Shown piece by piece: positions 1 through 64,000 of a stretch of 64,000 bases of DNA (position 1 is its first letter; each line of letters begins with the position of its first letter). The stretch is from an uncultured Desulfovibrionaceae bacterium. Its GTDB lineage: Bacteria; Desulfobacterota; Desulfovibrionia; Desulfovibrionales; Desulfovibrionaceae. Where the stretch lies: contig CASGAP010000001.1 of assembly GCA_949299515.1 (NCBI GenBank), positions 124,001 through 188,000 of the forward strand, read 5' to 3'. A program made the position numbers and the translations under genes. The notes under the pieces were generated by a model. It was not told the origin of the DNA and made no database searches. It saw only the letters and a list, made by a program, of their open reading frames with translations.

Positions 1-497
1 TCTTCGTCCAGAAAGATCTGGGGCTTCAGCAGGGCGCGCGGTATGCTTTCGCCGCATAAAAGGGCGGCATAGCGCTGGCAGACGTTTTTTTCCAGCAGGC
101 GTTCTTTGCCTATTCTGCCTTTTGTCCATAAAAAAAGACGGCGCAGCACGGGCATTTTGTTGTAGCGGTAAACGCTGGTTTTCCATTGGTGGGCAAGCAG
201 GCGGGAACGGGTGGAGGCGTGCAGGTCAAGCAGGGGGAAGTCCGCGTATTTTTCCGCAAGTTTTCGGCAGGTTTTTGCGTATTCTTTTTTATCGAGATTT
301 TCTTTGGAAAGAGCCTCAATGCCGGCAATGGCCGGGTGGTTCTCGAAAAGTTCCGCCCATTCGGCGCGGGTGATGACAATGAATTTTGTGTGATACAGGC
401 TGTTCCAGTAAGAGAGGACTCCGGTAATAAGGGCCACGTCGCCCATGGCGCTCAGGCGGAAAATGACGGCGGTATTGGAAGAAAGGGAAATTTTCAT
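1..497 (-). CDS. Glycosyltransferase family 9 (heptosyltransferase-like), N-terminal part
   Basis: The reading frame is open from ATG at 497 to the window edge, so only about 165 N-terminal residues are visible. The start reads MKISLSSNTAVIFRLSAMGD. The FRLSAMGDVALITGVL stretch is the typical first beta strand and glycine-rich turn of LPS heptosyltransferases (WaaF/WaaC, GT9). A second recognisable stretch is LLDLHASTRSRLLAHQW. From the family, it would move a heptose or related sugar from a nucleotide donor onto the lipid A core on the cytoplasmic face. The start has no clear Shine-Dalgarno, because the region just upstream is the arm of an inverted repeat and a T-run. Donor and acceptor cannot be read from this part. 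Confidence 0.8.
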   Translation of the reverse strand, partial: MKISLSSNTAVIFRLSAMGDVALITGVLSYWNSLYHTKFIVITRAEWAELFENHPAIAGIEALSKENLDKKEYAKTCRKLAEKYADFPLLDLHASTRSRLLAHQWKTSVYRYNKMPVLRRLFLWTKGRIGKERLLEKNVCQRYAALLCGESIPRALLKPQIFLDE

Positions 498-557
498 AAA
501 AAATGCTCGCTTATAAAAACTCATATAAGTATGCCTTATTTTGTTTTTATAAGCAAG
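498..557 (-). terminator. Inverted repeat with T-run between the TusA-like gene and the GT9 gene
   Basis: Arms 504-519 and 542-557 pair at 15 of 16 positions around a 22-base loop. Read on the minus strand, the hairpin follows the TusA-like stop and runs into six T residues that directly abut the ATG of the GT9 gene. It looks like an AT-rich intrinsic terminator, but it also covers the place where that gene's ribosome binding site should be. Confidence 0.5.
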
Positions 558-565
558 CAAAGGGA

Positions 566-787
566 TTAGGCATTTTTACTAAAATGCAGATGCATGATCA
601 TAAGCTGTTTTTCTTCATGTTTCAACCTGTATCCGTGTTTTGCGGCGGTGCGGATGATATTTTCGCGGCTTGTTATGCTGTCGGTGAGAGCCGTGAACGT
701 ATCGGCGCCGTTTTGCTGAATAAAATTAAGCACCTCTAAAGCCGGCTGCGGGCAGGAAAGACCGCAGGTGTCGATAATGTTTTCCAT
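566..787 (-). CDS. TusA/SirA-like sulfurtransferase-family protein (YedF type)
   Basis: 73 residues, starting MENIIDTCGLSCPQPALEVL. The CGLSCPQP stretch is the TusA CPxP signature with the persulfide-carrying cysteine; the length equals one TusA fold (about 75-80 residues). TusA proteins relay sulfane sulfur as a persulfide. Members next to YedE transporters are linked by genome context to selenium or thiosulfate handling. The start at 787 follows an AGGAGAA ribosome site, so longer upstream reading is a shadow. It lies 8 bp downstream of the transporter gene, so the two are almost certainly co-transcribed. Family assignment is secure; the chalcogen carried is inference. Confidence 0.88.
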   Translation of the reverse strand: MENIIDTCGLSCPQPALEVLNFIQQNGADTFTALTDSITSRENIIRTAAKHGYRLKHEEKQLMIMHLHFSKNA

Positions 788-795
788 ATGTTCTC

Positions 796-1878
796 CTAAC
801 GTTTTTTGGTGTGGGCAAAAGCAATGGCAAAGCAGACGGCAAGGCCGAGAATAACCGCAAAGGCGCTGTGGGGGCCGATTGCCTGCGCAGAGCTTGCAAT
901 GCCGAAGTTGTGGGCAAAAGCCGTGCCGACGAACAAACCGATGATATAGGTTGCGGAGTCGTTGTTGCCTTCGCCCGTGGAGAAGAACTGACGTCCGGGG
1001 CAGCCGCCTGCAAGGGCAGCGGCAAAGCCGACTGTCAGCATACTCAGGAAGTTCCAAACGTGGTCGGTATGGGCAATGGGCTGTCCCACAAAGCCGGGAT
1101 TGAATTTGCCGTTGACAAGATTAAGAACAAGCACGGCGATAAACAGCGCAAAAAGCCCGGAGAACAGGTGGATTTCCCTGAACAGGAAAATATCTCTGAA
1201 TGCGCCCATTGTGCAGAAACGGCTTCTTTGCGCAATAATGCCGACAAGGAACGCAACGCCGAGAGAGATCAGCAAAGGTGCGTGCATGGAGCCTGGGCCT
1301 GATTGAGAGTAATAGATAAGTCTGTTGTAGACCGATCCGTCTTTTTCAGGGCTGAAGATTAATAAAAGAAGCAAACCGAGCATAAGCAGCGGAAAGACAA
1401 GTCCGGCTTTTTGGGAAATGGGCATACTTTTTCCGAGGGTATAGCCGCGTTTGAAAAAGCGTGTGCCGATGAAAATGCCTGCGGCAAAGCCGAGAACGCC
1501 CACAACGGCATTCAGGTCGCCGCCTGCGATGCGCAGAACCATGCGCCACGGGCAGCCGAGGAAAACAAGGGCGCTTGTTCCGGTAATTATGCCGAGCACA
1601 AAGCGGACAGCGGGAGATGAACCGCTTTGGGGCTGAAATTCTTTTGAAGCCAGGGCGGCGGCAAAAGAACCGAGAACAAAACCGATGATTTCCGGGCGTA
1701 TGTACTGCACGATTTCCGCTCTGTGCAGACCGAGTCCGCCGGTGGTGTCGCGGGTGAAGCATACGACGCATATGCCCATGTTGGCGGGATTGCCTAAAAA
1801 CTGCAGCAGGAATGCTCCGATGCCAATAAGTAAGCCCGTGAGAACAATTCCTTTAGAGGAACTGAAGAAATTGTACAT
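796..1878 (-). CDS. yedE: YedE/YeeE family sulfur- or selenium-compound transporter
   Basis: 360 residues, about ten hydrophobic segments arranged as two YeeE/YedE half repeats. Conserved cysteine-containing turns are visible: GICVVCF near the N terminus, FLGCPWRMVLR, RSRFCTMGAFRD and AGGCPGRQFF. In YeeE (TsuA), comparable cysteines relay thiosulfate through the membrane; YedE relatives with an adjacent TusA-like gene are predicted selenium transporters. I chose ATG 1878 because AAGGAGG lies 5-12 bases upstream; an ATG at 1899 would add seven residues but lacks such a site. It is followed at once by the TusA-like gene and preceded by an OsmC gene on the same strand. Whether the substrate is thiosulfate, selenite-derived or another species cannot be decided here. 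Confidence 0.88.
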   Translation of the reverse strand: MYNFFSSSKGIVLTGLLIGIGAFLLQFLGNPANMGICVVCFTRDTTGGLGLHRAEIVQYIRPEIIGFVLGSFAAALASKEFQPQSGSSPAVRFVLGIITGTSALVFLGCPWRMVLRIAGGDLNAVVGVLGFAAGIFIGTRFFKRGYTLGKSMPISQKAGLVFPLLMLGLLLLLIFSPEKDGSVYNRLIYYSQSGPGSMHAPLLISLGVAFLVGIIAQRSRFCTMGAFRDIFLFREIHLFSGLFALFIAVLVLNLVNGKFNPGFVGQPIAHTDHVWNFLSMLTVGFAAALAGGCPGRQFFSTGEGNNDSATYIIGLFVGTAFAHNFGIASSAQAIGPHSAFAVILGLAVCFAIAFAHTKKR

Positions 1879-1947
1879 GTTAACCTCCTTTATGTACAAT
1901 CCGTATTTTTCTTTTGGGCAAACTTACCAAGACAGCGTTGGCAGAAT

Positions 1948-2352
1948 TTACCAAACAAAAGAAATATTTTTTTCTATTTCCGGGTGGAGGCTGAGGCATA
2001 CCGGGCAGGAGCGGGTAATGGTTTCCAGTTCTGTTTTCTGGAAAGCGTCCAGCCTGATGTCCGGCATGGTGATTACAATGTCGATTTTGCCGATGCGGCG
2101 CGGATTGTCCGCCATGGTTTTGGTTATTTCCGTTTTCATTCCTTTAAAGTCCAGGGAATGTTTTTGGGCGTAAATGCCGAGTATGGTCATAATGCAGGTG
2201 CCGAGCGCCGTTGCCACCAAATCCGTGGGGGAAAAGCTTTCGCCTTTGCCGTGGTTGTCCGTGGGCGCGTCGGTAATAAGAGCCGTGCCGCTTTGCAGGT
2301 GCGTGCTGATGCTGCGGTAATCGCCTTGATACAATGAGGTAACTGTAGTCAT
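1948..2352 (-). CDS. OsmC/Ohr-family thiol peroxidase-like protein
   Basis: 134 residues. The OsmC fold is recognisable from GKGESFSPTDLVATALGTCI and the C-terminal RSCPVCLSLHPEIE. These supply the two family cysteines, one in the central helix and one near the end. OsmC/Ohr enzymes reduce organic hydroperoxides with a Cys pair in the cytoplasm. Start 2352 is set by AAAGGAGCTTCC immediately upstream; the ATG nine codons earlier has no ribosome site. OsmC-like proteins often sit beside YedE/TusA genes, so a role in thiol or selenol chemistry rather than classic peroxide defence is possible but unproven. Confidence 0.87.
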   Translation of the reverse strand: MTTVTSLYQGDYRSISTHLQSGTALITDAPTDNHGKGESFSPTDLVATALGTCIMTILGIYAQKHSLDFKGMKTEITKTMADNPRRIGKIDIVITMPDIRLDAFQKTELETITRSCPVCLSLHPEIEKNISFVW

Positions 2353-2454
2353 GGAAGCTCCTTTTTTTGTATTGTGCAAAAATTCGGTTTAGGATATTTT
2401 TATGGTTAATGAAAAGGATTTGCAAGAAGTTTTCAAAATGTTTAAGGACTATAT

Positions 2455-3792
2455 ATGGCAATATATCGGAATAAATGGGAAAAATTATTGACGCCCAAAC
2501 GTTTCGGCAGGGAAAGCGTGCCGCCTATCGATAAGGCGCGCAGTCCTTTTATGGTGGATCACGACCGTATTCTTTTTTCCGATTCGTTTCGCCGCCTTGC
2601 GGGCAAAACCCAGGTGCACCCCCTGACTGCCAACGACCATGTGCATACGCGGCTTGCCCATTCTCTGGAAGTGGCTTCCGTGGGCCGCGGGCTGGGCACG
2701 CAGTACGGATATTTTCTGCAGGAAAAGGGAGATTTGCCCGGTTTTGCCGAACCGTACCATATAGGCGAAATCGTGCAGGCGGCCTGCCTTGCCCATGATA
2801 TCGGCAATCCGCCGTTCGGCCATGCCGGAGAATATGCCGTGCAGGAATGGTTCAAAGACAGGGCAAACGAGCGCTATACAAACGGCCTGAGCAGTGCGGA
2901 GCTTGTCGACTTCGAGAGCTTTGACGGCAACGCCCAGGGCTTTCGTGTGGTAAACGTGGTGGAAAACGAGCGGGAACAGGGCGGGTTCAGGCTCAGTTAT
3001 CCGACAGTGGCAAGCGTGGTGAAATATCCGCGTTCGTCTTCCGAAGCAAGGCGGGCAGGTTCGAAGAAGTTCAATTTTTATCAGAGCGAACAGGCGTTTT
3101 TCGGGCAGGTTTTTACCGAACTCGGTCTTGTGCGCGAGGGAAAATTTCTGCGTCACCCTCTGTCGTATTTAATGGAAGCCGCGGACGATATCTGTTACCG
3201 CATTATTGATATGGAGGACGCGCGCGAACTGGGCATTCTGCGCTATGAGGACATACGCGGCGTGCTGGCGCCCGTGTGGAAGCTTATGAATGTCGATGAG
3301 GCGCGGCTCGGCGCCATGCATTCCGACAGGGCAAGGGTCAGTTATCTGCGTTCGCTTGTCATCGGCGTGCTGGTGCAGGATATTCTGCGGGTAAGCAGAG
3401 AGCGGTACGATGCGCTTATGCAGGGCGAAGCGCTCGGCGCGTATATGGATTTTGCTTCCGCGCAGGTACGCGATTATATGCAGAATGCCAAAATTTGTTT
3501 TAATGAAGTGATTTTGAAGCATCCGCAGAAAACCAGTCTGGAAATAGGTTCGTACAGCGTGTACAAACGGCTTTTGGACGTGCTCGTTCCGGCTGTGCAC
3601 AACATGGTGCACGGCAGGGAGCTGACGTACAGGGAAGAACGTGCCGTAAGCCTTATGGGCAGCCATATCCTGAGCAGCAATTATACGCTGTATCAGGCAT
3701 ATCTGACGGTTATCGACTTTATAACCGGCATGACGGACAGTTACGCTACGTTTGTGGCCGGGCAGTTTGCGGGCGGCGGCAGGAGCCTGTAA
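2455..3792 (+). CDS. dgt: Deoxyguanosinetriphosphate triphosphohydrolase-like HD protein
   Basis: 445 residues, the usual length for Dgt. The HD-domain metal ligands are visible as RLAHSLEVASVGRGLG (His) and ACLAHDIGNPPFGHAGE (His-Asp) within the first 130 residues. The N-terminal arginine-rich FSDSFRRLAGKTQV is also typical. The enzyme cleaves dGTP, and in many relatives other dNTPs, to the nucleoside and triphosphate. AAGGA sits about 8 bases upstream of the start. It stands alone after the divergent OsmC gene and is followed by a gap before the small basic gene. Family assignment is firm; nucleotide preference cannot be read from sequence. Confidence 0.92.
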   Translation: MAIYRNKWEKLLTPKRFGRESVPPIDKARSPFMVDHDRILFSDSFRRLAGKTQVHPLTANDHVHTRLAHSLEVASVGRGLGTQYGYFLQEKGDLPGFAEPYHIGEIVQAACLAHDIGNPPFGHAGEYAVQEWFKDRANERYTNGLSSAELVDFESFDGNAQGFRVVNVVENEREQGGFRLSYPTVASVVKYPRSSSEARRAGSKKFNFYQSEQAFFGQVFTELGLVREGKFLRHPLSYLMEAADDICYRIIDMEDARELGILRYEDIRGVLAPVWKLMNVDEARLGAMHSDRARVSYLRSLVIGVLVQDILRVSRERYDALMQGEALGAYMDFASAQVRDYMQNAKICFNEVILKHPQKTSLEIGSYSVYKRLLDVLVPAVHNMVHGRELTYREERAVSLMGSHILSSNYTLYQAYLTVIDFITGMTDSYATFVAGQFAGGGRSL

Positions 3793-3919
3793 ACTTTCCG
3801 CCTTTTTAACTATACGAAATTATTCCTTTACTTAATGACAAAATGCGGGTATTGTTATCCGAAGTTTTTAACGTATGCTGTCAACGGCAGCAATATCGTA
3901 AAATTTATGGAGGTTTAGC

Positions 3920-4030
3920 ATGGCTCACAAAAAAGTAGAACGCAGAAAAGAGCTCGATCGCCGTCGCCATCGCCGCGCAGAACGTCTGAAAGAACGTATC
4001 CGCGAAGCGAAAAAAGCCGCGAAGAAATAA
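3920..4030 (+). CDS. Small, very basic conserved protein (36 aa)
   Basis: 36 residues, MAHKKVERRKELDRRRHRRA followed by a second Arg/Lys/Ala helix. About half the residues are Lys or Arg and there is no cysteine. TGGAGG lies 9 bases upstream of ATG. The composition and heptad spacing suggest a single charged helix that binds nucleic acid, perhaps associated with the ribosome, but that is inference. Similar short Lys/Arg proteins are found in other Desulfovibrio genomes. It sits alone between dgt and the FmdB-type gene and has its own terminator-like hairpin downstream. Confidence 0.75.
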   Translation: MAHKKVERRKELDRRRHRRAERLKERIREAKKAAKK

Positions 4031-4087
4031 GTTTTTTATGAAATAGGGTCTTGCTCCGCACGGGGCAAAACCTTTTTCTTTATTTGT

Positions 4088-4143
4088 CACCTCGACAAGA
4101 AGCCGAAGAACGGTTTTCTTGAGGTGTGCTTTTTGTATTTAAA
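4088..4143 (+). terminator. Hairpin after the small basic gene
   Basis: CACCTC at 4088-4093 pairs with GAGGTG at 4131-4136, and AAGAA inside pairs with TTCTT, with a three-base bulge. A short T-rich tail follows. It lies about 60 bases after the stop at 4030 and 20 bases before the GTG of the next gene. Confidence 0.45.
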
Positions 4144-4158
4144 CTACGGTGGTGCTTT

Positions 4159-4470
4159 GTGCCTATTTATGAATACACGTGTTCAAAATGTCAGAATGTT
4201 TTTGAGGAATGGGTAAAATCCGCTTCTGCTTCGGAAACCGATTCCTGTCCCTGCCCCAAATGCGGAGCGGATTCTTTCCGCATTATTTCCAATACTTCCT
4301 TTTTACTGAAAGGCGACGGCTGGTTTAATACCACCTATCCGAGCGCAAAATCCGCAGGTGCGGGCACAGGTTCTCAGGCCGCGGATTCGCGGGGAGCAGG
4401 TTCCGATACGGGCACAAATAAGGCAGATACCGCTGCAGATAAAAAGACAGAAACAGCAAAAACAAAATAA
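4159..4470 (+). CDS. FmdB-type zinc ribbon protein
   Basis: 103 residues. The family's usual beginning (PIYEYTCSKC) follows a GTG start at 4159, with GGTGG upstream, so the longer ATG-initiated reading from 4126 is not needed. Two CxxC knuckles, CSKC and CPCPKC, form the zinc ribbon in the first 45 residues. FWLLKGDGWFNTTY-like sequence follows (SFLLKGDGWFNTTYPSAKS), then a low-complexity Ala/Gly/Thr/Lys tail. The family was named for co-occurrence with formamidase genes and its molecular role is not established. It is the first gene of a run with purB 17 bp downstream. Confidence 0.85.
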   Translation: MPIYEYTCSKCQNVFEEWVKSASASETDSCPCPKCGADSFRIISNTSFLLKGDGWFNTTYPSAKSAGAGTGSQAADSRGAGSDTGTNKADTAADKKTETAKTK

Positions 4471-4487
4471 AACAGTAGGATAAGCGT

Positions 4488-5780
4488 ATGATAGATCGTT
4501 ACAGCCGAAAAGAGATGGCACAGTTGTGGTCCCTGGAAAACCGCTATAACGCATGGCTGCGCGTTGAGCTTGCCGTATGCGAGGCATGGTGCGAAAAAGG
4601 CCGCATAGATCCGCAGAGCATGGAAGAAATCCGCCGTAAAGTCGCCATTGACGTGGACCGCATTGCGGAAATCGAAGAAGTGACCCGTCACGACGTTATT
4701 GCTTTTATTACTTCTTTGGAAGAAAAAGTCGGCCCTGCGTCCCGTTTCATTCATTTAGGCTGCACGTCTTCTGATATCGTCGATACCGCTAATGCCCTGC
4801 TGCTTGTGGAGGCCGGTGAAAAAATTCTTGCCGGTTATGATAAGCTGTTAAATTCTCTGAAAAATTTTGCGGAAAAATACCGCGGTCTTGTGTGTATGGG
4901 CAGAACGCACGGCATTCATGCGGAACCGACTACGTATTCTTTGAAATTTGCGGGTTTTTATGCGGAGTTCAAACGGCATAAGGAACGCTTTCAGCTGGCT
5001 CTCGAAGATGTGCGCGTAGGCAAGCTTTCCGGTGCCGTGGGTACGTATACCGTTCTTTCTCCCGATATCGAAGCCCGTGCCTGCGAACTGCTCGGTCTCC
5101 GTCCCGATACCATTTCCACGCAGGTCGTGCAGCGCGACAGATATGCCAATTATTTTACCGCGCTTGCCCTTGCTGCCGGCGGCATTGAACGTATCTGCAC
5201 GGAACTGCGTCATCTGCAGCGTACCGAAGTGCACGAAGTGGAAGAAGGCTTCGGCAAAGGACAGAAAGGTTCTTCCGCCATGCCGCACAAGAAAAATCCC
5301 ATTTCCGCGGAAAATATGTGCGGTCTTTCCCGCCTTATCCGTACCAATTCCCTGGCAAGCATGGAAAACCAGGCTCTTTGGCACGAACGCGACATCAGCC
5401 ATTCTTCCGTTGAGCGCGTGATTATGCCCGACTCCACGATTTTAATGGATTACATTCTGCACCGTCTGACCAATCTTATCGACGGTCTGCGCGTTATTCC
5501 GCGCAATGTGGAGCGCAATCTCTGGGGCAGCTACGGCCTGTTCTTCTCCCAGCGTGTGCTTACCGCTCTTGTGGATCATGGTATGCCGCGTCAGGAATCC
5601 TACGTCATGGTGCAGGAGTGTGCCATGCAGAGCTGGGAAAGCGAGGAAAAATTCCCGGATATCGTGCGCCGCAGCGAAAAAATTTCCAAAATTCTTTCCG
5701 AGGAAGTCCTGGATACCGTTTTTGACATCAATTACTATACCCGTTACGAACAGATGATTTTAGACCGGGTTTTTGAATAG
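4488..5780 (+). CDS. purB: Adenylosuccinate lyase
   Basis: 430 residues, standard for the short bacterial form. The fumarase/aspartase superfamily signature SSAMPHKKNPISAENM is at about residues 261-276. The other catalytic blocks MGRTHGIHAEPTT and LGCTSSDIVDTANALL are also present. The enzyme makes AMP from adenylosuccinate and also cleaves SAICAR in de novo purine synthesis, in the cytoplasm. AGGATAA is upstream of the ATG. pyrE starts 9 bp after its stop, so purine and pyrimidine synthesis steps are linked in one transcript. Confidence 0.97.
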   Translation: MIDRYSRKEMAQLWSLENRYNAWLRVELAVCEAWCEKGRIDPQSMEEIRRKVAIDVDRIAEIEEVTRHDVIAFITSLEEKVGPASRFIHLGCTSSDIVDTANALLLVEAGEKILAGYDKLLNSLKNFAEKYRGLVCMGRTHGIHAEPTTYSLKFAGFYAEFKRHKERFQLALEDVRVGKLSGAVGTYTVLSPDIEARACELLGLRPDTISTQVVQRDRYANYFTALALAAGGIERICTELRHLQRTEVHEVEEGFGKGQKGSSAMPHKKNPISAENMCGLSRLIRTNSLASMENQALWHERDISHSSVERVIMPDSTILMDYILHRLTNLIDGLRVIPRNVERNLWGSYGLFFSQRVLTALVDHGMPRQESYVMVQECAMQSWESEEKFPDIVRRSEKISKILSEEVLDTVFDINYYTRYEQMILDRVFE

Positions 5781-5789
5781 GGGGAAATC

Positions 5790-6368
5790 ATGCAGAATAT
5801 GTCCGTTGAAGAAATGAAAGTGCGCCTTGCAAAAATTTTGTATGAGCGTTCCTATAAAGAAGGTGAATTTACGCTGACTTCCGGCCGCAAAAGCGATTTT
5901 TATTTTGACGGCAAACAGACTGCCCTGCACCCGGAAGGGGCCTATCTTATCGGACATCTTTTTAATCATATGTTAAAAGATCACCCGGAAATTACCGCCG
6001 TGGGCGGTCTGACTCTCGGCGCGGATCCGCTTGTCAGCGCCACCAGCGTTATTTCCTATCAGATAGGCAGACCGCTGCCGGCGTTTATTGTGCGCAAAAG
6101 CCCCAAGGGCCACGGCACCAATCAATATTTGGAAGGTCTTTCCAATCTGCAGCCGGGCAAACCCGTTGCCATGCTCGAAGACGTGGTGACAACGGGCGGT
6201 TCCTTGCTGACAGCCTGCGAACGCGTGAAAGAGGCCGGCTTTGAAATCGGTATGCTCTGCACAGTGCTTGACCGCGAAGAAGGCGGCAACGAAGCCATTC
6301 AAGCCGCCGGCTACGAACTGCATTCCATTTTCCGCCGCAGCGAACTGCTGAAACTGGCGAGAAGCTAG
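5790..6368 (+). CDS. pyrE: Orotate phosphoribosyltransferase
   Basis: 192 residues. The PRPP-binding loop VAMLEDVVTTGGSLL is at about residues 126-140. The N-terminal FTLTSGRKSDFYFDGKQTAL is the orotate/PRPP site of PyrE. It converts orotate plus PRPP to orotidine 5'-phosphate in pyrimidine synthesis. A GGGGGAAATC ribosome site overlaps the end of purB. The L,D-transpeptidase gene begins 7 bp downstream, so the three are probably read together. Confidence 0.96.
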   Translation: MQNMSVEEMKVRLAKILYERSYKEGEFTLTSGRKSDFYFDGKQTALHPEGAYLIGHLFNHMLKDHPEITAVGGLTLGADPLVSATSVISYQIGRPLPAFIVRKSPKGHGTNQYLEGLSNLQPGKPVAMLEDVVTTGGSLLTACERVKEAGFEIGMLCTVLDREEGGNEAIQAAGYELHSIFRRSELLKLARS

Positions 6369-6375
6369 GCCGCAT

Positions 6376-8025
6376 ATGGGTTTAAAAAAAGTTGTTTTAT
6401 CGTTGGCGGCAGCAGGGCTGTTCTGCGGCTCTGCCTTTGCGTGGGAAGCAAGCCTGCCCGATACTGCTTTGGAAAAAAGCCTTATTCTTGTGGATAAAGG
6501 AAAAAAAGAATTCTTTTATCTTGAAAGAAACGGGGAAAAAATCACCCGTCTGCATTATCCGAGCATACACGGTGAAATCGAGGGCGACAAACAGTTTGAA
6601 GGGGATTTGAAAACTCCCGAAGGCGTATACTTTGTGCGCGGAAAAATTCAGGTGCCTCTTGATTTTGAAATGTACGGCAACCATGCCTATGCGCTCAATT
6701 ATCCCAATCCCATAGACAGGCTGCGGGGCAAAACGGGCGGCGGCATATGGATACACAGCAAGGGCGACCCAATCGCTGGGCAGTTTACGCAGGGCTGCGT
6801 TGCCATAGATTTGGCAAACATCAAAACCTTGGACGAATACCTGAAACCCGGTACGCCCGTACTTATTGCCCAGGGCATTCACAGCGGTTTCCATAAGGAA
6901 AAAATGCTGGAGCTTGCTGGACAGGACGGCAGTGCGGCAGCTTCAGCCACTATTGCCGCGGCGGATTCCGCTTTGCCGGGAACTGCATCGGCTGCAGCGG
7001 ACCTGCAGCAAAAAACTCCTGCGGAAGGAGCGGTTTCCCAGGCCGTGACGGCATTGACTTCCGAGAATAATATTGTCATTGTGGACGATGAGGCGGAAGT
7101 TGTGTCCGCAGGTGCGGGACAGGGGGCGGCTGTCAAGCAGGAAAATAAATTGCCTGCACAGGTTCTTTTGCCTGCCGAAGACAGTGCGGCGGCCGCACGG
7201 GCAACGGAGCGCGGCAAACCGCTAAACGGTATGCCGCAGGCTGTTTCGGAAGATAAACCTGTTTACGCCAGCACGCTGTATGTTCCCGAACCTGTTGAGG
7301 TTTCCGAAGACGAAGCCTATGTCCGTCAGGCGACATTGGATTGGAACAGAATTTGGTCTGAACGGTCGGAAGCTTTTTTTGACTTTTACAATGCTGCCGA
7401 TTACAGTAAAACAACCGGGGATTTTGAAAAGTTCAGACTTCAGAAAGAAGGGCTTTTTAACACGCTGTCCTGGATATACATAGCCATAGGCGATGTGGAA
7501 GTTCTGCAGGGGCCCGACTATTTTGTTTCCTGGTTTAAGCAGTATTATGTGGCTCCGAACCATAAAACGGAAGGCATACGCCGTCTGTACTGGACCAAGG
7601 GGGCGGACGGAAAATACAGGGTTTCCGCCATGGAATGGTTTCCGCAGGCCGTGGGGCTTGAATACACGCTGGACGACAAAATAAAAAAAGAAGTGCCGGT
7701 GCTGATAGAAAACTGGCGCCTGGCATGGGAGCAGGCCGATATTCAAAGTTATGCTTCGTACTACAGCGAGTATGCCCTGCAGGATACGCGCAAAGGCCTT
7801 GAGGCGATAAAAGAGCAGAAGCAGGCTATTTGGGAAGTGAAAAAGCCGAAAAAAGTCGTATTCCGCGATATGGTTATGTATATGGAAAAAGATGGCCTGA
7901 AAGTGGAAATGAAGCAGGATTACGAAGATTCCGCGGGATACAGCGATAAAGGAATAAAAGTGCTGACGCTGCACCCGAAAGGCGACGGCTGGGTTATCTA
8001 TAAGGAATCCTGGCGCAGGCTGTAA
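6376..8025 (+). CDS. L,D-transpeptidase (YkuD/YafK type) with C-terminal Cds6-like region
   Basis: 549 residues. Residues 1-22 are a Sec signal peptide ending FCGSAFA. The YkuD catalytic domain follows: GGGIWIHSKGD then TQGCVAIDLANI gives the catalytic His and Cys pair at about residues 122-145. A 130-residue Ala/Gln-rich linker leads to a C-terminal region of two related alpha/beta segments resembling NTF2-like (Cds6-type) domains, around 320-549. Such enzymes make 3-3 peptidoglycan cross-links or attach lipoproteins to the wall in the periplasm. It is last in the FmdB-purB-pyrE run. The exact acceptor is unknown. Confidence 0.87.
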   Translation: MGLKKVVLSLAAAGLFCGSAFAWEASLPDTALEKSLILVDKGKKEFFYLERNGEKITRLHYPSIHGEIEGDKQFEGDLKTPEGVYFVRGKIQVPLDFEMYGNHAYALNYPNPIDRLRGKTGGGIWIHSKGDPIAGQFTQGCVAIDLANIKTLDEYLKPGTPVLIAQGIHSGFHKEKMLELAGQDGSAAASATIAAADSALPGTASAAADLQQKTPAEGAVSQAVTALTSENNIVIVDDEAEVVSAGAGQGAAVKQENKLPAQVLLPAEDSAAAARATERGKPLNGMPQAVSEDKPVYASTLYVPEPVEVSEDEAYVRQATLDWNRIWSERSEAFFDFYNAADYSKTTGDFEKFRLQKEGLFNTLSWIYIAIGDVEVLQGPDYFVSWFKQYYVAPNHKTEGIRRLYWTKGADGKYRVSAMEWFPQAVGLEYTLDDKIKKEVPVLIENWRLAWEQADIQSYASYYSEYALQDTRKGLEAIKEQKQAIWEVKKPKKVVFRDMVMYMEKDGLKVEMKQDYEDSAGYSDKGIKVLTLHPKGDGWVIYKESWRRL

Positions 8026-8181
8026 CTGTGCCAGTCCGCCGGGAGGCAGGCGTATATTAAGTTGATTGAGGAGAGGTATAACGTTTTTTTGATAAGAATG
8101 CACGCCGTGCATGAATGCTGCGGGCAGAAGCCTGTTGGGAGCGGGCAAAGCCGTGCAGTTGTGTCGTGTTAAGGGGTCGTT

Positions 8182-9195
8182 ATGAGTGAAAAGTCTATAA
8201 GCGTTATTGTCATGCGTGACAGAGGCAAGTCGTTTTCATTGCGCTTTCCTCCGAATACGTTCAGACTTGTTCTTTTCGTATTGTTTGTCATTCCGCTTTT
8301 GCTGGCGGGCAGTCTGTGGTTCGGGCTGCGCTTTTACGGCAAATACGTTGCGGTGCTGGAGGAAACGGCAGTCCTGAAAAACACTATCGAGCAAAACAGG
8401 CAGACCGTTACGCGTCTTGCCAATCTTGAACAGTTTCTGCAAAAATATTCTCCGAGTATGCTGGGACTTTTGGTGCCTTCGGAAAATGTCGAACTGGACG
8501 AACTGCCGCTTATCGACGGTGACAAAGAAATGCTGATGAGCGAGCTTGCCGAAAGTATTGCCGGAACAGCAATGAGTTTTGATATTGTCGAACCGCAGAA
8601 TCAAACAGCGGACACTGAAAAAGGCGATAATCCGCAGGCTGGGCCAGCGGGAGCGCAGGAAAGCAAATCAGCAGGACAAGTTTCCGATAATACGGCAAAA
8701 CCGAAAAATGCCGATATCGCGGAAAACTCCCCGCCGGAAAACGGAGCCGAAAACAAGCTTGCCGTTTCTGCAGAACAGACTGCACACGGCAGTACGCAGG
8801 AACAGAATGGCAGCTCTGCCGCTGCGGCCGTGCAGCCCGCAGATCAGGAAGCTTTTGTGCAGAAAATTGATTTGGGGTACGTGGGCATTGAAAATCTTAC
8901 GGTAAAACTCAGCGCCAAAACCCTGCACATCAATTTCAGGCTGTTGAATTTGGGCAAAAAAGTGCCTGTGCAGGGTGTGCACAGGTATTATATCTGCAGC
9001 GAACTTAACGGAAAAATTCGGCGGCAGGAACTGCAAAATCCCACTGACAGCACATTCAGGATTAAAAAACTGAAAAACGTGAAGAGCACGGCATCGGTTA
9101 TGGGTATGGAAATCGGCAAAAAAGCCCAGTTTGTCGTAGATGTCGTGGTGGACGGCGAAACCGTGTTCAGACAGTTTTCTCCGATAACCCGTTAA
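8182..9195 (+). CDS. Unknown single-pass membrane protein with low-complexity linker
   Basis: 337 residues with no family I recognise. Residues 1-25 are cytoplasmic (ending FSLRFPPNTFRLV), residues 28-52 are one transmembrane helix, and 58-95 form a predicted coiled coil. Residues 135-225 are a Gln/Ala/Asn/Glu-rich linker. The last 110 residues (from QKIDLGYVGIENLTVKLS) look like a compact beta-rich extracytoplasmic domain. The layout resembles periplasm-spanning envelope proteins, and its neighbour is a peptidoglycan transpeptidase; a cell-wall role is inference only. Ribosome site AAGGGG is weak. About 155 bp separate it from the transpeptidase gene. Confidence 0.78.
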   Translation: MSEKSISVIVMRDRGKSFSLRFPPNTFRLVLFVLFVIPLLLAGSLWFGLRFYGKYVAVLEETAVLKNTIEQNRQTVTRLANLEQFLQKYSPSMLGLLVPSENVELDELPLIDGDKEMLMSELAESIAGTAMSFDIVEPQNQTADTEKGDNPQAGPAGAQESKSAGQVSDNTAKPKNADIAENSPPENGAENKLAVSAEQTAHGSTQEQNGSSAAAAVQPADQEAFVQKIDLGYVGIENLTVKLSAKTLHINFRLLNLGKKVPVQGVHRYYICSELNGKIRRQELQNPTDSTFRIKKLKNVKSTASVMGMEIGKKAQFVVDVVVDGETVFRQFSPITR

Positions 9196-9350
9196 TTAAT
9201 TTTTTTAAAATCTGTTAAAATTGCTTGCAATTATTAAATTTAATGTATAAAGTGAACAGTCCTTACGGTAATAGAGCAAACAATTAACAAGCCTTAAGGC
9301 TGAAAAATACGACAATAATACCTAACAGGTATATATTTTGGAGGAATATC
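9196..9350 (+). promoter_or_regulatory. rpmB leader and promoter region
   Basis: AT-rich sequence with a TTGCAA box at 9225-9230 and TATAAA at 9246-9251; the 15-base spacing is short. The transcribed part has two small palindromes, AGCCTTAAGGCT near 9289-9300 and ACCT/AGGT near 9322. These may be simple structure or a site for ribosomal-protein feedback. Confidence 0.4.
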
Positions 9351-9563
9351 ATGGGTAAACAATGTGAAGTTTGCGGTAAAAAAGCTCAAGTAGGTAATTT
9401 GGTAAGCCACTCTAATATCAAAACAAAACGCCGCTTCAATCCGAACCTGCAGACAGTTCGCCATCAATTTGAAGACGGCACTGTCCGTTCCATCGTATGC
9501 TGCACTCGCTGCATTCGTTCCGGTGCTGTTCGCAAACCCAGCCCAAGAACCGTGAATGCATAA
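9351..9563 (+). CDS. rpmB: 50S ribosomal protein L28
   Basis: 70 residues. [20 protein letters not shown] and the later CCTRCIRSG give the two cysteine pairs of the zinc-binding form of L28. [14 protein letters not shown] is the diagnostic core. It is part of the large ribosomal subunit. TTTTGGAGGAATATC directly precedes the ATG. It is monocistronic, with an AT-rich leader of 155 bp upstream and a strong terminator at 9664. Confidence 0.97.
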
Positions 9564-9663
9564 TTAAACGTTTGATTTAGGTATTTATACATTCGCACAA
9601 GCCATTGGCACAAATGTTTTACTTGTAAATCATATTGTTTAATATGCGAGTATTCCAAAATTC

Positions 9664-9689
9664 AGCCCCGCAATACGGGGCTTTTTTTG
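9664..9689 (+). terminator. Intrinsic terminator of rpmB
   Basis: AGCCCCG at 9664-9670 pairs with CGGGGCT at 9676-9682 around a five-base loop, followed by seven T residues. Confidence 0.9.
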
Positions 9690-9763
9690 TTAATTTCGGC
9701 CTAAGCCGTTTGACAGCTTGGATTTTATCCCGTATTTTAGAGAAAAAAGCCAGCGAGGGAGCT

Positions 9764-10735
9764 ATGGTCAAAAAATGTCTGTTTGTTTTGCCCGCAGTAT
9801 TGCTGTGTGCCTGTTCGACGGTTAACACGGAACAGAATCAGCGTTTGGACAGCCTGGAAGAAAAAGTTGATGCCCTGCTTGTCTATAATAACAAGACGTA
9901 CGATATAATGGTCGATAATGAACTGCGTATCGGCGAACTTGAAAAAGACGCAAAAAAACGCGGGGTGCCCGTGCCGCAGAAGCTCGTAACCGTGGACAGT
10001 TTGAGGACGCCTGCCCAAAATGCGGAAAATCAGCGTGCTCAGGAAAAACTTCCCGTTCAGGATGCCGCAGCACTGCAAAATCAGGCAGTGGGCGCCATTA
10101 CCGGTCAGGATTTGACGAAAGCCGAAGAAACAGTTCAGGCGAATATTGCGGAAAACATTACCCGTCCGCCGTCAGGCGCTGCGCCTGCTGACGGCAGTTC
10201 TGCAGCAGCAGATACCGTTCCGCCTGCAGGATCTGTATCGGGGCAGGCTTCAGAGCTGCAGGCCGCCGATAAAGCCCCTGCACAGGCCGCGGTTTCGCAG
10301 CAGTCAGCCCAGCCGACTTCCGAAAAGATAAAACCCGCTCCGCAGCCGCAGAAGCAGACGGCACTATCCAGCAAAGATATGTATAACAGGGCTTATGGTT
10401 TATATCAGCAAAGACAGTATGCCGCCGCAGAAAAAGTTTTTGATGAATTTCTGCAAAAATTCCCGCATGATGTGCTGTCTCCCAATGCTTTGTATTGGAA
10501 AGGCGAAACCCTGTATGCCCGTGCCATTTATCCGCAGGCCATTTTTGCCTTTAAGGAAGTGCAGACCAGATATCCCAAACACCCCAAGACTGCGGATTCC
10601 TTGCTGAAAACAGCCATGTGCTATGCCCGTCTCGGCGATACGGAAAACGCCAGCCTGCATTATTTGGTTTTGCAGGAAGACTGGCCCAATTCCGAAGCCG
10701 CTCGCAAGGCAAAGGCCATGGGAGCGGGCAATTAG
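9764..10735 (+). CDS. cpoB: CpoB/YbgF-like TPR lipoprotein
   Basis: 323 residues. The start is ATG 9764 after GAGGGAGCT; the ORF continues upstream but that part overlaps the rpmB terminator. Residues 1-17 are a lipoprotein signal with lipobox LLCAC. A short coiled coil follows (RLDSLEEKVDALL), then an Ala/Gln/Pro-rich linker to about residue 205. The C-terminal 110 residues are TPR repeats of the YbgF type (MYNRAYGLYQQRQYAAAEKV, ALYWKGETLYARAIYPQAIF). In Escherichia coli, CpoB links the Tol system to peptidoglycan synthesis at division. Here no tol or pal gene is adjacent; dprA follows 10 bp downstream. The exact role is by family only. Confidence 0.85.
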   Translation: MVKKCLFVLPAVLLCACSTVNTEQNQRLDSLEEKVDALLVYNNKTYDIMVDNELRIGELEKDAKKRGVPVPQKLVTVDSLRTPAQNAENQRAQEKLPVQDAAALQNQAVGAITGQDLTKAEETVQANIAENITRPPSGAAPADGSSAAADTVPPAGSVSGQASELQAADKAPAQAAVSQQSAQPTSEKIKPAPQPQKQTALSSKDMYNRAYGLYQQRQYAAAEKVFDEFLQKFPHDVLSPNALYWKGETLYARAIYPQAIFAFKEVQTRYPKHPKTADSLLKTAMCYARLGDTENASLHYLVLQEDWPNSEAARKAKAMGAGN

Positions 10736-10745
10736 CGGCTGAACT

Positions 10746-12431
10746 ATGAATGTTTTGGACAGGCTGAGCGAACAGGGAAAAAAAGATTTTTGGGCGTCTT
10801 TGGCGCTACGCGGTGCGCAGGGCATGACGCCCCGTCTTTTGACAAAAATTCTCCGTGCTTTCCATTCGGCCTATGCCGCGTATGAAACGCTGTGTTCTGC
10901 GCAGGTTCTCGTAAGCAGTACGGGAGCTGTGCCGAAAATTCCGCCGTCTGTCCGTTTTTCCCTGAAAAGCGGCAGCTGGCGCGGGGCCGCCTTGGCGGAA
11001 TGGCAGGAAGCCCAAAAAACCGCCTGCGAGGTTGTGCTGTGGAATGATTACAGGTATCCGCTGGCGCTGAAATATTTGCCCGATGCACCGCCTTTTTTTT
11101 ATGCCAAAGGACAGATAAGTCTGCTTTCCAGTCCTGCTCTGGCCATTGTCGGTGCCAGAAAACCGCTGCTGCAGAGCGTTAACCGTGTTTATGCCTTTGC
11201 ACGGGAGCTGTCTTCGCTTGGGCTGTGCATAGTTTCGGGCATGGCGCGGGGCATAGATGCCGCGGCGCACGGCGGCGCCCTTCAGGGCCAGGGCAAAACC
11301 ATAGCCGTTCTCGGTACGGGCATTAATATTGTTTATCCCAGAGAGCATAGGGATTTATATGAACAAATTGCCGAAAACGGTTTGATTGTCAGCGAATTTT
11401 CCCCTTTTTCCAAGGCGTTGGCGCATAATTTTCCCGTGCGCAACAGGCTGATTACCGGTATTTCGGAAGGCGTGCTTATTGTGGAGGCTGCGCTGAAAAG
11501 CGGCAGTCTGATTACGGCGCGCCTTGCTTTGGAGCAGAATAAAAATGTTTATGTCTGTCCTCCGCCTTTGCCCGCGTACAGTTTGGGCTGTCAGAAACTG
11601 CTGGAAGAAGGCGCTCTGTCCGTTCGGGACTGCCGAACCATAGTGGCGGATTTGGTGCCGGCGCTTATGCTTCGGTATGAAAGTCTGGCTGCGGAACTGG
11701 AAAAAAGCGGGCAGGCAAGTACCGCGCACAGCACAGCGGAGCAGGCAACAGACGGCAAGGAAATACCAAGCGGCAAGGAAATGCAATGTACCGCAGAGCC
11801 GGAAGAAAACAGTGAAAGTACGCTTACGGGAGCATATTCCGAAATAAGGCAAAAAGCGGTATATCAGTCAGTTATGCAGACAGAAAAAAACAGGACTGCA
11901 CAGCGTGTTGGTCAGAGCGCAGCGGCTGTGCCGGAGCGGGAGCTCGAAAGCAATGGTTATGCCGCATATACTGCCGTGCAGAAAAATCCTGTCAGCAATA
12001 TTTTGCAGCACCGTCCGAAGCCTGAGGACGATTTGCAGCTTTTGAACGTGGATTTCGGCGGTATGGCGCAGGAAATTCTGCATAAAAAAAGTCCCGCAAA
12101 AAAAACGCTGCATAATGCCGTGCGGAAAAAAAAGGCAGACAGCCGAAAAACTTTTTCCGAACAGCAGGAAAAAATCCGTGCGGCCGTGCCGCTGAACCGT
12201 ACCGCGGAAATATCTGTTTCGCAGGCGGGGCTGACATTTGAGTCGGACAGTCCGATAATTTCGGTTCTGCAGGAGCACGGAAACCTTTGTGCCGATGAAA
12301 TTCTGCTGTATCTGCAGAGCCGCGGCGCGGAAACGGATATGGCAGGTCTGACGGCGGATTTGCTTATGCTTGAAGTGGAAGGCCGTATCGAGAAACTTCC
12401 CGGGGCAAGGTATGGGATTATTTATGGGTGA
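10746..12431 (+). CDS. dprA: DNA-processing protein DprA (Smf)
   Basis: 561 residues, long for a family usually of 300-400. The Rossmann-like core has ALAIVGARKP at about 131-140, SGMARGIDAAAHGGAL at 164-179 and NFPVRNRLITGIS at 228-240. A winged-helix domain occupies about 500-561 (DEILLYLQSRGAETDMAGL). DprA loads RecA onto incoming single-stranded DNA during natural transformation. Residues 315-500 are a charged, low-complexity linker not usual for the family. The gene overlaps the recombinase gene by 8 bases and follows the CpoB-like gene by 10. Confidence 0.93.
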   Translation: MNVLDRLSEQGKKDFWASLALRGAQGMTPRLLTKILRAFHSAYAAYETLCSAQVLVSSTGAVPKIPPSVRFSLKSGSWRGAALAEWQEAQKTACEVVLWNDYRYPLALKYLPDAPPFFYAKGQISLLSSPALAIVGARKPLLQSVNRVYAFARELSSLGLCIVSGMARGIDAAAHGGALQGQGKTIAVLGTGINIVYPREHRDLYEQIAENGLIVSEFSPFSKALAHNFPVRNRLITGISEGVLIVEAALKSGSLITARLALEQNKNVYVCPPPLPAYSLGCQKLLEEGALSVRDCRTIVADLVPALMLRYESLAAELEKSGQASTAHSTAEQATDGKEIPSGKEMQCTAEPEENSESTLTGAYSEIRQKAVYQSVMQTEKNRTAQRVGQSAAAVPERELESNGYAAYTAVQKNPVSNILQHRPKPEDDLQLLNVDFGGMAQEILHKKSPAKKTLHNAVRKKKADSRKTFSEQQEKIRAAVPLNRTAEISVSQAGLTFESDSPIISVLQEHGNLCADEILLYLQSRGAETDMAGLTADLLMLEVEGRIEKLPGARYGIIYG

Positions 12432-13503
12432 TACTGCCGTGCTTTGTAAAAATGCGGCGCTGTTTTTGGCGCATCTGGAATTTCAGAAAGCCTATTCTCC
12501 GGCAACGCTTAAAGCATATGCCGCCGATCTTGCCGAATTTGAGGAATACCTGCAGAGTATGGGCAAAAGTACGGCTGTTCCCGAGAAGATAGGCAGGCAG
12601 GATATACAGGGGTTTTTGGCTTGGCTGTATGAACGGGATATGCGCAAAAGTTCCATGGGACGCAAACTTTCCTGCCTGCGTTCGTTTTTCCGCTATCTTT
12701 TGCAGAAAAAACTGCTGGGGCAAAATCCCATGCAGGGCATACGCAATCCCAAACAGGACATTCATCACCCCACCATGTTAAATGTGGATCAGATGTCTGC
12801 TTTGCTGGATGATGACAGTTTATGCGCCGATGAATTCGGGTGCCGCGATAAAGCTCTTTTGGAGCTTTTGTACGGTTCAGGGTTGCGTATTTCCGAAGCG
12901 CTGGGACTCAACGTGCAGGATTTTGCGGCGGGACACAAGAGCATAAAGGTCTTGGGCAAAGGAAGCAAGGAGCGTGTGGTGCCGCTTTCCGACACGTGTA
13001 TGCTTGCGCTGGGGGCGTGGCTGGAAAAAAGGGCGGAATTGGGGTACTGTCTGCAAGAAAAAGCTCTTTTTGTCGGCAAGCGCGGCAAGCGCCTGAACCG
13101 CCGCGAAGCCAACAGAATTATAGAACGGCACAGGCTGGAAGCCGGGATAGCGGTTTCGGTTTCCGCTCACGATCTGCGCCATTCTTTTGCTACGCATCTT
13201 TTGGAAGGCGGGGCTGATCTGCGTTCCGTGCAGGAGCTGCTGGGGCACAGCAAAATTGCCACTACCCAGCGTTATACCCATTTGGATATGGATGCGCTTA
13301 TGCGCGTTTACGACGCTTCCCACCCTTTGGCCGAGCGGCCTGCCGTTTTTGGGACAGAAAATGCGCAGTGTGCCGAATCCGCCGAAAATGCTGCGGCAGG
13401 CAAAAACAGTTCGCACGGCTGCGAAGCAGAGAATGCAGCAGACGGCGGTTTGCGGTCTAAACGTGCCGAAAAGGCAAAAAACAGGAAAAACAATGCAGTA
13501 TAA
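12424..13503 (+). CDS. Tyrosine recombinase of the XerC/XerD type
   Basis: 359 residues from ATG 12424, which overlaps the dprA stop; ATG 12412 is an alternative four codons longer. A SAM-like N-terminal domain (about 1-100) precedes the catalytic domain. Catalytic residues are Arg155 (GSGLRISE), Lys182 (KGSKERVVP), His249 and Arg252 (AHDLRHSFATH), His275 (LLGHS) and Tyr284 (QRYTH). Xer proteins resolve chromosome dimers at dif with FtsK. After residue 300 there is a 55-residue Ala/Asn/Lys-rich tail that is not part of the catalytic fold. With dprA and the methyltransferase gene it forms a translationally coupled chain. Whether it is XerC or XerD needs a tree. Confidence 0.9.
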   Translation: MGDTAVLCKNAALFLAHLEFQKAYSPATLKAYAADLAEFEEYLQSMGKSTAVPEKIGRQDIQGFLAWLYERDMRKSSMGRKLSCLRSFFRYLLQKKLLGQNPMQGIRNPKQDIHHPTMLNVDQMSALLDDDSLCADEFGCRDKALLELLYGSGLRISEALGLNVQDFAAGHKSIKVLGKGSKERVVPLSDTCMLALGAWLEKRAELGYCLQEKALFVGKRGKRLNRREANRIIERHRLEAGIAVSVSAHDLRHSFATHLLEGGADLRSVQELLGHSKIATTQRYTHLDMDALMRVYDASHPLAERPAVFGTENAQCAESAENAAAGKNSSHGCEAENAADGGLRSKRAEKAKNRKNNAV

Positions 13504-14215
13504 GGAAGAGGACAGTGTACATTTTGTCCATATCGGCAGGGACTGGCATATTTACCGTGCGGATATGGAAAAACTGTGGGCCGATATGGACAGCGATCAA
13601 GAGGCGCTGCAGGCTTTTGCCGAAGACGAGCGTCTGCCGTATTGGGCGGAATTGTGGCCGTCAAGCTTCGGACTGGCGTCGTGGCTTTTGCGGTGCAAAA
13701 GTGAAATAGCGGGCAGAAAGTGTATGGATTTGGGCTGCGGTCTGGGGTTTACCGCATTGTGCGGTGTGTTTTTGGGGGCGGAGGTTTTGGCCTGCGATTA
13801 TGAGGAAAAAGCTTTGGAATTGGCGGCATTCAATGCCCGTGCAAATAATATTCCGCTTTGTTCCTATGATGTTTTTACTGCCGAAACGTTTGCCGCAGGT
13901 CCCTGTCTTTGTTCTCTGCACATGGATTGGCGCAGTCCCTGCGTGGAAGCCGGTTCTTTTACCCAAATTTGGGCGGCGGATATTGCGTACGAACGTAAAT
14001 TCATGCCGCAGATTCTTAAATTTTTGGATTATGCCTTAGCTGCAGACGGCATTTTTTGGATAGCAGAGCCCAGCCGTGCCGTTTATGCCTGCTTTTTGGA
14101 GGAAGTACGGAATTTTCCGTTTACGATCGAAAAGGTGCATATGCAGACCACACCGAAAATAAACGAGTATATTTTGTCAGCCCGCGTGAATATCTGGGAA
14201 ATTAAACGAAAATAG
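13493..14215 (+). CDS. Class I SAM-dependent methyltransferase (protein lysine methyltransferase-like)
   Basis: 240 residues from ATG 13493, which overlaps the recombinase stop by 11 bases. The SAM-binding motif I reads MDLGCGLGFTALCGVFLGAE and the following acidic loop CDYEEKALELAAFNA. LPYWAELWPSSFGLASWLL before it is typical of the METTL23/PrmA-like protein methyltransferase group (PF10294-like). The substrate is not predictable. It ends the dprA operon; a perfect hairpin terminator follows at once. Confidence 0.83.
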   Translation: MQYKEEDSVHFVHIGRDWHIYRADMEKLWADMDSDQEALQAFAEDERLPYWAELWPSSFGLASWLLRCKSEIAGRKCMDLGCGLGFTALCGVFLGAEVLACDYEEKALELAAFNARANNIPLCSYDVFTAETFAAGPCLCSLHMDWRSPCVEAGSFTQIWAADIAYERKFMPQILKFLDYALAADGIFWIAEPSRAVYACFLEEVRNFPFTIEKVHMQTTPKINEYILSARVNIWEIKRK

Positions 14216-14245
14216 AAAACCGGGGAAATTCCCCGGTTTTCCGTC
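14216..14245 (+). terminator. Bidirectional terminator after the methyltransferase gene
   Basis: AAAACCGGGG at 14216-14225 pairs exactly with CCCCGGTTTT at 14231-14240. It ends the plus-strand operon, and the A-run on its other side lets it also stop transcripts from the minus-strand gene at 14277. Confidence 0.9.
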
Positions 14246-14276
14246 AGAGAAGGTTGGTTTGGTCTGATTTTGAGGG

Positions 14277-14804
14277 CTAATAGCAGGGGCGGTGCATTCT
14301 GCCTTGGCGGTGATGTCTGCCGAATCCGCCGTAATATTCAATGCCGAATTCTTTTTCAAGCTGTGCGCGGAAGCTGTCGCGTTCCGCGTCGAGTTTATTT
14401 TCAAGGGCAGTGATGTCCTGTACGAGTTTGGTCAGTGTTTCGGGCTGTACGTTGGGATTGTATTTGAGAGTGTCCAGTTCAATGCGTTTTTCGCGCAGGC
14501 TGTCCCAAAGCGGTTCCATGGTTTTGAAATGGTTTTTGCGCAGTTCGCCGATTTGTTCGATTTGTTTGTCGGAAAGTTCTTTGTCCTGTTTGTTGTAGTA
14601 GCCGTAGCAGCCGCGTCCCGTGCCGTCATTGTAGGGGCAGTCCGCAAAGCGGTGATAGCCGTGTCCGTATCCGCAGCCGCCGTCTGCGGCATAGCCGTGT
14701 CCGTATCCCATGCCGCGGTGTCCGTTATATGCCTGAGCCATGCTTACGCCGCCCGCAAAAACTGCCAAAATTGCCAATGAACCGATAATTGTACGTTTAT
14801 TCAT
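14277..14804 (-). CDS. ZraP/Spy-like periplasmic metal-associated protein, copy A
   Basis: 175 residues. A signal peptide ends at about residue 25 (GGVSMAQA). The next 45 residues are rich in Gly, His, Tyr and Cys (HRGMGYGHGY, GGCGYGHGYH, RGCYGYY) and could bind metal. A helical domain follows with the LTxxQ-like SDKQIEQIGELR and LDTLKYNPNVQPETLTKLV, as in the ZraP/Spy/CpxP family. Such proteins are periplasmic chaperones or zinc-buffering partners of envelope stress systems. AAAAGGGGAACTATC precedes the ATG. It is nearly identical to the gene at 15276 except for an extra His/Gly segment of 12 residues near residue 38. Confidence 0.85.
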   Translation of the reverse strand: MNKRTIIGSLAILAVFAGGVSMAQAYNGHRGMGYGHGYAADGGCGYGHGYHRFADCPYNDGTGRGCYGYYNKQDKELSDKQIEQIGELRKNHFKTMEPLWDSLREKRIELDTLKYNPNVQPETLTKLVQDITALENKLDAERDSFRAQLEKEFGIEYYGGFGRHHRQGRMHRPCY

Positions 14805-14860
14805 GATAGTTCCCCTTTTGTGAGATTATAATGATATGGTTATGCGGAAGTTTTCCGTTG

Positions 14861-15020
14861 TTTTTTTATTATTTTTCTTTTTTCCGGGGGAAATGATTTC
14901 CCCCGGTCCCCCTCATCTTTCGGAATTTGCGGAGCTTTGCCGAATTTTCGGCTTCAGCTTCGCAAATTCTGCGGCTGAGTGTGATCTAAAATTTTTTCAA
15001 TTAAAAATAACTGCTGTAAT
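14861..15020 (+). repeat. Modular intergenic repeat, copy 1
   Basis: This copy has the T-rich 5' edge, a perfect 11-bp palindrome (CCGGGGGAAAT at 14884-14894 and its complement), a long hairpin at 14923-14969, and the AT-rich 3' edge ending near AACTGCTGTAATCTG. Edges and hairpin recur at 39716-39960, and the CCGGGGGAAATGA edge recurs in the minus-strand copy at 24640-24812. It has no coding gene; the plus-strand ORF across it is a product of the repeat. Confidence 0.7.
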
Positions 15021-15086
15021 CTGTTTTTTTTGATGTTTTATCATAGGTATACCAACAGTAATAATTAGGAAACATATACCGGTTGG

Positions 15087-15251
15087 TTACCTGAAATGTC
15101 TGTAAAAATGCGGGAAAACCGCTTTATGGTGGTGAAATGCCTGAGGGGGGTGCGGCGGTTTATGCGGGTATGGCTTGGTATGATAAACCGAACAGCCGGC
15201 AGTCAGAACTGTGCACAGCAGCAATAAACTGATGAAAGCTGTTTTTTTCAT
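15087..15251 (-). CDS. Small His/Pro-rich lipoprotein (54 aa)
   Basis: 54 residues. MKKTAFISLLLLCTVLTAGC is a lipoprotein signal with lipobox LTAGC, so only about 35 residues remain after cleavage. These are rich in His, Pro and Lys (HTKPYPHKPPHPPQAFHHHK). GAGGGAAAAA precedes the ATG. It sits between the two ZraP-like copies on the same strand, 24 bp after copy B. Placement and histidines suggest an envelope metal-binding role, as inference. I know of no named family. Confidence 0.7.
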   Translation of the reverse strand: MKKTAFISLLLLCTVLTAGCSVYHTKPYPHKPPHPPQAFHHHKAVFPHFYRHFR

Positions 15252-15275
15252 TTTTTCCCTCGATTGTTGTCTGTA

Positions 15276-15767
15276 TTAATAGCAGGGGCGGTGCATTCTT
15301 CCCTGGCGGTAATGTCTGCCGAAGCCGCCGTAATATTCAATGCCGAATTCTTTTTCAAGCTGTGCGCGGAAGCTGTCGCGTTCCGCGTCGATTTTGTTTT
15401 CAAGGGCAGTGATGTCCTGTACGAGTTTGGTCAGTGTTTCGGGCTGTACGTTGGGATTGTATTTGAGGGTGTCCAGTTCAATGCGTTTTTCGCGCAGGCT
15501 GTTCCAAAGCGGTTTCATGGTTTTGAAATGGTTTTTGCGCAGTTCGCCGATTTGTTCGATTTGTTTGTCGGAAAGTTCTTTGCCCTGTTTGTTGTAGTAG
15601 CCGTAGCAGCCGCGTCCCGTGCCGTTATTGTAAGGGCAGTCCGCAAAGCGGTGATAGCCGTGTCCGTATCCCATGCCGCGGTGTCCGTTATATGCCTGAG
15701 CCATGCTTACGCCGCCCGCAAAAACTGCCAAAATTGCCAATGAACCGATGATTGTACGTTTATTCAT
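15276..15767 (-). CDS. ZraP/Spy-like periplasmic metal-associated protein, copy B
   Basis: 163 residues, with the same signal peptide, Gly/His/Tyr-rich segment and helical domain as copy A. It differs by the missing His/Gly insertion and a handful of substitutions (for example Leu/Ile in the ENKLDAE/ENKIDAE helix). The two genes are close to identical at the DNA level over almost their whole length, which points to a recent tandem duplication or ongoing gene conversion. Copy B is the first gene of the cluster, with its promoter in the 375-bp gap upstream. CAAGGAGCATAGT precedes the ATG. Confidence 0.85.
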   Translation of the reverse strand: MNKRTIIGSLAILAVFAGGVSMAQAYNGHRGMGYGHGYHRFADCPYNNGTGRGCYGYYNKQGKELSDKQIEQIGELRKNHFKTMKPLWNSLREKRIELDTLKYNPNVQPETLTKLVQDITALENKIDAERDSFRAQLEKEFGIEYYGGFGRHYRQGRMHRPCY

Positions 15768-16091
15768 ACTATGCTCCTTGTATCTGTAAGGAAGTTTTAT
15801 TTGTTGTATGTCTTACATAAAGCAAGGAACGTGCCAAAACTTTATCATGTTGAATTAAAAGTATTTTTGTTTTATTGCCTGCTGTACGATATATAAATGT
15901 TGTGAAAAAGTGTTACCTTTGTATTCAATTTGTAACTTTTTTACTCATGTGCCCTAGGGTGTGCAGTTTGGCTTGCAGGCAGACAGTATCAAGGCAAACA
16001 GAAAAATTGGCGTGCTTTGCTGGAGTTTGTTTCGGCGGATTTGGAAAAAATGTATCAGATGTGTAAAATAGTAACAGATAGGGCAGAACAT
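15768..16091. other. Gap between ZraP-like copy B and the hppA terminator
   Basis: AT-rich sequence with no convincing gene. It must hold the promoter for copy B on the minus strand. A weak inverted repeat GTTAC/GTAAC surrounds 15914-15938. The short plus-strand ORF here has no ribosome site and no recognisable protein. Confidence 0.5.
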
Positions 16092-16117
16092 AAAAAAAGC
16101 CCCGCATAAGCGGGGCT
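16092..16117 (-). terminator. Intrinsic terminator of hppA
   Basis: GCGGGGCT/AGCCCCGC stem (16098-16105 with 16110-16117) and a four-base loop, followed on the minus strand by seven T residues. Confidence 0.9.
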
Positions 16118-16142
16118 GAAGCTGTATGCTGCGGCACGCTGC

Positions 16143-18221
16143 TTAGGCAAGGGCGATAAGCAGAAGAAGCGCAACAATGTTAATGATTTTGATCATCGGG
16201 TTAACGGCGGGGCCTGCGGTGTCTTTATAGGGGTCACCTACGGTGTCGCCGGTAACGGCTGCTTTGTGGGCATCGGAACCTTTGCCGCCGAAGTTGCCGT
16301 CTTCGATGTATTTTTTCGCGTTATCCCAAGCGCCGCCGCCGCTGGTCATGGAAATAGCAACGAAAATACCGGTTACGATTGTACCCATGAGCATAGCGCC
16401 GAGGCTTGCAAATGCAGCGTCTTGGCCGCCTACGGCATTAATGACGAAGTACAGAACCACAGGGGCGAGAACCGGAAGCAGGGACGGTGCAATCATTTCT
16501 TTAATGGCGGCTTTGGTAAGCATATCAACCGCAGCATGATAGTCGGGCTTGGCGGTGCCTTCCATAATGCCGGGGATTTCTTTGAACTGGCGGCGAACTT
16601 CAACAACAACGGCAGCACCTGCACGACCGACGCTCATCATGCCCATGGCGCCGAAAAGATACGGCAGAAGGCCGCCGATGAAAAGGCCGATAAGCACATA
16701 GGGATCCTGCAGGTTAAAGCTGATGTCGGACAGCGGGAAGTAACGGGAAAGGTCTTCGGTGTATGCAGCGAAAAGAACAAGGGCTGCAAGGGCGGCGGAA
16801 CCGATGGCATAGCCTTTGGTAACGGCTTTGGTGGTATTGCCTACGGCGTCGAGGGCGTCGGTAACTTCGCGCACTTCTTCGGGAAGACCGCTCATTTCAG
16901 CAATGCCGCCTGCGTTGTCGGTAACCGGGCCGTAAGCGTCAAGGGCAACAACCATGCCTGCAAGGGCGAGCATGGTGGTAGCGGCAACGGAAATGCCGAA
17001 GAGGCCTGCGTTATGGTAAGCAAACAAAATACCGGCGCAGATTACGATAACCGGAAGAGCGCAGGCTTCCATGGAAACGGCAAGCCCTTGAATAACGTTG
17101 GTGCCGTGGCCTGTGGTGGAAGCTTTGGCAATGCTGCGTACCGGGCGGTAGGAAGTGGAGGTGTAGTATTCGGTAATCCATACCAGCAAAGCGGTAACAA
17201 TGAGGCCGGTAAAGGAGCAGAGCAGCAGGTTGCCGCCGGTGAATACTTTGCCGTTTACGCTCATTTCAGGAACGTTCCAGAAGAAAGCCATGGTAATGAA
17301 GGTTATAAGCACCGCGGAAATTACGGCAGTGGCAAAGAAGCCTTTATACAGGGCTTTCATGATTTTTTTGTCGTCGGAAAGTTTTACGAAGAACGTGCCT
17401 GCAACGGAAGCCAAAATGCATACGCCGCTGATAAGGAGCGGATACATGATCATCAGGCTCTGCAGGGCGCCTTCAAAGTAAATGGAGGCCAGCAGCATGG
17501 TGGCTACTATGGTAACTGCATAGGTTTCGAAAAGGTCGGCTGCCATGCCTGCGCAGTCGCCTACGTTGTCGCCTACGTTGTCGGCAATAACGGCAGGGTT
17601 GCGAGGGTCGTCTTCAGGAATGCCTGCTTCGACTTTGCCGACAAGGTCAGCGCCCACGTCGGCGCCTTTGGTAAAGATACCGCCGCCGAGACGGGCGAAA
17701 ATGGAAATCAGGGACGCACCGAAGGAAAGCGCTACAAGAGCCTGCATAAGGGTAGCGGTTTCCACTTGGAACATCTGCAGAAGCGCATAGTAGAAGGTAA
17801 CGCCCAAAAGACCGAGGCCTACAACCAAAAGACCGGTAATGGCGCCGGACTGGAAGGCAATGTTCAGGGCAGGGGTAAGGCCTTCACGGGCAGCTTCGGC
17901 AGTGCGGACGTTGGCGCGCACGGATACGTTCATGCCGATATAGCCGGCAACGCCGGAAAGCACGGCGCCGATTACAAAGCCGAGCGCAACAAGGAAGGAA
18001 AGGAAGGTAAGAAGCAATACGGCAACAACAATGCCCACAATGGCAATGGTGCGGTATTGGCGGTTCAAATATGCTTGAGCGCCTTCCTGGATTGCTCCGG
18101 CGATACGCTGCATATCTTCATTGCCGGTGCTGGCGGCAAGCACGGTTTTGGAGGCTTTGAATGCGTAATACAAAGCGAATGCGGCGCAAGCAAAGACCAA
18201 TAACAAAGAGATAGAAGTCAT
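16143..18221 (-). CDS. hppA: Membrane-bound proton-translocating pyrophosphatase, K+-independent type
   Basis: 692 residues with about 16 membrane helices. The pyrophosphate-binding motifs are [20 protein letters not shown] in the middle and [20 protein letters not shown] near the C terminus. [15 protein letters not shown] is also present. The residue that decides potassium dependence is Lys here: [14 protein letters not shown] has Lys where K+-dependent forms have Ala. The enzyme couples pyrophosphate hydrolysis to proton export; in sulfate reducers it recovers energy from pyrophosphate released by sulfate adenylyltransferase. GAGGGTCTTAT precedes ATG. A palindrome at 18278-18300 lies in its leader. 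Confidence 0.97.
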
Positions 18222-18277
18222 ATAAGACCCTCGCTACGTTGAAATGATATGGGAAAAGCGTTTATGCTCTGTCCGAC

Positions 18278-18300
18278 ATATAGAATGGCAAATTCTATAT
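18278..18300. repeat. Palindrome in the hppA leader
   Basis: ATATAGAAT at 18278-18286 pairs exactly with ATTCTATAT at 18292-18300. It lies between alr and hppA, about 57 bases before the hppA ATG. It could be an operator or the end of the alr transcript; the sequence does not decide. Confidence 0.45.
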
Positions 18301-18358
18301 AATCTTGGGAGATTAAGCAAGGGTAAAGTCTTGGCCGCAAAAAATAATTTTCAGGGTT

Positions 18359-19462
18359 TTAAAATCCCAGGGAGGTAAGCACTTCATGGGGTATGGTGTT
18401 CCACCATTTGGCAAGCATTTCCGGGGTGACGGGATTTTCTTTGCCGCCCAGCACATAGGCCTCGTCGCCGATGCTGATGTTGCTGCCGTCGTAAATGTCC
18501 GTAATGTCCACGGCGGTCATCTGCATCGTGACATAGCCGAGTACGGGGCAGTGATGTCCGTTAATGCAGACATGGGGGACAAAATCGCTGTCCTGGCTGA
18601 ATACGCGGTTGCTGCGGCGGTAGCCGTTTGCATAGCCTATGCCTATCCATGCGGCAACTGTGTCGCGTTCGGCGGTAAAGCTCTGCATATAGCTTAAGCA
18701 TTCGCCGCGTTTGAGGCGGTTTATGCTTAAAATGGGCGCGGTAAGGGAAAGCGCGGGCATAAGGTGCGGGGTAAGGTGTTCTTTTTCCGTGCCGACAAGC
18801 GGATTGCCCCCGTAAAAAATCATGCCCACGCGCGCAATGTCGCCCATAAATTCCGGGTATGCCACAAGGGCGGCGGAATTGGCAAAGCTTGTTTTCAGAT
18901 CGGGGAACGCGTCTTTCAGCGCGCTGACTGCCGGTGCCAGTTTTTGTGCCTGAAACTGCATATAGCCCTGTTCGGAAATAATGTCCGCGCTGGCGTAATG
19001 GGTCAGGGCGTAGCTTGCTTTTTTTCCGGCGCGTTTTATTTGGTGAATGACTTCGCCGATATCTTGGGGCAAAAAGCCGAGCCGTCCCATGCCGGAATTG
19101 ATTTTTACGGCGATTTTGTCCGAATAGGTTAGGGCTTTGTCCAGCGACTGCGCATTGTGGGCAAGGCTCACTATGTCAGCTTCGGCGGCTTTTTTGTATT
19201 CTTCGTCGGCAATGGCGCCGAGCAGGGGGATAATTTCCTGGGCAATGCCGTTTTCTCTCAGTTCCAGGGCTTCGTACACCGTGCCCGCGGCAAAGTATTC
19301 AACGTCTTCTGCGGCAAAAAACTTTGCAATGTCAACGGCTCCGTGGGAGTAAGCATTGCTTTTGATTACCGGCATAAGATTGGGGTGCAGTTTTTTTATT
19401 TGCCTGAAATTATACAAAAGCGCGTTATAGTCGATATGCACGTTGCAGAAAGCGTTCTTCAT
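18359..19462 (-). CDS. alr: Alanine racemase
   Basis: 367 residues. The PLP lysine is Lys34 in MPVIKSNAYSHGA (the more usual form is VVKANAYGHG). The second catalytic block IGIGYANGYRR carries the tyrosine. The N-terminal barrel and C-terminal beta domain have the normal total length. It makes D-alanine for peptidoglycan in the cytoplasm. AAGGGCTGGCT precedes ATG 19462. It is upstream of hppA on the same strand and divergent from lptD. Confidence 0.94.
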   Translation of the reverse strand: MKNAFCNVHIDYNALLYNFRQIKKLHPNLMPVIKSNAYSHGAVDIAKFFAAEDVEYFAAGTVYEALELRENGIAQEIIPLLGAIADEEYKKAAEADIVSLAHNAQSLDKALTYSDKIAVKINSGMGRLGFLPQDIGEVIHQIKRAGKKASYALTHYASADIISEQGYMQFQAQKLAPAVSALKDAFPDLKTSFANSAALVAYPEFMGDIARVGMIFYGGNPLVGTEKEHLTPHLMPALSLTAPILSINRLKRGECLSYMQSFTAERDTVAAWIGIGYANGYRRSNRVFSQDSDFVPHVCINGHHCPVLGYVTMQMTAVDITDIYDGSNISIGDEAYVLGGKENPVTPEMLAKWWNTIPHEVLTSLGF

Positions 19463-19659
19463 AGCCAGCCCTTTTTTGTGGAATAGGTTATTCTAATATT
19501 ATTGCGGCAAATTGCAAGACTGTTTTTTTCAAACAATTTCAGCATATTATCGAAAGACTTCAAAATAATTTTTTTTTGCTCTTATTTTCTTTATCAAAAG
19601 AAATATTTATGCTAAACTGCCAGGGATTAAAAATACGATACCAATGTACGGGAAAAATC

Positions 19660-22020
19660 ATGTTGCGCTGTGTACAATATATAGTTTTGGCTTTTTTTCT
19701 TTGTTTCGGCATACAGGCTTTTGCCGCGGAGTTTCCTACCGCTATCCGCGAAGACGGTTCCCTTGTTTCCGAAAACGAACAGCCGTGGAAAATTTACGCG
19801 GATTCTCTTGTCAGCAAAAACGACGGCGTGGTTATAGAAGGCAGGGGCAATGTGCTTTTGGTGCGCGGAGAGGATTATCTGAAAGCGGATTTTGCAAGGC
19901 TGTATACCAATACACAGTGGATTTTGCTGCAGGGCAATGTGTACGCAAAGCTCGGCGCCGACGAGGTGGAAGCGGAAGAAGCGGAATTCGATCTTAATAA
20001 CAGTACGGGCTGGCTCAAAGACGCACGTCTTTTTCTTGCCGGGCCGCATATGTATTTTAAAAGCGACGAGGTTGTTAAAACCGGCGATTCCCGTTATTCG
20101 CTCATAAAAGCAAAGGCCACAACCTGCGACGGTTCCGTGCCACTTTGGAAAATCGAGGCGCAGGAAGCCGATTTGGCTGTAGACAGCTATGCCCATTTCC
20201 GCAATGTGGTATTTAATGTAAAAGATCACGGAGTGTTTTATACCCCGTATTTTTTTGCGCCTACAAAAACCACGCGCCAAAGCGGTCTGCTTCTTCCGGA
20301 TTACGGCATAAGCTCTACGCAGGGGCTTTTTTATACGCAGCCTTATTATCATGTGATAGACCAAAGCCGCGATTTAACCGTTTACGGTACTATTCTTACG
20401 GAAAAAGGCTTTATGCCGTCATTGGAATACCGTTCCCATACCAAGGAAAACGAAAAACTGTGGGCTATGCTGGATTTTTTGTATGACGATACGCGCGTTC
20501 TCTCCGAAAATGACGACGACGTGGACAGGGGCGACGGCAATATCCGCACCAACAGAACCAGATATTGGCTGCGCGCCATGGGCAACGGCGATATACTGGA
20601 AAGTGAGTGGAAGTATAAGTATAATCTTGACTATGTTTCAGACCAGAACTTTATCCGTGAATTCAGCAGCCGTATGACCGGCTTTGATTACACCAAGGAA
20701 CAGAGTTATCAAATGTTCGGCAGAAACTTTACCGAGGCCGACGAAAACAGAATAACACAGGGTTTTGTTTACAGAAATTTTGAAAGGTTTTATGTTACCG
20801 CAGGCATGAAATACACCCAGGACCCGCGGTTCGGCCACGGCAACCTGGCAAGAAAGTACGATACCACGGTGCAGCAGCTGCCGGAAATTGGCCTGTACTG
20901 GAACCGCGGCGCCGTTTTGGAACAGCTACCTTTTGAATGGAATATGCTGTCCACTGCGGGATATTTTTACCGCCGTTCCGGAACCAAGGGAGCCAAAGGC
21001 GAAGTGTATCCGGAACTTGTTCTGCCTGTTAATTTGGGTTTTCTGCGCGGTGAAATTGCCGGGGCGGCCAGGGCTACTTTGTATACGGCCGTTGCGGGAA
21101 ACGATACGTCGTTTTTTGAGTCTGCGGCTTCCGCAAGGGCGGGCGCCAGGGCGCAGCAGGACGACGCAACCCGTTTTATTCCTGAATTCAGGGCAGACTT
21201 TTTTGCCCAGGCCGACAGGGTTTGGCAGCTTGGCGAAGCCTATGCTTCTGTAAGCGAAAATGTCGGAAAAAGAGAAATTGCCGCCGTAAAGCATACAATA
21301 CAGCCGCGTATCGGCTATGAATGGAAACGGGACGTCAATCAGGAAGACAATCCGTTTTTTACGCTTGACGACAGGATACAGGGGCAGAATAACTTTACGT
21401 TCCGCCTGGACAATCTGCTGACGGCAAAACAAAGCACGGTAACACGCCAAAAAGACGGGATCAAAAAAGTAACTTCCTATTTGGATATGGTAAGCTTTAT
21501 CGTGGAAACCGGCTATGACTTTAAAGAAGCGGACAGAACCAAGCATACGGAATTTTTTGAAAACAGGCCGTGGCATGATTTGCGCACGCGCCTTGTTGTC
21601 CGTCCGCTTAAGTGGATAAGCTTTGACGCAGATGCCTATTATTCCTTTTATGACGGCAAAATCAACGCGGTGGATTTGGGAACAACCCTGTACCATGAAA
21701 CGTACGGTTCGTTCTCCACAAGCTACAGCCAGCGCGAGCCGAATTTTGATTACCGCCGTTTTGTCAGCTACGACAACGTATTGGATATTATTCCCACACA
21801 AAAAATCAATGTCATTACCAATACGCTCAGGCTGAATGTCACGCCGCAGTATCTTGTGTATATAATGGAGCGCACCAATCTTGACAGCGGCAAAAGCTAT
21901 GAACGCATAATCGGGATCGGGTACAAGCACCAGTGCCTGTATCTGTACGGCGAATATACGAAAGACCCCATCGAAGAACGGGTAAGCCTTAATATCGAGC
22001 TTGCCGGCTTAGGATTTTAG
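19660..22020 (+). CDS. lptD: LPS assembly outer membrane protein LptD
   Basis: 786 residues from ATG 19660. I chose this start because it gives a signal peptide (CVQYIVLAFFLCFGIQAFA) directly; the ORF runs 28 codons further upstream. Residues 30-210 are the OstA/LptA-like periplasmic domain (IYADSLVSKNDGVVIEGRGN). The rest is the 26-strand LptD barrel with alternating aromatic strands, ending in LNIELAGLGF, an outer-membrane terminal signature. LptD with LptE inserts LPS in the outer leaflet. The ribosome site is weak (GGGAAAAATC). comM starts one base after its stop. Confidence 0.93.
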   Translation: MLRCVQYIVLAFFLCFGIQAFAAEFPTAIREDGSLVSENEQPWKIYADSLVSKNDGVVIEGRGNVLLVRGEDYLKADFARLYTNTQWILLQGNVYAKLGADEVEAEEAEFDLNNSTGWLKDARLFLAGPHMYFKSDEVVKTGDSRYSLIKAKATTCDGSVPLWKIEAQEADLAVDSYAHFRNVVFNVKDHGVFYTPYFFAPTKTTRQSGLLLPDYGISSTQGLFYTQPYYHVIDQSRDLTVYGTILTEKGFMPSLEYRSHTKENEKLWAMLDFLYDDTRVLSENDDDVDRGDGNIRTNRTRYWLRAMGNGDILESEWKYKYNLDYVSDQNFIREFSSRMTGFDYTKEQSYQMFGRNFTEADENRITQGFVYRNFERFYVTAGMKYTQDPRFGHGNLARKYDTTVQQLPEIGLYWNRGAVLEQLPFEWNMLSTAGYFYRRSGTKGAKGEVYPELVLPVNLGFLRGEIAGAARATLYTAVAGNDTSFFESAASARAGARAQQDDATRFIPEFRADFFAQADRVWQLGEAYASVSENVGKREIAAVKHTIQPRIGYEWKRDVNQEDNPFFTLDDRIQGQNNFTFRLDNLLTAKQSTVTRQKDGIKKVTSYLDMVSFIVETGYDFKEADRTKHTEFFENRPWHDLRTRLVVRPLKWISFDADAYYSFYDGKINAVDLGTTLYHETYGSFSTSYSQREPNFDYRRFVSYDNVLDIIPTQKINVITNTLRLNVTPQYLVYIMERTNLDSGKSYERIIGIGYKHQCLYLYGEYTKDPIEERVSLNIELAGLGF

Positions 22021-22021
22021 C

Positions 22022-23545
22022 ATGATAGCACGGCTTGTCTGCGGCGCCCTGCAGGGTATAGAGGCCTATAAGGTAGATTTGGAAATAGATTATACCAAAG
22101 CCGGAATGCCGTCTTTTGTTATGGTGGGGCTTGCCGAAGGTGCGGTCAGGGAAGCCAAGGAACGCGTGTTTACCGCAGTGCGCGCAGCGGCGTTTAAAAT
22201 CGCTCCCGCAAAAATTACCGTAAATCTTGCTCCCGCGGACAGAAGAAAAAGCGGAACCGCATATGATCTGCCTTTGGCTGTGGGACTGCTTGCCGCTTCG
22301 GAAAACATTAAGCCCGTTCTTGATATCGAAAAGATTTTTTTTGCCGCGGAACTTTCGCTGAGCGGAAAGCTGCGGCCCGTTTCCGGCATACTGCCGCTTG
22401 CGCTGCTGGCGCGTTCGCTCGGTGCCGAGGCAATGGTCGTGGCGCAGGATAACGCGGCAGAGGCGTCGATAGTCGACGGGCTGACGGTTTACGGCTTGGA
22501 TACGTTGTCCGATGTGCTGGATTTTGTCTGCTCGCGGGCGGAGTTTCAACCTGCCGTGTATAAACACGGGGAAAACTGGCAGGATTATGCCGTGGATTTT
22601 GCGGAAGTGAAAGGTCAGGAAGAAGCAAAACTGGCTTTGGAAATTGCGGCGGCAGGAGCGCACAATCTGCTGTTCATCGGCGCGCCCGGAAGCGGCAAAA
22701 CCATGCTTGCCAAGCGTATTCCCACGATTTTGCCGGAACTTTCCTTCGAGGAAGCGCTGGAAGTCACGGCTGTTTACAGCGTCAGCGGCAAACTGCCGCA
22801 GCAGGGACTGATAACAGCAAGGCCGTTCCGTTCCCCGCATCATACGGTTTCCGAAATTGCTCTTATCGGCGGCGGCAGCTATCCTAAGCCCGGTGAAGTC
22901 AGTCTGGCTCACCGCGGTGTGCTGTTTTTGGACGAACTGCCCGAATTTTCGCGTTCTGCTTTGGAAGTTCTGCGTCAGCCTCTTGAAGACGGCACGGTTA
23001 CAATTGCCCGCTCTGCCCAAACGCTGGCTTACCCCGCATCATGTATGCTTATTGCCGCAATGAATCCCTGCCCCTGCGGCTATTACGGCGATTCCAGGCA
23101 TTCCTGCACCTGCACGCAGCAGCAGCTTGCGCGGTACAGGGCCAAACTTTCCGGCCCTCTTTTGGACAGGATTGATTTGCATATTGAAGTGCCGTCCGTA
23201 CAGTTTGAGGATTTTCGGTCGGATTTTAAAGGCAGGGATTCGGCTGCCATGCGCGGACGGGTAAAAAAAGCCCGGGCAGTGCAGGCTGAACGCTATGAAG
23301 GCACGGCCTGCCGCACCAATTCGGAACTTAATGGGACCATGCTTGAAAAATTTTGTTATTTGGGTGATAAAGAAAGAAACTTTTTGGGCAAAGCCGCAGA
23401 AAGGCTGGCTTTGTCCGCCCGTTCCTTTACCAGGATTCTGCGGGTTGCCCGAACTGCGGCCGACCTTGACGGAAAAGAACTGATAGGAACGGAACATTTG
23501 GCGCTGGCTATTCAGTGCCGGGCCTTGGACAGAATGAAACAGTAG
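22022..23545 (+). CDS. comM: YifB/ComM-family Mg-chelatase-like AAA+ ATPase
   Basis: 507 residues. The N-terminal Lon-substrate-like domain (about 1-170) is followed by AAA+ motifs: Walker A IGAPGSGKTMLAKR at about residue 219 and Walker B RGVLFLDELPEF near 300. A Cys cluster CPCGYYGDSRHSCTCT follows. In naturally competent bacteria ComM is a hexameric helicase that drives branch migration of transformed DNA. Together with dprA in this window it suggests DNA-uptake processing, though ComM also occurs in non-competent species. VKOR gene follows 9 bp downstream. Confidence 0.94.
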   Translation: MIARLVCGALQGIEAYKVDLEIDYTKAGMPSFVMVGLAEGAVREAKERVFTAVRAAAFKIAPAKITVNLAPADRRKSGTAYDLPLAVGLLAASENIKPVLDIEKIFFAAELSLSGKLRPVSGILPLALLARSLGAEAMVVAQDNAAEASIVDGLTVYGLDTLSDVLDFVCSRAEFQPAVYKHGENWQDYAVDFAEVKGQEEAKLALEIAAAGAHNLLFIGAPGSGKTMLAKRIPTILPELSFEEALEVTAVYSVSGKLPQQGLITARPFRSPHHTVSEIALIGGGSYPKPGEVSLAHRGVLFLDELPEFSRSALEVLRQPLEDGTVTIARSAQTLAYPASCMLIAAMNPCPCGYYGDSRHSCTCTQQQLARYRAKLSGPLLDRIDLHIEVPSVQFEDFRSDFKGRDSAAMRGRVKKARAVQAERYEGTACRTNSELNGTMLEKFCYLGDKERNFLGKAAERLALSARSFTRILRVARTAADLDGKELIGTEHLALAIQCRALDRMKQ

Positions 23546-23554
23546 GGAGTTATC

Positions 23555-24514
23555 ATGAATCCGTTGCGTCATAAATTTTTGCCGATTTCTTTCGGAGTAA
23601 GCGTTATCGGCCTGGCTTTTTCCGTATATAACATTTTAAGTACGTTTTTGTTTGAAGAAGCCTGTACGGAGCATTGCAGCGTCTTTGCCAATTTTACGTT
23701 TATGGGTTTTTCGCTGTGGTGGCTCAGTACCTTGGTTTTTGCGGCGATACTTTTGCTGTCCTTGTTCGGTTTTGCCTATCTGATACGGCTTATTACGGCA
23801 GCCGCGCTGTTTTTGGATTTATTCCTGTTTGCCATAATGCTGACGACTACCCTTTGCACCATGTGCATAGGCGCGGGAATTTTGTTTGCGTGTTCGTATT
23901 ATGCCGTGCGTTATGAAAACAGGCGGCCTATACATCCGTATCCCAAAACGGTTCTGCTTACGGTCTGGAGCGTGCTGTTTATCGCGCTTGCCGGTTCGGG
24001 CATAAACGCGGCACAGACCCCTTATCCTTTGCTGGAGTCGGAAAACGCAGCTGCCAACGTGTTTTTTTCTCCTTCCTGCCCGGCCTGCAAACAGCTGATT
24101 TCCGCGGAGTTCGGCAATAAGCGCATTTCCTGGTATCCGGTTGAAGAAAACGAAAACGATATCTGGCGCATTATTTATATGCAGGAACGGCTTGCCGCAG
24201 GCGATACGCTGGAACAGGCTTTTTTGAAAGCAGAACGTGACAGGCCTGAAGAAAAAATAGGGATTTTCAGTGCCTTGGACTGGGATTATTTGACCATGCA
24301 GTATGCGGTATGGAAAAACAGTGCCATAGTCAAGCGAAGAACATCGGTTTTGCCCTATACGGAAGTTTTCGGTACGCCGAAAACTTTGGGCGGGCCCGAA
24401 ATATCCCTGCAAAATTCTGCGGCCGCGCAGAATGATGCCGATGCCGTGGCTAAACTTATCGGCGCGGAAACAACATTTTGCGGTGACGAAAGCAAGCCCT
24501 GTGATGAAAAATAG
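23555..24514 (+). CDS. VKOR-family disulfide oxidase fused to a thioredoxin-like domain
   Basis: 319 residues. The first 150 residues hold four or five membrane helices with the VKOR cysteines: CTEHC at residues 33-37 in the periplasmic loop and the quinone-side CTMC motif near 107-110. The C-terminal part has a CPAC thioredoxin-type active site (FFSPSCPACKQLI) at about residue 175. A VKOR-Trx fusion oxidises protein thiols in the periplasm and passes electrons to the quinone pool, replacing DsbB plus DsbA. GGGAGTTATC precedes ATG. It ends the lptD operon; LptD itself needs disulfides in other bacteria, which fits. Confidence 0.85.
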   Translation: MNPLRHKFLPISFGVSVIGLAFSVYNILSTFLFEEACTEHCSVFANFTFMGFSLWWLSTLVFAAILLLSLFGFAYLIRLITAAALFLDLFLFAIMLTTTLCTMCIGAGILFACSYYAVRYENRRPIHPYPKTVLLTVWSVLFIALAGSGINAAQTPYPLLESENAAANVFFSPSCPACKQLISAEFGNKRISWYPVEENENDIWRIIYMQERLAAGDTLEQAFLKAERDRPEEKIGIFSALDWDYLTMQYAVWKNSAIVKRRTSVLPYTEVFGTPKTLGGPEISLQNSAAAQNDADAVAKLIGAETTFCGDESKPCDEK

Positions 24515-24565
24515 TCCGCAGTTTTGCGGTAGTTGCCGTAAAGGAACTGACAGCTTATAAATAAG

Positions 24566-24593
24566 AAAACCGCCCGGATACGGCGGTTTTTTT
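24566..24593 (+). terminator. Terminator of the lptD-comM-VKOR operon
   Basis: AAAACCGCC at 24566-24574 pairs with GGCGGTTTT at 24582-24590, seven-base loop, then more T residues. Confidence 0.9.
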
Positions 24594-24639
24594 GTGGCGG
24601 CATTTTGCTGCTGTTATTTGGCAGAGTATAAAAACAGCT

Positions 24640-24812
24640 TAACAATTTATTTCAACAGAAAAATTTTTTCTGGTACGTTAGTCCGCAGATACCGTGTAAA
24701 GAGGGCACGGGGGAGCCGCCTAAAGGGGGATAAGCGGTTTGCGTCAGTGAGCTTGCGAACCTTACGCAAACGGACAGCAGCGCAGTCATTTCCCCCGGAG
24801 AATAATAAAAAA
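24640..24812 (-). repeat. Modular intergenic repeat, copy 2 (minus orientation)
   Basis: Read on the minus strand it begins TTATTCTCCGGGGGAAATGA, continues CTGCGCTGCTGTCCGTTTGC, and has a stem-loop GTTTGCGT/ACGCAAAC (24764-24771 with 24737-24744). It ends AGAAAAAATTTTTCTGTTGA. The stem-loop module is shared with copy 3, the 5' edge with copy 1. Between the VKOR terminator and the end of the antiporter gene there is nothing else. Confidence 0.72.
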
Positions 24813-24872
24813 ACAGCATCACTTTGGAAATGATTTTTCCAAGCCGTTGGGAACACGGAGTCGGCGCAGCCC

Positions 24873-26864
24873 TTATGCCTGTCCGGGATCTGTTTTTGGG
24901 GTGCAGAAAATTTCCTGCACGTGGATCAGGGCCTCCTGTGTTCCGAAAAGATAGACGATATCTTCAGCGCAGAATTCTGTCTGCGGGGTCAGTTCTGTTA
25001 TGTCTTCCGTGCCTCTGTGAATGCCCGCTACGTTGACTTTATATTGTCCGCGCAGAATGCCGTCGCCGAGTTTGGTGCCCGCAAGCCGTGAACCTGTTTC
25101 AATTTTAATGCTGGCAAACTGCAGATTGGGCAGGCTGTCTTTAATAGACTGCAGACTGCTGCCGAGCACTGAGGATCTGACGCCGGAATACACATCTTCC
25201 CGGATTTGCTGGATATATTCCTGTATCTGCTGCATGGGAATCAGATAATGGTTCAGGACTTTTGCAAAAACTTCAATGGAAGTTTCAAATTCTTCCGGCA
25301 CGACGTCATTGGCTCCCAGCTGTTTTAATCCGGTAATTTCCGAAAGGAAGCGCGTGCGCACGACCACATACAGACGGGGATTGAGTTTTTTTGCGTTGCT
25401 GATAATGGCGCGCGAGCCTACAGGGTCGGAAACCATAATGGCCAAAACGCGGGCTTTTTCCACGCCGAGGTGTTCCAAAACCAGGGGATAGCTTGCGTCC
25501 CCGTGATAAATGGGTTCGGTGTTTTTATAGCGTTTGACGGTATCGGGGTTCAGTTCGGAAATAATGTAGGGAATGCCGCTTTCTTTGGCTACTTTGGCTA
25601 AGTTTTTTCCGCCTATGCCGAAACCGATGATAATGATATGGTCTGCAAGGTTATTGTGCTTTTCGGGAAGGGCGTCTTCCTGTTCGTTTTCGTATTTTTT
25701 GAAATAGCGGGTCAGCAGGACTTTTGCAAACAGGGGGCCGCTGTTAATGAAATACGGCGTCAGGATCATGGTGATAATGCTGGCGGCCAAAAAAGCCTGG
25801 TAGCCGTCTTCGTTCATCAGGTGCAGCTCCAGGGCATGGCCTGCCAGAACAAAAGAAAACTCGCCGATCTGCGCCATGCTGAATGCGGCGATAATGGCCG
25901 TGCGCATGGAATAGCCCGTAAGCTTGACCACAGGCACCAGCGAAACAAGTTTTACCGCAATGATCACCGCTGCCACAAAAAGGACAATTAAAATATGGCT
26001 GACAAAAAATTCCAAATTGAGCAGCATACCTACGGAAACAAAGAAAATACTGGTAAAAACTTCCTTGAACGGCAGCACGTTTTCCATAACGCTGATGCTG
26101 TATTCCGATTCGGATAAGAGCAGACCGGCGATAAAGGCGCCCAAGGACAGGGAGAGTCCTATGGAAGCGGTGATAAGCGCCACCAAAAAGCAAAAGCCCA
26201 GGGTAGTCATGAGCATAAGTTCCCGCGAACGGGTTTTGACTACGGCAAACATCAGTTTCGGCAGAATAAATTTGCCGAATAAAACAATGCCGAGAATAAC
26301 CAGGGAATTTTTGCCTAAGGTAATCAGCCCTTCCTGCAGGGAAAGTTCGAGTTTTCCGCTGAGCAGCGGAAAAAGGAGCATCATCGGGACTATAATTAAA
26401 TCCTGAAAAATGAGAATGGCAAGGCAAATCCTGCCCTGCGGCGAATCGGACTGGGCTTTTTGCTGGAAAAGGCTCAGCACTATGGCAGTGGAGGAAAGCG
26501 TGACCAGACAGCCGAAAGCCACGGCTTCCTGCCAGGTTATGGCAAGGGAAAACAGCGCGGTAATAATCAAAACCGTAAAAGACATCTGTCCGAATCCGCC
26601 GATAAGCAGCGGCCGCTTTATGCGTGCCAGTTCTTTCAGCGACAGTTCCATGCCGATTGTAAACAAAAGCAGGGCAACGCCCACTTCCGCCATGATGTTG
26701 ACGGCTTCCGCTTCGGAAACCAGTTTCAGCGCAGAAGGCCCGCAGATAATGCCTGCAAGCAGCAGGGCAACAATGCTGGGTATTTTAAATTTTGCGCAAA
26801 TTAAAATAACCACAATGGAAATCATGAACAGCGCAACCAATTCCTGCAGAAAAGCAAAGTGCAT
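24873..26864 (-). CDS. CPA2-family cation:proton antiporter with RCK domain (Kef type)
   Basis: 663 residues. About 12 hydrophobic helices form the antiporter core in residues 1-385 (VGVALLLFTIGMELSL is characteristic). A Rossmann RCK_N domain follows (DHIIIIGFGIGGKNLAKVAK at about 405), then an RCK_C domain to the end. KefB/KefC-type proteins exchange potassium or sodium for protons under nucleotide or glutathione control. AAGGTGAAACT precedes ATG 26864. It is probably monocistronic and converges on the VKOR gene across repeat copy 2. The ion specificity is open. Confidence 0.9.
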   Translation of the reverse strand: MHFAFLQELVALFMISIVVILICAKFKIPSIVALLLAGIICGPSALKLVSEAEAVNIMAEVGVALLLFTIGMELSLKELARIKRPLLIGGFGQMSFTVLIITALFSLAITWQEAVAFGCLVTLSSTAIVLSLFQQKAQSDSPQGRICLAILIFQDLIIVPMMLLFPLLSGKLELSLQEGLITLGKNSLVILGIVLFGKFILPKLMFAVVKTRSRELMLMTTLGFCFLVALITASIGLSLSLGAFIAGLLLSESEYSISVMENVLPFKEVFTSIFFVSVGMLLNLEFFVSHILIVLFVAAVIIAVKLVSLVPVVKLTGYSMRTAIIAAFSMAQIGEFSFVLAGHALELHLMNEDGYQAFLAASIITMILTPYFINSGPLFAKVLLTRYFKKYENEQEDALPEKHNNLADHIIIIGFGIGGKNLAKVAKESGIPYIISELNPDTVKRYKNTEPIYHGDASYPLVLEHLGVEKARVLAIMVSDPVGSRAIISNAKKLNPRLYVVVRTRFLSEITGLKQLGANDVVPEEFETSIEVFAKVLNHYLIPMQQIQEYIQQIREDVYSGVRSSVLGSSLQSIKDSLPNLQFASIKIETGSRLAGTKLGDGILRGQYKVNVAGIHRGTEDITELTPQTEFCAEDIVYLFGTQEALIHVQEIFCTPKTDPGQA

Positions 26865-27126
26865 AGTTTCACCTTATAACCGGAAATATGAAAAATAATA
26901 TGCATTTTTTCGGGGCATTGCAAGGATAAATTTGTGCTTCTTATCCGTAACATTGCGGAAAATATGAAAATTTTTATGCAAAAATGTGCATGGCTGAATG
27001 CGCATACGGGGCATGAAAGCCTGCCAAAGCGCCGTATTTGCGGTGTCTGAAAAAGTATATTAAACAACAAAGAGCACCATACAAAAGCAGGGTGCTTTTT
27101 ATTGTACCGAAAAAGCAGGAAAATCA
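26865..27126. other. Gap between the antiporter and rpsP genes
   Basis: It carries the antiporter promoter on the minus strand. A hairpin AGCACC/GGTGCT (27073-27078 with 27091-27096) followed by TTTTT reads as a plus-strand terminator, although no plus-strand gene precedes it. Only a 28-codon ORF at 26964-27050 lies upstream. Confidence 0.45.
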
Positions 27127-27150
27127 GTTAAGAGGCAGAAGCCTCTTAAC
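27127..27150 (-). terminator. Hairpin after rpsP
   Basis: GTTAAGAGGC at 27127-27136 pairs exactly with GCCTCTTAAC at 27141-27150, one base after the rpsP stop. The following T-tract on the minus strand is broken, so termination may be partial. Confidence 0.6.
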
Positions 27151-27151
27151 T

Positions 27152-27391
27152 TTATTTATTGTTGATTTTCACAATGCTTTTAACAGTGTCAGACATTTGG
27201 GCGCCTTTTTTGATCCATTCCTGAAGTTTTTCTTCGTCAATGCGAACTTCGGCAGGATTTTTGTGCGGATTGTAGTAGCCCAAAAAGTCCAGAGGACGTC
27301 CGTCACGGCGGGTTTCGCTGTTGATGGCAACAACACGGTAAAAAGGAAGTTTTTTAGAGCCGCTGCGGGTAAGTCTGATTTTTACAGCCAT
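27152..27391 (-). CDS. rpsP: 30S ribosomal protein S16
   Basis: 79 residues, the normal size. [20 protein letters not shown] is the S16 signature, followed by [12 protein letters not shown]. It belongs to the small ribosomal subunit and helps 30S assembly. AGGAGATTACA precedes ATG 27391. It lies 31 bp after ffh, a conserved pairing. The usual followers (KH protein, rimM, trmD, rplS) are absent here: a hairpin comes straight after the stop. Confidence 0.97.
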
Positions 27392-27422
27392 TGTAATCTC
27401 CTATGTATTAATGATAGATGGT

Positions 27423-28904
27423 CTATCTTTTTTTCTTTTTCTTTTTATCTTTATCGCGTTTTTTCTTGGTGGCGGAACTGCCGCGCGTGCTGGGCATACC
27501 GGGAAGTCCTCCCATGCCGCCGAAACCGCCGAAGCCGCCGAGTCCGGGCATACCGCCCATGCCGCCGAGCTGGTTCATGTTGGGCATGGGGGGCATTTTT
27601 CCTTTGCCGCCCTTCATAATGCCGGACATCATTTTGCGCATTTGTTCAAATTGGCGCAGAAGCTGGTTGACGTCCTGGACTTTTGTGCCTGAACCGTTGG
27701 CAATGCGGATTTTGCGCGATGGGTTGATAATATCGGGGTTGCGGCGTTCTTTCATGGTCATGGAATTGATAATGGCTTCGGTTTTGGCTATTTCTTTTTC
27801 ATGGCCTTTCATTTCGCCGAGCTGTTTTGCAATGCCGCCGAGACCCGGAATCAGTTTTAAAATTGATTCAAAGGAGCCCATGGAACGCATACGTTTCATC
27901 TGCGTGCGGAAATCCTCAAGGTCGAATTTGGCTTTCTGCATTTTTTTTGCCAGGGCTTCGGCTTCTTCCTGTTCCATGGTGCTCTGCGCTTTTTCCAGAA
28001 GGGTAAGCACGTCGCCCATGCCGAGTATGCGTCCCGCAACGCGTTCCGGGTGGAAGACTTCCATTTCCGAAAGTTTTTCGCCCATACCGACAAATTTTAC
28101 GGGAGCGCCGGTTACGGATTTAATGGAAAGAGCCGCGCCGCCTCTGGCGTCGCCGTCCATTTTGGTAAGCACGACGCCGGTAATGCCTATCTGCTGGTTG
28201 AACGCGTCTGCAACGGTAACTGCGTCCTGACCTGTCATGGCGTCCGCCACAAAAAGGGTTTCCTGCGGTTTTGCCGCTTCTTTTATCGCCTTAAGTTCCT
28301 GCATGAGGGCGTCGTCCACATGAAGGCGGCCCGCAGTGTCAAGAATGACAACGGTGCACTGTTTTTCTTTGGCGTCCTGAAGGGCGTTTTTGACGATATC
28401 CACGGGTTTCATGTCAGCCTTGGAATCGTAGCAGGGAATGTCGAGCTGTTTTGCCAGGGTGCGCAGCTGCTCAATAGCCGCAGGACGGTATACGTCAGCC
28501 GGAACAAGGTAGGGCTTCATTTTTTGTTTGCGAAGCAAAAGGGCCAACTTACCCGAGGATGTGGTTTTACCAGAACCTTGTAAGCCTGCCATAAGGATAA
28601 CGGCAGGTTGCTGCCCTTGCAGTTTTAGTTCCGTGCTTTCACCGCCAAGCAGGTGCACAAGCTCGTCATTAACAACTTTAATAACCTGCTGAGCCGGGCT
28701 TACCCCTTTCATTACCAGCGTGCCGAGTGCTTTTTCCTTTACCGTGTCGGTAAATTCTTTGACAACTTTAAAGTTTACGTCGGCTTCAAGAAGAGCAAGG
28801 CGCACCTCGCGCATGGCTTCCTGAATGTTTTCTTCCGTAAGCTGCACTCTTCCGCCAAGTGTGCGGAATACTCCGGAAAGTCGGTCGGTCAAGCTTTCAA
28901 ACAT
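27423..28904 (-). CDS. ffh: Signal recognition particle protein Ffh
   Basis: 493 residues. N domain 1-90, GTPase domain with GLQGSGKTTSSGKLA at about 107, DTAGRLHVD near 187 and TKMDGDARGGAALS near 247, then the methionine-rich M domain that binds 4.5S RNA and signal peptides. The last 70 residues are unusual in richness: repeated Gly-Met-Pro segments ending in a run of Lys. Ffh directs inner membrane proteins to the translocon with FtsY. AGGATATACC precedes ATG. Co-transcribed with rpsP. Confidence 0.97.
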   Translation of the reverse strand: MFESLTDRLSGVFRTLGGRVQLTEENIQEAMREVRLALLEADVNFKVVKEFTDTVKEKALGTLVMKGVSPAQQVIKVVNDELVHLLGGESTELKLQGQQPAVILMAGLQGSGKTTSSGKLALLLRKQKMKPYLVPADVYRPAAIEQLRTLAKQLDIPCYDSKADMKPVDIVKNALQDAKEKQCTVVILDTAGRLHVDDALMQELKAIKEAAKPQETLFVADAMTGQDAVTVADAFNQQIGITGVVLTKMDGDARGGAALSIKSVTGAPVKFVGMGEKLSEMEVFHPERVAGRILGMGDVLTLLEKAQSTMEQEEAEALAKKMQKAKFDLEDFRTQMKRMRSMGSFESILKLIPGLGGIAKQLGEMKGHEKEIAKTEAIINSMTMKERRNPDIINPSRKIRIANGSGTKVQDVNQLLRQFEQMRKMMSGIMKGGKGKMPPMPNMNQLGGMGGMPGLGGFGGFGGMGGLPGMPSTRGSSATKKKRDKDKKKKKKR

Positions 28905-29130
28905 GGTATATCCTATTGTTAATGCCCTTATGAATAGTAGCTAATTAGCGTTACTTGAAAAAGTGCGTTACGTCAAGAAAAAATAAAGTGTTTAAAAATA
29001 TTTAACTTTTTTTTGTCATATTAAAAATCTGTATAAAATTTAGACAAGAGCAGTTTCTTTTTGTGCAAAAATTAGACATTTTTTATGGTGTATAAAATTA
29101 AAAATAAAATAATTCAATATGTTAATAGTT
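28905..29130. other. AT-rich gap upstream of ffh
   Basis: No gene. On the minus strand it holds the ffh promoter region; on the plus strand it leads to the sigma-54 element at 29131. Confidence 0.5.
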
Positions 29131-29145
29131 TGGCACAGTGTTTGC
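29131..29145 (+). promoter_or_regulatory. Sigma-54 (RpoN) promoter of a candidate small RNA
   Basis: TGGCACAGTGTTTGC matches the consensus TGGCAC-N5-TTGC, with GG and GC exactly 12 bases apart. Predicted transcription start is near 29157. Confidence 0.65.
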
Positions 29146-29156
29146 TGTTATGTTGG

Positions 29157-29250
29157 TACCTCTCTAAAATGAAGCATTACTTACCAAACAGGTAAAGTAC
29201 TCCTTCCTATCTCCCCTTATAAGCCGCCTTCCCCTGGGCGGCTTTTTTTG
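29157..29250 (+). ncRNA. Candidate sigma-54-dependent small RNA
   Basis: About 94 nucleotides between a consensus RpoN promoter and a strong intrinsic terminator, with no ORF that has a ribosome site. A hairpin TACTTACC/GGTAAAGTA occupies 29179-29199. It is followed by an unpaired CU-rich stretch (CTCCTTCCTATCTCCCC, 29200-29216) that is complementary to Shine-Dalgarno sequences. That arrangement is typical of trans-acting small RNAs. The alternative is an attenuated leader of the YchJ-like gene at 29330. Expression is unproven. Confidence 0.5.
29222..29249 (+). terminator. Intrinsic terminator of the candidate small RNA
   Basis: AGCCGCC at 29222-29228 pairs with GGCGGCT at 29237-29243, followed by seven T residues. 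Confidence 0.9.
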
Positions 29251-29329
29251 TCTGTTGTTTTTTGAATAAAAAAACTTGTCAATTGGAAAAAGAAAGTGCA
29301 ATATACAGAAAATTTTTTGGAGGAACGCT

Positions 29330-29824
29330 ATGAGTCTTTGCCCCTGCGGTTCACAATTGGAAGATAAAGACTGCTGTCTGCCTATTTTGGAAGGCGCAAA
29401 AAAAGCTCCTACTGCGGAAGCTTTGATGCGTGCCAGATATACTGCCCATGTGCTGAAAAAATATGATTTTCTCGTGGAAAGCGCCCATCCCGAATTCCGC
29501 GATGACGTTAATCCTTCCGAAATTGAAGAATGGTCTTCTTTAATGGACTGGAAGTCTTTGGAAGTGCTCGGCACCAAAGACGGTCTTGAAAACGACGAAA
29601 CCGGGGAAGTAAGTTTCTGCGCGCATTATACCGTGCGTGATTTTCCGCAGGAACTGCGCGAAGATGCCTTTTTCCGCAAAGAAGGCGATACCTGGTATTA
29701 TGTGGACGGCACGGTTTTCGGAAAAGAACCCGTGCGCCGCGAAAGCCCGAAAATCGGCAGAAACGATCCCTGCCCCTGCGGAAGCGGAAAAAAATATAAA
29801 AAATGCTGCGGAAAGCAGGCATAA
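29330..29824 (+). CDS. YchJ-family protein with two SEC-C zinc motifs
   Basis: 164 residues. [16 protein letters not shown] at the N terminus and [17 protein letters not shown] at the C terminus are SEC-C motifs, each with three or four zinc-binding cysteines. The middle 100 residues match the NTF2-like YchJ domain ([20 protein letters not shown]). The C-terminal motif is like that of SecA, which binds SecB and ribosomes. The function of YchJ is not established. GGAGGAACGCT precedes ATG 29330, so the upstream extension to 29276 is not coding. It is monocistronic with its own terminator. Confidence 0.87.
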
Positions 29825-29828
29825 GCTT

Positions 29829-29851
29829 AAGCCCGGATACGGGCTTTTTTT
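29829..29851 (+). terminator. Terminator of the YchJ-like gene
   Basis: AAGCCCG at 29829-29835 pairs with CGGGCTT at 29840-29846, four-base loop, then T residues. Confidence 0.9.
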
Positions 29852-29933
29852 GTCTGAGAATACTGCTTGCAAAATTATGCGAAATGGCATAGGGTAATAG
29901 AAGGTAAAATTGTTTCCGAAGGTGGAGGTATTT

Positions 29934-30605
29934 ATGCTTATTCGTGAATGGATGACAAGTTCCGTAATCTCCGTAAAGGAAGACGTGTCCATGCTTAAAG
30001 TTTCCAAACTTATGAAAGAGCACGGAATTAAACGCGTTCCTGTCGTTGACGACGAAAACAGGCTTATCGGCATTGTTTCCGACAGGGATATTAAGGAAGC
30101 CTCTCCTTCAAAAGCCACAACTTTGGATATTCATGAGCTTTCTTATCTTTTGTCCGAGCTGAAAATCCGCGACATTATGACTAAAGATCCGGTTTCTGTC
30201 AGTCCCATGGATACCATTGAGCAGGTTGCGCTTATCATGCTGGAGAAAAAGCTGACTGGGCTTCCCGTTGTGGATTGGGAGAAAAAGCTTGTGGGCATTA
30301 TCACCGAAGCCGATATTTTTAAAATATTTACGGAAATTTCCGGCGTGCGTTTGGGCGGTATTCAGTTTGCTCTGGAACTTTCCGAAGAGCCGGGCACGCT
30401 GCCTCCTGTTCTTGACCTTATCCGCGAAAACGGCGGCCGTCTGATTTCCGTGCTGACCGGCGGCTATAAATGCAACGGCACTATCCGTGATGTATACATC
30501 CGTATCCGTCCCATGGAAGAGGATGAAGAAAATGCCCTTATCGAAAAGGTCAAGGCGCATTGCAAGGTTGTATACTGGGTAAAGGACAAAGTTCATCTTG
30601 TGTAG
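29934..30605 (+). CDS. Tandem CBS domain protein with C-terminal ACT-like domain
   Basis: 223 residues from ATG 29934 (GGTGGAGGT upstream). Two CBS domains cover about 1-60 (REWMTSSVISVKEDVSMLKV) and 75-135 (IRDIMTKDPVSVSPMDTIEQ). An ACT-like beta-alpha-beta segment ends the protein (GGRLISVLTGGYKCNGTIRD). CBS pairs bind adenine nucleotides and ACT domains bind amino acids, so it is a likely ligand-sensing regulator, similar to AcuB-type proteins. Its target is unknown. Confidence 0.87.
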   Translation: MLIREWMTSSVISVKEDVSMLKVSKLMKEHGIKRVPVVDDENRLIGIVSDRDIKEASPSKATTLDIHELSYLLSELKIRDIMTKDPVSVSPMDTIEQVALIMLEKKLTGLPVVDWEKKLVGIITEADIFKIFTEISGVRLGGIQFALELSEEPGTLPPVLDLIRENGGRLISVLTGGYKCNGTIRDVYIRIRPMEEDEENALIEKVKAHCKVVYWVKDKVHLV

Positions 30606-30902
30606 ATAACGTGCTGTAATAGTGTAGATTTCTTAGGAAAACTTACTGCTTCTCGAAGAAAATTAATGAAAAACACTTTACAAAAATAATTTTAATGCGT
30701 ATTACTAAATAAATGAAAGCCTTTCCGCGAAAGGCCGTGGGTCGAAAGAATTTATCAATGCTTGCTTGCTTTTTATGAAAATATATGGCAAGAAGTAAGA
30801 AAGGATGACAATCCTGTTCGATTCAAATATTTAACATTGTTTTGGTTTGCACAAACTGAAACGAAAAAAACCAATGTCCATATTGTCCAAGGAGGACCTC
30901 AC
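30606..30902 (+). promoter_or_regulatory. Leader and promoter region of dsrC
   Basis: AT-rich 297-bp gap. A small stable hairpin GCCTTT/AAAGGC stands at 30719-30735, followed by CGTGGGTCGAAAG. Sequence to the start is long for a simple promoter, so a structured 5' leader is possible. I do not recognise a known riboswitch. Confidence 0.4.
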
Positions 30903-31220
30903 ATGGCTGAAGTATCCTACAAAGGAAAAACCTTTGAAGTTGACGAAGACGGTTTCCTTCTTCGCTTTGACGACTGGTGCCCGGAATGGTTGGAGTATGT
31001 AAAAGACTCTGAAGGCATCACCGAACTCAACGAAGATCACCAAAAAATTCTTGACTTCCTTCAAGACTACTACCGCAAAAACGGTATCGCACCGATGGTT
31101 CGTATCCTTTCCAAGAACACCGGTTACAAACTGAAAGAAGTATACGAATTGTTCCCCTCCGGTCCTGGTAAAGGAGCTTGCAAAATGGCAGGTCTTCCTA
31201 AACCTACAGGCTGCGTATAG
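30903..31220 (+). CDS. dsrC: DsrC, sulfur-trafficking partner of dissimilatory sulfite reductase
   Basis: 105 residues. The C-terminal arm carries both DsrC cysteines, Cys93 (GACKMAG) and the penultimate Cys104 (PTGCV), spaced by 11. TusE relatives keep only the last one, so this is a true DsrC. In sulfate and sulfite reducers, DsrAB loads sulfur on these cysteines to give a trisulfide, which the membrane complex DsrMKJOP then reduces. AAGGAGGACCTCAC precedes ATG 30903, a very strong site. As in Desulfovibrio genomes, dsrC is a single gene apart from dsrAB. A strong terminator follows. Confidence 0.97.
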   Translation: MAEVSYKGKTFEVDEDGFLLRFDDWCPEWLEYVKDSEGITELNEDHQKILDFLQDYYRKNGIAPMVRILSKNTGYKLKEVYELFPSGPGKGACKMAGLPKPTGCV

Positions 31221-31236
31221 TCTTTATTTTTACAAG

Positions 31237-31262
31237 GGCAGGATTTGTTCCTGCCTTTTTTA
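31237..31262 (+). terminator. Terminator of dsrC
   Basis: GGCAGGA at 31237-31243 pairs with TCCTGCC at 31249-31255, followed by T residues. Confidence 0.9.
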
Positions 31263-31304
31263 TTTTAATCAATAATTTTTTTTAAATATTGTTTGCTTTT
31301 ATTT

Positions 31305-31318
31305 CTTGGCGTGCCAAG
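31305..31318. repeat. Short palindrome between dsrC and the OmpA-like gene
   Basis: CTTGGC/GCCAAG with a two-base centre, in otherwise AT-rich DNA about 150 bases before the next promoter. It may be an operator; nothing else in the 332-bp gap stands out. Confidence 0.35.
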
Positions 31319-31464
31319 GAAAAACCGGTCTTTTTCCTTTCTTTTTACTTACTCATGGAAATTCTTTTTTTTCTGATTATTAAAAACTGATATATCATAT
31401 TGATTTAATGATAAAATTATAAGCTGTAAAAAAATGTTTTGACCACACGGAATACAGGAAAAAT

Positions 31465-31493
31465 TTGACAAACATAAAATTCCGTGCAATATT
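31465..31493 (+). promoter_or_regulatory. Promoter of the vWA-OmpA gene
   Basis: TTGACA at 31465-31470, 17-base spacer, AATATT at 31488-31493, about 60 bases before the ATG. Confidence 0.6.
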
Positions 31494-31552
31494 GAAACAT
31501 AAGGGAATACTTTCCTTAATGTTTCAGCAATACAGCCAATATGGAGGCTCAT

Positions 31553-32536
31553 ATGAAATTTAAATCCTTAATTGCCGCATTTGCCATGGTGCTTGGTTTC
31601 AGCACCGCAGCATCTGCAAACGGTCTTGTCCGTACTGTGGACAGTTTTGATTATCTCGTAGACTATTCCGGTTCTATGATGATGACCGAACAAGAAACCA
31701 AAATGCCTAAAATCGAAGTTGCAAAAGCTGTTTTGAACAGAATTACCCATGCAATTCCCGATCTTGGCTACAAAGCCAGCATGCATACTTTGGCTCCTGC
31801 GGGCGAAGTTCTTGCTTACGGTGATTTTGCACCTGCCCAAATGGAAGAAGCTACCAATTCCCTGCAGTCCGATTTGGCTATTTTCGGCAGAAAAACCCCG
31901 ATGGGCAACGGCATTGCTTCTTTTGCTCCCGCTTATGAACAAATGGCACGCCCGACAGCTATCATTCTTGTCAGCGACGGTTTGAACAACATCGGTATCG
32001 AACCGGTTAAAGCTATTGTAGACAACAATATCGGTGCCTGCTTCCACATTATTTCCTTTGCCGACGAAGCCGAAGGCCAGGCAACTCTTGATGCCATCGC
32101 AAAACTCAATGACTGCACCGTTATGGTAAACGGCGTTGATTTGTACAAAGACGATGCCGCTTTGAATGATTTTGTTCAGAAAGTTTTCTATGCCGGCCTT
32201 GCTAACGATGCCCTCGTTCTCCGCGGCGTAAACTTTGCGTTTGACTCTGCCGTGCTTACTGACGAAGCCAAAAACATTTTGGGCGACGTAGCGGTTCTCC
32301 TGAAAGAAGACGGCAATGCCGTTGTGCTTGAAGGCTGGACAGACAGCGTAGGTTCCGATGCTTACAACAAAACCCTTTCCCAGCGCCGTGCCGAATCCGT
32401 AAAGGCTTACCTTATTGAAGAAGGCCTTGCAGCCGACAAGCTTGAAGCCAAGGGCATGGGCAAATCATTCAAATATGACAACTCCAATGCCGACGGCCGT
32501 TATCTGAACCGCCGCGTAGAAGTGGTTGTAAAGTAA
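31553..32536 (+). CDS. OmpA-like protein with an N-terminal von Willebrand A domain
   Basis: 327 residues. A signal peptide ends at about residue 22 (GFSTAASA). Residues 30-215 form a vWA domain: VDYSGSMM has the DxSxS metal-ion site, and AIILVSDGLNNIG is the usual later strand. The C-terminal 105 residues are an OmpA peptidoglycan-binding domain (NFAFDSAVLTDEAKNIL, GWTDSVGSDAYNKTLSQRRA). The protein probably sits in the periplasm, holding the wall through OmpA and a partner through vWA. TGGAGGCTCAT precedes ATG 31553. Codon use is biased toward preferred codons, suggesting high expression. No partner gene is adjacent. Confidence 0.87.
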   Translation: MKFKSLIAAFAMVLGFSTAASANGLVRTVDSFDYLVDYSGSMMMTEQETKMPKIEVAKAVLNRITHAIPDLGYKASMHTLAPAGEVLAYGDFAPAQMEEATNSLQSDLAIFGRKTPMGNGIASFAPAYEQMARPTAIILVSDGLNNIGIEPVKAIVDNNIGACFHIISFADEAEGQATLDAIAKLNDCTVMVNGVDLYKDDAALNDFVQKVFYAGLANDALVLRGVNFAFDSAVLTDEAKNILGDVAVLLKEDGNAVVLEGWTDSVGSDAYNKTLSQRRAESVKAYLIEEGLAADKLEAKGMGKSFKYDNSNADGRYLNRRVEVVVK

Positions 32537-32560
32537 TTTGAATGTAAAATAATTTTCTGC

Positions 32561-32595
32561 AAAGGCTATTTATTAACTATTAATAAATAGCCTTT
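32561..32595. terminator. Long perfect hairpin after the OmpA-like gene
   Basis: A 15-bp perfect stem (32561-32575 with 32581-32595) around a five-base loop. No T-run follows, so it may protect the 3' end as much as terminate. Confidence 0.6.
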
Positions 32596-32668
32596 GTCCG
32601 ATTAAAAATACTAGCATGGGCAATATGCGTATTGAAAATGCAAAGCGTTTATCGGAGAGTTTCTGTGT

Positions 32669-33154
32669 ATGAAAAAAGTTCTTGGTGTATTTGTTCTGTC
32701 TGTTTCCCTGGCTGCCTGCAGTTCTGCAAAAGAAGAAATTGCCCCTGTCAGTCAGGAATGTGAAACTGCCCCTGTTATTGTTGCGAAGAAAGAAACTAAA
32801 GATTTGACTGCGCAGGAAAAAACAGTGTACGACCAGCTGGCTTCCTTTGCCCATGCGCACATTAAAAAAAGCAATTCCAATATTATTCCCAATAAGCGTG
32901 CTCCGAAAGTCGAAAAGAAAAATAATATGTATGTGGCAAGCTACGTGGAATTTGATGCCGAAAGTCTCAGCATGGAACTTATTCCCACTCCCCACAGACA
33001 ATATAAATATTTGGCAAAAATTAAATACCGCGAACGGTTGTATCAATGCAAAGCCGAAACCAGGCAGCTGGCTTTGCAGGGAAATTTCAATGAGGTGGGC
33101 AGCCGTTTTATTACGGAAGTACCCCGCTATAAACAAGGTAAATGGTGCTATTAA
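32669..33154 (+). CDS. Unknown lipoprotein
   Basis: 161 residues. MKKVLGVFVLSVSLAACSSA is a lipoprotein signal with lipobox SLAAC. The mature part has a helical stretch (LTAQEKTVYDQLASFAHAHI) and a beta-rich C-terminal half, with three more cysteines (QECET, LYQCKAE, KWCY). I recognise no family. GGAGAG lies upstream of ATG. A terminator follows immediately. Confidence 0.78.
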   Translation: MKKVLGVFVLSVSLAACSSAKEEIAPVSQECETAPVIVAKKETKDLTAQEKTVYDQLASFAHAHIKKSNSNIIPNKRAPKVEKKNNMYVASYVEFDAESLSMELIPTPHRQYKYLAKIKYRERLYQCKAETRQLALQGNFNEVGSRFITEVPRYKQGKWCY

Positions 33155-33164
33155 ATAAAGATAA

Positions 33165-33188
33165 AGGGGGAATGCCCCTCTTTTTTTT
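33165..33188 (+). terminator. Terminator of the lipoprotein gene
   Basis: AGGGG/CCCCT stem with a short loop, then eight T residues, just before the WcbI-like gene. Confidence 0.75.
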
Positions 33189-33205
33189 AGGGGAAGACGC
33201 TGTAC

Positions 33206-34045
33206 ATGAAAAGCTGCATAGTTTCCGCAAATTGCCAGGGAGTTCCGCTTTCCAGACAGTTATTGACTTTTCAGCCGTTCGGTCGGGAATTTTCTTTGGA
33301 ATATTTTGTAAATTTCCGCAAAGAAACAGTTCCGCTTGAAAAACTGCAGAACTGCGATTTGCTGATTTATCAAAAATTGGACAATTCCTGGGGCGAACTG
33401 TCAGAAGAATATTTGCTTTCCCACGTAAATCCCAAGGCAAAAACTATCTGTATGCCCAATATATACCATAAAGCTCTGTGGCCTATTTCCAAGGGCACGG
33501 GCGTTTTGTCCACACTGTATGACGAAACGTATGTTGACGAGCTTATGCAGCGAAATCTTACCATTGATGAAATTGTCTATTTGATGAAAAAAGTGGATTT
33601 GGCTGAACATTATGATCTGCGGCAGCTCTATGAGGAATCCATACGCACGGAGCGCGGCAAAGGATATTTGAAATGCGCGGAACTTTGTGATTATATAGAA
33701 GAAAATTTTTCGGAAAAGCGTTTGTTTTCCACGCTGAATCACCCTTACGGCCCGCTTTTGAATTTGGCGGCGAAATTTGTGCTGGAGGAGATAGGCTATA
33801 CCAAAGTGCCTGACTGTATTTTGCCCGACATTACCTGCGATGACGAGTATTATATGCCTATTCATCCCTCTGTGGCCAGGTTTTTTAATCTGAAATATGC
33901 CGACGAAAACAGCCGTTATCCCGTATACGGCAATATGCTGAATTATTATGAATATATCCGCGCTTATGTAATTGCAAAGCAAAACGATTTTCCGCTTGCC
34001 GTGTTTTTTTACTGGCTGGCAAACAATAAGGAAGATTTGTCTTGA
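33206..34045 (+). CDS. WcbI-family polysaccharide biosynthesis protein (putative acyltransferase)
   Basis: 279 residues. The start MKSCIVSANCQG resembles the GNCQ nucleophile loop of the WcbI family, here with Ala in place of Gly. Later family-like segments are DLLIYQKLDNSWG, MPNIYHKALWP and FSTLNHPYGPLLNLAAK. WcbI of Burkholderia binds coenzyme A and is linked to capsule acetylation; that role is assumed by homology. There is no signal peptide. No capsule genes are next to it. The ribosome site is poor (GGGGAAGACG, 10 bases upstream). Confidence 0.75.
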   Translation: MKSCIVSANCQGVPLSRQLLTFQPFGREFSLEYFVNFRKETVPLEKLQNCDLLIYQKLDNSWGELSEEYLLSHVNPKAKTICMPNIYHKALWPISKGTGVLSTLYDETYVDELMQRNLTIDEIVYLMKKVDLAEHYDLRQLYEESIRTERGKGYLKCAELCDYIEENFSEKRLFSTLNHPYGPLLNLAAKFVLEEIGYTKVPDCILPDITCDDEYYMPIHPSVARFFNLKYADENSRYPVYGNMLNYYEYIRAYVIAKQNDFPLAVFFYWLANNKEDLS

Positions 34046-34099
34046 CTAAGCGCAATTGCTTCTTATTTATTAAGGGAATGAATAAATAAGGAGTGTTGT

Positions 34100-36076
34100 A
34101 TGTCTTCAACGTATAAATTTAAAGCAGAAACCCATAAGGTTTTAAATATTCTCACGCATTCTTTGTATACCAACCGTGAGATTTTTTTGCGCGAATTGCT
34201 GTCCAATGCTTCCGACGCGTTGGATAAACTCCGTTTTAAACAAAATAAAGGCGAAACTGTTCTTTCTCCGGAACTTCCTTTGGAAATCAGAATCAGCACC
34301 GACAAAGATGCCGGCGTGCTGACGGTGCAGGACAGCGGTATCGGCATGACCAAGCAGGAAATGCAGGATAATCTTGGTATTATCGCAAAATCCGGCTCCG
34401 AAAAATTTTTGCGGGATATCGGCGATGCCTCCTGCGACAGCAGCAAACTGAAAATAGATCCCTTTGCCGAAGAGGAAATCGTCGAACATACGGAGGGCGC
34501 CAATGCTGACGCTTCCCAAATTATCGGACGGTTCGGCATCGGATTTTATTCCGTATTCATGGCAGCGGATAAAGTGGAGGTATATTCCGTACCTGCTCTT
34601 GAAAGCGCCAAAGCGGAAGGCGATGCAAAAGCTCATGTATGGACTTCCGCCGGAACCGACAGTTTTACCATAAATGCTTTGGACGAAGTGGCAAACCTGC
34701 CGCGCGGCACCATGATAAAAATTTATCTCAAAGAGAATGCCAAGGAATTTATTGAAGAATATCGTTTGGAAAATATTATCCGCCGTCATTCCAATTTCCT
34801 GCCGTTCCCGATTTTTCTTAACGGCAAGCAGATAAACACGACTCCCGCGCTGTGGCGTGAACCGAAGTTCAGCATCAAAAAAGAACAGTACGACGAGTTT
34901 TACAAATTCCTGACCTATGACAGCGAAAATCCGTTTGATGTTGTTCATTTGTCTGTAGACGCGCCGGTGCAGTTCAATGCATTGCTCTTTATCCCGCAAA
35001 AAAGCGAAGATTATTTCTTGGATCAAAAAGACGCCTGGGGGCTTGATCTTTATGTGCGCCGCGTGCTGATTGACAAAAACAGGCAGGAACTTCTGCCCAA
35101 TTACCTGGCTTTTGTCAAAGGCGTAGTGGATACGGAAGATTTGCCGCTGAATATTTCCCGCGAAACTTTGCAGGAAAATATTGTACTGAAGAAAATTTCC
35201 CAAACCATAGTGCGTCAGCTTATGAGCCATTTTGAAAAAATGGCGGCGCAGGATAAGGAAAAATACAATGAATTTTGGCGCAAACACGGAAGATATTTCA
35301 AATTTGCGTTCAATGATTTTGTATACCGCGACCGCGTGGCAAAACTTATGCGTTTTGTTTCTTCCGCTTCCGACGAACTGCTCAGTCTTGAAGACTATGT
35401 AAGCCGTGCAAAGGCGGGTCAAAAAGAAATTTGGTATGTAAGCGCGTCTTCCAAAGAGGCGGCAAAGCTCAACCCGCATATGGAACGCTTTGCGCGCAAG
35501 GGGCTGGAAGTCTTGTACCTGCTTGAACCGGTGGAAGAAATTGCTTTGGAAAGCCTGCAGAAATATAATGATTTCACCTTTAAAAACATTGAACAGGCAG
35601 ATGCGCACGCTTTGGACGCCTTTGCCGACGTGGAAAAATCCGAAGAAGAACTGCCGAAACTTTCCGAACTGGAACAGACCGAATTTGAGCAAATGCTCGA
35701 ACGCATGAAAGAAATTCTCGGCGATAAGGTGAAAGACGTCAAGCGCACGGACCGTCTTTCCGGCAGTCCTGCCTGCATGGCAACGCAGGACGGCGTAAGT
35801 TCAACCATGGAAAAGCTTATGCGCTCTTTCCAAAAGGACGACAGCGTTCCGCCGAAAGTGCTGGAAATCAATCCCGACCATGCCCTTATCCGTTCTTTGC
35901 TTGCCATTTATAAGGACGACAGCCGTTCCGGTCTTTTTGAAGAAATGGTCTGGGGTATTTTTGACAATACGGTTCTGCTTGACGGGTATATAAACGACCC
36001 GTATGTAATGGCGCAACGCAGTCTTAAACTTATGGAAAAAGCGGGACAGTGGTATATGGATCTGCGTTCCAAATAA
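34100..36076 (+). CDS. htpG: Chaperone HtpG (Hsp90)
   Basis: 658 residues. The ATP-binding domain has LRELLSNASDALDKLRF, DSGIGMTKQEM and IGRFGIGFYSVFMAADKVEV. The middle domain has the catalytic arginine segment (PLNISRETLQENIVLKKI). The C-terminal dimerisation domain completes the usual length. HtpG folds client proteins in the cytoplasm using ATP. AAGGAGTGTTGT precedes ATG. It is a single gene with its own terminator. Confidence 0.97.
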   Translation: MSSTYKFKAETHKVLNILTHSLYTNREIFLRELLSNASDALDKLRFKQNKGETVLSPELPLEIRISTDKDAGVLTVQDSGIGMTKQEMQDNLGIIAKSGSEKFLRDIGDASCDSSKLKIDPFAEEEIVEHTEGANADASQIIGRFGIGFYSVFMAADKVEVYSVPALESAKAEGDAKAHVWTSAGTDSFTINALDEVANLPRGTMIKIYLKENAKEFIEEYRLENIIRRHSNFLPFPIFLNGKQINTTPALWREPKFSIKKEQYDEFYKFLTYDSENPFDVVHLSVDAPVQFNALLFIPQKSEDYFLDQKDAWGLDLYVRRVLIDKNRQELLPNYLAFVKGVVDTEDLPLNISRETLQENIVLKKISQTIVRQLMSHFEKMAAQDKEKYNEFWRKHGRYFKFAFNDFVYRDRVAKLMRFVSSASDELLSLEDYVSRAKAGQKEIWYVSASSKEAAKLNPHMERFARKGLEVLYLLEPVEEIALESLQKYNDFTFKNIEQADAHALDAFADVEKSEEELPKLSELEQTEFEQMLERMKEILGDKVKDVKRTDRLSGSPACMATQDGVSSTMEKLMRSFQKDDSVPPKVLEINPDHALIRSLLAIYKDDSRSGLFEEMVWGIFDNTVLLDGYINDPYVMAQRSLKLMEKAGQWYMDLRSK

Positions 36077-36104
36077 GCTTGCCGCCCAATATTCCGAATG
36101 ATTG

Positions 36105-36135
36105 AAAACTTCCCGTTTCTGCGGGAAGTTTTTTT
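36105..36135 (+). terminator. Terminator of htpG
   Basis: AAAACTTCCCG at 36105-36115 pairs with CGGGAAGTTTT at 36122-36132, followed by further T residues. Confidence 0.92.
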
Positions 36136-36178
36136 ATGCATGACGGAACACAAAACGGTGCGGAATATTTTAAACTTT

Positions 36179-36193
36179 TGGCACGCTCTTTGC
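36179..36193 (+). promoter_or_regulatory. Sigma-54 promoter of the flgFGAH operon
   Basis: TGGCACGCTCTTTGC fits TGGCAC-N5-TTGC with the correct 12-base spacing of GG and GC. It lies 75 bases before the flgF start. Confidence 0.8.
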
Positions 36194-36268
36194 TTTAGTA
36201 TGCATAGCTGGGCAGTCAAGCAGAATTTCGTCAGATTTATGACAGGCTGTCAACGGCAAGGAGTTTGT

Positions 36269-37054
36269 ATGCAAAACGCACTATATACAGGATTGTTTGC
36301 GTCACTTACCACAGAACACAGAATGGCAATGATCAGCAATAACTTGGCCAACGTCAATACGGCAGGCTATAAAGCGGACGCGCTGGCGTTTAAAGATACT
36401 ATGATACATTTTGCCCATGATTTTATCCGCGAACCGCTGGAAAATCTCCGTTCTGAGCCGTTATTCCCGGAACAGTGCCTGAGGGCGAGAACCCGTATCG
36501 CCACCAAGGAAACGGATTTTTCCCAAGGCAGTCTGCAGTTTACGGGCAATCAGCTTGATATTGCCATAGTGGGTGAAGGATTTTATCGGGTGCAGGCGCC
36601 GCAGGGCGAATATTTGACACGTTCCAGTGCTTTTACCAAGGGGCCCGACGGTACGCTGATGACCAAGCAGGGCTATCCTGTGCAGGGCATAGGCGGCAAT
36701 ATCGTGCTGCCGCCAAATTCACGCAATATCCATATCACGCAGGACGGCGGCATTTTTGCCGACGGCGTGGAAGTGGGTCAGCTTGACGTGGTTACTGTGG
36801 AAGATCCCCAGCTTTTGAAAAAAGTAGGCAATAATCTGTACGGCGTGCCCGAGGGCATGGCTCTGCAGAACGTGCTGGACGGCGAAGGAACCATGGTCAG
36901 CCAAGGGTATACGGAAGCCGCCAATGTGAATGTTGTGTACGAAATGGTGAATATGATCGAAGTGCAGCGTATGTTCGAGGCTCAGCAAAAAGTGATGAGC
37001 ACGGCAAACGATGTGGATAAACAGGCAATTTCTACTGTGGGCAAGGCTCGCTAG
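36269..37054 (+). CDS. flgF: Flagellar basal-body rod protein FlgF
   Basis: 261 residues from ATG 36269 (AAGGAGTTTGT upstream); the open frame before it contains the sigma-54 promoter. The N-terminal MISNNLANVNTAGYKADALA is the rod/hook family signature, and the C-terminal EAANVNVVYEMVNMIEVQRM is the matching end. FlgF is a proximal rod component between MS ring and FlgG. First of flgF-flgG-flgA-flgH. FlgF and FlgG are hard to tell apart alone; gene order and the shorter FlgG-specific signature support this call. Confidence 0.9.
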   Translation: MQNALYTGLFASLTTEHRMAMISNNLANVNTAGYKADALAFKDTMIHFAHDFIREPLENLRSEPLFPEQCLRARTRIATKETDFSQGSLQFTGNQLDIAIVGEGFYRVQAPQGEYLTRSSAFTKGPDGTLMTKQGYPVQGIGGNIVLPPNSRNIHITQDGGIFADGVEVGQLDVVTVEDPQLLKKVGNNLYGVPEGMALQNVLDGEGTMVSQGYTEAANVNVVYEMVNMIEVQRMFEAQQKVMSTANDVDKQAISTVGKAR

Positions 37055-37072
37055 TAAAGTGAGGATAGCAAT

Positions 37073-37858
37073 ATGATGCGTTCATTATGGTCTGCGGCAA
37101 CAGGTATGCACGCGCAGCAGCTGAATATTGACGTTATTTCAAACAACTTGGCAAACGTAAACACATCGGGCTTTAAAAAAAGCAGGGCCGAGTTTGAGGA
37201 TTTGATGTATCAAACCATGAAAATAGCAGGTTCTCCTGCTCCGGGTGACGGGCAAATTCCTGTGGGCATTCAGGTCGGTATGGGCGTGCGCAATGTTTCC
37301 GTGCATAAATTCTTTACACAGGGCGATTTTCAAAGTACAGATAACCCGTTGGACGTTGCCATTGAAGGCGAAGGCTTTTTTCAGGTTCAGGTGGGCGAAG
37401 AGCTGATGTATACCCGTTCCGGCGCATTTAAGCTGAATTCCGACGGCGTTATTGTGACGGCCAACGGCTATGTGCTGCAGCCGGAATTTACCGTGCCGCC
37501 GGAAACCCGTTCCATAGCCATTTCCGAAGACGGGGAAATTGTCTGTCTTGACAGCCAGTCCAACGAAATCGCGGCGGCAGACATTCCTATTTATACGTTT
37601 GTCAACAACGCAGGCCTCGATGCCCGCGGCAGAAACCTGTATATGCCTACGGAAGCTTCCGGCGAAGCCATTCAGGGCGTGCCGGGCGAAGATAACGTCG
37701 GAACCCTGGCGCAGGGCTTTTTGGAAATGTCCAACGTGGAAATTGTGGAAGAAATGGTTAATATGATTGTCGGCCAGCGTGCCTACGAAATGAATTCAAA
37801 AGCCATTCAGACCTCTGATACCATGCTGCAGACGGCAATTAACGTAAAACGTTCATAA
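37073..37858 (+). CDS. flgG: Flagellar distal rod protein FlgG
   Basis: 261 residues. MMRSLWSAATGMHAQQLNID and VISNNLANVNTSGFKKSRAE are characteristic of FlgG; the C-terminal VEEMVNMIVGQRAYEMNSK completes the rod family pattern. FlgG builds the distal rod through the periplasm. GAGGATAG precedes ATG. Follows flgF by 18 bp. Confidence 0.96.
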   Translation: MMRSLWSAATGMHAQQLNIDVISNNLANVNTSGFKKSRAEFEDLMYQTMKIAGSPAPGDGQIPVGIQVGMGVRNVSVHKFFTQGDFQSTDNPLDVAIEGEGFFQVQVGEELMYTRSGAFKLNSDGVIVTANGYVLQPEFTVPPETRSIAISEDGEIVCLDSQSNEIAAADIPIYTFVNNAGLDARGRNLYMPTEASGEAIQGVPGEDNVGTLAQGFLEMSNVEIVEEMVNMIVGQRAYEMNSKAIQTSDTMLQTAINVKRS

Positions 37859-37877
37859 TACGGCTTAGGGGGAGCAT

Positions 37878-38942
37878 ATGCACGGCAGTGTTTTTTTCAG
37901 AAACATTTTATGTCATAGATTTGACTTAAAACTGTTATGTGTGTTTGCTTCCTGTCTGTTTATGCTTGCCGCTGTCCCGGTTTTTGCAAAGCAGGCGTAC
38001 AGTGACAGCAACAGCGTGCAGAGCGGCAGATACAGCGAGCCGTTGGCCGATAACGTGTGGCGGCTGAAAATTTTTGATGCGGCCATTGTGCGCGGCGATA
38101 CTGTCCTGCTTGGTGAAATTGCAGAACCGCTCGGCGCGATTTCTCCCGAAAAATGGCAGGAACTGGCAAAAACCCGTTTATGGGACAGTCCTCCTCAGCT
38201 CGGAAAACCCTATAAAATCAGCAAAGCCAATTTAAAAGAAGCCCTGCGGGCAAGCCTTGGAATGTATGCCGATTCCTGCCTTCTGCCCAACGCGCTGGTT
38301 TTGCAGAAAGGCGGGGAAGTCGTGCGTGAGGATATGCTGCGGAAAATGGCTGTGCAGTATCTGACGCCGCAGATGAACAAGCTGGACGGCCGCTGTGATT
38401 TGACGGATTTTCGGCTGCCGGCGTATATTTTTGTCAGCAGCCGTTCGCAGAATTTGGTGCTGGAAAATACCGTTGTGGAACCCGGCAGAATAAACCTGCG
38501 TTTTGCCATTCAGGAAATAGACGGCAAAATCGTACAGCGTTTTACCGGATCGGCATTTTTAAACGTGTGGGTGGATACCCCGGCAACGGCACGGCCTCTG
38601 GCAAAAGGCGATACGCTGTATCCGCAGGATATTACTTTTAAAAATGTTAATTTGGCCTATGAACGCGCCGAACTTTGGGACGGAAAAGGCGGCCCCTGGC
38701 AGCTTACGCGTTCTCTCGGCGCTTTGGAAGCCATAAGCGTAACGGATCTTAAGCCGCTGTCTGCCATAAAAAAAGGCGATAAAGCAACGCTTGTGTACAG
38801 CAATAACGGCGTTCATCTCAGCGTTTTGGTGGAAGCCATGGAAGACGGAGCCATGGGCGATACCATTTTGGTCCGCAATATTGATTCTAAAAAACAAATT
38901 TACGGAAAAGTGCAAGACTCGGACACTCTTCTTGCAAAGTAG
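37878..38942 (+). CDS. flgA: Flagellar P-ring assembly chaperone FlgA
   Basis: 354 residues, longer than the enterobacterial 219 but normal for Desulfovibrio-type FlgA. A signal peptide ends at about residue 37 (AAVPVFA). The SAF-like domain and FlgA C-terminal beta domain are visible from ARPLAKGDTLYPQDITFKNV to VLVRNIDSKKQIYGKV. FlgA helps form the periplasmic P ring. TAGGGGGAGCAT precedes ATG. Its partner flgI is not present downstream in this window. Confidence 0.9.
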   Translation: MHGSVFFRNILCHRFDLKLLCVFASCLFMLAAVPVFAKQAYSDSNSVQSGRYSEPLADNVWRLKIFDAAIVRGDTVLLGEIAEPLGAISPEKWQELAKTRLWDSPPQLGKPYKISKANLKEALRASLGMYADSCLLPNALVLQKGGEVVREDMLRKMAVQYLTPQMNKLDGRCDLTDFRLPAYIFVSSRSQNLVLENTVVEPGRINLRFAIQEIDGKIVQRFTGSAFLNVWVDTPATARPLAKGDTLYPQDITFKNVNLAYERAELWDGKGGPWQLTRSLGALEAISVTDLKPLSAIKKGDKATLVYSNNGVHLSVLVEAMEDGAMGDTILVRNIDSKKQIYGKVQDSDTLLAK

Positions 38943-38948
38943 GGGATT

Positions 38949-39659
38949 ATGAAAACATTTGCATATTTTGGACAGGCAGGTACGGTTTTGGGCATGGCGG
39001 CAATGCTGTGTATGTCCGGGTGCAGTGCGAGCCGCGAGGCGCCGAAAGTTACGCAGCCGGTTATGCAGCCGGCAGTGTATCAGGAGCCTGCGCCGACCTA
39101 TGACAATCCGGGCAGTCTGTATAATCCCAATCAGTTCCGTTCCATTTATGAGGACGGCCGGGCAAGACGCGTGGGCGATATCGTGACCATAAACGTTATC
39201 GAACAGCAGTCCGGTTCCCAGGAAGTGACGACCGACGCCACCAGGGACAATACCCATTCTTTGACAGTTTCCGCCCTGGCAAACAGAAATAGTCTGTTTG
39301 GCATTCCCATAGGCGCAAGTTCCCCGATTTTTGACGCTTCCAGTTCCAGCGATTTTTCCGGCGATGCGGAATCCACCAGAAACAGCACAATTACGGCCAC
39401 GCTGGCTGCGCGGGTTATCAACGTGCTTCCCGACGGCAATCTGCAGATAGAGGCCGTACGGGAAATAACCCTGAATAACGAAACCCAGTTTATGGTGGTG
39501 ACGGGCATTATCCGTGCGCGGGATATTTCCGCAAGCAACACCATTGCTTCCACCCAGATAGCCAATGCCAAAATAGAATACTACGGTCAGGGTGTTTTGA
39601 GCCAAAAGCAAAAACCAGGCTGGCTGTCCCGCTTCCTGGAAATGATTTCTCCGTTCTAA
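38949..39659 (+). CDS. flgH: Flagellar L-ring lipoprotein FlgH
   Basis: 236 residues. The signal ends in lipobox LCMSGC near residue 25. SLYNPNQFRSIYEDGRARRV followed by GDIVTINVIEQQSGS is the FlgH signature, and the end RDISASNTIASTQIANAKIE is conserved. It forms the L ring in the outer membrane. It begins 6 bp after flgA. The operon stops here: a modular intergenic repeat follows and flgI is missing. Confidence 0.95.
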   Translation: MKTFAYFGQAGTVLGMAAMLCMSGCSASREAPKVTQPVMQPAVYQEPAPTYDNPGSLYNPNQFRSIYEDGRARRVGDIVTINVIEQQSGSQEVTTDATRDNTHSLTVSALANRNSLFGIPIGASSPIFDASSSSDFSGDAESTRNSTITATLAARVINVLPDGNLQIEAVREITLNNETQFMVVTGIIRARDISASNTIASTQIANAKIEYYGQGVLSQKQKPGWLSRFLEMISPF

Positions 39660-39715
39660 ACGCTGCGGTTACGGCTAACGGTTGTTTTTTTTGGGGGGTT
39701 GGGCAAGAGGCTGTA

Positions 39716-39960
39716 AAATTTTTTTCGGGGAAAATGTAATTGCGCTGCTGCCTGTTTGCGTAAAGTTCGCAAGCTCACTGACGCAAGCGAATTGTCGCCC
39801 TTTGGGTGGCTCTCCAGGGCCTCATTATTGCGCGGAATGTACGGAGCTTTGCCGAATTTTTCGGCAAAGCTCCGTACATTCGCGAAGAACAGCAAAAGAA
39901 AATTTTTTTATAATTAAAATAAGTTGTTTTTGCAGATAATGTTATAACTGCTATAATCAG
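39716..39960 (+). repeat. Modular intergenic repeat, copy 3
   Basis: The most complete copy. In order: T-rich edge with CGGGGAAAATG (39726-39736), the GCGCTGCTGCCTGTTTGCGT stem-loop module (39742-39788), a GGGTGGCTC block, then a hairpin with a 25-bp arm (39831-39856 with 39860-39884). The AT-rich edge AAAATTTTTTTATAATTAAA and AACTGCTATAATCAG follow. Shares modules with copies 1 and 2. The minus-strand ORF across it is spurious. Confidence 0.75.
39930..39957 (+). promoter_or_regulatory. Sigma-70-like promoter at the edge of repeat copy 3
   Basis: TTGCAG at 39930-39935, a 16-base spacer, and a perfect TATAAT at 39952-39957. Reads toward a terminator at 40029. Confidence 0.55.
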
Positions 39961-39963
39961 TAC

Positions 39964-40052
39964 CGTTAATTCGGATACTATCCTAATCAGTTAATTTGAA
40001 ATTGCATTTTGATATTGCATTGCAAAAAGCCTGTCGGAAGACAGGCTTTTTT
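39964..40052 (+). ncRNA. Candidate small RNA between flgH and nhaC
   Basis: About 89 nucleotides between a TATAAT promoter and a strong terminator, with no usable ORF. The body is AT-rich (TTAATTCGGATACTATCC) with little stable structure before the terminator stem. It could also be just a terminator for flgH read-through with a chance promoter. Confidence 0.38.
40024..40052 (+). terminator. Intrinsic terminator upstream of nhaC
   Basis: GCCTGTC at 40029-40035 pairs with GACAGGC at 40040-40046, flanked by A-run and T-run, so it can work in both directions. Confidence 0.9.
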
Positions 40053-40124
40053 GCCGTTGATTCAGTATACAAAAATACAGATTAAACCGTTTTTTTATTT
40101 TAGTCGGTTTGCAAAAGTTATTGC

Positions 40125-40153
40125 TTGACGAAACAATTTTAAAATTATATTTT
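40125..40153 (+). promoter_or_regulatory. Promoter of nhaC
   Basis: TTGACG at 40125-40130, 17-base spacer, TATTTT at 40148-40153, about 45 bases before ATG. Confidence 0.6.
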
Positions 40154-40199
40154 CTAAATGTCGACATATTATAGATGTACGTAGAAAAAGGAGTATGTC

Positions 40200-41609
40200 A
40201 TGTGTGAAAAAACAGAGGCAGGGAAGAAGGAATTTCTTCAGATGTATGGCGGCATTTGGGGAGGAATGGTTCCTCTTTTGATTCTTATCGTCGGCCTTGT
40301 TTGGCTTTCCGTGGCAGAACGCGGCGGCACCAAACCGTTTTGGGCCTGCGGCTGGCTTGCCATTGCCGGCGGCTTGTTTTTTGCCAAAAACAAATTTGAA
40401 TATTGCCAGGCAGCCATGCGCGGCATCGGCAATGAAACGGGTATTGTTATTGTTACGGCGTGGCTTTTTGCCGGTGTGTTCGGCAAAATTATGGCCGAGG
40501 GCGGTTTGGTAAACGGTCTTTTATGGCTTGGTATGTCAACCGGGGCGCAGGGATCGATTTTTACCGTGCTTGTGTTTGTGGTAGCCATGCTTTTTTCTCT
40601 CGGCACGGGCACCAGTACGGGTACCTGCCTGTCATTGACGCCGGTTTTGTATCCTGCGGGTGTTTTTCTCGGCTGTGATCCGGTTATGCTCGGTACGGCG
40701 ATTTTGTCCGGGGCGGCTTTCGGGGACAACCTTGCGCCCATTTCCGATACGACCATTGTATCTGCGTATACGCAGGGCGCAGAAATGCGCGACGTCGTGC
40801 GCAGCCGTTTTCCGCTGTCCATAAGCGCGGCAGCCATTTCCGCCGTTATTTTCTTTATTTTCGGCGGCGGCAGAGAAGTAAACATTATGCCTGACCTGCA
40901 TGCGCAGCTGAATCCGTCAGGAGTATTCCTGCTGATTGCCATGGCTATAGTCGTAGTCAGCGCACTGCTTGGCAGACACATTATCGAATCGCTCATTTAC
41001 GGCAATATTTCTGCCATGATAATCAGTGTGGCCATCGGTACGCTGAAGTTTACGGACTTCTTCGGCATTCCGGAAGCAGGCCAAAGCACGGGCATTATCC
41101 AAAACGGCATTGAGGGCGTAGTCGGCGCGATTATTTTTGCCATTTTGATTTTGGCGGTAACGCAAATTCTTGTGGAATGCGGCATTTTGGAAAAAATTCT
41201 GGAATTTGCCAACAGAAGCATTGTTGCAACCGTTTCCCAGGCGGAATTGTTCATTATCGGCGTAACGGTTATTGCCTCTGTGCCGATTTCCGCCAATGCG
41301 CCCGCATTGCTCTTGGTCGGTCCTTCTCTTGTGCGTCCCATGGGTGAAAAATTCGGACTTGCCGTGGCAAGACGCGCCAACCTTATGGACTGTGCGGTCT
41401 GCACCATATTCTTTATTTTGCCGTGGCACATTGCGGTTGCGGTTTGGTACGGCACCTTGGTAACGGCTGCGGAAACCTGGGGCATAGAAGCTCCTTCCGT
41501 CAGTGCCGCGCTGATGAACCCCTATTCCTGGGCTCTGCTTGCGGTAATTATTTTCTCCGCGCTTACCGGCTGGAACAGAAAATACGAAAAACAGCCTGCG
41601 CAGGCATAA
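40200..41609 (+). CDS. nhaC: NhaC-family Na+/H+ antiporter
   Basis: 469 residues with about 11-12 membrane helices. FSLGTGTSTGTCLSLTPVLY and SGAAFGDNLAPISDTTIVSA are the NhaC-family pore motifs (compare the DxxSPxSDT loop). The family exchanges sodium for protons or, in some relatives, moves organic anions such as malate/lactate or amino acids. AAAGGAGTATGTC precedes ATG. It stands alone with terminators on both sides, so the neighbours do not identify the substrate. Confidence 0.88.
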   Translation: MCEKTEAGKKEFLQMYGGIWGGMVPLLILIVGLVWLSVAERGGTKPFWACGWLAIAGGLFFAKNKFEYCQAAMRGIGNETGIVIVTAWLFAGVFGKIMAEGGLVNGLLWLGMSTGAQGSIFTVLVFVVAMLFSLGTGTSTGTCLSLTPVLYPAGVFLGCDPVMLGTAILSGAAFGDNLAPISDTTIVSAYTQGAEMRDVVRSRFPLSISAAAISAVIFFIFGGGREVNIMPDLHAQLNPSGVFLLIAMAIVVVSALLGRHIIESLIYGNISAMIISVAIGTLKFTDFFGIPEAGQSTGIIQNGIEGVVGAIIFAILILAVTQILVECGILEKILEFANRSIVATVSQAELFIIGVTVIASVPISANAPALLLVGPSLVRPMGEKFGLAVARRANLMDCAVCTIFFILPWHIAVAVWYGTLVTAAETWGIEAPSVSAALMNPYSWALLAVIIFSALTGWNRKYEKQPAQA

Positions 41610-41640
41610 CGGCAAATTGTATTTGCCTGATACGGCGCAT

Positions 41641-41673
41641 AAAAAATCCTTCCCGTTGGGAAGGATTTTTTTT
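41641..41673 (+). terminator. Bidirectional terminator between nhaC and glnN
   Basis: AAAATCCTTCCC pairs with GGGAAGGATTTT around a three-base loop, with A-run and T-run on either side. Serves the convergent genes nhaC and glnN. Confidence 0.93.
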
Positions 41674-41709
41674 GTGCCGCAGTGTGCGGAATATGTTCTG
41701 CGTATCGGA

Positions 41710-43884
41710 TTATTTTACGAACAGCATATTTTGGTAGCTCGGGAAAGGCCACAAATCTTCGGCGACCATGCTTTCCAGCGTGTCTGCGATTTGGCGCAGT
41801 CCGTTCATGGCAGGCAGAATTTTGCTGCGGCAGTGTTCTGCTTCGGCAGCTTGGATGTTGGGGGCAAGACCGGGATTTTTGCCTGCGTTTTCGCGGTCTT
41901 TTGCGTCAACGGGATCGGTTTCGATCTGTACCTGCAGTTCGCGTATGGCTTCGTCGAGTCTGACAATGAGTCCGCTTACTTCTTTGAGCAGTCTGTCATT
42001 GTTTTCTATGCCGAGCCCGGCCAGCACTTTGTGGTTTTTTGCAAGTTCCGTCTGATAGCGCATGGCGGCGGGGTAAATGTTGGTGCGGGCCATGCTGAGG
42101 GCAAGCTTGGCTTCGGTGTGGGTGGTTTTAATGTATTGTTCGAAATATACTTCCTGACGGGAGCGCAGTTCTTCGCGGCACAGCACGTTGTAGCGGGTGC
42201 ACAGGTCTATGATTTCCGGATGCGTGAAGACGGGCAGGGCGTCGGGAGTATGGGGGTGAATGGGCAGTTTGCGGCGTTCCGCTTCCTTGTGCCATACTTG
42301 GGAATAGCCGTCGCCGTTAAAGAGTACTGCACTGTGTTCTTCCACCACGTAGGCAATGAGTTTCTGCACGGCTTCGCCCAGGGCGCAGTCTTTCTGCATT
42401 TCGCGTTCAATGAATGTGGCGCAGAAATCCAGGCTTTCCGCAATCATGGTGTTCAGCGCCACAATGGAACCTGCGGGGTTTTGGGAAGAGCCCACGGCGC
42501 GGAATTCAAAGCGGTTGCCCACAAAAGCGAAGGGGCTGGTGCGGTTTCTGTCGCCGGGGTCGGCAGGAATGGGCGGCAGGGTGTCCACGCCCACGTTCAT
42601 AATGCGTTTTTTGCGGCTGCCTTTGACTTCGCCGATGCGGAACTGTTCCAATACGTCCTGCAGCTGATCGCCGATGAACAGGGACATAATGGCTGGCGGC
42701 GCTTCGTGGGCGCCGAGGCGGAAGTCGTTGGAAGCGGAAGCCACGGTGGCGCGCAGAAATGCGCCGTATTTATGAATGGCGCGGATAACGGCGCAGAGAA
42801 AAACCAAAAACTGCGCGTTGTCGTGCGGGGTGTCGCCGGGATCGAAAAGGTTGCCCACTTCGCGGTTGCCTATGGAATAGTTGACGTGTTTGCCGGAGCC
42901 GTTCAGGCCTTGGAACGGTTTTTCGTGGAGCAGGCACACAAGGTTGTGCTTTCTGGCAACGCGGCGCAGTACGGTCATAATGAGCTGGTTGTGGTCGGTG
43001 GCGAGGTTTGCGGCTTCAAAAAGCGGGGCAATTTCGTATTGGCTGGGCGCCACTTCGTTATGGCGGGTTTTGACGGGAACGCCGAGTTTGTAGAGTTCCT
43101 GTTCGACCTCAATCATATAGGCGAACACGCGTTCGGGAATAACACCGTAGTATTGGTCTTCAAATTCCTGTCCTTTCGGCGGTTTTGCGCCGAAAAGCGT
43201 GCGGCCTGCGATGAGCAGGTCGGGCCGTTTCATAACGTAGTCGCGGTCAACCAGGAAATATTCCTGTTCCAGTCCGCCGTTGGCGGCAATGGGCAGGTTG
43301 GTTTCCACGCCGAAAAGCTTGAGTACGCGCTGAGCCTGTTTGTTAATGGCCTGGTTGGAGCGCAGGAGCGGGGTTTTTTTGTCCAAAGCAAGGCCTGTCC
43401 AGGAAAGGAAGAACGTGGGAATGCACAGCACTATGCCTCCTGCGTTTTCCATTACGTAGGCAGGGCTTGTTACGTCCCAGGCCGTGTAGCCGCGGGCTTC
43501 AAAGGTGGAGCGCAGGCCGCCTGAGGGCAGGGAAGAGCCGTCGGCTTCGCCTTTTACGAGATTGGAGCCGCTGAACTCGGCAATGGCGCCGCCGTTTTCG
43601 TCGGGGGTAAGGAAGCCGTCATGCTTTTCGGCGCTGTTGTCGGTAAGGGGATAGAAAACGTGGGTATAGTGGGTTGCTCCTTTGCTTACGGCCCAGTCTT
43701 TAATGGCGGAGGCCACGACGTCCGCAATGGCGGGGTCGAGTTTTTCGCCTTTTTCGATGGTTTGTTTTAAGGATTTATAGACCGCCTTTGGCAGGTGCTG
43801 CCGCATTGCTTTATCATTGAAAACATTGTCACCGTAATAATCGGTCGGTAAGGGTTTGTTTTTCTGTTCGTATAGGGCGGACAT
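41710..43884 (-). CDS. glnN: Group III glutamine synthetase
   Basis: 724 residues, typical of GSIII and much longer than GlnA. Diagnostic blocks are [20 protein letters not shown] in the GSIII N-terminal domain, [17 protein letters not shown], and the catalytic [17 protein letters not shown] and [16 protein letters not shown]. It forms glutamine from glutamate, ammonia and ATP. AAAGGAGAATAT precedes ATG 43884. It is the last gene of the phosphomannomutase-pcm-yitT-glnN run, 18 bp after yitT. Confidence 0.96.
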
Positions 43885-43902
43885 ATATTCTCCTTTTTAA
43901 AA

Positions 43903-44757
43903 TTATTTTGAAATTCTGCGGTATTGGCCGCCCACGGCATAGAGGGTGTCTTCCGCTATGAACATGGCGTGGGGGTCGTGCCTGAAAACAAGCTCTTCCA
44001 CAGCTTTAATGCCTGTTTGGGTGGTGATGGTGATGACAATTTCCTTTGCTTCGTGGCTGTAGCCGCCGTAGGCGGGCAAAATGGTGGTGCGGCCGCCGGT
44101 TTTGGCTATTTCCATGCAAAGTTCCTGGCCTTTATTGGTGATGATGACGACCATTTTGCGCTGGTTGAACATACCGACGACATGGTTGGTCACCTGTCCT
44201 ACGATGAAAATTTGGATAAAGGAAATAATGATAAGATCCGGGCTGATGCTGAAAACGGAAGTCATGAAGATAACGCAGTTGAACATAAAGGAAAAACTGC
44301 CGAACTGCACGCCCCATTTTTGGTTGAGGTAGGCGGCGATAAAGTCAAGGCCGCCGCTGGAGCCCTTGGTTTTGAGCATGACGCCGCAGCCTGTGCCGTA
44401 AAGTACGCCGGAAAGTATGCAGGCGTACAGCGGATCCTGAATGGGCACGGTAATTCCCTGCAGGACAACGCCCCAGGCTGACATGGCAAAGGTGCCGTAG
44501 GTGGTGTATATCACAAAGGCGCGGCTGATGTTGAACCAGCTGAAAATCATAAGCGGAATGTTGAAAAGCAGGTTCCAGGTAGTGGCGGGAAGCAGGTCGC
44601 CCGTAAGGTAGGTGCACAAAAGGCTGACACCCATGATGCCTCCGGTCAGGAAGCCGTGGGGAGCGGCCACGTTCTGCACGGCAAATGTCACGAATGCCGC
44701 GCCGACGGTGAGCAAAAACAGATTCCAGAGAGTATAGTCGTATAAACGCCTTTTCAT
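43903..44757 (-). CDS. YitT-family membrane protein with DUF2179 domain
   Basis: 284 residues from ATG 44757; a longer reading overlaps pcm and is less likely. Six or so helices are in the first 200 residues, with the family block TKGSSGGLDFIAAYLNQKWG. The last 80 residues are the DUF2179 cytosolic domain (MVVIITNKGQELCMEIAKTG). Function of YitT proteins is uncertain; they have been suggested to act as transporters. Overlapping promoters are not seen, so it is co-transcribed with pcm, 7 bp upstream. Confidence 0.86.
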   Translation of the reverse strand: MKRRLYDYTLWNLFLLTVGAAFVTFAVQNVAAPHGFLTGGIMGVSLLCTYLTGDLLPATTWNLLFNIPLMIFSWFNISRAFVIYTTYGTFAMSAWGVVLQGITVPIQDPLYACILSGVLYGTGCGVMLKTKGSSGGLDFIAAYLNQKWGVQFGSFSFMFNCVIFMTSVFSISPDLIIISFIQIFIVGQVTNHVVGMFNQRKMVVIITNKGQELCMEIAKTGGRTTILPAYGGYSHEAKEIVITITTQTGIKAVEELVFRHDPHAMFIAEDTLYAVGGQYRRISK

Positions 44758-44764
44758 ATGTCCG

Positions 44765-45652
44765 TTACCAGCCTTGGGAGCCGACAAGATCCACAAACGT
44801 GGTTGCTCCGTGGTTTTCTTCTTTGCAGCTGCCGTTGTTTTTGAATACGCGGATAAGGTTTTGGGTCATTTTTTCCCTGCCCACGGGAATAAGCATAATG
44901 CCTTTGTCCGCCATTTGGCTTTTCAGGGCTTCGGGAACGGACGGGCCGCCCGCCGCAACGATAATGCGGTCAAAGGGCGCGAACTGTTCCAGTCCCAGGG
45001 TTCCGTCGGAAAGGAAAAGCAGTATGTCGGCATAGCCGAGGGTTTTGGTCAGCAGGGTTTTGGTTTTTGTATACAGCTGTGCAATGCGTTCCACGGAAAA
45101 GACTTTCAGCCCCATTTCCCGGAGAACGGCCGCCTGGTAGCCGGACCCCGTGCCTATTTCCAAAACGTTCATGCCTTTTTCCGCCATAAGCAGCTGGCAC
45201 ATGAGGGCTACGGTATAGGGCTGGGAAATCGTCTGGCCGCAGGCTATGGGCAGGGGCCTGTCGTCGTAGGCGGTGGAGTGCAGGGCTTCGCTGACGAAAA
45301 GATGCCGCGGCACAACGCTCATGGCGTGCAGCACGTTTTGATCGGTAATGCCCCGTGCTTCCAGCTGTTCGCGGACCATGCGCGAACGGGAATATTTGTA
45401 AATATCGGTTTGCGGTTTGGTGTGGACGGTGCGGGGAGCTGCGCGTTTTTTGTAAGTGTGCAGAAGTTCCGCGGGGGTGATGATGTGGCGTATGATTTCC
45501 CGCGCAGGGGACTGTTCTGCTTCTTTTTGGGCAAACTGCGCCTGCAGGCGGACAACGCGTTCCGTGGGGAGCCCCCAGGGTTCATAGCATAAGCCTTCGA
45601 TTTTTTTGGCAGAAGTTTTCGGTTGTCCTGTTTTGTTTTTTGTATGCATCAT
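44765..45652 (-). CDS. pcm: Protein-L-isoaspartate O-methyltransferase with N-terminal extension
   Basis: 295 residues from ATG 45652, which follows AAAAAGGGGAT; ATG 45649 comes immediately after. The catalytic domain starts near residue 88: [20 protein letters not shown], then [15 protein letters not shown] and the SAM motif [15 protein letters not shown]. The enzyme repairs isoaspartyl residues in aged proteins. The first 85 residues are an extension absent from the usual 210-residue enzyme and look basic and unstructured. Third in the run after phosphomannomutase. Confidence 0.9.
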
Positions 45653-45709
45653 ATCCCCTTTTTGTGCTGCCAAGTGTAATAAATAAGCCCTGTTTAGTCA
45701 AAGCATTTC

Positions 45710-47137
45710 TTATGCTTGGAGGATTTTCCCCACAGCCTGCAGAACTTCCGTCTTCAGGGCACGGAAGGTGTTTTCGTCCGCCGCTTCAAAACGGAGGGTA
45801 ATCTGTTCGCTGGTTTGGGACGTGCGCGCCAGAAACCATGCCCCTTTGAACGGGCCGTGCCTGAACACGCAGCGTATGCCGTCCGTGCGGTTATGCTCGG
45901 CTTGAGGATAGTGTCTGCAAAAATGTTCCGCCAGTTTTCGGTTGAGGTGTTTTTTTTGTTCCTTGGTGCAGGGTATGCCGATTTCTTCGCCGGAAACCGC
46001 GGCCGGCCATGCGGGCAGGGCTGTCAGGTCAAGTCCGTTCCGTTCCAGTATGGCAACGGCGCGCAGGGCGGTGAGTATGCCGTCGTCGGTTCTGTACCAG
46101 TTTTCTTTATGGAAAAAATGTCCGGAAAATTCGCCGCCGAATTCGGCGTCCGTGGCAAGCATACCTTTTTTCAGCAGGGAGTGGCCCGTGGGCATGAAGC
46201 GGCAGCGCGCCCGCAGCTGTGTTATTTCGTCCGCCAAGCGCTCGGAGCATTTTACGTCCAGCAAAAAAAGCGGATTGTTTTTTCTGGCGGCAATGTCGCG
46301 GATAAAAATGCTCATGAGTTCGTCGCTTTTGAGGGCGCGGCCGTTTTTGTCCGCAAGCACGACGCGGTCGCCGTCGCCGTCAAGGGCTATGCCGTATTGA
46401 AAAGAACCGTTTTTCAGGGCGGTTAGGAATGTTTGGATATTTTTTTCTTTGGTGGGGTCCGGTTCGTGGTTGGGAAAGTCTTCGGCGTATTCGCAGAAAA
46501 GTTCCTGCACCTGTGCCCCGTTTCTGCGGAAAATTTCCGCGCAGAGCCTGCCTGCGGCGCCGTTGCCGCCGTCTATCAGCACGGAGCAGGAAAGGGGCGG
46601 AATATGTTCGGAAACTTTTTCGGCATAGCTCGGCGCAATATCGAAAAATTGGATAAAGCCCTGTTTGGGGGCAGGCGTGTCGGCATACTCGCGGCCGGTG
46701 CGCTTTTCGTTTTTCAGCTTTTCGGCAAAATCCAGCATTTTGGGATACAGGCCGCGTATTTCTTCGCCGGAAAGCACGGTTTTGCCGCTCCAAAGCTTAA
46801 AACCGCCGTAAGCTGCGGGATTGTGGCTTGCCGTAACCATGATTCCTGCGGGAAGGCAAAGGCTGTGCACGGCAAAATACAGGCAGGGCGTGGGAACAAG
46901 GCCGAGGCTGACGGTGTGCAGTCCCTCATGGGCAAGGACTTTTGCCAGAATATCGTGGTACAGGGCGGAGTTTCTTCTGGTATCATAGCCGAGAAGCACT
47001 CTGCCGTGTCCTTTGCTTTTGAAAAAATCCGCAAGCACAAAGCCGAGGCAGTACACAAATTCTTCGGTAATTTCCGTATCCATGACGCCGCGTATGTCGT
47101 ATTCGCGGAAGATATGTTCGGGTATTTCAGGGTGCAT
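45710..47137 (-). CDS. Phosphomannomutase/phosphoglucomutase
   Basis: 475 residues. The alpha-D-phosphohexomutase motifs are all present: FREYDIRG near the N terminus, the phosphoserine loop MVTASHNPAAYGGFK near residue 105, the metal loop ALDGDGDRVVL near 255 and the sugar-binding FGGEFSGH near 335. The enzyme interconverts hexose-6-phosphate and hexose-1-phosphate for sugar nucleotides used in LPS and exopolysaccharide. First gene of a four-gene minus-strand run. No strong ribosome site is seen. Confidence 0.9.
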   Translation of the reverse strand: MHPEIPEHIFREYDIRGVMDTEITEEFVYCLGFVLADFFKSKGHGRVLLGYDTRRNSALYHDILAKVLAHEGLHTVSLGLVPTPCLYFAVHSLCLPAGIMVTASHNPAAYGGFKLWSGKTVLSGEEIRGLYPKMLDFAEKLKNEKRTGREYADTPAPKQGFIQFFDIAPSYAEKVSEHIPPLSCSVLIDGGNGAAGRLCAEIFRRNGAQVQELFCEYAEDFPNHEPDPTKEKNIQTFLTALKNGSFQYGIALDGDGDRVVLADKNGRALKSDELMSIFIRDIAARKNNPLFLLDVKCSERLADEITQLRARCRFMPTGHSLLKKGMLATDAEFGGEFSGHFFHKENWYRTDDGILTALRAVAILERNGLDLTALPAWPAAVSGEEIGIPCTKEQKKHLNRKLAEHFCRHYPQAEHNRTDGIRCVFRHGPFKGAWFLARTSQTSEQITLRFEAADENTFRALKTEVLQAVGKILQA

Positions 47138-47230
47138 AATTTGCTTTACTCACAGGGCTTTTGCGGGTACAAAGGAAAACGTGTCCCAAACAGTATACGG
47201 GATAATTGTGTTTTTTTCAAGCAGGTTGAA

Positions 47231-47542
47231 ATGATTGAAAATATGCTTTTTTGTTTTGCCTTTGCCCTGCAGATTTTCGCTTGGGTGCTTGCCGGCGCGT
47301 CAATAGGGTTCGGAAGCCGCCGAAGCTTCCGCAAAGCAGGCGCGCGGCAGCAGGGACAGGCCGAAAAACGCAGGCCGCGGTACAATACGCTTGTGCTGCG
47401 CAGGGTATATTTGTCTGTCGGCGCGGCGGTGGTCTGCGTGTTTGCCGTGCTTTGCCGCGATTATATTCTTTTGGCGGGGCAGCTTGTTCTTTTTGGCGTA
47501 TTGTGGTTTCGTGTCGGGCTTGAGCCGCACGCAGACAAATAA
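47231..47542 (+). CDS. Small membrane protein of unknown function
   Basis: 103 residues from ATG 47231 (AGCAGGTTGAA upstream). Three hydrophobic stretches, at about 5-27, 58-74 and 78-95, are separated by an Arg-rich loop (SRRSFRKAGARQQGQAEKRR). No family recognised. It begins 93 bp from the divergent phosphomannomutase and is followed at 55 bp by the TVP38 gene, so it may open that transcript. A much longer upstream frame exists but lies antisense to phosphomannomutase and is a shadow. Confidence 0.55.
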   Translation: MIENMLFCFAFALQIFAWVLAGASIGFGSRRSFRKAGARQQGQAEKRRPRYNTLVLRRVYLSVGAAVVCVFAVLCRDYILLAGQLVLFGVLWFRVGLEPHADK

Positions 47543-47596
47543 ACGGAATGCGGGATCGTTTTGAATGCCGGAACAGATATGCGCGGAAAGGCAGGT

Positions 47597-48305
47597 ATGA
47601 AGCAGTTCGGGATTTTTTTGCTGCGGGCGGCAAGAGCCGGGTCGCTGATTGTGTTCTGCGTGGTTCTGTATGCGCTGTTTCAGCGCTGCGGCGTGGACTT
47701 TCAGTCTTTGGCGGCATTTACGCAGCAGTATGTGCAGCGTTTCGGAAATCTGGGCATTGCGCTTTTTTTCGTACTGAGCGGCATCGGTACGTTTTTCTTT
47801 GTTCCCCGTCAGGTTCTCAGTTTGGTTGCAGGATATTTTTACGGCTGGAAAATTGCCGCGGTGACCGTTTCGCTGGGAGCGGGGCTTGGCTGTCTGCTGT
47901 CCATGGCATACGGCGGTTTTTTTGGCAAAAAATTTTTTTCGGCAGAAAATGGCCAAGCGCATACGGTGCCTTGAAGCGGTTTTTGCCAAATCCGCATTCG
48001 GTGTTGCCGTAGGCATACGCATAATGCCCGTGGGCAGCAATACTTTGCTGAATATGGTCGCCGGGGCGGCGGCAATTCCGTTCTGGCAGTTTTGGCTGGG
48101 TTCCGTGCTGGGGTATGTTCCCCAAAACCTTTTGTTTGCCGTACTCGGCAATGCCGGAAAAACCGAACAGGATTTGGCTGTTTATGCCAGTCTTGCCGTT
48201 TACGGAGTATTGTTTTTGGCTGGTTTTGCCATTGTGAAAAAAAAACTGCCCGAAAATATTACCCTTACATATCTTTATAATGGGATTATTAAAGGAAAAG
48301 ATTAA
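47597..48305 (+). pseudogene. TVP38/TMEM64-family membrane protein, frameshifted
   Basis: The gene reads in one frame from ATG 47597 to about 47940 and then in the +1 frame to the stop at 48303-48305. The first part ends LSMAYGGFFGKKFF; the second resumes RQKMAKRIRCLEAVFAKSAF. Together they give a normal TVP38-type protein of about 235 residues with the GxxLG and GFFFVPRQ-like segments (GIGTFFFVPRQVLSLVAGYF). The break lies in a run of six A and seven T (47927-47940). One base too many explains it: sequencing error, true mutation, or correction by slippage. lysO starts at its last base. Confidence 0.82.
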
Positions 48306-49249
48306 TGTTTACTTCTATTTATGTGCTTGTAGCTGGAATTCCTTTCGGATATCTTTTCCGCAAATCGCGCCGCACCGTCAGCCTTACGGACAGACTGCTG
48401 ACGTTTTCCGTTTGGGTGCTGCTGTTTTTGCTGGGACTCGGGCTGGGGGCTGATGCGGGCATTATGCGGGAAATACAGGTTATCGGTCTGCAGGCTCTGT
48501 GCGTTACGTTTTTTGCCGTGCTCGGTTCTTTGGTTTTTGCTCTGCTGACTGCCAAGCTTTTTTACAGGGAGGCGCTGCGCGCTTCTGACCATACGGTTTC
48601 GCACAAAAACGATGAGGCAGTTGCCGGCAGCAAATGGGCGGCCATAAAAAGTTCCTGCATAGTGCTGTGTTTTTTTCTGAGCGGTATTTTTTTGGGCAGC
48701 GGGGAGTATCTTCCGCGGGAACTGTCCGAAGGCGTGTATGCCGAATGGGCGCTGTACATACTGCTTTTTCTGGCAGGAATGAGTGTTGGCTTTGATTTGC
48801 ACGCTTTTAAAATCATTCAGGAACTCAAAGGCACGATACTTGTCATGCCGGCCGCCACGGTGGCAGGCACAGCACTCGGATCTGCCGCGGCAAGTTTTCT
48901 TGTGCCGTCCCTGCCTGTGCTTGATGCCGTTGCCGTGGGCATGGGGCTCGGCTATTACAGCCTTTCTTCCACCATTATTTCGCAGCAGGTAAGTCCTGCT
49001 TTGGGTTCCGTGGCTCTGCTTGCCAATATCATGCGCGAGGTAATCTGTCTTGTTTTTACGCCGGTAATGATAAAAGGGTTCGGCCTGCTCGGTCCGATTT
49101 TTGCCGGCGGCGCCACTTCCAACGACAGTTCTCTGCCTGTTATTGCAAAATTCTGCGGGGAGCGCTATGCTATTATTGCCATTTTTACCGGAGTGGTTTT
49201 GACTCTTGCCGTGCCGTTTTTGGTGCCTTTTGTTTTATATTTGCGATAA
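48305..49249 (+). CDS. lysO: LysO/YbjE-family lysine exporter
   Basis: 314 residues with about eight helices in a double DUF340 arrangement. GLGLGADAGIMREIQVIG and GLGYYSLSSTIISQQVSPAL are the conserved ends of each half, and GGATSNDSSLPVIAKFCGE is the C-terminal signature. LysO of Escherichia coli exports lysine. The start overlaps the TVP38 stop by one base (TAATG), so translation is coupled to the frameshifted gene. AAAGGAAAAG precedes ATG. Substrate is by homology. Confidence 0.88.
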   Translation: MFTSIYVLVAGIPFGYLFRKSRRTVSLTDRLLTFSVWVLLFLLGLGLGADAGIMREIQVIGLQALCVTFFAVLGSLVFALLTAKLFYREALRASDHTVSHKNDEAVAGSKWAAIKSSCIVLCFFLSGIFLGSGEYLPRELSEGVYAEWALYILLFLAGMSVGFDLHAFKIIQELKGTILVMPAATVAGTALGSAAASFLVPSLPVLDAVAVGMGLGYYSLSSTIISQQVSPALGSVALLANIMREVICLVFTPVMIKGFGLLGPIFAGGATSNDSSLPVIAKFCGERYAIIAIFTGVVLTLAVPFLVPFVLYLR

Positions 49250-49264
49250 TTGCGTGAGGACAGT

Positions 49265-51769
49265 ATGCCGATAGCCGAACTTGAAAGACAATTTGCGGAA
49301 ACCCGTATGGTTTTGTCGCGCCGCGATTTGCTGCTGCATGAGGAGATGCTGTGCAGGGATTTGCGGAATTTTCTCCCGTTTGAAAGTCATGCTCTGTATT
49401 TCCCCGTGGAAGACGAGTTAAAACAATGCACGTATATAGCGGAAGAACAAAAACTGCTGCTGCCGCTGCGGCATAACGGCTTTTTGCTGGGCGTGCTGCT
49501 GCTCGGAGGCGTGCGGCAGGAGGACGTGTCTGCCCTGCTGCCTGCTGCCGCGCAGCTTTGCCTGGAAAAAATCGAGCTGTGCAAAAAAGAACGGCTGGAC
49601 GAACGCAGCGGTCTTCTGCGTCCTCGCTTTTTCATGGAAAAACTGAAAAAAGAAATTCATGCCATTAACTCCTATTTTCTCAGCACTATGCAGCACGGTA
49701 TGCACAAACAGTCCGACGAGTTTCCGCTTGCCGGCTTTGCGTCCGCATTGTCCGGGATTTTTGAGGGATACGGGGAAACGGAATATGTTTTGTCCGCTTC
49801 AAAGCAGAGCAGTGTCGGGCTTATGGTTTTGCCGGTATTGGGGCTGGAGGCTGTGCGGCGGCATAAAGGCTATCATGCGGCGGAGCGGTATTATGCCGTG
49901 CTGGCGGAAAAAATCCGGGCAAGCGTGCCGAGCGAAGCCGCGTGCACGCTGCTTGACGAAAATAATTTTGCTGTACTGTTTCCGGGCGCCACACGCAAAA
50001 TGATGGACAATCTTGCCCATGACTGTCTTGCCATAACGGAAAGCGTGCCTTTTGACGTCTATAAAAAGCCCCTGCTGCGGGAAAAAAGCGCTACGCTCAG
50101 TCTTTGCGCCGGGTATGCCCTGTTTCCCCAGGACTGGGACGGCACGGCCGATTCGCGCAGTGCCGAGGAAGTTCCGCATTTGCTTGTGCATAAAGCAAAA
50201 CTGGCGGCTGAACGCCTGAAGGCCGCGGCGGAAAAACGCGGGGCGGCCGTGCAGAGCCTTGCGTACAGGCAGATACTTCTGCACGGCGGTAGTGTTGCCG
50301 CGGTAAAGCCTTATTCCCGTCTGGAAGTTGATTTGGGCAGGGAAAGCGGCGCCTGCGAAGGAATGTGTTTCAGTGTGGGCGGTACGGGCGCAGGCGGCGC
50401 GGAAGATGTGCGCAAAGGCGAAATCGTGCTGCGCAGGGTGTATAAAAATCATGCCGAAGCGGAAATTCTTCTTCTTGACAATCCTACCGTAAGCATAAAT
50501 GCGGGAGACAGGCTTTTTTATGTTACGGAGCGGCCTTTTGCCGCCTTTGCTTTTGACGGCGATAATACCTGCCTTGCATACCGTGATTTTGTCAATGCCG
50601 TGAACGAGGATATGGCGCGGGAGCAGAAACCGGAATTTGCCCTTGCCCTGCTGCTTTTTCAGTGGCCTGACGTGCAGGAGCTTACCGAAGCGCAGGCGGA
50701 TTCCGATTCTGCGCTGCGGCAGGATACTGCTCAGGTCATGAAAGCCGTACTGTACGAATTGGCGGAATTTTTGCGTATAAACGGCAAAGAAAACGGCATT
50801 TATGCGGAAACGCCGAAATTCGGTATGCTGAGTTTCAACAGCATTTTGGTTTATCATAAAAACAGCACGGCGGCTGCTTTGGAAAATTTGTATAAAGACG
50901 CGCTTGCGCATATCGGGAAGAAATTCCGTATGCACGGTGCGGCGGGGCTTTGCTCTTATCCGTTTTTGACATACAGTCCCGCGGAAATGTGGGAGGGCGT
51001 GCGCAAGGCGCTGAATTATGCCTTGCTTCTGCCGGCGCCTCATGTGGGAATTTTGGACAGTTTGGCCATAAACATCAGTGCGGACAGAAAATTCAGCCTT
51101 GGCGATACCTTTGGGGCGGCGGAAGAATACCGCATGGCGCTTTTGGCGGATACCGACAATATTCTGGCATGGAATTCCCTTGGGGTATGTCTTGCGGATC
51201 TTGGCAGGAACGCCGAAGCGAAAAACGCTTTTGAAGTGGCTTACAGCAAAAACAGCAGGGATTTTACCACCTGTTATAATCTCGGCACTGCCTGCCTTGC
51301 CCTTGAGGACAGAAAGGCCGCCAAGGAATTTTTTCTGGCAAGCCTTGCCATAAAACCCGACCATGTATATGCGCGCATTCGTCTCGGCGAAATTGCGGAA
51401 AAAGAAAAAGATGTTGAAAGTGCGCAGGAACAGTACGGTTTGGCTTTGCGGGCAAATCCCGAAAGTTCCGTGCCGTACCGCTGTTTGGCAAAACTGTATA
51501 TGCAGCAGGGGCGTTTGGACAAAGCCCGCGAATATCTGCAGCTTGCCCTGCAGAAAAACGGCGAAGATGCCGTGAGCCTGCAGCTTTTGGCAGGTCTGTA
51601 TCTGGACAGTCACGAAGACGCGCACCTTGCGGAGGTGCTTGCCAGACAGAGCATTGCCCTTTTGCCGTTCCGCCGCACGGCCTGGGCGGAACTTGCCAGG
51701 GCCTTGGACGCGCAGGGCAAAACCGGAGAAGCCGCCGAAATACGCCGCAGCAGCATGAGGCTGCAGTAG
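49265..51769 (+). CDS. Large cytoplasmic protein: GAF-like, degenerate GGDEF domains, C-terminal TPRs
   Basis: 834 residues from ATG 49265 (GTGAGGACAGT upstream). Residues 20-105 look GAF-like. A segment SGLLRPRFFMEKLKKEIHAI at about 118 resembles the entry to a GGDEF domain, but the active loop reads LLDENNFAVLFPG, so cyclase activity is not expected. A second related domain covers about 450-590. Residues 600-830 are six or seven TPR repeats (NILAWNSLGVCLADLGRNAE, DFTTCYNLGTACLALEDRKA). No transmembrane segment is seen. It may be a scaffold or nucleotide-sensing protein. Sits between lysO and a 97-residue protein. Confidence 0.8.
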   Translation: MPIAELERQFAETRMVLSRRDLLLHEEMLCRDLRNFLPFESHALYFPVEDELKQCTYIAEEQKLLLPLRHNGFLLGVLLLGGVRQEDVSALLPAAAQLCLEKIELCKKERLDERSGLLRPRFFMEKLKKEIHAINSYFLSTMQHGMHKQSDEFPLAGFASALSGIFEGYGETEYVLSASKQSSVGLMVLPVLGLEAVRRHKGYHAAERYYAVLAEKIRASVPSEAACTLLDENNFAVLFPGATRKMMDNLAHDCLAITESVPFDVYKKPLLREKSATLSLCAGYALFPQDWDGTADSRSAEEVPHLLVHKAKLAAERLKAAAEKRGAAVQSLAYRQILLHGGSVAAVKPYSRLEVDLGRESGACEGMCFSVGGTGAGGAEDVRKGEIVLRRVYKNHAEAEILLLDNPTVSINAGDRLFYVTERPFAAFAFDGDNTCLAYRDFVNAVNEDMAREQKPEFALALLLFQWPDVQELTEAQADSDSALRQDTAQVMKAVLYELAEFLRINGKENGIYAETPKFGMLSFNSILVYHKNSTAAALENLYKDALAHIGKKFRMHGAAGLCSYPFLTYSPAEMWEGVRKALNYALLLPAPHVGILDSLAINISADRKFSLGDTFGAAEEYRMALLADTDNILAWNSLGVCLADLGRNAEAKNAFEVAYSKNSRDFTTCYNLGTACLALEDRKAAKEFFLASLAIKPDHVYARIRLGEIAEKEKDVESAQEQYGLALRANPESSVPYRCLAKLYMQQGRLDKAREYLQLALQKNGEDAVSLQLLAGLYLDSHEDAHLAEVLARQSIALLPFRRTAWAELARALDAQGKTGEAAEIRRSSMRLQ

Positions 51770-51845
51770 CGGACGGCGGTACGGAGCGAAGGAAGATTCG
51801 GCTGTTTATGGACGCTGCAAAACTCTCAAAAAGCGAGGAAAGGCA

Positions 51846-52139
51846 ATGACCAAAGAAGAACGCAGGGAACTTGGCAGACTGCTTATGCAGGAAGAAGAAC
51901 TGGGCATAAGCGAAAAGGTTCAGGCGCTCGGCAGTGCCGTGCTTGCGGAAGTGTTCCGTTTGGAACAGGCGGGAGAATGCGGCGAAGCCAAGGCTTTTGA
52001 AGCGTTTTTGCCCCTTGACGAAGATTTCCTTGCTTCGCTGGCGCCGCTTATTGGGCAGGAAGAGTTTGACAGGACAATAAACCTGTACAGAGAAGAAAAG
52101 CGCAGGGCCCGTCTGCACTATCTCGGCGGTGCGGGCTGA
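51846..52139 (+). CDS. Unknown small acidic protein (97 aa)
   Basis: 97 residues, mostly alpha-helical by pattern (KEERRELGRLLMQEEELGIS, LAPLIGQEEFDRTINLY). No cysteine pairs, signal or membrane segment, apart from one Cys in AGECGEAKA. No family recognised. GAGGAAAGGC precedes ATG, a good site. It follows the TPR protein by 76 bp and precedes the tatA promoter. Confidence 0.72.
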   Translation: MTKEERRELGRLLMQEEELGISEKVQALGSAVLAEVFRLEQAGECGEAKAFEAFLPLDEDFLASLAPLIGQEEFDRTINLYREEKRRARLHYLGGAG

Positions 52140-52161
52140 TTTTTTTATGTGACTTGATTAC

Positions 52162-52190
52162 TTGACCAAAGCTTGATTGACGGGTATATA
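52162..52190 (+). promoter_or_regulatory. Promoter of tatA
   Basis: TTGACC at 52162-52167, 17-base spacer and TATATA at 52185-52190, about 29 bases before the ATG. Confidence 0.75.
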
Positions 52191-52218
52191 TAAGGTAACG
52201 TGAAGGACGGAGGTAAGT

Positions 52219-52416
52219 ATGTTTGGAATTGGTATGCAGGAACTGCTGATTATTTTGGTGCTGGTTCTTGTTATTTTCGGGGCTAAGCGTCTTCCGGAAA
52301 TCGGAAGCGGCCTTGGCAAGGCTATACGGAATTTTAAACAGGGTGCGACCCAGCCTGACGAAATAGACATTACGCCGAATAAAAACGACGACAAAAACGA
52401 AAAGAAAGAAGGCTAA
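52219..52416 (+). CDS. tatA: Sec-independent translocase subunit TatA
   Basis: 65 residues. One N-terminal helix ([20 protein letters not shown]), the FG[19 protein letters not shown] hinge and amphipathic helix, then a charged tail. This is the TatA/E pattern; TatB would be longer. TatA forms the pore that exports folded, cofactor-containing proteins such as periplasmic hydrogenases. CGGAGGTAAGT precedes ATG. tatB and tatC are not adjacent. The ACT protein begins 2 bp after the stop. Confidence 0.94.
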
Positions 52417-52418
52417 AT

Positions 52419-52853
52419 ATGATAGTTGAACAGATTTCTATTTTTCTTGAAAATAAAGCCGGCCGCCTGATGGAAGTTACCAAAACCCTTTCCGACGCAC
52501 ATATCAATATCCGTGCCTTATCTTTGGCAGACACGTCCGATTTCGGCATTTTGCGCCTTATTGTGGACGATACCGCCAAAGCTCAGAGCGTGCTGAAAGA
52601 AAAAGGCTTTACTGTCGGCAAAACAGGCGTGGTTGCCGTTGAAGTGGGCGATAACCCCGGCGGTCTGCAGGCTATTTTGGAAGTTTTGGACAAAGCCGGC
52701 GTAAATGTGGAATATATGTATGCGTTTGTACAGAAAAACAGCGAAAACGCCACACTTATTTTCCGCCTCGACAGAACGGAATACGCGCTTGAAGAACTGA
52801 AAAAGCACAATATCAAGGTTCTTCCGGTTTCCAAGGTTTGCGGCACTCATTAG
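52419..52853 (+). CDS. Tandem ACT domain protein
   Basis: 144 residues made of two ACT domains: residues 1-68 ([20 protein letters not shown]) and 70-142 ([20 protein letters not shown]). No catalytic domain. Such proteins bind amino acids, often branched-chain, and are common next to phenylacetate-CoA ligase genes, though none is here. AGAAGGCTAAT precedes ATG. Transcribed with tatA and ended by a perfect terminator. Confidence 0.9.
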
Positions 52854-52862
52854 AACTTAACG

Positions 52863-52891
52863 AAAGCAATGCATAATGCATTGCTTTTTTT
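52863..52891 (+). terminator. Terminator of tatA-ACT transcript
   Basis: GCAATGCA at 52866-52873 pairs with TGCATTGC at 52877-52884 around a three-base loop, extended by A/T pairs, then T residues. Confidence 0.92.
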
Positions 52892-52936
52892 ATATTTTAA
52901 AGGGAAGCCCGTCTTTTGCCGCGGGCAGAAATACAC

Positions 52937-54499
52937 ATGGTTAGACTTACTGATTCAAAGGTTGTCGGGGTTATAGACCTTGGAAGCAATTCCGTGCGCA
53001 TGAACATCGTACAGATAAATCCTGACGGTTCCACTGATCTTTTGACGCAGGAACGGGAAATGGTGCAGCTCGGACAGGGCGCATTTTTGGATAACGAACT
53101 CAAGCAGGACGCCATGCAGCGGACAGCGGACGTGTTAAAAATGTTCGCCGATATCTGCAAAGAATATAATACCGACGAATGTCTTGCCGTTGCCACTTCT
53201 GCCGTGCGCGACGCCAAAAACGGCAGGGATTTTCTGAACCGCCTGACCGAACAGACAGGCATAAGTTTTTATTCCATTTCGGGCGTGGAAGAGGCAAGGC
53301 TGATTTATAAAGGCGTATCGCAGGATTTTCCCGTGTCCGATACCCTGCGTTTTTATCTTGATGTCGGCGGCGGCAGTACGGAGTTTATTGTCGGGGATTC
53401 CTATATGCACAGGGAGCTCGATTCTGTCAAAATCGGCTGCGTGCGCATGGCAAATATGTTTATGCAGGATAAGCACGGAACCGTTTCCGAACAGGAATAC
53501 CGGCAAATGCAGAACTATGTCCGTCTTGAGGCCAGCCATACCTTGGGACGTATGTCTTCTTATGTTTTGGAGCAAATGGTTGTCAGCTCCGGCACCGTGC
53601 AGTGTCTGCTGAATTTTGCGCGCGGTTTTGAGGAAGAACATCTCATAGAAGAAAATTTTCTTTCTTATAAAAGTCTGTGCAAAGTTGTGCGCCTGCTGTG
53701 TTCCAAAACCGAAGAAGAGCGCAGAAATATATCCGGAATGCACCCCAAGCGCGCAAATATCATTATTCCCGGGGCCGCCATTTTGCAGACCGTTATGGAA
53801 GAGCTGGGCTTCAGCGGCTGTTATGTAAGCTCCTGCGGCCTGCGCGAGGGCATTCTGCGGGATTATCTGGAAAAAAATTTTCCTCACGCCAAAGTGCAGA
53901 ACAATACTTTTATTCAGGAGCGCAGTGTTTTTAAACTGGCAAAGGCCTGCAAGTTTGAGGAACAGCACGCAAAACACATTGCTTTTCTTACCCTGCGCCT
54001 TTTTGATAATGCCAAGCTGTTGGGAATTCACGATTTCAGCGAAAAAGACAGGCATATGCTCTATTATGCCGGCATACTGCATGATATCGGCATTATAATA
54101 GCCTTTACCGGTCACGACGAGCACGGCTATTACATCGTAAAAAATTATGCCGGCCTGCTGGGCTTTACCGAAGAACGGCAGACGGAACTGGCTCTTTTGG
54201 TAGGTTCGCACCGTATGAAAGAAAATTCCCTGCTGAACGCGAACAGCGATATCTGCCAGCACAGGAAAAAAGAACTGGCTTTGCTTTCCTGTTTTCTGAA
54301 GCTGGCGGAATCCTTGGACCGCAGCCATGACCAATATGTGGAAGACGCATATTTTGAATATGACGGCGATGAGCTCAACCTGTGCGTGATAAGCGCTGTG
54401 CCGGAATGCGTGGAGCAGGGTAAGCTGGCAGAAGGAATTCCCGTTCTGCGCTCTGTTTTGCCGCAGTTCAATGCTATTATTTGGAAATCGAATAAATAA
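52937..54499 (+). CDS. Ppx/GppA-family phosphatase with HD-like C-terminal domain
   Basis: 520 residues from ATG 52937. A TTG at 52916 seven codons earlier has a better ribosome site (AGGGAAG, 8 bases) and may be the true start. The N-terminal ASKHA fold reads VIDLGSNSVRMNIVQI and LDVGGGSTEFIVGD, the phosphate-binding loops. The C-terminal half carries HDIGIIIAFTGHDEHGYYIV, an HD-type region found in long exopolyphosphatases. It acts on polyphosphate or pppGpp; which one is not decidable. Single gene with own terminator. Confidence 0.9.
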   Translation: MVRLTDSKVVGVIDLGSNSVRMNIVQINPDGSTDLLTQEREMVQLGQGAFLDNELKQDAMQRTADVLKMFADICKEYNTDECLAVATSAVRDAKNGRDFLNRLTEQTGISFYSISGVEEARLIYKGVSQDFPVSDTLRFYLDVGGGSTEFIVGDSYMHRELDSVKIGCVRMANMFMQDKHGTVSEQEYRQMQNYVRLEASHTLGRMSSYVLEQMVVSSGTVQCLLNFARGFEEEHLIEENFLSYKSLCKVVRLLCSKTEEERRNISGMHPKRANIIIPGAAILQTVMEELGFSGCYVSSCGLREGILRDYLEKNFPHAKVQNNTFIQERSVFKLAKACKFEEQHAKHIAFLTLRLFDNAKLLGIHDFSEKDRHMLYYAGILHDIGIIIAFTGHDEHGYYIVKNYAGLLGFTEERQTELALLVGSHRMKENSLLNANSDICQHRKKELALLSCFLKLAESLDRSHDQYVEDAYFEYDGDELNLCVISAVPECVEQGKLAEGIPVLRSVLPQFNAIIWKSNK

Positions 54500-54522
54500 C
54501 GAAACAGTAAAAATTATGCGGA

Positions 54523-54550
54523 AGCTGTCTTAAAAGGACAGCTTTTTTTT
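54523..54550 (+). terminator. Terminator of the Ppx/GppA gene
   Basis: AGCTGTC at 54523-54529 pairs with GACAGCT at 54537-54543, then eight T residues. Confidence 0.9.
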
Positions 54551-54575
54551 GTCGAAATTAATTTTTTTATAAAAT

Positions 54576-54608
54576 GATATTGACATTCATTTTCAATTAA
54601 GTAAGTAT
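54576..54608 (+). promoter_or_regulatory. Fur box overlapping the promoter of the flavodoxin operon
   Basis: The 19 bases at 54576-54594 match the Fur consensus GATAATGATAATCATTATC at 15 positions. They cover a TTGACA -35 element (54580-54585), so Fur bound there would block RNA polymerase. The -10 is near 54603. Confidence 0.8.
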
Positions 54609-54666
54609 AGGCTTAACGAAACGGTGCAACAGCAAAAAGTGAAATTTTAACCCAAACGGAGTCATT

Positions 54667-55062
54667 ATGAGTTCAGCGGTTTACAGCGTGGATTATCGCC
54701 ACAGCAACGGCAATATGCATATAGGCGTAAGCGGTGAATTTACTGCGGGTGCCGCCGAAGCGGTACTGGATATCCTGCAGAAGGCATATACGGGCAGCGG
54801 CCGCATTTTTATTGATACGCTTAATATTAACAGTGTGGCGGAAAGCGGTGCGGAATATTTTAAACAAGCTTTTGTCAAAGTTAATCTGCCTGCCGCCAAT
54901 TTGTTTTTCAAAGGAGAAAAAGGCAGAAGCATAGGCCCGAACGGCTCAAAACTGATTATTTTGAAAGCAAAGGAAAAAAAACAGTGCTGCGGTAAGTGTA
55001 AAAACTGTTCCTGCAAAAATCATCATACTCATCACAATCATCATTCCCATGAAGGAGAATAA
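54667..55062 (+). CDS. Fur-controlled protein with STAS-like domain and Cys/His-rich tail
   Basis: 131 residues. Residues 5-100 show beta-alpha alternation like a STAS domain (GEFTAGAAEAVLDILQKAYT, IFIDTLNINSVAESGAEYFK). The tail reads CCGKCKNCSCKNHHTHHNHH, a dense metal-ligand cluster with five Cys and seven His. Fur control plus the tail suggest an iron or other metal role under iron limitation; that is inference. GGAGTCATT precedes ATG. flavodoxin starts one base after its stop. I recognise no named family for the whole protein. Confidence 0.82.
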   Translation: MSSAVYSVDYRHSNGNMHIGVSGEFTAGAAEAVLDILQKAYTGSGRIFIDTLNINSVAESGAEYFKQAFVKVNLPAANLFFKGEKGRSIGPNGSKLIILKAKEKKQCCGKCKNCSCKNHHTHHNHHSHEGE

Positions 55063-55063
55063 T

Positions 55064-55510
55064 ATGGCAAACGTACGAATTGTTTACGGTTCCGAAACAG
55101 GCAATACCGAATCCATTGCGGAAGAAATTGCCCGTATTTTGAGCGAAAAGGGGCACAGCGTACAATGCGAAAGCGCTGCCGATGCTGATCCCAAAAATTT
55201 GGCCGAAGGCTATGACCTTGTACTTCTCGGTACGTCTGTTTGGGGTACGGATACCATAGATTTGCAAAGTGATTTTGAAAGCTTTGCCGAAGATTTTTCC
55301 GTTATGGGCCTTGAAGGGGTAAAATGCGCGGCATTTGCCTCAGGCGATACCTCATTCCAATATTTCTGCGGCGGCGTTGATTATATTGAAGAACATCTGC
55401 AGGGTGCAAATGCCGTGCTCGTAGCGGAAGGTCTGCGCATTGAAGGCGATGCTTCCGGAAGCAAAGCCGAAATAGCCGAATGGACAGAGCGGTTGGCGCA
55501 AAGCCTGTAA
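55064..55510 (+). CDS. Flavodoxin
   Basis: 148 residues, the standard short-chain length. The FMN phosphate loop is VYGSETGNTESIAEEI at residues 7-22, and the flavin-flanking loops are GTSVWGTDTIDLQ (Trp) and FASGDTSFQYFCGGVD (Tyr). Flavodoxin replaces ferredoxin when iron is scarce, and the upstream Fur box fits this. AAGGAGAATA precedes ATG 55064. It shares the transcript with the Cys/His-rich protein. Confidence 0.96.
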   Translation: MANVRIVYGSETGNTESIAEEIARILSEKGHSVQCESAADADPKNLAEGYDLVLLGTSVWGTDTIDLQSDFESFAEDFSVMGLEGVKCAAFASGDTSFQYFCGGVDYIEEHLQGANAVLVAEGLRIEGDASGSKAEIAEWTERLAQSL

Positions 55511-55643
55511 ACAGGGATACCATGAAAATCCAGTGCCGCGTGTATAAAGGAAAAAATACGGTAAACGGAAAAGTCAGACCGTACTGCATGGTTTATCTTG
55601 TCATTGTCCACAGTGTAACGTAACATTCATTGTAAAGTCCTCC

Positions 55644-55676
55644 ACAAAAAACGGGCCGTTCGGCCCGTTTTTTGTG
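55644..55676 (+). terminator. Bidirectional terminator between flavodoxin and the permease
   Basis: AAAAAACGGGCCG at 55646-55658 pairs exactly with CGGCCCGTTTTTT at 55661-55673. It serves both convergent genes. Confidence 0.94.
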
Positions 55677-55698
55677 TATCGGCAGGGAAAATTTCCCG

Positions 55699-56889
55699 TT
55701 ATAGGGTATAGTGCAGGTACATCATGACGGCAAGACTGCCCAAAACCGTAATCAGAAAACGGGCGAACTGCATGGACAGCACAATGGTCAAAGCGGCTTT
55801 TACGGGAAAAATTCCCAGTGCTGTGGGCAGGTTGCGGCGCATGGTGCGTATGGGGTTGCCTACGGCGCTGGCTACCAGCATGGCCAGCAGTATTTGGGCA
55901 TGGCTGATCAAGTTTTCCGCCAGAAAATGGGCAGATACGCCTGCGGACTGGATAAGCCCCCCGATTTGCGCGATTACTATGGCAATAAGTTCGGCAGGGA
56001 AAAATTTTGCAACCTGACGCGGTACGGCCTCTTCCCAAAAATCCAGCAGACCGGATTTGATAAGCCATTCCGTGCCGAGCATGAGCGGTATGGTGATATA
56101 GCCCATGCGGAACAAAATGGCCAGGCTGCGCAGTGTACCGATTTTCAGGGCGCTTTTCCAGGGCTTCGGTTCTTTGTGTTCCAAGGTGAGAGCGGAAAAA
56201 TCCCGTTCCTGTTCTTTGCTTTTGTGCCGGTGAACGATAAAGACGCCGCATACAAGCAAAAGCCCTCCCAAAAGCTGAACCGCAAAAAAGCCGATGCCCG
56301 CTATGCCGATAAGGGCTATCACCGGATACATGACGCGCACGGAATGGGAAAAATGCGCCAGATAGCTGTTGGCCATGCCGCCGGTTATAAGGGCAGACAT
56401 GGGAATTTCGCCTTTTTTATGACTGGCAATGAGCATACTGTTCGCGCCGACGGAAGAATACAGCGCTATGGGCATGGCCAGGCCGACAATTTCGGGCAGG
56501 CGTGCTTTTTGCGTAATGCGCACAAGTCCTTTTCCGAAATAACGATACCAGCAGCGCGCTTCCATCAGTGCGCCGATGAAAGACGCTATGCCGACCATGA
56601 GAAAAAGACGGGCTATGGGCTTGGCTTTGGCCAAAAGTTTTTCTGCGGAAGATTTGCCTGTTTCGGAAGCTTTCATGCGCATTTTTTGCGGAGCGTTCTG
56701 CTCAACATAGTTTTTTGCCGTTTCAAGCTGAATCTGTTCTTCGGCTGTGTTTATTGTGCTTGAATGTACGGCAAAATCTTTGTGCGGCATATTCAGGGTA
56801 AGAAATGCGGCGAAACAAAGCGCAGCCGCCAAAAGCATACAGCGCAGCGGAGACTGCCAGGGGTATTGCTTGGTCTTTTTTTTAGGCAT
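55699..56889 (-). CDS. Membrane permease with nucleoside-recognition-like domain, B12-riboswitch operon
   Basis: 396 residues. The first helix (LRCMLLAAALCFAAFLTLNM) is followed by a 60-residue soluble loop and then eight or nine helices. MPIALYSSVGANSMLIASHK and GLIQSAGVSAHFLAENLI resemble the nucleoside recognition (Gate) family. It follows cbiK, which is under a cobalamin riboswitch, so it probably moves cobalt or a corrinoid-related compound; that is inference. I use ATG 56889; a TTG at 56916 is possible. No Shine-Dalgarno is seen, and a hairpin separates it from cbiK. Confidence 0.78.
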   Translation of the reverse strand: MPKKKTKQYPWQSPLRCMLLAAALCFAAFLTLNMPHKDFAVHSSTINTAEEQIQLETAKNYVEQNAPQKMRMKASETGKSSAEKLLAKAKPIARLFLMVGIASFIGALMEARCWYRYFGKGLVRITQKARLPEIVGLAMPIALYSSVGANSMLIASHKKGEIPMSALITGGMANSYLAHFSHSVRVMYPVIALIGIAGIGFFAVQLLGGLLLVCGVFIVHRHKSKEQERDFSALTLEHKEPKPWKSALKIGTLRSLAILFRMGYITIPLMLGTEWLIKSGLLDFWEEAVPRQVAKFFPAELIAIVIAQIGGLIQSAGVSAHFLAENLISHAQILLAMLVASAVGNPIRTMRRNLPTALGIFPVKAALTIVLSMQFARFLITVLGSLAVMMYLHYTL

Positions 56890-56891
56890 GG

Positions 56892-56929
56892 TAAAAAGAA
56901 AGATAACGCCAAACAATGTTTGGCGTTAT
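56892..56929 (-). terminator. Perfect palindrome with T-rich tail between cbiK and the permease
   Basis: ATAACGCCAAACA at 56903-56915 is complementary to 56917-56929. On the minus strand it is followed by CTTTCTTTTT and then the permease ATG. Acts as a partial terminator or a processing site. Confidence 0.65.
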
Positions 56930-56933
56930 GGAG

Positions 56934-57821
56934 TTAATTTTTGCTGAGTATGGTGCCGTCTTTGATATTGTCATGACTGTTTGCGGTGTGCTCAAGGAAA
57001 ATCTGCTGTATGCCCGGAACGGAGCCCAAGCCGTCAAGTATGGCGTGTACTTTGTATCCGTTTTTTTCCAGCACGGTTTTCCATGCATCGTCCTCACGGC
57101 CAGCCATATCGTTCTTGGCATGGTCGCCGGCAACGATCATAAACGGCATAAGCCAAACGGTTTCGGCGCCGCTTTTTTGTACTTGGGCAAGAACACCGTC
57201 AAAGGCAAGCGCGCCTTCCACGCTTGCAAGCCATACCATATTGTCCGCTTCGCGGAACCCATGGGCTGCCGCCAAAAGGGTTAAATCTCCGGTGCCGCGG
57301 TCATTGCCGTGCCCCATGAGGATAACGGCGTCTTCTGCTTTGCGTTCTTTAGGCAGGGCCGAAAAAACTGCCTGTATGGTTTTGTCAAGATCTTCCTTGG
57401 AAGATAAAAGCGGGTGTCCCATGATTACGCTGTCGAAGTTTTTGCCGTTAATTTCCATATAACGGCTGATCAAGCGGCAGATTTTCATATATTCTTCCGC
57501 AGGAGCCACGTGCAGGGACTGGATTTTCACATCTTTATAACCGTTGTTTTTGGCATAATCCAAAGCCTCGGTTATGGAATAAACCGTTTGTTTGTCTTTG
57601 TTCAGTTTGGCGCGGATAATGTTGGAGGAAAATGCCCAGATAACAGTATCCCCCTGTTTTTCGTAGGCGGATTTAATGGCGTTGAGCGATTTTTGGGCTT
57701 CGCCGTCAGATGTGCCGAAAGCCGCCAAAATGGTCAGCTCTTTGGCAAAAAGTGTCTGCGGAGAAAAGAAAAGACCGCAGAATGCAAGCAATATGCCTGC
57801 AGCAAAAAGAAAACGTTTCAT
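56934..57821 (-). CDS. cbiK: Periplasmic sirohydrochlorin cobaltochelatase CbiK
   Basis: 295 residues from ATG 57821 (CAAGGAGTTTATC upstream). Residues 1-26 are a signal peptide (LAFCGLFFSPQTLFA), as in the periplasmic CbiK of Desulfovibrio. Metal-site histidines stand in ILMGHGNDRGTGDL and VAGDHAKNDMAG. SLHVAPAEEY carries the extra His that binds heme in the Desulfovibrio enzyme. It inserts cobalt (or iron) into sirohydrochlorin; the periplasmic form may serve metal uptake or haem storage. Regulated by the cobalamin riboswitch just upstream. Confidence 0.93.
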   Translation of the reverse strand: MKRFLFAAGILLAFCGLFFSPQTLFAKELTILAAFGTSDGEAQKSLNAIKSAYEKQGDTVIWAFSSNIIRAKLNKDKQTVYSITEALDYAKNNGYKDVKIQSLHVAPAEEYMKICRLISRYMEINGKNFDSVIMGHPLLSSKEDLDKTIQAVFSALPKERKAEDAVILMGHGNDRGTGDLTLLAAAHGFREADNMVWLASVEGALAFDGVLAQVQKSGAETVWLMPFMIVAGDHAKNDMAGREDDAWKTVLEKNGYKVHAILDGLGSVPGIQQIFLEHTANSHDNIKDGTILSKN

Positions 57822-57861
57822 GATAAACTCCTTGTTCAGAAACCGTGAACGAAATTGAGTA

Positions 57862-58010
57862 CACATACAGGCTGGTTTTCCGGCTCAAGGATCATTCCGC
57901 TTTATGCCTTCCCGTTTGCACAGTGGCTTGTTATAAAGCGGTCCCCTTTCACGGCTACGGTCTAGCGTTGTTAACTTCCCATTTACCTGCAAAAGCAGAA
58001 CCTGCAAGAT
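57862..58010 (-). promoter_or_regulatory. Cobalamin (B12) riboswitch
   Basis: On the minus strand the B12 box core GCCACTG (57921-57927) is followed by GGGAAGGC (57906-57913), then GAGCCGGAAAACCAGCC and the closing CCTGTATG. The 5' side has CTTGCAGG (58001-58008), which pairs with the 3' end. Position 41 bases before cbiK indicates repression of cbiK and probably the permease when B12 is plentiful. Confidence 0.9.
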
Positions 58011-58066
58011 AGGATAATTGTATCGGGTTTTGTTTTCTTGTCAAGGAGATGAGTTGAGATTTTGGC

Positions 58067-58936
58067 TTATGTGCTGCTGGCAGAGTTGTTTTTGCTGCCA
58101 GTAACTATTTGTTCAGAAACAAATTCCCAAGGGAAATTGAGCATGGTTTTTGTGTGGCCTTTTTTGGTTTCTAAATATTTTAAAACACCGTTTAGGTCAC
58201 GGGACAGATTGTGTTCCGAAACTTCGTTGTTTGCATTTGGCGTAGTTTCACGTATATTTCCGAAGCGTCGGAATGTCATGCCGTTCTTGGTAATATATCT
58301 TCGAAAATAAATGTCATCGCCGTAAGTACCAACGATATCTTCGTCATAACCGTTGAAGTTTAGAAAAGTAGATTTTAATACTGCAAAGATATTAGGATAA
58401 CAAAGAGAATGTTTCGCCCTTTCATAACCATTTTGGGTTAAAACTTGTCTGTTGAAAATTATCATTTCATTGGGATAGATTTTCCCGTAAATCAGACTTT
58501 CAAGTGTTTTTTCTTCGATAATTATATCCAAATCGCAAAAAACAAGTTTTTTGCATCGGGAATAGCAAGCTCCGAGGTTTCTTGCCCCGCAGGCGTTCCA
58601 TGCTTTGTCTTCTAAAATGCGCAGGAGAGTGATATTGAGATTGTAAGTGTTTTCTTGAATAAAGAGCGGAGTGGGAGAACCGTCATCAATTAGGATAAGC
58701 TCAAATTGTTTTTTTAACGAGTCGTGAAAATTGTTATAAACGGAAAGCATATTATGCAGAGGGCTGAAATCCCCTTTGTTAATGTAGATACCGTAAATCA
58801 GTGATAATTTGGGTTCGTTTAAAAAAGAGTCCGTGTCTAGGGTAAGCGTTTCGGGAAGGCGCTTGTAAGTAACTGTTCCTTCGCTTAATTTGTCCATGAC
58901 TGTTTTCTTTCGTAAAAATTTAGGAACCAAATTCAT
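58067..58936 (-). CDS. Glycosyltransferase family 2
   Basis: 289 residues. ELILIDDGSPTPL at about 80 and LVFCDLDIIIEEK at about 133 are the nucleotide-binding and DxD regions of GT-A transferases. GTYGDDIYFRRYI is the later acidic loop. Likely substrate is a sugar nucleotide, with glycan or LPS acceptor. The DNA is clearly richer in A and T than the neighbours, suggesting acquisition by transfer. AGAGGAAAACAT precedes ATG. It lies between rpoC and the B12 riboswitch, with no related gene nearby. Confidence 0.85.
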   Translation of the reverse strand: MNLVPKFLRKKTVMDKLSEGTVTYKRLPETLTLDTDSFLNEPKLSLIYGIYINKGDFSPLHNMLSVYNNFHDSLKKQFELILIDDGSPTPLFIQENTYNLNITLLRILEDKAWNACGARNLGACYSRCKKLVFCDLDIIIEEKTLESLIYGKIYPNEMIIFNRQVLTQNGYERAKHSLCYPNIFAVLKSTFLNFNGYDEDIVGTYGDDIYFRRYITKNGMTFRRFGNIRETTPNANNEVSEHNLSRDLNGVLKYLETKKGHTKTMLNFPWEFVSEQIVTGSKNNSASST

Positions 58937-58982
58937 ATGTTTTCCTCTATTAATAACAGTTATTTTATAATAACACCATTCT

Positions 58983-59004
58983 TAAATTCTGTAAACAGAA
59001 TTTA
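58983..59004. repeat. Palindrome upstream of the family 2 glycosyltransferase
   Basis: TAAATTCTGT at 58983-58992 is exactly complementary to ACAGAATTTA at 58995-59004. About 47 bases before the start codon, in promoter position. Possible operator. Confidence 0.45.
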
Positions 59005-59210
59005 TTATGCTGCTGTTTTCTGCATAAAATTAAAATAGTGCGTTATGCGCAGCAATTAAAAAAGAGGATAATCTCTTTTGATAAAATCATTTTTAAAGCG
59101 TTAGGAGATAATAGGGGCGAAACAGATTGATAAAATAGAAAAAAATATTTGGCGGAACATAGAAAACTGTTCGGTGGCAGACAGTTAAAATAAAAAGTTT
59201 TGTAAGGGGT

Positions 59211-59245
59211 GCAGGGGACAAACTTTTTCAAAAGTTTTCCCCTGC
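59211..59245. repeat. REP-like palindrome downstream of rpoC
   Basis: GCAGGGGA pairs with TCCCCTGC, and inside ACTTTT pairs with AAAAGT. Preceded by AAAAGTTTTGTAAGGGGT. Such AAGTTT/CCCC palindromes recur between genes in Desulfovibrio-type genomes as far as I recall; only one is in this window. Confidence 0.55.
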
Positions 59246-59253
59246 AAAAATAT

Positions 59254-59279
59254 AAAAAAAGGAGCGGTTTTGCCGCTCC
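59254..59279 (-). terminator. Terminator of rpoBC
   Basis: GGAGCGG/CCGCTCC stem (59261-59267 with 59273-59279) and seven T residues on the minus strand, eight bases after the rpoC stop. Confidence 0.92.
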
Positions 59280-59286
59280 TTTTTGT

Positions 59287-63465
<4,179 letters not shown>

Positions 63466-63490
63466 TTTTTTCTCCCTTTTACAGGGTTAT

Positions 63491-63512
63491 GGCGGGGGGA
63501 AAATCCCCCGCC
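63491..63512 (-). promoter_or_regulatory. rpoB-rpoC intergenic hairpin
   Basis: GGCGGGGG at 63491-63498 pairs with CCCCCGCC at 63505-63512 with a six-base loop. No T-run, so RNA processing or stability is more likely than termination. Confidence 0.6.
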
Positions 63513-63549
63513 TGATATATGCAATCGCTAAGGATAGCGTACCAATATC

Positions 63550-64000
<451 letters not shown>

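Follow-up and report, generated by a model that had tools for sequence, protein, structure and literature searches.

Sigma-54-dependent noncoding RNAs are already known as a kind. In Vibrio, several Qrr RNAs are activated by the same enhancer protein, LuxO, via sigma-54; they depend on Hfq and use an open seed to pair with ribosome-binding sites. NrsZ, CrcZ and CrcY of Pseudomonas and Azotobacter are sigma-54 RNAs under NtrC or CbrB and are linked to nitrogen or carbon status, with CrcZ titrating Hfq-Crc. RepG of Helicobacter pylori, a bacterium without Hfq, acts through a C/U-rich open sequence located in its terminator loop; we know of no sigma-54 dependence of RepG. The Desulfovibrionaceae, a family with hydrogen-sulfide producers of the gut among its members, have to our knowledge yielded few regulatory RNAs so far. 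In Desulfovibrio vulgaris, four sigma-54-dependent ncRNAs have been described (PMC4641369), which are targets of DVU0653, DVU0679 (Dv_sRNA2), DVU1419 and DVU2359 (PMC4641369, PMC3333781), each being assigned to a different regulator (PMC4641369). Expression of Dv_sRNA2 has been reported (PMC3333781), and this species frequently has TGT/ACA half-sites separated by 9, 11 or 12 bp (PMC4641369, PMC3333781).

Here we describe two new candidates outside Rfam, RNA1 and RNA2, in a gut sulfidogen related to Taurinivorans/Mailhella. RNA1 lies within the 64,000-nucleotide stretch of DNA that was analysed (the window). Compared by description rather than by sequence, both resemble the D. vulgaris ncRNAs, which come from the same bacterial order and have their own sigma-54 promoter and enhancer-protein site; unlike these, RNA1 and RNA2 have one enhancer motif in common, and no further genus of the family was found to have them. 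The sharing of a sigma-54 enhancer motif by more than one small RNA, together with a predicted seed directed to ribosome sites, recalls the Qrr RNAs, from which RNA1 differs in having no sequence similarity (no Rfam match) and in the failure to find Hfq here. RNA1 shares a predicted sigma-54 dependence with NrsZ, CrcZ and CrcY, although it has no Rfam match to such families, Hfq was again not found, and we only infer its link to nitrogen. Like RepG, RNA1 has a C/U-rich open sequence in a genome where Hfq was not found; unlike that of RepG, its terminator loop, UUCCCC, is not biased toward ribosome sites. RNA1 and RNA2, neither of them listed so far and both with the same enhancer motif, would form a compact, testable sigma-54 circuit.

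A predicted sigma-54 promoter and a terminator delimit RNA1

The original prediction read this locus as a sigma-54-dependent small RNA, on the grounds of a consensus RpoN site followed after about 90 bases by a strong terminator, with no ORF bearing a ribosome site in between. All three elements were recovered. The sequence TGGCACAGTGTTTGC, at exactly 29131-29145 on the plus strand, is a perfect -24/-12 site (TGGCAC-N5-TTGC) with its GG and GC ten bases apart; the match is exact in genome G000, and the GG/GC spacing is kept in all five genomes that carry RNA1, where other letters vary. Based on promoter spacing, the 5' end of RNA1 is predicted to be the T of TACCTCTCT, 12 bases past the site. 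The 3' end of the resulting ncRNA of about 90 nt (29157-29250, plus strand) is set by an intrinsic terminator at 29221-29250, in which a nine-pair stem (29221-29244) is followed by a T run. Only small frames of 6-8 codons occur between promoter and terminator. The locus is flanked by the divergent gene ffh for the signal recognition particle GTPase (27423-28904, minus strand; Pfam SRP54) and by ychJ (29330-29824, plus strand; Pfam YchJ middle domain and SEC-C), the next downstream gene, which lies outside RNA1.

Taken alone, the sigma-54 motif could be explained by chance: the window contains 8 matches when one mismatch is allowed, where 7.2 are expected, and the genome has 10 exact sites, compared with 4 when the pattern is reversed. 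The site is lifted above chance by its conservation among related species and by the palindromes upstream of it (see below). The motif alone is thus insufficient, and the case for RNA1 rests on sequence conservation.

RNA1 is conserved within one genus

When 59 related genomes were searched, the RNA1 region was recovered from five of the six that belong to the genus. Since two of these, G003 and G005, are nearly identical at this region, the five represent four independent lineages. Between species, RNA1 is 88-99% identical, compared with 27-56% at four-fold sites of ychJ and 36-65% in the 124 bases preceding the promoter in the same species pairs. The conserved block begins exactly at the predicted +1 and is almost invariant up to the terminator, and in all five genomes its first base lies at an identical distance from TTGC. 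Moreover, three genomes have A-U in place of a G-C pair of the terminator stem, a two-sided change that keeps the pairing. The interval from the RNA1 terminator to ychJ contains a second conserved block (AAAAAACTTGTCAAT...AGAAAGTGCAATATACA...GGAGGA) at 29276-29330. This block is a possible location of the ychJ promoter; scored as a sigma-70 site, it gave no clear match.

A covariance search had been expected to reveal relatives across the Desulfovibrionaceae. Among 247 genomes of the family from 44 genera, however, the covariance model R1 detected RNA1 in no other genus, so the comparison rests on the four independent lineages. Matches of R1 outside the genus were look-alike terminators that shared the GC-rich stem and had neither the promoter nor the 5' motif. 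The same range was obtained when 348 genomes of the order were searched by pattern, allowing up to 3 mismatches, and when GTDB contigs were scanned for exact matches; those additional pattern matches that could be read in context, one of them in Clostridium paraputrificum, lacked both promoter and terminator. RNA1 is single-copy, with no second copy detected in the same genome. Against Rfam, Qrr included, RNA1 had no match, its best score being 24.2 bits for rli32 against a gathering score of 100; the weak scores for rli32 and the Phe leader were far under the cut-off. RNA2 likewise matched no Rfam family, and no mention of either RNA was found in the literature searched.

The named matches to RNA1 were a Mailhella MAG, an uncultured Mailhella and Desulfovibrio sp. 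UBA8003. UBA8003 has been assigned to Taurinivorans muris (PMC10507020), and the cultivated strain T. muris LT0009 appears to carry both RNA1 and RNA2. As transcriptomes of LT0009 have been published (PMC10507020), existing data could decide whether the two RNAs are transcribed.

RNA1 has C/U-rich stretches predicted to be open and to pair with ribosome-binding sites

The predicted fold of RNA1 has an energy of -25.2 kcal/mol, compared with -12.7 kcal/mol for shuffled sequences (z = -5.2). A small hairpin followed by an exposed CU-rich segment had been proposed. The hairpin was confirmed in the predicted structure (hairpin 1, GAAG / UACUUACC-AAACA-GGUAAAGUA / CUUC, 29171-29206), where it is stable and shows hardly any covariation. 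The CU-rich segment CUCCUUCCUAUCUCCCC (29200-29216), a candidate anti-Shine-Dalgarno seed, is not exposed over its full length: four bases (RNA positions 47-50) are taken up in closing the lower part of hairpin 1, and the remaining 13 bases are open, one of them partly. A further open C/U-rich stretch, absent from the original prediction, was found at the 5' end. This tail, UACCUCUCUAAAAU (29157-29170), is invariant in the five genomes, has an unpaired probability of at least 0.89 and is another candidate seed.

Pairing of these segments was scored with 45 translation starts from the window, which had been chosen for a Shine-Dalgarno-like sequence, and 100 mononucleotide shuffles served as the control. 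The CU-rich segment paired with a mean energy of -9.7 kcal/mol, better than all 100 shuffles, which lends statistical support to the earlier suggestion that it could pair with Shine-Dalgarno sequences. The 5' tail performed better than 98 of the 100 shuffles against the same starts. The C/U-rich terminator loop, also considered as a seed, was no better than shuffles. Because RNA1 has open C/U-rich stretches whose pairing goes beyond that of shuffles, an anti-Shine-Dalgarno mechanism is likely. No match to Hfq (PF17209) was found in the 91% complete assembly, in which the controls were found. The best duplex of the 5' tail in the window, at -13.8 kcal/mol, is with the ribosome site CGGAGAG of a lipoprotein-like gene at 32669-33154.

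Tandem palindromes and a candidate sibling RNA upstream of uvrA

Two palindromes of the form TGT-N11-ACA lie upstream of the RNA1 promoter on the plus strand: TGTATAAAATTTAGACA at 29030-29046 (-127 from +1) and TGTGCAAAAATTAGACA at 29062-29078 (-95 from +1). They are arranged in tandem 31-32 bp apart (32 bp here, three helical turns), and both are conserved in close relatives while the sequence between them is not. We predict that they are enhancer-type sites for the sigma-54 promoter.

When five genomes were searched with this motif, a palindrome of the RNA1 type, TGTATAATTTTTATACA (read with the gene), was found at a second locus, 134 bp before a perfect sigma-54 site, TGGCACGGGCTTTGC (G000 C1:32141). 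As the motif had been defined from RNA1, its presence here is an independent event. The motif has about four further matches in 1.76 Mb, and there are nine additional exact sigma-54 sites; from these numbers we estimate the chance of such a coincidence of palindrome and sigma-54 site at roughly 0.4%. As at RNA1, a second half-site (TGTATAAAAGG or TGTGCAAAG, of the TGTATA/TGTGCA type) is found 32 bases beyond the palindrome. TGGCACGGGCTTTGC precedes a stretch of about 155 bases in which no ORF is conserved; this is followed by a terminator and then by uvrA, a gene named from its sequence rather than by family search. This conserved, unannotated sigma-54-type RNA, RNA2 (L049 1527-1680, corresponding to G000 C1:32167-32320), lies outside the window. 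Three pairs of its 5' hairpin are changed on both sides, and it contains CUCCUU words outside the predicted stems.

With model R2, RNA2 was detected in exactly the five genomes that carry RNA1, and was absent from G002 and from all others of the 247 genomes. At the level of sequence, the promoter with its spacing, the conservation, the terminator, the palindromes, RNA2 and its co-occurrence with RNA1 are all established. Since RNA2 has the enhancer and promoter type of RNA1 as well as open CUCCUU, the two probably form one small regulon of sigma-54 RNAs.

In G004, the enhancer palindromes are degenerate at both RNAs. A third copy of the palindrome, TGTATAAAAATTATACA, occurs in the T. muris type genomes G003 and G005 (L060 1501-1517 and L069) between aroQ-like and engB-like genes, with no sigma-54 consensus. 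Another palindrome, TGTGAAAAATTTACACA, is located upstream of the operon of L084, which was considered as an activator with its own palindrome and set aside, no sigma-54 consensus being found there.

A NifA-like protein is a candidate activator

The genome encodes rpoN (PF04552 match), and eight enhancer-binding proteins (PF00158) are present in G000. Seven of these have reciprocal best matches in G002, a genome without RNA1 and RNA2. The eighth, a NifA-like GAF-AAA+-Fis protein (G000 C10:73051-74544), has no ortholog in G002 and is found in G001, G003 and G005 at 66-74% identity; in the fragmented assembly of G004 it was not found at E <= 1e-100, though both RNAs are present. Its best curated match is NifA, and its score of 456.5 bits against NCBIfam TIGR01817 is under the cut-off of 528.85, so that it is NifA-like rather than NifA. 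NifA sites have the form TGT-N10-ACA, and the palindrome of RNA1 and RNA2 is one base longer. The gene lies beside or near those for glutamate synthase and type III glutamine synthetase, and nitrogen status would therefore be the signal. We tentatively put this protein forward as the likeliest of the eight activators, with nitrogen status as the signal; the suggestion is a weak one and may well be wrong.

Type III glutamine synthetase was considered as a further gene under the shared enhancer. A sigma-54-like site, TTGCACGCTCTTTGC, is present upstream of it (L151, G000 C10), but the inverted repeat there is different and the RNA1-type palindrome is absent from this promoter. The long inverted repeat at L151, CCTACATTTTTGTA...TACAAAAATGTAGG, is a candidate site of another nitrogen regulator.

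Proposed mechanism and alternative explanations

RNA1 is probably a free-standing sigma-54 small RNA that acts in trans by Shine-Dalgarno pairing and has RNA2 as its sibling. It has its own promoter, its own terminator and no conserved ORF, as free-standing small RNAs do. The sigma-54-dependent reading of the original prediction is supported by promoter spacing, conservation from +1, the covarying terminator, the enhancer repeat, the presence of rpoN and the sibling RNA, and we infer transcription, sigma-54 dependence and action in trans. In the proposed mechanism, an enhancer-binding protein bound to the tandem TGT-N11-ACA sites (29030-29078) would activate sigma-54 RNA polymerase at its binding site, 29131-29145. 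The transcript of about 90 nt would end at the terminator and act in trans: pairing of the CU-rich segment and the open 5' tail (ACCUCUCU) with purine-rich Shine-Dalgarno sequences would lower translation of the target mRNAs. RNA2, under the same enhancer and promoter type, would belong to the same regulon.

The region might instead be a 5' leader of ychJ, with the terminator serving as an attenuator that sigma-54 transcription sometimes reads through. ychJ does follow on the same strand about 70-80 bp past the terminator in all five genomes, and the 5' tail tends to pair elsewhere in a read-through transcript. However, the terminator core keeps a pair probability of 0.94-1.0 even when the transcript is long, and no anti-terminator was seen to compete with it; identity falls to 60-77% past the terminator before the separate block ahead of ychJ; and RNA2, of the same design, precedes the unrelated uvrA. 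We consider a leader function unlikely. RNA1 could also be a small RNA that acts as a sponge for a protein rather than by pairing with mRNA, since invariant open stretches and hairpins would suit a protein ligand too; the failure to find Hfq is compatible with this. That RNA1 contains no GGA, the core of CsrA/RsmA sites, and that its open parts are biased to ribosome-site complementarity speak against such a role, which seems improbable to us.

Coding by the locus is scarcely credible. All five genomes have an ATG at position 13 of the RNA, which could start a short peptide gene (MKHYLPNR-like) under sigma-54 control, but the 12-nt leader UACCUCUCUAAA contains no ribosome site and the frame is 6 codons long in two genomes and 8 codons long in the other three; a leader peptide was rejected on the same ground, the frame not being conserved. 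Very improbable, too, is a chance sigma-54-like site next to an unrelated terminator, with the conservation due to a DNA element. The near-chance frequency of the motif would fit this, whereas the sharp conservation edges at +1 and terminator, the compensatory terminator change and a sibling RNA with the same enhancer would not.

Returning to the small-RNA reading, a more far-reaching scenario would make RNA1 and RNA2 a dedicated Hfq-independent anti-Shine-Dalgarno pair through which a repurposed NifA-like activator couples nitrogen status to the translation of many genes in a streamlined taurine-respiring gut bacterium. We offer this as speculation that is rather doubtful in its full extent.

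Other sigma-54 sites and regulatory elements

The other exact sigma-54 sites of G000 are mostly intragenic or before flagellar-type or ZraP-like genes, as judged from gene names given by inspection. Two further perfect sites lie in the window. One, at 36179-36193 on the plus strand, is upstream of genes of the flagellar basal-body rod type. The other, at 15822-15836 on the minus strand, precedes ZraP-like genes in tandem (MNKRTIIGSLAILAVFAGG...), one of which lies at 14280-14804, an arrangement expected of a ZraSR-type envelope or metal stress system; a ZraR-like activator (L085) is encoded in the genome. The window also contains a cobalamin riboswitch at 57853-58020 on the minus strand (72.6 bits).
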